Part shown: positions 1 to 26,971 of the stretch, in pieces
Position numbering within the stretch: the first letter of the stretch is position 1
How the letters are laid out: every line of letters begins with the position of its first letter
The notes under the pieces: model-generated
What the model saw: only the letters and a program-made list of their open reading frames with translations
Database searches by the model: none
What the model was told of the DNA's origin: nothing
IMG/VR virus record: IMGVR_UViG_3300029267_004201
Span: 1 to 26,971 of that record
Length of the DNA stretch: 26,971 nucleotides
Source of the DNA: a virus
Direction: 5' to 3' (one strand)
Translations under genes and position numbers: made by a program

Positions 1-551
1 CATGACTCCTCCGATTTCTTGAACGCCGCGCGCCTGGTCTTATTGGTTTCTACGAAACCCCCGGCGCGCGTAGCAGTATCGACTTTTATGAACCCTTGTG
101 CAACAGCCGCGTCCCAGATTTTCGGGTCCACTTTCTCCTCGGTGATGATGAGCGGCTGCCCTCCGATTTCAATGTCTCCGTACCCCAGGTCACGCAGGAC
201 ACTGATGTTGAAAGCCTTGTTCTTGCCCCCGGAGTGGCTTTTGAACGTCCACCCTTCGATGGTTTGGGGCCGTGAGAATTTCCTGGAGATCCTCTTGGCT
301 TTCGCCATCAGATGTTGGATCTCGTTCATCCTCTCGTCGATCTGGTCTTGGAAGCTCGGCTTTGCCGGCATGTTCTCGGCAAGTTCTCGAACTTTGTCTA
401 GCAGCTCCGGGGCTTCTAGCATTGCATGGTAGAGCTCTTCGGCCTCCGTCTGCTTGGCTCTGATCTCGTCAACTACAGCCGTCATGTCGTTCAGCTGTGT
501 AGCGAGCTCGTAGGCGTCTCTCAATGCGCCGCTCTTCTTGATTCTCGGCAT
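1..551 (-). CDS. Hypothetical coiled-coil phage protein, 3' end at or just beyond the left edge
   Basis: I do not recognise this protein. The frame is open from an ATG at 551 to the left edge, giving 183 residues. The start is fixed by a strong AGGAGG site a few bases upstream. Residues about 1-85 are charged and helical, probably coiled coil. The C-terminal half (about 95-180) looks globular, contains a short SHSGGKNKAF stretch and ends basic. The last readable bases on the minus strand are GGAGGAGTCATG, which look like the RBS and start of the next leftward gene. If the base beyond the edge is A, this gene ends in an ATGA overlap at about 183 residues. It is the fourth gene of a leftward operon behind a helicase and a uracil-DNA glycosylase, so a role in DNA metabolism is possible but only inferred. 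Confidence 0.75.
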   Translation of the reverse strand, partial: MPRIKKSGALRDAYELATQLNDMTAVVDEIRAKQTEAEELYHAMLEAPELLDKVRELAENMPAKPSFQDQIDERMNEIQHLMAKAKRISRKFSRPQTIEGWTFKSHSGGKNKAFNISVLRDLGYGDIEIGGQPLIITEEKVDPKIWDAAVAQGFIKVDTATRAGGFVETNKTRRAAFKKSEES

Positions 552-560
552 CTACTCCTC

Positions 561-1322
561 CTAGTTCAGGTATACGGCCAACTCCTCCACAATCTCCGGA
601 ACTCTCTTCCGTCCTTCGTAGGCCGCAAGTACGTATTGGGTAATCCCCTCGGCAATCGCCAGGTCTCTCACGAGCTGCTCATACGGATCGTCGCTGAAGA
701 AGACCTTGGGGAAGTTGTCGATGGGGGGCAGGGTGTTGTCTGGCAACCGGCTGTCGATACGACGAAGCACACCGGCCGGGTGCCAGGTCACTAGCATGGG
801 GTATGTCAAGTCTCCCTTGACCTCGCTAGGGACTTTGATGTTGACGACTTCACCGCGGTAGGCCTTGAGCGTGCAGGATGGCCCGCCGAGTGTCTTTGCA
901 GCAACGGCACCGAGAGCTACCACCAGAAGCGGGTTCAGGTGGTAGATCTCCTTGTGCAGGCGCTCCCTACACGCGCTGACTTCTCCGCCCATCGGCTGCC
1001 GGTTGTACTTGGGGTTCTCCAAGTCGGGCGGGCGGCAGAGGACTGCGTTGGTGTAGTAGTGGCGATCCTTGTCGATGTCGAGCATCCAGAGGACGTCGAA
1101 TAGGGTCGTTCCAGTCTTGCCGACGAAGACCTCTCCCTTCTTCTCCTCTTGGACGCCGGGAGCTTCCCCGACAAACACGATCGGGGGGTTGTCGATGTTT
1201 CCTTTCCCGAAGATCGGACGACCAAGTCGGGTCTCGTTGAGGGGACAGCGGGTACAATTCCCCCACTCCGCTCCCAGGTAGCTTTCGACTTCCGAGGGCG
1301 GTAGGTGTTCAAGTTCCGTCAA
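561..1322 (-). CDS. Family 4 uracil-DNA glycosylase (Fe-S, UdgA-like)
   Basis: The 253-residue protein carries the motifs of family 4 (thermophile-type, iron-sulfur) uracil-DNA glycosylases, which excise uracil from DNA. Motif A GEAPG is at 52-56, followed by FVGKTG at 66-71, TNAVLCRPP at 91-99 and the HPA motif at 181-183 (HPAGVLR). Four candidate 4Fe-4S ligands are visible: C23 and C26 (CTRC), C96 and C118. The C96-C118 spacing looks longer than I recall for the family because of an insert. The start is TTG at 1322, 7 bases after an AGGAGA site. The next in-frame Met (residue 80) lies beyond the catalytic motif, so a non-ATG start is needed. It overlaps the helicase stop by 14 bases. The C-terminal 60 residues are not recognisable. 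A phage carrying this enzyme probably does not use uracil in its own DNA. Confidence 0.9.
   Translation of the reverse strand: MTELEHLPPSEVESYLGAEWGNCTRCPLNETRLGRPIFGKGNIDNPPIVFVGEAPGVQEEKKGEVFVGKTGTTLFDVLWMLDIDKDRHYYTNAVLCRPPDLENPKYNRQPMGGEVSACRERLHKEIYHLNPLLVVALGAVAAKTLGGPSCTLKAYRGEVVNIKVPSEVKGDLTYPMLVTWHPAGVLRRIDSRLPDNTLPPIDNFPKVFFSDDPYEQLVRDLAIAEGITQYVLAAYEGRKRVPEIVEELAVYLN
569..576 (-). promoter_or_regulatory. Degenerate match to the CGTATAAG box (CGTATACC)
   Basis: On the minus strand CGTATACC lies 17 bases upstream of the ATG at 551, inside the 3' end of the glycosylase gene. It shares the first six bases of the CGTATAAG box found before three other leftward genes. It could be a weak internal promoter. 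It could equally be chance, because it also encodes the protein's C-terminus. Confidence 0.25.
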
Positions 1323-2658
1323 TGCTCTTTCTCCTGTAGCCGTATCGGTACACGTTCCCGCGGAACTTCCCGAATGTTCGGTGTAGCATGGGCACGTCTA
1401 CTGGGTCGTAGGCGTAGACGTGCGGCGGCTGTTTGGTTGGGTGGTTTCTGAGGATCCTTCCGACTCCTTGGACGAAGCGCCTCTTGCCGGCCCAGGGCAA
1501 GCAGATGTGCAGCGTGTCCAGCTCGGGCCTGTCGAGTCCCTCTGTTGCCAGCTGGGTGGTCGCACACACGATGTCACTATCGTGTAGAGCTCCTGCCCGG
1601 TCATCTGCGTCCGTGTCCCCGACTAACAAGGAGGACCCTTTCAGGTTGCTGTGAAGAAAGCGCAGCTGCTCCTTGCGGTCGCTCAAGAGGAGCTGCTTTC
1701 TGCCCTGCCCAGCGCATTGCTGAACCTGAGCCAGGATGGAGTCGTTGATCTTGCTTGTACCAACTTCGTTCAAAGTCCACGCACGCTCAGCCCCATCGTC
1801 ATCAAGGGACGCCCCTACCTTGATCCTGGCGATTTGCTGCTGCGTCAGGCGCGCTTTGGTCTTGACGAAGAAGACCTCGGGCTCGAGGTCGGTTTCGTCG
1901 TTGCGGTAGACGACAGGCCCGATGTGGTTCAAAAAGACCGACTCCAGCCCAGCACAGTCCGGTGTTGCGCTGAGCCCAACACGCCTACCCCTGCAGATCG
2001 CCAACCCGTTGCGGAATTGGAACCCCTGCATGTGGTGTACTTCGTCGTAGATGACTAGCCCGAACTCCGAGAAGAGGGGGACGCACTTGTCCGGAGTCCT
2101 GGATAGAGATTGTATCAGGGATACAACGAGGTCTTTCTCCTCGTACTTCCACTTCTTGGCCTTTCCTCCTATCAGGCCTATGCGGTCCTTGGGCAGACCA
2201 AGCACTGTCTGTGCTCGGTCTACCCATTGCTGCTGTAGGTCTTTCGTGTGTACGACGATCAGCGTCGGGACGGCCAGGGTCTGTGCCAGCTGTAGCCCGA
2301 TAGCGGTCTTCCCTGTGCCAGGCGGCAGTTGGATCACCCCGTTCTCTTCCAGTAGCACATCCACAGCCTGGATTTGTGCTCGCCGAGCCCTCTCGTTTGG
2401 GGCGTTGTCCGCGGAGACGACATTGGCTGCCGACCCGAATGCTTTTCGGAACGCGGGCTCGATCCTCAAGACAGGGACCTGCAAGAGATTGAGCTGGGAG
2501 TCCGAGAAGACTTCCCTCGGACACATCCAGTACTTGCCGACGTCGTACACCTCTTGCACTTCGCGCCCGTCAGCGTAGGCGTACGAGCATTTGCTCGTCA
2601 GCGCCCGCCAATTGAGTTCCCCTTTGGGCACGAGTGCCCAGGTCCCCTTTACTACCAT
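1309..2658 (-). CDS. SF2 DEAD/DEAH-box helicase (UvsW/XPB-like)
   Basis: This 449-residue protein has the superfamily 2 helicase motifs in order. Walker A is PPGTGKT (112-118), motif Ia follows at LIVVHTKDL, motif II is DEVHH (205-209), and motif III is SAT (230-232). Motif V is ATEGLDRPELDTL (371-383) and motif VI is QGVGRILR (397-404). Such enzymes (T4 UvsW, XPB-type) use ATP to unwind or remodel branched DNA in replication, recombination and repair. The N-terminal 80 residues form a small extra domain. I chose ATG at 2658, which overlaps the stop of the upstream gene (ATGGTAG). A GTG-started extension to 2787 is open but adds a compositionally odd stretch that lies inside the upstream gene. 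No strong RBS precedes 2658, so translational coupling is likely. It is in one operon with the glycosylase. Confidence 0.9.
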   Translation of the reverse strand: MVVKGTWALVPKGELNWRALTSKCSYAYADGREVQEVYDVGKYWMCPREVFSDSQLNLLQVPVLRIEPAFRKAFGSAANVVSADNAPNERARRAQIQAVDVLLEENGVIQLPPGTGKTAIGLQLAQTLAVPTLIVVHTKDLQQQWVDRAQTVLGLPKDRIGLIGGKAKKWKYEEKDLVVSLIQSLSRTPDKCVPLFSEFGLVIYDEVHHMQGFQFRNGLAICRGRRVGLSATPDCAGLESVFLNHIGPVVYRNDETDLEPEVFFVKTKARLTQQQIARIKVGASLDDDGAERAWTLNEVGTSKINDSILAQVQQCAGQGRKQLLLSDRKEQLRFLHSNLKGSSLLVGDTDADDRAGALHDSDIVCATTQLATEGLDRPELDTLHICLPWAGKRRFVQGVGRILRNHPTKQPPHVYAYDPVDVPMLHRTFGKFRGNVYRYGYRRKSIDGT

Positions 2659-3011
2659 TTGAACACCATCATTTTCTGAAAGGCTGCTCGGATGCCGATC
2701 AGAATACCATGCGAGACGACCAGAGTCGCGCCCATAGCGGCTGCTTTTCCGGTCACTTTGATCATCATCCCCATGGCGTCTTCCCACTTCACCGGGACGT
2801 CTTCTTCGTTGTCGATGTCCTGGAAGATGGACTCGAGAACGTCTCCCATCGATGAGGAGAAGATGTCTTTCCCCTTGCCTACGCTCCGTACGTCGATCCC
2901 AGTATCGTCGTCATCGTCGTAGTCGGCGTTCGGGGACCTTGTGATTCTCACTCTTCGCCCATTTTCGCGTCCCAGCCAAGTCCTCGGTCGCGGAATTCTA
3001 CTTGCTGACAT
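2652..3011 (-). CDS. Small acidic protein with hydrophobic C-terminal helix
   Basis: I do not recognise this 119-residue protein. It has a basic N-terminus (about 1-28), a run of consecutive aspartates (DYDDDDDTGID) near residue 30, and an amphipathic region. A hydrophobic segment near 92-110 (AAAMGATLVVSHGILIGI) could be a membrane helix or a buried helix. The start is ATG at 3011, with AGGAGG about 6 bases upstream. It is the first gene of the leftward operon and overlaps the helicase start. A CGTATAAG box sits about 43 bases upstream of its ATG. Confidence 0.75.
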   Translation of the reverse strand: MSASRIPRPRTWLGRENGRRVRITRSPNADYDDDDDTGIDVRSVGKGKDIFSSSMGDVLESIFQDIDNEEDVPVKWEDAMGMMIKVTGKAAAMGATLVVSHGILIGIRAAFQKMMVFKW

Positions 3012-3054
3012 TCATGTCCTCCTTGCGCTATGTTCCTGTCATCCGGTGCCCTGA

Positions 3055-3062
3055 CTTATACG
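3055..3062 (-). promoter_or_regulatory. CGTATAAG promoter-like box, copy 1
   Basis: The minus strand reads CTCCGTATAAGTCAGGG here. The 8-base core is identical to the boxes at 23377 and 25782, each of which precedes a leftward gene. TATAAG could act as a -10 element, putting the transcript start near 3048 with a leader of about 37 bases before ATG 3011. No TTGACA-like -35 is visible at 16-18 bases. It may be an extended -10 or phage-specific promoter. Confidence 0.6.
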
Positions 3063-3082
3063 GAGAACTGAAAGGCACGACG

Positions 3083-3111
3083 TTGACGGTCTTGCCTGCT
3101 CCGAGTAAGCT
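3083..3111 (+). promoter_or_regulatory. Possible sigma70-like promoter for the virion operon
   Basis: TTGACG at 3083-3088 is followed after 17 bases by TAAGCT at 3106-3111. That is 5/6 and 3/6 matches to the sigma70 consensus, 28 bases before ATG 3139. It is the only candidate seen in the divergent gap 3012-3138. The -10 is weak, so confidence is low. Confidence 0.3.
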
Positions 3112-3138
3112 GGCGGTAGGATTTTGCGAGGAGTTATC

Positions 3139-4200
3139 ATGTTCCGAGTAGACCATTACGACGACCCGTCGATCTTGGGCCGGCTACCAGCCACACTGAG
3201 AACCGACCTCACCAAAGTGGCCGCAGACCTCACGGATCAGCTGGACGGGCTGTCCGATTCTGAGTTTGCCCTTGTCCTCTATGCACCAGGAGACCCTCCT
3301 GCCAAGCACAGAAAGTTCGCCTGCGTCGATGAGGGCAACGTCGCCCTGTCCACCGTTGCCCTGCTCCGGAACCAGACACTGCTCCCGCAGGAGGCGGTGA
3401 AGGTTGCGGCTGAGAACCTTCTTCGATGCACTCAGGACTTCGGCATGTACTGCCCGCCCGAGCTCGAGAAGCTGGCCGGGACCAAGGAGCCTTCTCCCGA
3501 GACGAACCTCGTCATGCTCGACCCGGGTGCGCCTCCACCTCTCCCGCAGGTGAAGACGGCATCTGCCCCTGAGGACGTCGGCGTCAAGGTGGCCATGGCC
3601 TATTTCTACGACAATGAGGCTTTCCTCACAGGGTGGGAGAAGCGTGCTCTTGCCAAGCACATCGTGAAGCAGGCTGAGGCCGAGGAAGTTCACGTCCCGT
3701 CGCCATTCGAGAAGTACGCATCGGATACCTACGCCCCGGACTTGTTCGAGGCGATCTTGATGCGGCAGGCGATGTGCGTCGCTGCCGATGAGAGCGACGG
3801 CGCTTTCGAGAAGGCGGCGATGGACACGAGTGCTTACGGGCGCCTGTTCCAGAGCAAGGACAGTCTCGACCCTGGGGCTTTTGCGCAGAACCTCGACGAG
3901 CTCGACAGAGCGACAGGTCTGTTCGACTCCGTTCCGGACGCCGTCTACTCGACGTTTGGTAAAGTAGCCCAAGAGCCGGAGGTCCTCTTCAATGATGGCA
4001 TCAACTCCATCACGAAGGGGCAGCTCGAGTGGCTGACGACCAACCGCCAGAAGATCATCGAGGAGCAGTTTGGGAACCACCTCGCTGAAGAGATGAGGAA
4101 GAACCCCGAGGCCATCTTCAACTCCCTACCACGGCCGCAGAAGGTCATCATCAGCCGGCTGGCGAACCAGATCACAGCAGAGCACGGCGTCCAGGTCTGA
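3139..4200 (+). CDS. Unknown protein rich in K-x-A motifs, first gene of the virion operon
   Basis: I do not recognise this 353-residue protein. I chose ATG 3139 because GAGGAG lies 5 bases upstream; an in-frame TTG at 3124 would place that RBS inside the gene. The protein is mostly helical, with a Pro-rich linker near residue 130 (PGAPPPLPQ). By my count 11 of its 19 lysines have alanine two residues later (for example FEKYAS, FEKAAM, FGKVAQ, LEKLAG), far above what its composition predicts. Similar motifs occur in the gene at the right edge and in the 646-residue protein. Its position two genes before portal suggests a head, scaffold or internal virion role, by context only. Confidence 0.8.
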   Translation: MFRVDHYDDPSILGRLPATLRTDLTKVAADLTDQLDGLSDSEFALVLYAPGDPPAKHRKFACVDEGNVALSTVALLRNQTLLPQEAVKVAAENLLRCTQDFGMYCPPELEKLAGTKEPSPETNLVMLDPGAPPPLPQVKTASAPEDVGVKVAMAYFYDNEAFLTGWEKRALAKHIVKQAEAEEVHVPSPFEKYASDTYAPDLFEAILMRQAMCVAADESDGAFEKAAMDTSAYGRLFQSKDSLDPGAFAQNLDELDRATGLFDSVPDAVYSTFGKVAQEPEVLFNDGINSITKGQLEWLTTNRQKIIEEQFGNHLAEEMRKNPEAIFNSLPRPQKVIISRLANQITAEHGVQV

Positions 4201-4213
4201 GGAGCATGAACTT

Positions 4214-5002
4214 GTGGCGGTCAAAACCTTTCATATCTTCAACGTCAAGGGACAGTTAGAGGACCTCTCTTCCCTCTACACAGATAAGCCTGTAGGTACG
4301 CCTCAGGACTTCGAGATCGAGGCCGACCCGGACGAAGACCTTGTCGACAGCTCTGATATCGAGGTAGAGGCGGAAGCGGATCTCGCAGACCTCGAGTCGA
4401 TGACGGTCTGGTACATCCTCCGAGATCAACTTGGAGAGGACTGGTGGGTCCACGAGGCCCAGGCTACTGTAGACGTCTTGGAGGGCTCGTTCCCGATCTC
4501 TCAGGGTGCACGAGACCTGATACAGTCCCTGCGTCTGCTGGAGTCCGGGAATGCTTTCTGGAAAGAATGGGAGGTGTTCAACTGGGTTTGCCAGGGCATC
4601 AACGGTGACGGGGTCGATTTCACGGGGTTTCCTATCCCGACTGTGGAGCAGATGGCCGAGGCTATGCTCCTTGCGTCTTTCGTAGAGAAAGCTCGGGGGG
4701 AGCAGGAGAACTACAGTGAAGAGGTCCTCTCGTACATCGCAACTACTTGCCTCGAGCATGGAATGTGGGTATTGCCCTTCCCCTTAGTGATCGCAGGGGA
4801 CCGGATTCGGGAACTGCTGAAGCGAAGGGACCTCTCCGTCCCGCTCGACAGAGAAGCTTCCATCAGGAAGGGGTCTGATCCTCTGACTAGCCAAGAGGCC
4901 GTTCAGGGGGTTCGCTATCGGGCACTGTGGGACGAGGTCCAGGGTATCGTCAAGGAGTCCGTCAGGGAGCTGTCGACTTACAAGAGGGTGAGTAGCACAT
5001 GA
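4214..5002 (+). CDS. Unknown acidic protein immediately upstream of portal
   Basis: I do not recognise this 262-residue protein. The start is GTG at 4214 with GAGGAG 9 bases upstream; a nearby ATG at 4206 is in another frame and soon meets a stop. Residues about 34-60 are very acidic (repeated D/E with Asp-Leu-Glu pairs). The rest is helical with several Trp residues (for example DWWVHEAQATVDV and FWKEWEVFNWVCQG). The stop overlaps the portal start as ATGA, indicating coupled translation. A virion or DNA-packaging accessory role is inferred from position only. Confidence 0.8.
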   Translation: MAVKTFHIFNVKGQLEDLSSLYTDKPVGTPQDFEIEADPDEDLVDSSDIEVEAEADLADLESMTVWYILRDQLGEDWWVHEAQATVDVLEGSFPISQGARDLIQSLRLLESGNAFWKEWEVFNWVCQGINGDGVDFTGFPIPTVEQMAEAMLLASFVEKARGEQENYSEEVLSYIATTCLEHGMWVLPFPLVIAGDRIRELLKRRDLSVPLDREASIRKGSDPLTSQEAVQGVRYRALWDEVQGIVKESVRELSTYKRVSST

Positions 5003-6984
5003 GTGGTGACGGATTCACGGTAGGCGGTCTGGGGGCGGCTAGCCACCTCCAGAAGTACAACCGCGTCGGGGTCAGGTATCCGAGTCCTTTCTTCGACCTA
5101 TCGCAGGTGTACTTGCCGAAGAACATGCGGGCGCTGTTCCGCTGGGCAAAGTACTACGCGCTGACCTATGGCCCGGTCTACGCCTACGTGACCAAGATGG
5201 CCTCCTACTCTCTCACAGAACTCGTGTGGGGGAGCGACGCAGACTCCAGCATGTCCTCGAGCTTCGACGAGGACAAGTGGAAGAAACGCTGGTCCTCATT
5301 GATGCTCGAGGACATGCTGATGTACGAGAAGTGCTACCAGTTCGGGTTGCACTACTACACCTTTGGGAACGCCTACGTCAGCATCCACTATCCATTTGAC
5401 CGGTGGCTCATCTGCCCGAAGTGTGGCTTCAGGAAGCGCGCTAGAGAGTTCAGGAAGAAAGAGTACCGGTGGGTCGACTTTCGCTTCCACGGAGAATGCA
5501 GGAAGTGCGGGACCAACGGTCCTTTCAAGGTCAAGGATCAGTTGGTGAGGACCTCCCGTGGTCTTCGCATCAAGATCTGGAATCCTGAGCGCGTCCTCAC
5601 GTTCCACAACGACGCTACCGATGAGACCGAGTACAAGTACCAACCCTCCGAGCAGCTCATGCGCCGAGTCCGGCGAGGTGACAGGAGGGTCATCGAGAGG
5701 ACCCCGTGGGCATTCATCGCTGCGACGAAGAAGCGGGGCCTCGTCACGTTTGACAAGAGGAACTTCGTCCACGTCAAGGCCCCAAGCCCAGATGGTGAAT
5801 CTCAGGGCCTCGGACACCCGCCTATCCTCGCAGCTCTGAAGGACATCTTCCACGTCCAACTCATGAAGCGCGCCCAAGAGGCCAACGCTATCGAGCGCAC
5901 GATTCCACTCACGATGATCCATCCTCTCCCGATGGGCGGCGGTGAGGGGTGGAACCCTATGATGTTCACCAACCTGACCGACCTCCTCCAGAAGACTCAG
6001 GAGGAGGTGTCTCGGGCCAGGATGGACCCCAACTACATCCCCTTCTCCCCTGTCCCTATGGGGGTAACTCCGATTTGGGGCGATGGGCGGAACCTACTGC
6101 TCGTCCCGGAAATTCGTGGCTGGACAGAGATGATTGTTGCCGACTTGGCTGTCCCGACAGAGTTCATCTTCGGTGGCCTCCAGTGGTCTGGCAGTAACGT
6201 CTCACTCCGGATGTTGGAGAACCAAATCTTGAGCTTCACATCGGGCTACAAGCGCCTGACGAAGTTCGTCGTCGAGTCCGTAGCCCGCTTCTTGAAGTGG
6301 CCGATCATCCCGTATGCGTGGACCCCATTCAAGATGGCCGACGACATCCAGCTGAAGCAGCACGCGCTGATGCTTTCGCAGATGAACAAGATTGGAGACT
6401 CTACATTGCTCGGTTACTTCGGGAAGAACCCGTCCGACGAGCACGACGACATCAAGCAGTCCCTCAAGCGCCAGTCCGAATACATGTCTATCCAGATGGT
6501 CGAGCAGGCCAGGGCCCAGGCAGAAGCAGCAGAGGTCCAACAAAAGGCCCAGATGTCGATGCAGCAAGAGATGGGCATGCAGCAACCTGGGATGGAAGGG
6601 CAGCCCGGGGCTGAGCAAGGGATGCCACCGACTGGGGAAGAGGACCCGCAGCAGTTTGCGATGAGGATGGCCGAGCAGCTGGCCCCACAGCCCGATGAGG
6701 TCATCGAGCAGACGCTGACCGAGGTTGCCCAGCAGTCCCCCGAGCTCGCGCAGCAGATTGCCTCGATGGTTGAGCAGATTCGAGCTCAAGGAGGAGGCCA
6801 AGAGGAGCAGCCTCAGGAGCAGGGGGCTCCGCAGGAAGAGCAGATGCAACCAGGTATGATGCAGCCTGGAATGCAGCCAGGAGGACCCGGGTTCGGACCT
6901 GGTACAGCTCCCGGCGCTCAGATGATGCAGCCACAACCACAGCAACTTCCGCCGCGCCGTGGTCCGGGAAGTGCGGCCATCTAG
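4999..6984 (+). CDS. Portal protein with zinc-ribbon insert and Gln/Met/Pro-rich tail
   Basis: The portal forms the dodecameric ring at the head vertex through which DNA is packaged and ejected. This 661-residue protein has a typical portal core. A helical N-terminal region is followed by the signature stretch around 388-410 (EFIFGGLQWSGSNVSLRMLE) and a crown/stem region to about 500. Two CxxC pairs, C139/C142 and C167/C170, form a probable zinc ribbon inserted in the N-terminal half. Residues about 500-661 are low complexity, with coiled-coil Gln-rich sequence followed by repeated MQPG-type units. The start overlaps the upstream stop (ATGA), and the RNA polymerase gene starts 8 bases after its stop. 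The assignment rests on recognising the core motif and the operon context; the tail is unusual. Confidence 0.85.
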   Translation: MSGDGFTVGGLGAASHLQKYNRVGVRYPSPFFDLSQVYLPKNMRALFRWAKYYALTYGPVYAYVTKMASYSLTELVWGSDADSSMSSSFDEDKWKKRWSSLMLEDMLMYEKCYQFGLHYYTFGNAYVSIHYPFDRWLICPKCGFRKRAREFRKKEYRWVDFRFHGECRKCGTNGPFKVKDQLVRTSRGLRIKIWNPERVLTFHNDATDETEYKYQPSEQLMRRVRRGDRRVIERTPWAFIAATKKRGLVTFDKRNFVHVKAPSPDGESQGLGHPPILAALKDIFHVQLMKRAQEANAIERTIPLTMIHPLPMGGGEGWNPMMFTNLTDLLQKTQEEVSRARMDPNYIPFSPVPMGVTPIWGDGRNLLLVPEIRGWTEMIVADLAVPTEFIFGGLQWSGSNVSLRMLENQILSFTSGYKRLTKFVVESVARFLKWPIIPYAWTPFKMADDIQLKQHALMLSQMNKIGDSTLLGYFGKNPSDEHDDIKQSLKRQSEYMSIQMVEQARAQAEAAEVQQKAQMSMQQEMGMQQPGMEGQPGAEQGMPPTGEEDPQQFAMRMAEQLAPQPDEVIEQTLTEVAQQSPELAQQIASMVEQIRAQGGGQEEQPQEQGAPQEEQMQPGMMQPGMQPGGPGFGPGTAPGAQMMQPQPQQLPPRRGPGSAAI

Positions 6985-6992
6985 GATGACTC

Positions 6993-9900
6993 ATGGCGCA
7001 AGAGATCTACGACTACGACGAGATCAAGGACTCGGTCGGCGAAGCCATCCAGGAGATTTTCCCTGTTGCTGGCAGGAACCTGACCGTTGAACTCAACAGC
7101 GTCGACATTGTCGACAACAAAGCTGAAGACGACATCTCGGGACAATACGCCCAGCTCACCAAAGGTAAGACGTGGTCCATTCCCGTCTACGCCAATGTCA
7201 CCTTGCGGGACTCCAAAGGGGAGATTGACAAAGCGCGGGTGAAGGTCTTGGACCTGCCCAAGATGACGGATCGTAAGACCTTCATCGTCTCTGGGAAAGA
7301 GCGACAAGTACACAGCGTCCTTCGCCGGAAGTCGGGCGTTTTCTCTCGGAGGAACGAGGCGGGTGAGCTCGTGTCCGAGTTCAATCTCGACAACGGGTTG
7401 CACGAGGGCGGCAAGGTCGACCGCGGGAGGAAGTTCCAAGTCAGGTTCGACGACCAGAGCGGGAAGTTCCTCGTTCAAATCGGGACCAGGAAGACCATCA
7501 ACGCCTACGACCTATTGGGGGCCTTGGGGTACAATACCGAGGCGCTATCAGGGAGGTTCGGGGACGATATCCACAAGGCCAACCTATCGGCCCGCTCTAA
7601 GAAGCGTAGCATCGATAGCGCCTTTGCGGCCATCTACCCGAAGGTGACGAAGAGCCTGTCCACTGACGAGAAGGCCAAGCGCATCAAAGAGAGTTTCGGC
7701 CGCACTTCCATCGACCCCTCTACGACCGAGGTGACTCTCGGGAAGCGTATCGACACCATCGATGGGGACACACTCGTCTCGTCGATGAATCGCCTGCTCA
7801 AGATTTCCAGAGGGGAAGCTGAAGAAGACGACAGGGAGTCTTTGCTCTTCAAGCACACGGCAGCGCCTCCGAAGCTGATCGCCGAGAGCATCTCACACCC
7901 AAGGAACATCGAGCGCATCCGTGCGAAGATACGTGGTCGCCTCAACAATCCAAAGAAGAAGCCCGAAACGGCTAGCAAGGCCCTCCCACTTCGGATCTTG
8001 GACAAGCCGGTCCACACTATGCTGACCGACTCAGATGAGTCTGACATCGTAGACCATGCCAACCCCGTCGGCACGATGTCTGGGCACAACCGAGTCAGCA
8101 TGTTGGGCCTGGGGGCCATCAAGAACTTGGAGCAAGTTCCATCCGATGCTCCTCTGGTAAGCCCGTCACATTTCGGCTTCATCGATCCTCTCCACACGCC
8201 GGAGAGTCGAAAAGCAGGGGTCTCTCTCCACCTCCCTGTCGGTGTCCGCGCCACCAGGGACGGGAAGCTCGAGACCGAGATGTTGCGGACGGACGGTAGC
8301 AAAGTGCGCGTCTCAGCCGAGGAGGCCGCGAAGGCGACTGTCGCGTTCCCAGACGAGTTCAACATCCGCGAGCGAGCGGGCCGGACGAGTGTAAAAGCTG
8401 CGAAGGGCAAAGTGCTGGCGCAGAGGAACGGCAAGATAGAGTCTGTCGACCCGCAAACGGTGGACTTCATCCTCCCCAAGCCACAGCAGGCTTTCGACAC
8501 GGCCACGAACCTGGTCCCTTTCCTCCAGTCCAATCAGGGGAATCGGGCTATGATGGCCGGGAAGCATGTAACCCAGGCCCTGCCGCTGAAGAACCGAGAG
8601 CAGCCGCTAGTCCAGACGGGGATGGAAGAGGAGATGTCTCAGCACGCCGGGGCGCGCAAGTCTCCGGTAGCTGGCAAGGTCACGGCCGTCAATGAAGTCG
8701 ACGGGGCCTACGAGGTCCGCATCAAGCCCAAGAAGGGCAAGGCCGTTGTCGTCAAGGCTTACAAGGACTTTCCAACATCTGGCGGCGTAGTGCTCGACTC
8801 CGACGTCAAAGTGAAGGTCGGGGACCAGGTGAAAGAGGGAGACCTCGTCGCAGACAGTTCGTTCACGAAAGACGGCGTCCTAGCGATGGGCACGACCCTC
8901 AAGGCTGCCTACATGCCATGGAAGGGGTACGCGTTCGAGGATGGCGTTGTCATCAGCGACCAGGCAGCGGAAAAGCTGACGAGTGTGCATCTCCACGAGC
9001 GTACGAAGAAAGACAAGGAGATGATCCAGGACAAGAGCAAGTTCTTGGATTGGTTCGGTACACGCTTCAAGAGCAATGATGAGCAGCGGGCTCTCGACAA
9101 GAGCGGAGTTATCAAGAAGGGGCAGAAGATAGAGCCTGGGCAGATTCTCCTCGCAGGCCTCAAGGAGGTAGATCCTCGATCACCGGAGGCCATCCAGAGG
9201 AAGCGGGCCCGGTTGTCCCCGTATGACCCAGTGACGATGACTTGGGACAAGGACGTCCCTGGGGTTGTGACCGACGTCAAGAAGACTCCCGACGGGTCGG
9301 TGCGGGTCTTCGTCAAGACCGAAGAGAAGATGAAGGAGGGTGATAAGCTCGTCGGACGGAATGCGAACAAGGGCATCGTCGTCAAGATCCTCCCAACGGG
9401 GGAGATGCCGCACACCAAAGACGGGAAGCCCGTCGACATCATCATGTCTCCGCTCGGGATCCCTGGCAGGATCAACCTCGGGCAGGTCCTTGAGGTCGCA
9501 ACAGGGAAGGTCGCAGAAAAGACTGGAAAGCCGATTAGGGTCGCTCCGTTTGGTCGTCAGAGCTACATTGATGAAGCCAAGGAGAGGCTCAAGAAGGCTG
9601 GTCTCAGTGATACAGAAGAGCTCGTGGACCCGACAAGGTCTAACAGGTCTTTCGGGGATGTCCTCGTCGGCCCGCAGTACACGATGAAGCTCGAGCACCA
9701 GGTCTCGAAGAAGTCTCGGTCGCGGGCAACGGGCAAGTACGACAGGTGGGACACTCCTCTTGGCGGAGATGGGGGAGCTCAGTCTCTGGGGGAGCTCGGG
9801 ACGTATGGACTTCTTGCCCATGGGGCTGTCGAGAACCTGCGAGACATGCAGCTCCTCAAGAGCCAACGCAACGACGGCTTGTGGGATGCGCTCCTCAATG

Positions 9901-12900
9901 GGAAGCCGATCCCGGTACCGAACCACATCACCCAGAACGACCGTTTTGAGGGCCTGTTGCGCGTCGCCGGCGTGAAGATGAACAAGGGAGACACGGTCAG
10001 CCTCCTGCCCCAGACCGACGAGGACACGGTTCGTATGGCGATGGGGCGCAAAGGCCTCAAAGATGCTGGCCTCATGCTCGCGAACAAGCGAGACAGGGTA
10101 GTGGCAGAGCCAGAGGGCCTGTTTGACGCCATCAAGACCGGCGGTGAGAATGGTACGCGGTGGTCGTACTTCGAACTCCCTGAGCCGATCCCGAACCCGA
10201 TGTTCATGCCCGCAATCACGGCCATGACAGGGTGGTCTGAGGGGAAGGTCAAGGCCATCACCGAAGGTAGTGACAGCTACGAGGGCCTGACGGGGGGAGA
10301 GGCAGTCAAGAAGAAGCTGCAGGAGGTAGACCTGGCAGCTCTGCGCAAGTCTCTGCTCGCGGATGCCGACAATATCAAAGGCCGCAAGCTGAAGGCCGAG
10401 ACGAAGGCGAAAGAGCTCAGTACGATCTACAAGAAGCTCAAGTACGTCGAGAACCTCGAGAAGAACGAGAAGCGCCCAGAGGACGTCTACGTCTTACAGA
10501 AAGTCCCAGTGATGCCGCCCAAGCTTCGCCCGGTGACCTCTATTGGTTCTGGAGAGAGGGTAGCTGAGGACATCAACCACCTCTACCGCGACCTTGCCCT
10601 CGTCTCCAATACGATGAAGGAGTCGAAGGAGAAGTGGGGCCTCCCAGACGACCAACTGAAGCCTCTTCGCCGCGCTACCTTGGACGGCATGTCGGCCTTG
10701 GTGCAGGCCAAGAGTGCTGACAAGCCCCTGAGCGGGGCATACCGAGGTGTCATCGGTACGGTTGTCGGCAAGAAGCCGAAGGAGACCGGGTATGGTGAGG
10801 CCGGGGAGTCCAAACGCGGTCTCTTCCAGAACGACATCACCCGCCGGCGTCAGGACTTCAGCGGGCGGTCTACGATCACCGTCGAGCCGCGGTTGAAGAT
10901 CGACGAGGTCGGCCTCCCCTTCGGGATGGCCTACACAATGCTCGAGCCCTGGGCCATCAAGAAGCTGAAGGACAGGTACGGGTACAGCTCGCGAGACGCG
11001 CGCAAGTACTATGAGGAGAAGGGAGAGGAAGACACACGAGTTCGTGAGGTGCTCGTCGAAGTTGCAAAAGAGCGCCCTGTGCTCCTCAAGCGTGACCCTA
11101 CCCTCCACAAGTTCAACGTCATGTCCTTCCAACCGCAGCTGGTGGAAGGGAAAGCCATCCAGATTCACCCGCTGGTGACAGGGGGGTTCAACGCTGACTT
11201 CGACGGGGACACGATGAGCGTCTACGTGCCCGTCAGCGACAAGGCCGTGGAAGAGGCCGGCAGTCTCCTTCCTTCCAAGAACCTGTTCAGCCCGGCGAAC
11301 GGAAAGATCGTCCACAAGCTCGGCCACGAGATGGTCTGGGGTCTGAGTGGGATCACCGAAGTTGGGAAGACAACGGGCAAGAAGTTCTCTTCGACGAAAG
11401 CGGCAGAGTCTGCTCTCAGGAAGGGGGAGATCGTTCCTACTGACGTCATTAAGATCGGGCCAAGAGAGACCACGATGGGGTGGGAAGAGGTCAATCGGGC
11501 CATCCCAGCGAGATTTCGGTTCAAGGGAGATCTCAAGAAGAGGCCGCGGCTGACAGGCGGAAAGATCAACGACCTTTTGACCTCTGTGGCCAAGAAGGAC
11601 CCGGAGGCGTATGCCGAAGCGGCGAATACTCTGAAGGACATCGGTAACCGGCATTCTACCGATTCCGGCATGAGTGTGTCCTTGGATGACTTTGCAGTCA
11701 TCGACAAGGACTACCGAGATGCAGTCTTCTCGGAGGCCGAAGAGCGCGTTGCTGCTGGGGAAGACCCGGTAAAGGCCTACGGCTCAACCATCAAGAAGCT
11801 CGATAATCACAACCGGAGTCTGCTCCGTTCTGGGCAGGTCAAGAACAGCCTGTTCGAAGTTGTTGATTCCGGAGCTCGCGCGTCATGGGGACAGTTGAAG
11901 CAGATTGTATCCTCGCCGGCGATGGTGTTCGACGCTCAGAATAGGGTTGTTCCCAGACTCATCAAGAACTCCTACAGCGAGGGCCTCAACCTCGCTGACT
12001 ACTGGACAAGTACCCACGGGGCTAGAAAAGGGGCCATCAACAAGTCCATCTCGACGTCCAAGCCGGGCTATTTGAGCAAGCAGATCATGCGGACTTCGAT
12101 AGACCAGGTCATCCAGTCCGACGACTGCGGGACCCGCGAGGGCATCAACATGGCTACCAACGATCCTGATATCCAGGGCCGACACCTCGCGCATGGCATA
12201 CGGATCAAGGGCAAGAAGAGGAACCGAAGCATCAAGAGGGGTACTCTAGTCACGCCCTCGGTCACGAACACCTTGAAATCGTCAGGCGTTGGGAGCGTTC
12301 TCGTTCGTACGCCGATGCGCTGCGAGCACGAGAATGGGGTTTGCGCAAAGTGTATGGGCCTCGATGAGGAGGGGAAGAACCCATCCATCGGCGATAATGT
12401 TGGCGTTCTGGCCGCGCAAAGCATTGGGCAACCGAGTACCCAGCTCTCCCTCAACGTATTCCACACTGGGGGTATCGTCGAAGACCCGGACAAAGTCGTC
12501 GAGGGGGACCGCCTGCGGAACGCCGAGAACCTGCTCCGCTTGACCAAGAACATCCCCAACAGTGCTGTTCTATCCACGAAGTCTGGGAAGGTTGAGTCAG
12601 TGAGGAAGGCCCCCCAAGGCGGGCATGAGGTACGGGTTGGCGGGAAGGATATCTACGTCCCGCAAGACAGATCCCTGTTCTCCAGTATCAAGCCTGGGCG
12701 TCAGATCAAGCGCGGAGATCCTCTGACAGCGGGTGTAGTACACCCTATGGAGGTCTTGGACCTCAAGGGCTCATATGCGGCGCAAGAAGCCCTTGTCGAC
12801 CAGCTACACGCCCTATTCAAGGGGGGAAAGGGGGTGCAGAAGAAACACTTCGAGCTCGTTGCCAGAGGGATGATGTCGCACACTCGGGTGGTTGACCCAG

Positions 12901-13226
12901 GCAAGTCTGATTTCTCCCCCGGGCAGCCAGTCAACTTGGCGAAGGTGAAGGCCTTCAACCAGAAGGCGAAGGCGAAAGAGCGGATCAAGCACCTGCCAAT
13001 CGTCAAAGGTGTGGGGATGGCCCCCCTTGTCAACGAAGATTGGATTGCTCGCTTGAATGCGGAGAGGCTCCGTGAGACACTCGTCAATGCAGCGAATCAG
13101 GGGTGGGAATCTGACACGAAGGGCCCGCACCCGATCCCTGCTCTCACGTTTCTCGGGGAGGAAGAGATTCGTGAGACCTCCGGATTCGGTAGGCCAGTTC
13201 GAGCTGACAACTTTGAGGGCAACTAG
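6993..13226 (+). CDS. Single-chain multisubunit-type RNA polymerase (beta-beta-prime fusion)
   Basis: This 2077-residue DNA-dependent RNA polymerase joins beta and beta-prime in one frame. Beta part: lobe region near 97-180, fork region 354-425 (DHANPVGTMSGHNRVSMLG, then HTPESRKAG), MPWKGYAFED near 642, GDKLVGRNANKG with K785 and K793 matching E. coli K1065 and K1073, and the C-terminal clamp motif ending near 965. A linker spans about 967-1055. Beta-prime part: VLQKVPVMPPKLRP from 1167, DFSGRSTITV near 1287, NADFDGD at 1400-1406 (Mg-binding D1402, D1404, D1406), bridge helix 1664-1690, zinc site C1712/C1777/C1784/C1787, trigger-loop FHTGG with H1824, and an intact beta-prime C-terminus. The N-terminal beta-prime zinc ribbon and large lineage inserts are absent. 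ATG follows AGGA by 7 bases. Its place between portal and spike suggests late expression and possibly packaging in the virion. Confidence in the enzyme class is very high. Confidence 0.97.
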   Translation: MAQEIYDYDEIKDSVGEAIQEIFPVAGRNLTVELNSVDIVDNKAEDDISGQYAQLTKGKTWSIPVYANVTLRDSKGEIDKARVKVLDLPKMTDRKTFIVSGKERQVHSVLRRKSGVFSRRNEAGELVSEFNLDNGLHEGGKVDRGRKFQVRFDDQSGKFLVQIGTRKTINAYDLLGALGYNTEALSGRFGDDIHKANLSARSKKRSIDSAFAAIYPKVTKSLSTDEKAKRIKESFGRTSIDPSTTEVTLGKRIDTIDGDTLVSSMNRLLKISRGEAEEDDRESLLFKHTAAPPKLIAESISHPRNIERIRAKIRGRLNNPKKKPETASKALPLRILDKPVHTMLTDSDESDIVDHANPVGTMSGHNRVSMLGLGAIKNLEQVPSDAPLVSPSHFGFIDPLHTPESRKAGVSLHLPVGVRATRDGKLETEMLRTDGSKVRVSAEEAAKATVAFPDEFNIRERAGRTSVKAAKGKVLAQRNGKIESVDPQTVDFILPKPQQAFDTATNLVPFLQSNQGNRAMMAGKHVTQALPLKNREQPLVQTGMEEEMSQHAGARKSPVAGKVTAVNEVDGAYEVRIKPKKGKAVVVKAYKDFPTSGGVVLDSDVKVKVGDQVKEGDLVADSSFTKDGVLAMGTTLKAAYMPWKGYAFEDGVVISDQAAEKLTSVHLHERTKKDKEMIQDKSKFLDWFGTRFKSNDEQRALDKSGVIKKGQKIEPGQILLAGLKEVDPRSPEAIQRKRARLSPYDPVTMTWDKDVPGVVTDVKKTPDGSVRVFVKTEEKMKEGDKLVGRNANKGIVVKILPTGEMPHTKDGKPVDIIMSPLGIPGRINLGQVLEVATGKVAEKTGKPIRVAPFGRQSYIDEAKERLKKAGLSDTEELVDPTRSNRSFGDVLVGPQYTMKLEHQVSKKSRSRATGKYDRWDTPLGGDGGAQSLGELGTYGLLAHGAVENLRDMQLLKSQRNDGLWDALLNGKPIPVPNHITQNDRFEGLLRVAGVKMNKGDTVSLLPQTDEDTVRMAMGRKGLKDAGLMLANKRDRVVAEPEGLFDAIKTGGENGTRWSYFELPEPIPNPMFMPAITAMTGWSEGKVKAITEGSDSYEGLTGGEAVKKKLQEVDLAALRKSLLADADNIKGRKLKAETKAKELSTIYKKLKYVENLEKNEKRPEDVYVLQKVPVMPPKLRPVTSIGSGERVAEDINHLYRDLALVSNTMKESKEKWGLPDDQLKPLRRATLDGMSALVQAKSADKPLSGAYRGVIGTVVGKKPKETGYGEAGESKRGLFQNDITRRRQDFSGRSTITVEPRLKIDEVGLPFGMAYTMLEPWAIKKLKDRYGYSSRDARKYYEEKGEEDTRVREVLVEVAKERPVLLKRDPTLHKFNVMSFQPQLVEGKAIQIHPLVTGGFNADFDGDTMSVYVPVSDKAVEEAGSLLPSKNLFSPANGKIVHKLGHEMVWGLSGITEVGKTTGKKFSSTKAAESALRKGEIVPTDVIKIGPRETTMGWEEVNRAIPARFRFKGDLKKRPRLTGGKINDLLTSVAKKDPEAYAEAANTLKDIGNRHSTDSGMSVSLDDFAVIDKDYRDAVFSEAEERVAAGEDPVKAYGSTIKKLDNHNRSLLRSGQVKNSLFEVVDSGARASWGQLKQIVSSPAMVFDAQNRVVPRLIKNSYSEGLNLADYWTSTHGARKGAINKSISTSKPGYLSKQIMRTSIDQVIQSDDCGTREGINMATNDPDIQGRHLAHGIRIKGKKRNRSIKRGTLVTPSVTNTLKSSGVGSVLVRTPMRCEHENGVCAKCMGLDEEGKNPSIGDNVGVLAAQSIGQPSTQLSLNVFHTGGIVEDPDKVVEGDRLRNAENLLRLTKNIPNSAVLSTKSGKVESVRKAPQGGHEVRVGGKDIYVPQDRSLFSSIKPGRQIKRGDPLTAGVVHPMEVLDLKGSYAAQEALVDQLHALFKGGKGVQKKHFELVARGMMSHTRVVDPGKSDFSPGQPVNLAKVKAFNQKAKAKERIKHLPIVKGVGMAPLVNEDWIARLNAERLRETLVNAANQGWESDTKGPHPIPALTFLGEEEIRETSGFGRPVRADNFEGN

Positions 13227-14894
13227 GTGCCGACTAAAAAAGAGGGATCAACGAGTGCAGGGTTCATGTCGGGGAGGATACGTGACGTCCACCCAGAGAA
13301 GTGGACTGTCGACGTCTCCCTCAGCGATGGCGGGTACATCGAGAGCATACCTGTAGCCGCACCCTACCTCCACTATCAAGAGGGAGAAGGGATCTACGCT
13401 ATGCCAGAAGTGGATGCTCCCTGCATCATCTTCACGGGCTCTGGTGGCTCCGGCCCCTGTGTGATGTGCTTTACTCCCCTCCGCAGAACCGATCTCGGGG
13501 AGGAGTCCGTTCCCGAGGACAACCATAGCGTAGGTAGGGACACGGCTACTCCGGGAGACATCTTCTTGCACGGTAGGGACGGCAACTTCGTCCGCGTGCG
13601 ACGAGCCGGGTTTGTCGAGGTGGGGGCTTCAGATTTCTGCCAGTCCATCTACTTCCCGGTTGGGGATCTCATCCGAACCATCTGCATGAACCACGAGACT
13701 TTCGTGGGTGGGTCGTATTTCAAGACGAACGTCATCGACGATCCGAGCGTCCCAGATGAGGGACCTACTCCTGTCCAAGTCGACATCATGATCCAGGAGT
13801 ATGCGGAGAAGGCCCCCTTGATGGATATCAAGCTCGGTCACGTCGTCGATGATGAAGGTCGTCACCTGGCTGGGGCGGACGCGGGCCAGATAGTGGGCAG
13901 GCTACTCGTCTTCTCGCAGCAGACCGTCGACGACGCAGAGCAGGCTGGCCTAGACCCAAGCCCAGACCAGGCCGTATTGTCGATGAGGTTCGATAGGAAC
14001 GGCAACGCCGAGCAGATCATGTCTGGGCAGTACCTCCTCAAGATGGGGAGCCGGCGTCTGTTCATCACTGGCAGCGACGTCCAGCTCGTAGACGGAAACC
14101 GATCTGAGCGCGTGCACGGAAACAAAGACACCAACGTCGGGGGAGACCACGCAGAGCATGCCAAGGGCAGCAGAACGATCAGCTCAGATGGCCCACTCTA
14201 TCTTTCTGGGGAGCGTATCGTCTTTAGCCAGCGTCGGTCGAGAGAGGACCAGCTCGAGGGCAGCCAGAACACCGTAGTCGGCGGGAGTCGGAATGACGAG
14301 ATTGCCGGCGATAATCGGGTCGTTGCTGGTGGTGGGTCGGCAAACACGTGTGCCGGCAACCGCTCTACCGTTACTGGCGGTAAGCACTTCACGACAGTCG
14401 TCCACGGAGCTGAACCAGGGTCTGTCCTCCAAGGGGCGATAGCCTCGCTACTCCAGGTGGTCGATGGAACGATCCGCCAACATGCAATGGCGGGGGACAT
14501 CGAGGTCATGGTCGGGCCATCAGCAGCCCCTTATTGCAGAGTCAGGCTGCACGCTGCCCCCAATAGGCCCAATGAGTTTGGGCGCGTGTCCATTGAGTGG
14601 CTCAATCCGAGGCAGCACTTGATCATCGACGGTTTGACTGGCCACATCGAGTACAAGAACTCCGTCGGCGAGTGGGTCATGGACCCCTCTGGGAGGACGA
14701 AGATAGGCCTCCAAGATCAGCCAGCAGGTAACGTTGTCACGACGCTTACTCACCCGATCTGCTACGTGACGGGTGCTCCTATTCTAGGGTGTGCAGCAGT
14801 TGCTGCCGCCGGGCCACCAGTCCCCACTCAGGTAGCTGCTCCAACTACTCCGGTTGTGGAGAACGCTCCGAACCCAGACACCCCGAGGCCGTAG
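13227..14894 (+). CDS. Baseplate central spike (gp5/VgrG-like)
   Basis: The 555-residue protein looks like a tail-tip spike that punctures the host envelope. Residues about 12-70 resemble the OB-fold of gp5/VgrG/gpV spikes (SGRIRDVHPEKWTVDV and following). A middle region to about 280 is unassigned, and no lysozyme motif is seen. From about 285 to 400 there are short Gly/Asn/Val-rich units (NRSERVHGNKDTNVGGDH, QNTVVGGSRNDEIAGDN) typical of triple-stranded beta-helix spikes. The C-terminus is Pro/Ala/Thr-rich and probably flexible. GTG at 13227 directly follows the polymerase stop, with GAGGG 7 bases upstream. An ATG at 13266 has a poorer site and would cut into the OB-fold. A contractile tail is inferred from this protein type. 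Confidence 0.8.
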   Translation: MPTKKEGSTSAGFMSGRIRDVHPEKWTVDVSLSDGGYIESIPVAAPYLHYQEGEGIYAMPEVDAPCIIFTGSGGSGPCVMCFTPLRRTDLGEESVPEDNHSVGRDTATPGDIFLHGRDGNFVRVRRAGFVEVGASDFCQSIYFPVGDLIRTICMNHETFVGGSYFKTNVIDDPSVPDEGPTPVQVDIMIQEYAEKAPLMDIKLGHVVDDEGRHLAGADAGQIVGRLLVFSQQTVDDAEQAGLDPSPDQAVLSMRFDRNGNAEQIMSGQYLLKMGSRRLFITGSDVQLVDGNRSERVHGNKDTNVGGDHAEHAKGSRTISSDGPLYLSGERIVFSQRRSREDQLEGSQNTVVGGSRNDEIAGDNRVVAGGGSANTCAGNRSTVTGGKHFTTVVHGAEPGSVLQGAIASLLQVVDGTIRQHAMAGDIEVMVGPSAAPYCRVRLHAAPNRPNEFGRVSIEWLNPRQHLIIDGLTGHIEYKNSVGEWVMDPSGRTKIGLQDQPAGNVVTTLTHPICYVTGAPILGCAAVAAAGPPVPTQVAAPTTPVVENAPNPDTPRP

Positions 14895-14896
14895 CT

Positions 14897-15613
14897 ATGG
14901 CCTTAAATGTCGACGACATGACCAGCCGTATATTCTCCGACTACGTGTCCGCATTTCCGGCCGCTGCGTCGGTGTATCGGAGGAATGACCAAGCGGCCCC
15001 GGCAGTGCCAAGGCACCGTCCGATGGAAGAGATCGGTCGCCTGATAGCTACTGCGGCAACCGCCCAGATCGCTAGCCTGGGTGCGTTCGTCGGCATCGGG
15101 TCGGGCACTGTTGCTGGACCAGGTGTCATCGTAGCGGCTCCACCCTACCAGTACGACGACGTCGCCTTCCCAGGCCTACCTGCGACGGTAACTGCGGCAA
15201 CCGCCGCTGCAGTAGCGTCTTTGGGCTGGTCTGGCCCGGCAGCGCCCCTCGTCATGCAGGGCCTCGTGGCCCCTACGTTGAACTACATCGCCGAGGAGCT
15301 CTCCCTGCAATGTTCAGTCCCGCCACAAATGACTGGCTCTGGTGGGCTCCTCACTGTGACTATAGAGCCGACCAGCCTTACGGCGTTGACGAACGCTTTG
15401 CCCATAGCAGTGGCCTCCGAGGTAGCGTCATCTCCGCTCTTCCACCAGTATGACAATCCTGGCTATCCTCCCACTGACGAGCTCGTTGACCTCTGTGTCG
15501 CAATCGTCTCCCAAATTCCTGTTCTCCTTGGTACGATGCTGACCGTGATCGACATTGTTCCCGTCGGGTCCCCTCCGCCTACCCCTCTCGCTGCGGTTGG
15601 GGGGCTGGTATGA
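14897..15613 (+). CDS. Unknown Ala/Val-rich protein between spike and tail genes
   Basis: I do not recognise this 238-residue protein. ATG at 14897 is 2 bases after the spike stop, with GAGG 8 bases upstream. An upstream in-frame ATG at 14789 lies deep in the spike gene and was not used. The sequence is rich in Ala, Pro, Val and Thr. It has two similar segments (TAATAQIASLG near residue 55 and TAATAAAVASLG near residue 100), reflected in a 15-base direct repeat at 15050 and 15191. This hints at an internal duplication. No signal peptide or clear membrane helix is evident. The stop overlaps the next start as ATGA. A baseplate or tail role is inferred from its neighbours. Confidence 0.8.
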   Translation: MALNVDDMTSRIFSDYVSAFPAAASVYRRNDQAAPAVPRHRPMEEIGRLIATAATAQIASLGAFVGIGSGTVAGPGVIVAAPPYQYDDVAFPGLPATVTAATAAAVASLGWSGPAAPLVMQGLVAPTLNYIAEELSLQCSVPPQMTGSGGLLTVTIEPTSLTALTNALPIAVASEVASSPLFHQYDNPGYPPTDELVDLCVAIVSQIPVLLGTMLTVIDIVPVGSPPPTPLAAVGGLV

Positions 15614-15975
15614 GCGAGTGGAAGCAGATCGACTCCGTCAAGCTCGGGGAACGCATTGGGACAGTAAAGCGCTTGCTCAATTTGGGGTTTCGGGAGATCC
15701 TGTCGTTGGAGCAGAAGCGTGCTCAGACCCTAGTGGAGATGCTCCATGGCCGAGGAATGGCAGAGCGGCAGGATAATCAACCCGGATCAGGTTCGCCAGT
15801 TCGTGGAGAACGCGAGCGGGGCGTCGGACACGATTCGGGTAGCGAGTCAGTTTCTAGACATGCTCGCGGACTACGCTGGTCCAGCTCTGGACGCGATAGC
15901 GCTGATTTCGAACACGAGTCCGGTAGTTGGGTTTCTGAACTCCTTGGCGGCTCTGATACAGAGCCTGATCACTGA
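15610..15975 (+). CDS. Short ORF overlapping the 5' end of the large tail gene
   Basis: I do not recognise this 121-residue ORF. Its ATG overlaps the previous stop (ATGA), and without it the gap 15614-15745 would be the only sizeable hole in the operon. The first 47 residues look like a normal charged helical protein (for example KLGERIGTVKRLLNLGFREI). From about residue 48 the composition becomes Ser/Gly/Arg/His-rich, as expected of an out-of-frame read through the next gene, which it overlaps by 230 bases. It may be a real small protein with an uninformative tail, or the remnant of a shorter gene. A frameshift fusion to the tail gene would need a +1 shift, and I see no known +1 slip site. 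The 5' end is more convincing than the whole. Confidence 0.5.
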   Translation: MSEWKQIDSVKLGERIGTVKRLLNLGFREILSLEQKRAQTLVEMLHGRGMAERQDNQPGSGSPVRGERERGVGHDSGSESVSRHARGLRWSSSGRDSADFEHESGSWVSELLGGSDTEPDH

Positions 15976-18900
15976 CCTCCTAAATCAGGGGGTCTACACC
16001 ATCTACCACCACAACATCCAAGATGCCATTAACCAGATCGGCATCTACAACGCCATCTCCCCAGAGGCCAGGGAGAATCTCCCTCCGGTAGCCGTGAACC
16101 TCGAGGCTGTCGAGGGCGCGAATCCTGAAATGATGAGGGATACGCAGGTTGAAGGCAGCGGCACACTCAACTTCACAGAAATCGACTTCGACGGACAGGA
16201 GTGGGACGAGATTCGCGGATTCCAACACTGGATTCGCGGAATCCTTTGGGCCTTCGACGACAAGTTCGACTCACGCCGCCCTCTTCTGGACGAGAGCGGT
16301 GGCATTGGCGGGGTGGTATTCCTGGTCGGGGCTGAGTACCTGTTGGAGCTGCAGCCCCTGATAGAAGCCCTGGGCAAAGTCTTGGAGATCTCCCTGTTCG
16401 AGGAGCTCGCTTCGGGCCTCGATAATTGGGAGGCTATCGATTTGGACAATGCGTCCAGGCTCGGCGAAGCGGCGATGTTCAGGACCGTGCGCGACACGGT
16501 CTACAGCAGAAGCGGCGAAGCTCCGGACTTCAACAGCGTCAAGGTCAAGGACCTGTTTCCTGATTTTGGAACGGTCGTCGTGAACTTCGATGCCCTGCTC
16601 GACCTGCTCAAGTCTGTAGACTTGATAGGAGAGCAGGTGAGCGACCTCGTTCGGGCTATTGAACTCAAGCTACGTCAGCTCAGCAAGGTGTTCGAGGAGC
16701 TCGCAGACCTGCTTGACCGGATTGCGCGGCTGCTGGTCGAGCTGCCAGCAGTGTATTCCTTGTGGCTCCCTGTAGAGGTAGGTGGAGTGCCCCACCTGCA
16801 GAACCGTATCTGGGAGTCTGAAGATCGTCCCCCATACGGACCTGGAGCATTCCTTGTGGGCGGAGGCTTTTTCGTCACCACCCCTGGAGCGTACAACCTT
16901 CTCAAGTCCCTGCTCTTCCCGGAAGAGGGTGACGTCTCTGACAGCCCGCTGGTCACCTTCTCGCCCAGCCCTGGATTAGAGGGTGTTGGGGCCCCAGAGT
17001 TCGTCATCTCCCCAGAGGACTGGGCGTCCTGGCTTGGGGGTACCGGACGTGAAGAGATCTTCTTGGACCCTTCTATGTCTGGCGTGTTCAATCGGACCGG
17101 CACAGACAATGCGGGGTCTCGCGGCGTCCCGAACTACGGCAACGACGGGTTTGTTGAAGATGGCGGAGGGTCCGGTAACGTCGAGGGATCGAGCGGAGGC
17201 TCTAGGAGGAGCGGCAGGAGAACGGACTCAGAAGCACCCGGGGACGATAGCGGCCTCGGCTCGCAGGTCGGCGGGATGCTGATCCAGCGGGACTCTTGGG
17301 GGACATACCAGTCCGAGCTCCATAGCCTGGCGATGGGTCACGATCCGTCGGGCGGGCGTGCAGTGATGTCCAACATAGGGTCCAAGAGCTACTATTTAGC
17401 CCACGTCGCGCACGACACACCTCGCCTGGAGAGTATCTACGAGATCAATGTTCCAGTACTGCCCTCGGGGCTCTTGATTGAGGGTGAGAAGACGAACCGC
17501 TTCTTGCACTCGGACAGGTTCGTGTCAGCCACCCTCCATGGGGGAGCTGCCTCGTCCCTCCTACAGAATGCTGCGCCCTCGGCGGATTTGATGCGGAGGT
17601 TGAAGGAGGCCGGTCCAGCACTAGTGTTGGAGGCTCCGGTCGGGACAGGGTCTGTGATCGCTTCTGGTCTCAGGGGCACCCCCGATCACTCTGGGTGTGC
17701 TCTGACTAACCTGGTCAACCCGGGAGGTTCTGCCTTCGACGTGTCTCTGGTCTCCGCCGGGGACTGGGTCCTCGGCCGGCAGGAGATTGACCTATTCGGA
17801 GAGTTCCAAGACGCGTTCTTCATCGTCGAGGTGGACTCCGTGGATGTACCAGAGGGGATCATCTACTTCTCCCCAGCCATCTTCACGGAGCCGACGGCGC
17901 GGACGCTGCTCATTTCGGATATCGTCATCATCGATGACTCTGTTGGAGGGTACATGGAGCAGGGTGGCCTCCCCTTCGATGCGAGCACCTACGTCGACAC
18001 GTTCTCCATATTCGCCAGGTCGGCGCAGTGGTCCGACGACTATAAGGGATTTGCCGCGCAGTACCTCGGCGATGCTAAGGGGCCTGCCTACTCGTCCCAG
18101 CTGTCTCTCAAGATGGACGTTTTGCACACGCTCGTTTCAACAGACGGTCCTGGACAGCCATTCTACTTCAACAATGGGGTACTGACGGCTCAGCAAGTAA
18201 ATCAGTCCATCGCCAGCGGGGCTATCGTTGAGCTGAAGGCCAATACTGCGCTGGGCGAGAAGGCCTGGCATTTCTTTGTCTTGTCTGCAGTCGAGACAAC
18301 TGAGTTGACCCTGACACTCTCTCCCGCTATCCGCGGGGGCCACGTCTACGACGACGACTCGCCCATTTTGGAGGCGAGGATCCTAGACGGCACCGATACC
18401 TACCAGGGATACCGACGGCTGAAGCTCGAGGTACCGCGCCGGCACGTTGAGCGCACGGCGCTGATCCCTGACCCTGGCGACCCTAACGCTTACCTGACCC
18501 TGTCTCATTCCGACGTGTCGAACATCGAGGGGTGGATCGTCACCCCCGGGGACGTCCTAGTGCCCGTGGTCTACGACCCCAATTTGGCCGGGGTCAGTTT
18601 CCGAATGGGCCCACCCGGGGCCATCTTGGCTGGAAGGGCCTGCGTAGAGGTATCCCCAGACTTGCGGACTACATACCCTGGGCGAATCTTCCAGGTGGCG
18701 TACGACACGCTCTACACCAGTGGCAGCATCCGCATCTTTCCCTGGCACGTCCTGCCTGATACGGGTATCGGATGGAGCCAACCTCCAGGGGGAGAAGTTC
18801 GCCTCTGGCGTGCGCAGTGGGAAGCTGGGCCGATGAGTAGCCCCATCCCGACAGCGGAGGCGTCTCGCTCTCGAGCACCGGACATTGTCTCTTCGCCTGG

Positions 18901-19351
18901 TGGGAAGTTGTCTGTTCCAGGGAGTGGAGAGGCTGTTGTCAGCTGTACCTTCCGGCCATACACCCGGAGCGCGCTACTGGAAACCAACGACTTCAGAGTG
19001 CTATTCTACGGTACAGGCTACTTCGTTTTCGGCATCCGTGGACTCTCTTCTCAAGCTAGATTGCGAATGCTCGTAGGCGGAGTTCAATACCAATCTTCTG
19101 GGTTTGACTACGAGGCAGATGACGAGCTCGAGCTCTCTGTCTCTTTCGAGTACGGGAGCACAGAAATGCGCTTCGTAGTCGTGAAGAACGGGGGGCCTGT
19201 GTTTGACGAGGTTGTTTCCGGTGTTACGATACCGACCATTGACTCCCTGGTCGTCCCTGGTGCTAAGATATACATCGGTTCAAACGGAGTCGGTGACGAC
19301 TCTTGCTTCGGCAGAGTGGCCGACCTCACAGTAGAGGACAATATCCCATGA
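15746..19351 (+). CDS. Large tail/baseplate protein with carbohydrate-binding-like modules
   Basis: This 1201-residue protein is probably a tail fibre or baseplate adhesin. The N-terminal 400 residues are helical, with a long heptad-like region near 270-335 (LSKVFEELADLLDRIARLL). A Gly/Ser/Arg hinge spans about 474-511. From 576, LLIEGEKTNRFLHSDRF matches the opening of a phage tail module usually written as L-L-I/L-E-G-x-x-T-N. Its usual closing part appears at about 1023 (LWRAQWEAGPMSSPIPTAEA), so roughly 400 residues are inserted between the two halves. Residues about 1055-1201 resemble a LamG/concanavalin A-like jelly roll, ending with AKIYIGSNGVGDDSCFGRVADL. These parts suggest host-surface glycan binding. 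ATG 15746 has GGAG 7 bases upstream. The stop overlaps the next gene as ATGA. Confidence 0.8.
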   Translation: MAEEWQSGRIINPDQVRQFVENASGASDTIRVASQFLDMLADYAGPALDAIALISNTSPVVGFLNSLAALIQSLITDLLNQGVYTIYHHNIQDAINQIGIYNAISPEARENLPPVAVNLEAVEGANPEMMRDTQVEGSGTLNFTEIDFDGQEWDEIRGFQHWIRGILWAFDDKFDSRRPLLDESGGIGGVVFLVGAEYLLELQPLIEALGKVLEISLFEELASGLDNWEAIDLDNASRLGEAAMFRTVRDTVYSRSGEAPDFNSVKVKDLFPDFGTVVVNFDALLDLLKSVDLIGEQVSDLVRAIELKLRQLSKVFEELADLLDRIARLLVELPAVYSLWLPVEVGGVPHLQNRIWESEDRPPYGPGAFLVGGGFFVTTPGAYNLLKSLLFPEEGDVSDSPLVTFSPSPGLEGVGAPEFVISPEDWASWLGGTGREEIFLDPSMSGVFNRTGTDNAGSRGVPNYGNDGFVEDGGGSGNVEGSSGGSRRSGRRTDSEAPGDDSGLGSQVGGMLIQRDSWGTYQSELHSLAMGHDPSGGRAVMSNIGSKSYYLAHVAHDTPRLESIYEINVPVLPSGLLIEGEKTNRFLHSDRFVSATLHGGAASSLLQNAAPSADLMRRLKEAGPALVLEAPVGTGSVIASGLRGTPDHSGCALTNLVNPGGSAFDVSLVSAGDWVLGRQEIDLFGEFQDAFFIVEVDSVDVPEGIIYFSPAIFTEPTARTLLISDIVIIDDSVGGYMEQGGLPFDASTYVDTFSIFARSAQWSDDYKGFAAQYLGDAKGPAYSSQLSLKMDVLHTLVSTDGPGQPFYFNNGVLTAQQVNQSIASGAIVELKANTALGEKAWHFFVLSAVETTELTLTLSPAIRGGHVYDDDSPILEARILDGTDTYQGYRRLKLEVPRRHVERTALIPDPGDPNAYLTLSHSDVSNIEGWIVTPGDVLVPVVYDPNLAGVSFRMGPPGAILAGRACVEVSPDLRTTYPGRIFQVAYDTLYTSGSIRIFPWHVLPDTGIGWSQPPGGEVRLWRAQWEAGPMSSPIPTAEASRSRAPDIVSSPGGKLSVPGSGEAVVSCTFRPYTRSALLETNDFRVLFYGTGYFVFGIRGLSSQARLRMLVGGVQYQSSGFDYEADDELELSVSFEYGSTEMRFVVVKNGGPVFDEVVSGVTIPTIDSLVVPGAKIYIGSNGVGDDSCFGRVADLTVEDNIP

Positions 19352-21288
19352 CCGCTAACCTCCTACTCGAGCGTGAATTCTACAAGCAGGGTGCTCCGAT
19401 GGTCTCTTCGACCATCAAGAACCGTGTTGAGGGTCCCGCAGAGACGTGGCCAGAAGACATCACTACGGCCTTGTTCTCCGAACATCCGTACCTCTCAGAG
19501 TACGAGCCGGAGATCGAGGAGGTCCGAGTGGACCCTGAAGAGGGATACATGCTCGGGTACGCCATCATCGGAGATGATGACGACGCTGGTGAGCAAGAGA
19601 AGAACGAAATCAAGATTCCCATCTTCGTTCGCGATTGGGACATCCTCCCTTTTGCTACGTTCGCAAAGGACGACGAGATCTTCCCGCTCACAGAAGAGCG
19701 GATTCGGGAAGCGATGCTCTCTCAGGCTGCCGTAGACGCGGTTCCCGCCGGCGACCCGGATGTGCAAGACATGCTGCAGGAGCAGGATCTGCAGCCACCG
19801 GATCACATGAACCACTACGGGAACCGCTACATCAGCACCAAGCTGTCCTCCATTCGCGAAAGCGACATCATGGCGATGATCAAAGAGGCGAGGAAGTCCC
19901 CTTTCGCTGCGCGCTTCATCAAGAAGATGGTTGGGGCTGAGAAGAAACGGCGGCGTCGGGACAGACAAAGTATCATGAAGACGTCTTCCGAGCTCGGAGG
20001 GCACCATGACACTTTCCTCATCGAGCCATCAGTCGGGCACAGGTATTCTGTGCGGTCGATGAGCGCCGCTTTGCGTAAGGAAGCAGCGAAGTCGGCTACC
20101 CGTAAGGAGATCAGCATCCTTCCCTCGGAGATCGTCAAACAGGCGAACGTTGACGGCTACGCCGTAGTTGGGGGCCCTGGTCCGGTCCTGGACACCGACG
20201 TTTTCGCTGAGGCACAAGAGGTGGACAAGACCGGCGAATGGATGGTCAAGACCAACGTCGGAGAGACCCTTGTTGGGTACGTCATCACGCGAGTTCTCGA
20301 CTTCACCGGGATCACCTTGCCCATGAAGATCTTCTTCAACGGCAAGAACGCCGCTGCCCAAGAGGAGATTGCCGGCAAGTGGGTAGGAGAGTTCGACCTC
20401 CCAGCTCCGGACATCAAGCCTTCTGGGGAGTGTGTGTTCCTCTGCACGGACCCGGTGAAAATGGACGTAATGTGCACTACCCCGTTCGTGGTGCAGGGCG
20501 AGGCTCAGACCAACTACGGTCCAGGCTGGGCTGTCGAGACCTACCTCGGCGACCGTGTGACCATCGTTCGTTGTGACGTCATCAAGCCGACTGAGATCGA
20601 GGAGGACGTATTCCTCGTCCCGGCCTCCTACTCCCTGAAGTGCATCGCTCCTCCCGAGGGGAGGGTCGACCTGGTCGCGACTCCGGGGGAGTTCGAGGCC
20701 TTCCACGCCATGGGATCCAAGGAAGCTGCCAGGCTTCTCGGAGATGGCAGCGGCTCGTATTCCCTTGTCGGCAGCGGCTTCAATGACCAGTTCATCGACA
20801 CGAAAGAAGCCCACTTCAAGCTGGCCGCTGTCGGAGCTCCAGATCCCAAGAGGCTTCTCAAAAAAGCCGACGTGCTCGGAACCGTGATCCTGTATGGGGA
20901 CATCCAAGAGGACATTACCGAGGATGTCTACGGAGAGTACGGCAATTTGACGAAGCACGCCGAGGAGGTCTGCGCTACCCTGAAAGGGGACCCGGCGTTG
21001 CTCGTTCGGACTGCCGAGGCTCTGTTCTACGAGATGGCCAAGCACGGAGAGGTCAGGTCAGAGACCATCGACGCTATCCTCTCTCTCGGCTTCGTCAATC
21101 CCGAGAACACCAGAAACTACGTCGAGGCAGAGAGCGACCTCGAAGACGCCCAGAAAACCCTGGCGTCGCTGGTAGTCGCGAGTCAGATGGGCTACTCTGA
21201 ATTACCGATGAACGACGCCATCGGGGCCATGAAGAGTATGGAGAAGGTCCTCGAGGGAGTTCGGAAACTGAAGACGGGCGAGATGTGA
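19348..21288 (+). CDS. Unknown large virion-operon protein
   Basis: I do not recognise this 646-residue protein. ATG 19348 overlaps the previous stop (ATGA), with GAGGA about 10 bases upstream; an ATG at 19303 lies inside the previous gene. Residues 1-110 are acidic with an Asp run (GDDDDAGEQEKNE). Residues about 190-215 are strongly basic (KKMVGAEKKRRRRDRQS), which could bind nucleic acid. The middle (about 260-480) looks beta-rich and globular with several Cys residues (ECVFLCTDP, VMCTTPF), and the C-terminal 120 residues are helical. About 10 lysines are in K-x-A context (RKEAAKSATRKE, IVKQAN, LTKHAE). Position and coupling place it with the tail and baseplate genes; a specific function cannot be given. 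Confidence 0.8.
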   Translation: MTANLLLEREFYKQGAPMVSSTIKNRVEGPAETWPEDITTALFSEHPYLSEYEPEIEEVRVDPEEGYMLGYAIIGDDDDAGEQEKNEIKIPIFVRDWDILPFATFAKDDEIFPLTEERIREAMLSQAAVDAVPAGDPDVQDMLQEQDLQPPDHMNHYGNRYISTKLSSIRESDIMAMIKEARKSPFAARFIKKMVGAEKKRRRRDRQSIMKTSSELGGHHDTFLIEPSVGHRYSVRSMSAALRKEAAKSATRKEISILPSEIVKQANVDGYAVVGGPGPVLDTDVFAEAQEVDKTGEWMVKTNVGETLVGYVITRVLDFTGITLPMKIFFNGKNAAAQEEIAGKWVGEFDLPAPDIKPSGECVFLCTDPVKMDVMCTTPFVVQGEAQTNYGPGWAVETYLGDRVTIVRCDVIKPTEIEEDVFLVPASYSLKCIAPPEGRVDLVATPGEFEAFHAMGSKEAARLLGDGSGSYSLVGSGFNDQFIDTKEAHFKLAAVGAPDPKRLLKKADVLGTVILYGDIQEDITEDVYGEYGNLTKHAEEVCATLKGDPALLVRTAEALFYEMAKHGEVRSETIDAILSLGFVNPENTRNYVEAESDLEDAQKTLASLVVASQMGYSELPMNDAIGAMKSMEKVLEGVRKLKTGEM

Positions 21289-22151
21289 CGACCCATGTTC
21301 CACACGAGATCTACCTTTCACTGCTGATCTCCCGCAGGTGGGAAGACGCAGAGATTGAGGACGAGTTCGATCTCCTACGCCTCCCAAAGCCGGACGAGGA
21401 CTTGTTGGAGAGGCTTCGGGCGACTGTACCAGTCATCAAGAACCGGAGATTCACCCCCACCAACCAGCTTCGTCGGTGGGCTGACCGGAGGAACCTCTCT
21501 CGCGGCCTCTTGAACGCCAACTCGAAAAGGGTACAGGCTGCACGGGCCATCTGCTTCCACTCCCAGATTCGCCACACCCTCGAGCTCTGCTTGTTGAACC
21601 CCCGAATGTCCTGGGAGGACATCATCGGAAAGTTGTCCCTCCTCGGGAAGCCGAAGGGGGTCATGCGTCAGATGGTCGAGGACTACCAGCAGCTCTTCTG
21701 GAACTTCGCCATACTGACGGTGAAAGAGAAGGAGAGGTACTTCCGGGCTATCGGGGCAACGGTAGGGATGCAGGCTGCTGCCGACGGGTATCCTATCGTT
21801 GGCCTCTCTTTGGACTTCGGGGTCCCCAACCCGATGTCGGACGAAGAGCGCCTGGCGTACATGCGTGACGTCGCGTTGATGAGGTACTCAAAGGACATGC
21901 ACTCAGGCCGGGCCAACGCCCAAGATGCGCGAAATTGGGTTTCGACAGTTTTGGTTCTCGACAACGAGCTTCGTCGGGTAGCCCCGCCGGAAGTAGAGCC
22001 TTCGGTAGTTTTTGATGGTGGAGTCATTGACATGATCCCCAGTGTCGACCATCTTGATTTCTTGGAGGAGGAAGATGAGCGACGACTCCTGGAGGAAGAA
22101 GATGACACCACAAACCGCGGACAACTCATCCCATTCGTTCCTAAGCAATGA
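21285..22151 (+). CDS. Unknown helical protein with acidic C-terminus
   Basis: I do not recognise this 288-residue protein. It starts at GTG 21285, which overlaps the upstream stop (GTGA). The next in-frame Met is well inside the globular region. It is helix-rich, with a basic stretch at about 45-85 (KNRRFTPTNQLRRWADRRNL) that could contact nucleic acid. A very acidic C-terminal tail (FLEEEDERRLLEEEDDT) is encoded by GAG/GAA-rich sequence, and that sequence doubles as the ribosome-binding region for the next gene. Its place near the end of the virion operon suggests an assembly or structural role. Confidence 0.8.
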   Translation: MTTHVPHEIYLSLLISRRWEDAEIEDEFDLLRLPKPDEDLLERLRATVPVIKNRRFTPTNQLRRWADRRNLSRGLLNANSKRVQAARAICFHSQIRHTLELCLLNPRMSWEDIIGKLSLLGKPKGVMRQMVEDYQQLFWNFAILTVKEKERYFRAIGATVGMQAAADGYPIVGLSLDFGVPNPMSDEERLAYMRDVALMRYSKDMHSGRANAQDARNWVSTVLVLDNELRRVAPPEVEPSVVFDGGVIDMIPSVDHLDFLEEEDERRLLEEEDDTTNRGQLIPFVPKQ

Positions 22152-22614
22152 GGGCCAGCGCGCCCACATTCCAACACAGATCCCATTCCGGAACCACGAG
22201 CGTAGGTTCTACGATGTGGAGATCGCATTCCAGCCCAACGGGGACGTGATCTACCACTTCTTTCCGAAGAAGGGCAGCTTCGACTTCACCTTCAACGAGA
22301 AGGTGACGGGCATGATCCTGGAAGACGCATTCGTGTGGGCGGTCGGTGGGGACATCCCAGCCGAGGCAGACTTCTTCGGCCGGCAGATCGCCCAGCACTT
22401 CGTTCGGGCAAATGACCCTACTCGAGCTCTCGGGCAGCCTACTTTCTGCGTCAAGGTGCAGAAGGCAGGGAACCGTATGGGCGCAGAGAGGATCTTGGTC
22501 GAGCGCTTCCTTGGGCGGCTGGATTCCCTGTTCGAAAAGGCTAGCAAGTACTCCTTGAATGGAGAGATCCATCTGCTCGAGAAGGACCTGCGCCGCAATA
22601 GGTGGCGGGACTAG
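22075..22614 (+). CDS. Unknown protein, last gene of the virion operon, two possible starts
   Basis: I do not recognise this 179-residue protein. ATG 22075 follows GGAGGAGGAAG closely. A second in-frame ATG at 22102 follows GAGGAAGAAG equally closely and would give 170 residues, so both may be used. Either start lies inside the acidic tail of the previous gene (77 or 50 bases of overlap). Residues about 40-110 look like a mixed alpha/beta domain (FYDVEIAFQPNGDVIYHFF and following); the C-terminus is a charged helix. Its stop shares a CTAG palindrome with the stop of the convergent gene at 22611, so no independent terminator fits between them. Confidence 0.75.
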   Translation: MSDDSWRKKMTPQTADNSSHSFLSNEGQRAHIPTQIPFRNHERRFYDVEIAFQPNGDVIYHFFPKKGSFDFTFNEKVTGMILEDAFVWAVGGDIPAEADFFGRQIAQHFVRANDPTRALGQPTFCVKVQKAGNRMGAERILVERFLGRLDSLFEKASKYSLNGEIHLLEKDLRRNRWRD

Positions 22615-22970
22615 GTCGGGTAGGACGGGTTCTTCTCTTGTCCTGGGCGCCCTTGCTCTGCCAAGCGAACAGCAAGGGGCTTGGTGGCTCGGGGCATGTA
22701 CTCAACGCGCACCCAGGTCTTCCACAAGAATCGGTCTTTGGTAGTCTTGGTCCGAGTTCTGGTCTTCTTCCAGTTCTTTGGGTGGTGTGCCCCTATCAGG
22801 TCCAAGATGCTCTGGCGTTGGCCCTTGGCCTCCGTCCAGACCGATACTAATAAGACGGAGGGGTCGGTGTACCGCTTTGAGCGGACTACCTCTACTTCCG
22901 TCTTCATCGCTACTGCCCCGAGAGTACCTTTCAGGTGTTGAGCGACGCTATCAAGTTGGTCCCATTGCAT
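22611..22970 (-). CDS. Unknown small basic protein
   Basis: I do not recognise this 119-residue protein. ATG 22970 overlaps the end of the upstream gene by 20 bases and has AGGA about 13 bases upstream. A longer open frame to 23078 lies within the upstream gene and was not used. The N-terminal 60 residues look like a small alpha/beta domain (VEVVRSKRYTDPSVLLVSVW). A basic stretch KNWKKTRTRTKTTKDR lies near 70-85, and the C-terminus is basic and Pro-rich. It is cotranscribed with the gene at 23352 and convergent with the virion operon. Nucleic acid binding is possible but unproven. Confidence 0.65.
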   Translation of the reverse strand: MQWDQLDSVAQHLKGTLGAVAMKTEVEVVRSKRYTDPSVLLVSVWTEAKGQRQSILDLIGAHHPKNWKKTRTRTKTTKDRFLWKTWVRVEYMPRATKPLAVRLAEQGRPGQEKNPSYPT

Positions 22971-23352
22971 AGTCGTAGATCTTCCTGGCGACGATGTTCT
23001 TCCCTTCCGGGCACAGGATACACCATCGGAATCCAGAGCACCCGAGTCTTTCGGCAACCCTGAATAGCTCTTGCTCAATGAGGATCTCTGAGAGTAGTTC
23101 TCGCAACAAGGACAGTTGACTCTTCGTCACCCTGCCTGCAATCTCGTGCCTGCGCAGGACTTTTGTGAGCTCCTCGTTTGACAAGGCTCTCCGCAGTGCT
23201 GGTAAGATTCTGTCAGGGGGAAGTTCCCATACCTCCTCTCGGATCTCCGGTTCGATGATGGCCTTGTGGGCGAGAAGCCTCTTCCCACTGTCGCATTCGG
23301 AGAAGTATTCGGGAGCGGAATGGGCCTCCAAGATGTCGATGATTTTCTGCAT
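22951..23352 (-). CDS. Unknown small protein with C-terminal Cys cluster
   Basis: I do not recognise this 133-residue protein. ATG 23352 has an excellent site, AGGAGGAG, about 6 bases upstream, and a CGTATAAG box 24 bases upstream. The sequence is helical and charged (REEVWELPPDRILPALRRAL). Near the C-terminus CSGFRWCILC gives three cysteines in a C-x5-C-x2-C pattern; with the earlier Cys near residue 20 it could bind a metal, but this is speculative. It is divergent from the terminase gene, and the two starts are 32 bases apart. Confidence 0.75.
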   Translation of the reverse strand: MQKIIDILEAHSAPEYFSECDSGKRLLAHKAIIEPEIREEVWELPPDRILPALRRALSNEELTKVLRRHEIAGRVTKSQLSLLRELLSEILIEQELFRVAERLGCSGFRWCILCPEGKNIVARKIYDYAMGPT

Positions 23353-23376
23353 GCACTCTCCTCCTGTTGTGAGGGA

Positions 23377-23384
23377 CTTATACG
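23377..23384 (-). promoter_or_regulatory. CGTATAAG promoter-like box, copy 2
   Basis: The minus strand reads ACATCGTATAAGTCCCTCAC. The box ends 24 bases before ATG 23352, leaving a leader just long enough for its AGGAGGAG site if TATAAG is a -10 element. The box abuts the terminase ATG at 23385 on the other strand. A polymerase bound here could therefore interfere with rightward transcription into the terminase gene. Confidence 0.65.
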
Positions 23385-25100
23385 ATGTTGTCCATAGAGA
23401 GACCTGAGACCTCAGAAGAGATGGCTGAGTTTCGCGCGCACTCTGCGCGGGTGAAGCACGTGCAGCAGAGGCGGCTTCGGCAGTCTCAGTGGATTGACCA
23501 GAACCTGACGGTAACGGGCAAGGCGCTCAATCTGCACTTTCGGCCTTGGTGGATTCTCCCATACGACCTCGAGTACATGAAGTTCCCCAAGAACAAGTAC
23601 CGACGTAGTGCCGTCATTGTGGCCGGGAGGCAGGTAGAGAAGTCCTCGAGCTTGGCGAACAAGGCGCTCGCCGAAGCCCAGGTTCCCTGGACCAGCATCC
23701 TCTACGTAGCCCCATCCAACCCGCAGCTCTCTGAGTTTTCCTTTCGGCGCATCGACGAGGTTGTAGAGACTTCCCCGAAGATCACCCACATGCGGGATGA
23801 AGACCGTTGGAGCGTGAGTCGGAAGTCCTTCTTTGGGCTCCACTCGAGCATCACTCTTCGAGCTGCCTACCTCACCCCTGACCGAGTTCGTGGTATCCCG
23901 GCAGAGGTCCTGTTCATCGATGAGGTGCAGGACATCATCAACGAGAACATCCCCGTCATCCGGGAGACTCTAGCCCACTGTGACAGGGTGGAGGGCCCTA
24001 TCTTTCGAGTGCTGGGTACCCCCAAGACCTACGACAATCCTCTCGAGTACTACTGGTCCCAGGAGTCGACACAGAACGAATGGATGATCCGCTGTGAGGC
24101 GTGCAACCACTGGAACGAGGGGATGATGGAGGACAACATCGGTCCTCACGGCCTAGTCTGCATCAAGTGCGGCGGAAAGTTGAACCCCTTCGGGAAAGTA
24201 ACCTCTGACGGGAAGAGGTTCGGAGCCGGGTGGTTCAGAACAGGCCCGGCCTCTGCTGATATGGAAGGCTTTCGCATTCCACAGCTCCTCCTCCCGTACA
24301 GCTTCTCTTACAACCGGGACCTCTTCCGAAGGAAGTGGGACGACCTGCTCTACAAATGGCGGCGGTACAACCGTCCCCGGTTCTACAACGAAGTCCTCGG
24401 CATCAGCTACGATTCGGGCGACAAGCCAGTAACTAGGGAGGACCTGAAGAACATCTGCATGCCGCAGCACAAGTTGTTGAACCTGGACGTCGCTGGGGCA
24501 AAAGCCCCACCCAAGCTGGTGAACGGATACGTGTTCTGCGGAGTCGACTGGGGCCTGGGAGACCCGTCGAAGACGATCTTCACAGCTGGAAGGTATGTCG
24601 ATGACCTCTTCGAGGTTTTCTTCCTGAAGAACTTCACCCGTGACCTCCTAGACCCCGAGCTCGCGGTCGCCGAGGTGATGCGCCTACTCGGAGCAGTCAA
24701 CGCCAACTTCGTAGGGCTAGACTGGGGTCTTGGTCATGGTCTCAATAGTAGGATCAGGAAGGCCTTCGGGTTCGACAAGACTTTCGTCTACGCGCACACC
24801 AACCAGCGAGACAAGTTGAAGTACGACACGTCAGCGATGGTCTACATCACCAATAGGACGGCTGTGCTAGCGGACGTGTTCCATCTCGTCAAGTCAGGCG
24901 GTATGCGCTTCCGCTGTTCGTGGGACGAGCTCCACGACGAGGGATACGCGGGGGACTTCTTGAACGTCCACAAGGAGCTGAACGTACACGGGAACCTCAA
25001 GTACGATCACCCGAAAGGAACCACGGACGACACCGTGCATAGTGTGGCCTACTCGTTCCTCGCATCTCAGGCTAAATTTCCGAGGCCAGACCTCCAGTGA
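23385..25100 (+). CDS. Terminase large subunit (ATPase-nuclease)
   Basis: The 571-residue protein is the DNA-packaging motor, which cuts concatemers and pumps DNA through the portal. ATPase domain: a Walker A-like GRQVEKS at 81-87 (Glu where Gly is usual), Walker B VLFIDE at 175-180 and coupling motif LGTPKT at 210-215. A zinc ribbon (C237/C240 and C259/C262) lies between the ATPase and nuclease domains. RNase H-like nuclease: D388 in FCGVDWGLGDPSKT, D446 in FVGLDWGLG, and D548/D549 in TTDDTVHS supply the expected acidic residues. ATG 23385 has GAGGGA 8-9 bases upstream. Length is normal for the family. It is separated from the portal gene by about 16 kb and a leftward gene pair, which is unusual but known in large phages. 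No small subunit is recognisable nearby. Confidence 0.93.
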   Translation: MLSIERPETSEEMAEFRAHSARVKHVQQRRLRQSQWIDQNLTVTGKALNLHFRPWWILPYDLEYMKFPKNKYRRSAVIVAGRQVEKSSSLANKALAEAQVPWTSILYVAPSNPQLSEFSFRRIDEVVETSPKITHMRDEDRWSVSRKSFFGLHSSITLRAAYLTPDRVRGIPAEVLFIDEVQDIINENIPVIRETLAHCDRVEGPIFRVLGTPKTYDNPLEYYWSQESTQNEWMIRCEACNHWNEGMMEDNIGPHGLVCIKCGGKLNPFGKVTSDGKRFGAGWFRTGPASADMEGFRIPQLLLPYSFSYNRDLFRRKWDDLLYKWRRYNRPRFYNEVLGISYDSGDKPVTREDLKNICMPQHKLLNLDVAGAKAPPKLVNGYVFCGVDWGLGDPSKTIFTAGRYVDDLFEVFFLKNFTRDLLDPELAVAEVMRLLGAVNANFVGLDWGLGHGLNSRIRKAFGFDKTFVYAHTNQRDKLKYDTSAMVYITNRTAVLADVFHLVKSGGMRFRCSWDELHDEGYAGDFLNVHKELNVHGNLKYDHPKGTTDDTVHSVAYSFLASQAKFPRPDLQ

Positions 25101-25127
25101 GGGAGAGTGCAGCCCTCCCTCACTGGA
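25093..25127 (+). terminator. 13-bp perfect hairpin between convergent genes, possible bidirectional terminator
   Basis: Bases 25093-25105 are perfectly complementary to 25115-25127, with a 9-base loop. The terminase stop codon lies in the left arm. It sits between the convergent ends of the terminase gene and the leftward gene ending at 25150. There is no T-run on either side, so it is not a classical intrinsic terminator. It may act through RNA structure, protect 3' ends, or terminate a phage polymerase with different needs. Confidence 0.6.
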
Positions 25128-25149
25128 AGCCTCTTCAACTGCCCGCAGG

Positions 25150-25755
25150 TTAGGCAGCGCGGGCTACAGATAGGTGTGGTCTCTTGGGCTCCAGCTGCCC
25201 AATCAGGACCTGCTGCGCAGTGGCTACCTGCCCGAGACGGATACAGCTGACAGCTCCAACGAGGATGAGACTGAGGTCTCGAATCCACTCCCACCAAGCC
25301 TTGGCTTGAGATCTCCTCCTCTCCTCTTGAATGGTCACAGAGATGAGCGTCATCGTCTCTTCGATGAGTGCGTTCAGCGCCCGCTGCTCCTTCGTCGTCT
25401 CACGCAGGTTCTCCAGGGCGCCCTTGACGAACTCCCTGGTGTCTGCATCGAGTTTGCTGATCCTCGTTTGCTCCTCCCGAAGATACTGCATCACCCACTG
25501 CATCATCGGGTCGGGCTGGTTGCTTGCTGCCATCTTTTTTCCTCTCCTCCCTGTAGTGTTCTGTCTTCCCTTGGACACCACGCCTTTGGCTACTTCTTTG
25601 GCGGCCTCTCCCGCCTCTCTCGCTTTGTCGATTGCACTTTGTGCACTGCTGCTCAACTTCTCCGTGAGCGAGGGCCCATATTCTTCCTCTTCTGGTTCAC
25701 TCGCTAGAACCAGGGCCGTACTCTCGTCGAAGTTGGACATCTTCCCTGCTGGCAT
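25150..25755 (-). CDS. Coiled-coil protein with one likely membrane helix and internal start
   Basis: I do not recognise this 201-residue protein. ATG 25755 has GGAGGG about 5 bases upstream and a CGTATAAG box 26 bases upstream. Residues 20-26 are acidic (EPEEEEY) and about 36-62 form an amphipathic Ala/Lys helix. Residues 66-75 are basic (NTTGRRGKKM), about 83-150 is a long coiled coil, and 158-178 is a likely single membrane helix (SLILVGAVSCI in its core) after a Trp-rich border. An in-frame ATG at 25533 (residue 75) has its own strong SD. A dnaX-type A AAA AAG heptamer sits just before it in the zero frame. Two-product genes with one membrane helix occur among phage lysis proteins, but nothing here proves that role. 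The stop is 22 bases from the hairpin. Confidence 0.8.
   Translation of the reverse strand: MPAGKMSNFDESTALVLASEPEEEEYGPSLTEKLSSSAQSAIDKAREAGEAAKEVAKGVVSKGRQNTTGRRGKKMAASNQPDPMMQWVMQYLREEQTRISKLDADTREFVKGALENLRETTKEQRALNALIEETMTLISVTIQEERRRSQAKAWWEWIRDLSLILVGAVSCIRLGQVATAQQVLIGQLEPKRPHLSVARAA
25531..25552 (-). promoter_or_regulatory. Internal SD, A AAA AAG slippery heptamer and internal ATG
   Basis: On the minus strand AGGGAGGAGAGG (25552-25541) is followed at once by AAAAAAG (25540-25534) and ATG (25533-25531). The heptamer is in the correct zero frame (GGA AAA AAG) for -1 slippage, and an upstream SD is a known stimulator in dnaX. The -1 frame adds 44 codons and stops at 25400. The alternative reading is simply an efficient internal start giving a 127-residue product. 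Confidence 0.5.
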
Positions 25756-25781
25756 AGATTCCCTCCGTAGTTGTACCCGAC

Positions 25782-25789
25782 CTTATACG
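25782..25789 (-). promoter_or_regulatory. CGTATAAG promoter-like box, copy 3
   Basis: The minus strand reads ACCTCGTATAAGGTCGGG, and the box ends 26 bases before ATG 25755. It lies in the 37-base gap after the stop of the upstream leftward gene (25793), so it would give the membrane protein its own promoter. No -35 consensus is seen. Confidence 0.6.
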
Positions 25790-25792
25790 AGG

Positions 25793-26530
25793 TTAGTGGG
25801 CGGTGTGTGAGGCTAGGATGAGGGCGTCTACGGGAGACAGGGATTGGGGTAGTGGGAAGGAGCAGTAGTAGACTGGTCTGGGAGGCGCAAAACTCTGGAG
25901 TAGGAGGCGCAGGTTCCGACAGTGGAGCAGGTCCTCGTTCTTCTCCTTCTTCGTCTCCCTCGAGGCGGCGATCTTCATGCCGAGGCGCAGTATCCAAAGG
26001 GGCAAGTTGGACAGCTCCTGTGTTTTGAGGCAGAACTTCACAGTCTTGTAGTCCAGGGCGGATATCCTCTCCATCCACATAGCCTTCTCTTCCGTGGAGA
26101 GGCGGTCTACCTGCCTGCTCTTCCTTACCACTTCTTCGGTCATGGCTAGCAGGATCGGCTTGTTCAGACCTGCTGCTCGCCCGGCTACTCCAGAAATGTG
26201 CTCTAGGAACTTGAGGCGCTCGCTGATTTCCTGGAACTTGAGGTCGTCTTGGCGCTGGCGCTCACCGACGGCGCGGCGCAGGGTGTCGTCGGTACGCCGG
26301 CGGTGCCTCTCAGTTCTGAGCTCCTCGACTTCAGCCCTCAGGAACATCGTTTGCCTGCCCTGTTTGATCGGGGTCAGGTTCCCCTCGCGGACGTGGTAGT
26401 CGACTCCCCGGACTCCGATGTCCAATTCCTTTGCCGTATCCATTCTGCTGATATAGGATGGAGCAGTCGGTGTTGACACTGCTGCACCGTCTCCAATACG
26501 ATTGTCTCGTGTAAACTCTCTGCGGGTCAT
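25793..26530 (-). CDS. Helix-turn-helix (MerR/excisionase-like) DNA-binding protein
   Basis: With ATG 26530 the protein has 245 residues. Residues about 26-70 match the winged-helix pattern of MerR/excisionase-type domains (MDTAKELDIGVRGVDYHV, then EGNLTPIKQGRQTMFLRAEVEEL), so it probably binds DNA. The rest is charged and helical (about 75-110 coiled coil), then a helical domain to about 210 and an unstructured Pro-rich end. The start is uncertain. ATG 26530 has AGAGGA 9 bases upstream; GTG 26479 has GGAG 10 bases upstream; ATG 26443 has no RBS and would trim the domain. With the first choice, the rightward TTGACA promoter lies inside this gene. It may regulate the divergent gene or the neighbouring leftward gene; this is inferred from position. 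Confidence 0.7.
   Translation of the reverse strand: MTRREFTRDNRIGDGAAVSTPTAPSYISRMDTAKELDIGVRGVDYHVREGNLTPIKQGRQTMFLRAEVEELRTERHRRRTDDTLRRAVGERQRQDDLKFQEISERLKFLEHISGVAGRAAGLNKPILLAMTEEVVRKSRQVDRLSTEEKAMWMERISALDYKTVKFCLKTQELSNLPLWILRLGMKIAASRETKKEKNEDLLHCRNLRLLLQSFAPPRPVYYCSFPLPQSLSPVDALILASHTAH
26473..26502 (+). promoter_or_regulatory. Consensus-like sigma70 promoter for the right-edge gene
   Basis: TTGACA (26473-26478, 6/6) and TACGAT (26497-26502, 4/6) are 18 bases apart, and the GTG start at 26535 lies 32 bases beyond the -10. A small inverted repeat CAAT-ACG-ATTG overlaps the -10 and could be an operator. On the minus strand the same bases read CGTATTGG, a 6/8 match to the CGTATAAG box. 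Confidence 0.5.
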
Positions 26531-26534
26531 TGAC

Positions 26535-26971
26535 GTGAATCCTCTCATTGACAAGTCCGACGTCCTGAGATTAGCTGACCAAGCGTCCGATTTCTACATC
26601 GACGGTAAGGTTTCCAGCCTCACGGCGGCGGTCGTAGATGCCCTCGGGGACACCCAGTACAACAACGAGCAGATCGCCAGAGTCGTTGAGGCTACCAACC
26701 AGGCTGCCTGGAACAAGTTGGCCTCAACGGACTGCCCGCACAAAATCAGGTTTGAGCCGGCGGCCTTGGACGGGGTCGTCTCCACCAAGAACGAGGACGA
26801 GTCTGAGGTCGAAAAGACGGCCAGCAGCTCCGAGTTCAACTACTGGTTGGAGAAGACGGCGAGCACAGCGCGTCCGTCCTCACTGTCCTTTTTGGAGACC
26901 ATCCCGATGAACCGTCTGGAAGAGATCCTGTTTGATTCTCCCATGGAGAAGGAGGCCAGTCTCCGAAGTCA
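26535..26971 (+). CDS. Unknown protein, 5' part only, runs off the right edge
   Basis: I do not recognise this protein; 145 residues are visible and the frame is open at the edge. GTG 26535 is the likely start, although its RBS is weak (GCGGG); TTG 26502 is an in-frame alternative that overlaps the proposed -10. The first 95 residues look like a compact helical domain (LTAAVVDALGDTQYNNEQIA, then RVVEATNQAAWNKLAS). The following part repeats a K-x-A-S pattern: VEKTAS, LEKTAS and MEKEAS within about 40 residues. This resembles the motifs in the first gene of the virion operon and suggests another virion or scaffold protein. That link is inference from motif similarity. Confidence 0.7.
   Translation, partial: MNPLIDKSDVLRLADQASDFYIDGKVSSLTAAVVDALGDTQYNNEQIARVVEATNQAAWNKLASTDCPHKIRFEPAALDGVVSTKNEDESEVEKTASSSEFNYWLEKTASTARPSSLSFLETIPMNRLEEILFDSPMEKEASLRS

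Follow-up and report, generated by a model that had tools for sequence, protein, structure and literature searches.

Single-chain two-barrel RNA polymerases (RNAPs) are known from the crAss-like phage phi14:2 (gp66) and from Thermus phage P23-45 (gp96/gp64), and phi14:2 gp66 and P23-45 gp96 are virion enzymes. The very divergent RNAPs of phiKZ and AR9 consist of at least four or five proteins, with two enzymes per phage, and include a virion form for early genes (PMC7598289). A further deep-branching clade of phage RNAPs, mReC, was described in 2020 as multi-subunit by Weinheimer & Aylward (PMC7481178); in the part of that paper accessible to us, fusion is mentioned only for crAssphage, and crAss RNAPs are reported without match to cellular β/β′ profiles. 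The rpoB-rpoC of Helicobacter/Wolinella is a natural β-β′ fusion in one chain (PMC1557499). In the open-access literature we found no relevant description of a single-chain β-β′ phage lineage or of the GTATAAG motif considered below.

We analysed a viral DNA stretch of 26,971 nucleotides (the window), in which one plus-strand ORF runs from ATG to TAG and encodes 2077 aa with no internal stops. Its parts are listed here with the evidence for each.

6993..13226, + strand: single-chain β-β′ RNA polymerase (ORF, Pfam, alignment, structure models)
6993..9980, + strand: β part, residues 1 to about 996 (model against bacterial/plastid β chains, Z up to 36)
9345..9371, + strand: catalytic lysines K785 and K793, GDK...NANK (alignment)
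9981..10038, + strand: β/β′ join, residues about 997-1016, limits approximate (alignment with bacterial rpoB/rpoC pairs)
10039..13223, + strand: β′ part, residues about 1017-2077 (model against bacterial β′ chains, Z about 31)
11190..11210, + strand: NADFDGD, residues 1400-1406, Mg-binding catalytic motif (sequence, alignment)
11997..12104, + strand: bridge helix, residues about 1669-1704 (long helix in model, model residues 783-818; alignment)
12126..12353, + strand: zinc site C1712/C1777/C1784/C1787 (alignment)
12438..12482, + strand: trigger loop with H1824 (alignment)

A preliminary description of this DNA had read the motifs of both large subunits, in order, in a single frame of 2077 residues without stop, and the ORF and its Pfam matches bear this out. 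The chain matches Rpb2_6 (4e-55), Rpb2_3 (1e-5), Rpb1_1 (4e-10), Rpb1_2 (2e-29) and Rpb1_5 (1e-32), as well as Rpb1_3 (1e-4, under the gathering score of that model), with β then β′ domains in the expected order, so that the profile search it had proposed as a check finds domains of both subunits. All the residues it had named lie where it placed them. Across 84 full-length chains the catalytic ones (K785, K793, D1402/D1404/D1406 and H1824) never vary, and the four zinc-site cysteines are kept in 82-83 of the 84. Together the DxDxD triad in the β′ barrel and the two lysines in the β barrel make up the two-barrel RNA polymerase signature. In some relatives inteins are inserted after residues 786/787.

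Structure models were made with AlphaFold for two overlapping pieces of the chain, from alignments of 59 rows. The model of residues 885-2077 (mean pLDDT 89.5, pTM 0.87) matches bacterial β′ chains along about 1000 residues (Z about 31), and in it the β′-start stretch aligns with the first residues of those chains. The model of residues 1-1120 (mean pLDDT 86.2, pTM 0.78) matches bacterial and plastid β chains along about 855 residues (Z about 35-36); confidence drops in its join region, around 900-1000, where blocks have pLDDT 44-69. The two halves, modelled as the preliminary description had suggested for the chain alone, thus match bacterial β and β′, and by models and alignment the bacterial β and β′ fold, bridge helix and trigger loop are all found in the window chain. 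Sequence and models confirm the frame as a complete β-β′ RNAP with the full predicted catalytic apparatus, and catalysis by the single-chain enzyme is a well-supported prediction.

The chain is compact, with 2077 residues against about 2400-2870 for β plus β′ in the bacteria compared. At the join the β end, past the region of bacterial EMEVWALEAYGA/KSDD, passes straight to the β′ start, and in the alignment with rpoB/rpoC pairs the variable ends of bacterial β and β′ are not present there. The aligned phage rows are missing the β′ N-terminal zinc ribbon and the β flap-tip segment, their clamp-helix sequence, near-constant in the bacteria compared, has diverged, and the bacterial β′ C-terminal LKENVIVGRLIPAGTG segment is replaced. 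Features of a σ70-dependent RNAP, namely the flap tip for σ region 4 and the bacterial clamp-helix sequence for region 2, were accordingly not found in these rows. In the window chain and its branch the bacterial trigger-loop Arg (E. coli R933) is Asn1821 and bacterial HGNK is NANK.

As explanations of the chain we also considered an assembly artefact fusing two genes, and a bacterial contig, and found nothing in favour of either. A second IMG/VR contig of 57 kb is 99.93% identical to the window over 12,430 bp and encodes the same chain, 100% identical to residue 1812, where the contig ends, and so across the join. Together with 86 unbroken viral ORFs, the phage genes for portal, hub and terminase that surround the RNAP gene and the placement of the chain among phages in the tree, this rules out both possibilities, to which we assign a vanishingly small probability. 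The phage-encoded, colinear, cellular-like and catalytically intact fusion of the preliminary description stands on motifs, Pfam, tree and second contig.

Like the phiKZ/AR9 enzymes the window RNAP is a phage multi-domain polymerase; there, β and β′ are each split over several proteins, whereas here they form one ORF. The RNAPs of phi14:2 and P23-45 are far more divergent than the window chain, which matches Pfam RpoB/RpoC strongly, and the earlier statement that the chain is of neither phiKZ nor YonO/crAss type holds. The Helicobacter/Wolinella fusion differs in being a cellular enzyme (about 2900 aa), fused independently and lying outside the phage clade. On sequence and models, the window enzyme is a two-barrel RNAP organised like the Helicobacter fusion and belonging to a separate phage lineage.

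By the published criteria, on which alone the comparison is made, the window clade is probably mReC. In the accessible part of the mReC paper these are matches to β and β′ profiles, NADxDGD, more than 800 aa and a stop codon, all of which the window chain has (Pfam replacing COG profiles), and a clade separate from cellular RNAPs, as found in our main tree, whose references are 12 bacteria and one archaeon. Cellular-like β and β′ detectable by cellular profiles, the deep clade apart from bacteria and IMG/VR contigs with Caudovirales genes are shared with mReC as described there. The window differs in that its chain is a fusion where mReC was described with separate β and β′ subunits, and in having a terminase of the GpA_ATPase type instead of PF03237. 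The latter, reported in the accessible text for the Pfam-matching mReC members as a common trait and not as part of the definition, matched in 11 of 28 records and not in the window; the PF07068 capsid, reported there for all 8 detected in mReC, matched in 0 of 28 records, with a model that matched no control either.

Relatives gathered by scans of viral contigs with alignments are encoded in 583 pattern-matched IMG/VR stretches. The expectation that such a fusion is unusual in a phage did not hold, as 86 of the 131 distinct loci classified are one unbroken ORF (five of these chains being enlarged by inserts) and another 12 show no break before their contig ends. The 33 broken loci have their breaks near window-protein residues 1093-1100 and 1489-1493, with one odd case (L175) elsewhere; none of the 131 loci is broken at the β/β′ boundary. 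Among isolates, Salmonella phage Arash and Vibrio phage D69 have β fused to the first half of β′. The enzymes of Arash (Gp206/Gp216) and of Vibrio phages D69/D148/D181 resemble the window chain in about 30% identity over nearly the whole chain, in portal-RNAP gene order and in the β-β′ fusion, and Arash also shares the GGTATAAG motif; Arash/D69-type phages differ in that a break after about residue 1489 places the rest of β′ in a second gene and in that they encode σ factors. The Arash/Vibrio homologues are deposited as 'subunit beta' or 'hypothetical protein'.

In our main tree (1789 columns, LG+C20, 12 bacterial rpoB-rpoC pairs and 29 phage enzymes), the bacterial pairs form one clade and the phage enzymes another (SH-aLRT 100 for each), separated by a long stem. 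The window lies within the phage clade, grouped with L044 (62% identity), and outside that of the 12 bacteria. When intein-containing chains and additional broken ones were included, in a second tree, one change sufficed to separate broken from unbroken β′. Both trees are quick ones with long branches, which leaves the branching order deepest in the phage clade uncertain. The whole phage clade shares the β-β′ fusion; since the broken forms retain the join, the fusion is most simply older than the breaks, and it may be ancestral to the lineage. On the same sequences one subclade, including Arash and D69, is then taken to have later re-broken β′ at one or two other sites. A β′ break lies close to the cyanobacterial one, residue 6 of chain 9dvs_F (Syn7942) corresponding to about window residue 1506. 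Split inteins at the β′ breaks were rejected, the piece ends being ordinary starts and stops with no intein ends seen. Fusions of rpoB-rpoC suggested by long open frames in MAG genomes (Jettenia, Flavobacteriales, Actinomycetota) proved on reading to be separate ORFs.

The RNAP gene lies among structural genes, in the order portal homologue, RNAP, baseplate-hub-like gene, other plus-strand genes and terminase, with gaps of 8 bp on the portal side and 0 bp on the hub side.

4999..6984, + strand: portal protein homologue, directly upstream of RNAP, homologous to the Arash gene annotated as portal
13227..14894, + strand: baseplate hub/tail-lysozyme-like gene, directly downstream of RNAP
23385..25100, + strand: terminase large subunit, GpA_ATPase type (family match)

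This position between portal and baseplate-hub genes is widely conserved in relatives. The portal homologue is close upstream across the family (104 of the 132 loci with room), a hub homologue follows shortly downstream in 67 loci, and the terminase is 5-10 kb downstream in most of 59 loci.

Mass spectrometry of Arash particles gave Gp206 the highest spectrum count of all proteins (3516), with 1210 for Gp216 (top five), 1333 for the major capsid protein and 467 for a σ factor (PMC10585845). By alignment Gp206, named 'beta', comprises β plus the active-site half of β′, and Gp216 the rest of β′, so that both pieces of an enzyme roughly 30% identical to the window chain were in the virions; the preparation contained 116 proteins, and its authors allow for carry-over of abundant proteins (PMC10585845). 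Because of this abundance and the conserved place in the structural block, packaging of the window enzyme in the virion is likely.

We consider it probable that the window encodes a virion-packaged, single-chain, early-gene RNAP, a two-barrel core with β joined to a β′ lacking its zinc ribbon. Such an enzyme would be made late, together with virion proteins, be packaged and enter the cell with the DNA, and would there transcribe early, non-structural genes without host RNAP, initiating at (G)GTATAAG promoters that resemble a −10 element and have no −35 box. Against this reading, the virion data come only from the roughly 30%-identical Arash, the trigger-loop Arg is replaced by Asn, and the location in the structural operon also fits a late enzyme. 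The same enzyme might instead be a non-virion one, made during infection for middle/late transcription, with (G)GTATAAG used by the host or another polymerase. The structural operon itself, the σ factors encoded by most split-β′ relatives and the lack of GTATAAG before the window's structural operon would suit such an enzyme; the homologue is, however, the most abundant by spectra in Arash virions (PMC10585845), and with only one RNAP of this family found per phage, early genes would fall to the host if the enzyme were a late one. We regard the non-virion alternative as unlikely.

Since the window and the overlapping 57-kb contig have few intergenic gaps, the motif search was run on relatives. 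In L044 (167-kb contig), the 62%-identical relative, GTATAAG far exceeds every other non-Shine-Dalgarno word in over-representation before genes, with 16 sense-upstream copies against 0.74 expected; Arash has 17 against 0.92. The word, usually as GGTATAAG, is also enriched in G011, G019, G035, G042 and G043, while G034 and G008 show weak enrichment. It is not enriched in D69, G036, G038 or G040, the last of which has GTCATAA in its place, and this uneven distribution again weighs against the packaged early enzyme. Control stretches of 50 kb from E. coli, SPN3US and T4 showed no enrichment. The aligned sites have T-rich bases before the core and AA...T(A/G) after it; no −35 element was seen in them, and the final G of the core departs from the TATAAT consensus. 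Of the 31 GGTATAAG copies in Arash, 30 are on the minus strand, to which 62% of the called genes belong (p 9e-6). The plus strand carries terminase, portal, RNAP and other structural genes, and its sole copy stands just ahead of gp9-gp10, of which gp10 is a σ factor. The window itself has three copies.

3055..3061, − strand: GTATAAG promoter-like motif before a minus-strand gene (word search)
23377..23383, − strand: GTATAAG promoter-like motif before ORF 22951-23352 (−) (word search)
25782..25788, − strand: GTATAAG promoter-like motif before ORF 25150-25755 (−) (word search)

All three stand just before a Shine-Dalgarno sequence and start codon, a position held by 12 of the 247 occurrences of any anagram of the word, these three among them. 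No copy stands in front of the structural operon. The pattern fits early/middle gene promoters that would be read by phage machinery, without singling out the polymerase that reads them.

A σ70 region 2 scored above cut-off in 11 of 13 split-β′ records, Arash among them, compared with 4 of 26 single-chain ones (Fisher 5e-5, the rows not being independent), and none was recognisable in the window's branch, in G001 or G002. Given this low count and the loss of the flap tip, single-chain enzymes seem to do without standard σ factors, though they may use divergent ones. Because the window's branch has no recognisable σ70 region-2 gene, reading of the motif would fall to the chain itself or to an unrecognised factor. 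It could also serve a phage σ on host RNAP, a further point against the packaged early enzyme, or more generally be a host-type promoter or other signal for host RNAP with host or phage σ, unrelated to the single-chain enzyme. Its resemblance to a −10 element is in keeping with this, as are the σ factors of Arash, one of them found in virions (PMC10585845). The final G and unseen −35 element argue otherwise, as do the lack of enrichment in the E. coli, SPN3US and T4 stretches, the sharing of the motif by phages with RNAPs only about 30% identical, and its presence in G002, where σ70 region 2 was not detected. On balance we think host reading of the motif somewhat unlikely.

Returning to the packaged early enzyme, we extend it tentatively, and with less confidence than for the window itself, to a widespread deep phage lineage in which a virion-packaged single-chain RNAP would read (G)GTATAAG without σ or host subunits, the fusion being ancestral and β′ re-broken near the cyanobacterial rpoC1/rpoC2 break. 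A self-contained, one-chain, cellular-like RNAP core would make a compact tool and offer a way to test the contributions of α, ω, σ, flap tip and zinc ribbon. Arash, being in culture, gives an experimental handle on the clade, and (G)GTATAAG is a candidate promoter sequence. Our results suggest that the phage RNAP clade called 'multi-subunit' consists of single-chain enzymes or of ones derived from a fusion, and the fusion, a discrete trait beside a long-branch tree, bears on the depth of the phage RNAP branch.

Several relatives of the window's polymerase (L015, L043, L052, L053, L057, L058, L062 and L072) carry intein-like inserts at catalytic motifs, several of which start with Cys and end with Gly-Asn. 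The insert sites are as follows:

786/787, after GDK
824, PLGIP/GRIN
1405/1406, NADFDG/D
1820, trigger loop

Further single-chain polymerases of 1921-2306 aa were found at L096, L099, L102 and L105, on contigs binned in bacterial MAGs. In the tree these have long branches and fall outside both the bacterial clade and the main phage clade. Some records filed as phages, among them CAKLQH020000005, OR844998 and OR846602, look like host contamination, since their rpoB and rpoC are separate and of the ordinary bacterial kind.

The 167-kb contig G002 (L235-L243), from a relative of the window, has a 55-bp direct repeat at both ends and may therefore be a complete genome. Upstream of genes in another relative, G040 (L253-L261), GTCATAA is enriched (12 occurrences against 0.44 expected); it differs from the promoter-like GTATAAG and is possibly this lineage's version of that motif.

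Two adjoining genes lie on the minus strand of the window:

561-1322, minus, gene with a match to the uracil-DNA glycosylase (UDG) superfamily (Pfam UDG, 1.6e-25)
1309-2787, minus, DEAD/ResIII helicase gene, next to the UDG-matching gene

At L001, L002, L049, L051, L055 and further loci where β′ is split, the break lies close to that between cyanobacterial rpoC1 and rpoC2, whose position is given by the correspondence of window residue ~1506 to residue 6 of 9dvs_F. The closeness of the two breaks is an apparent convergence.
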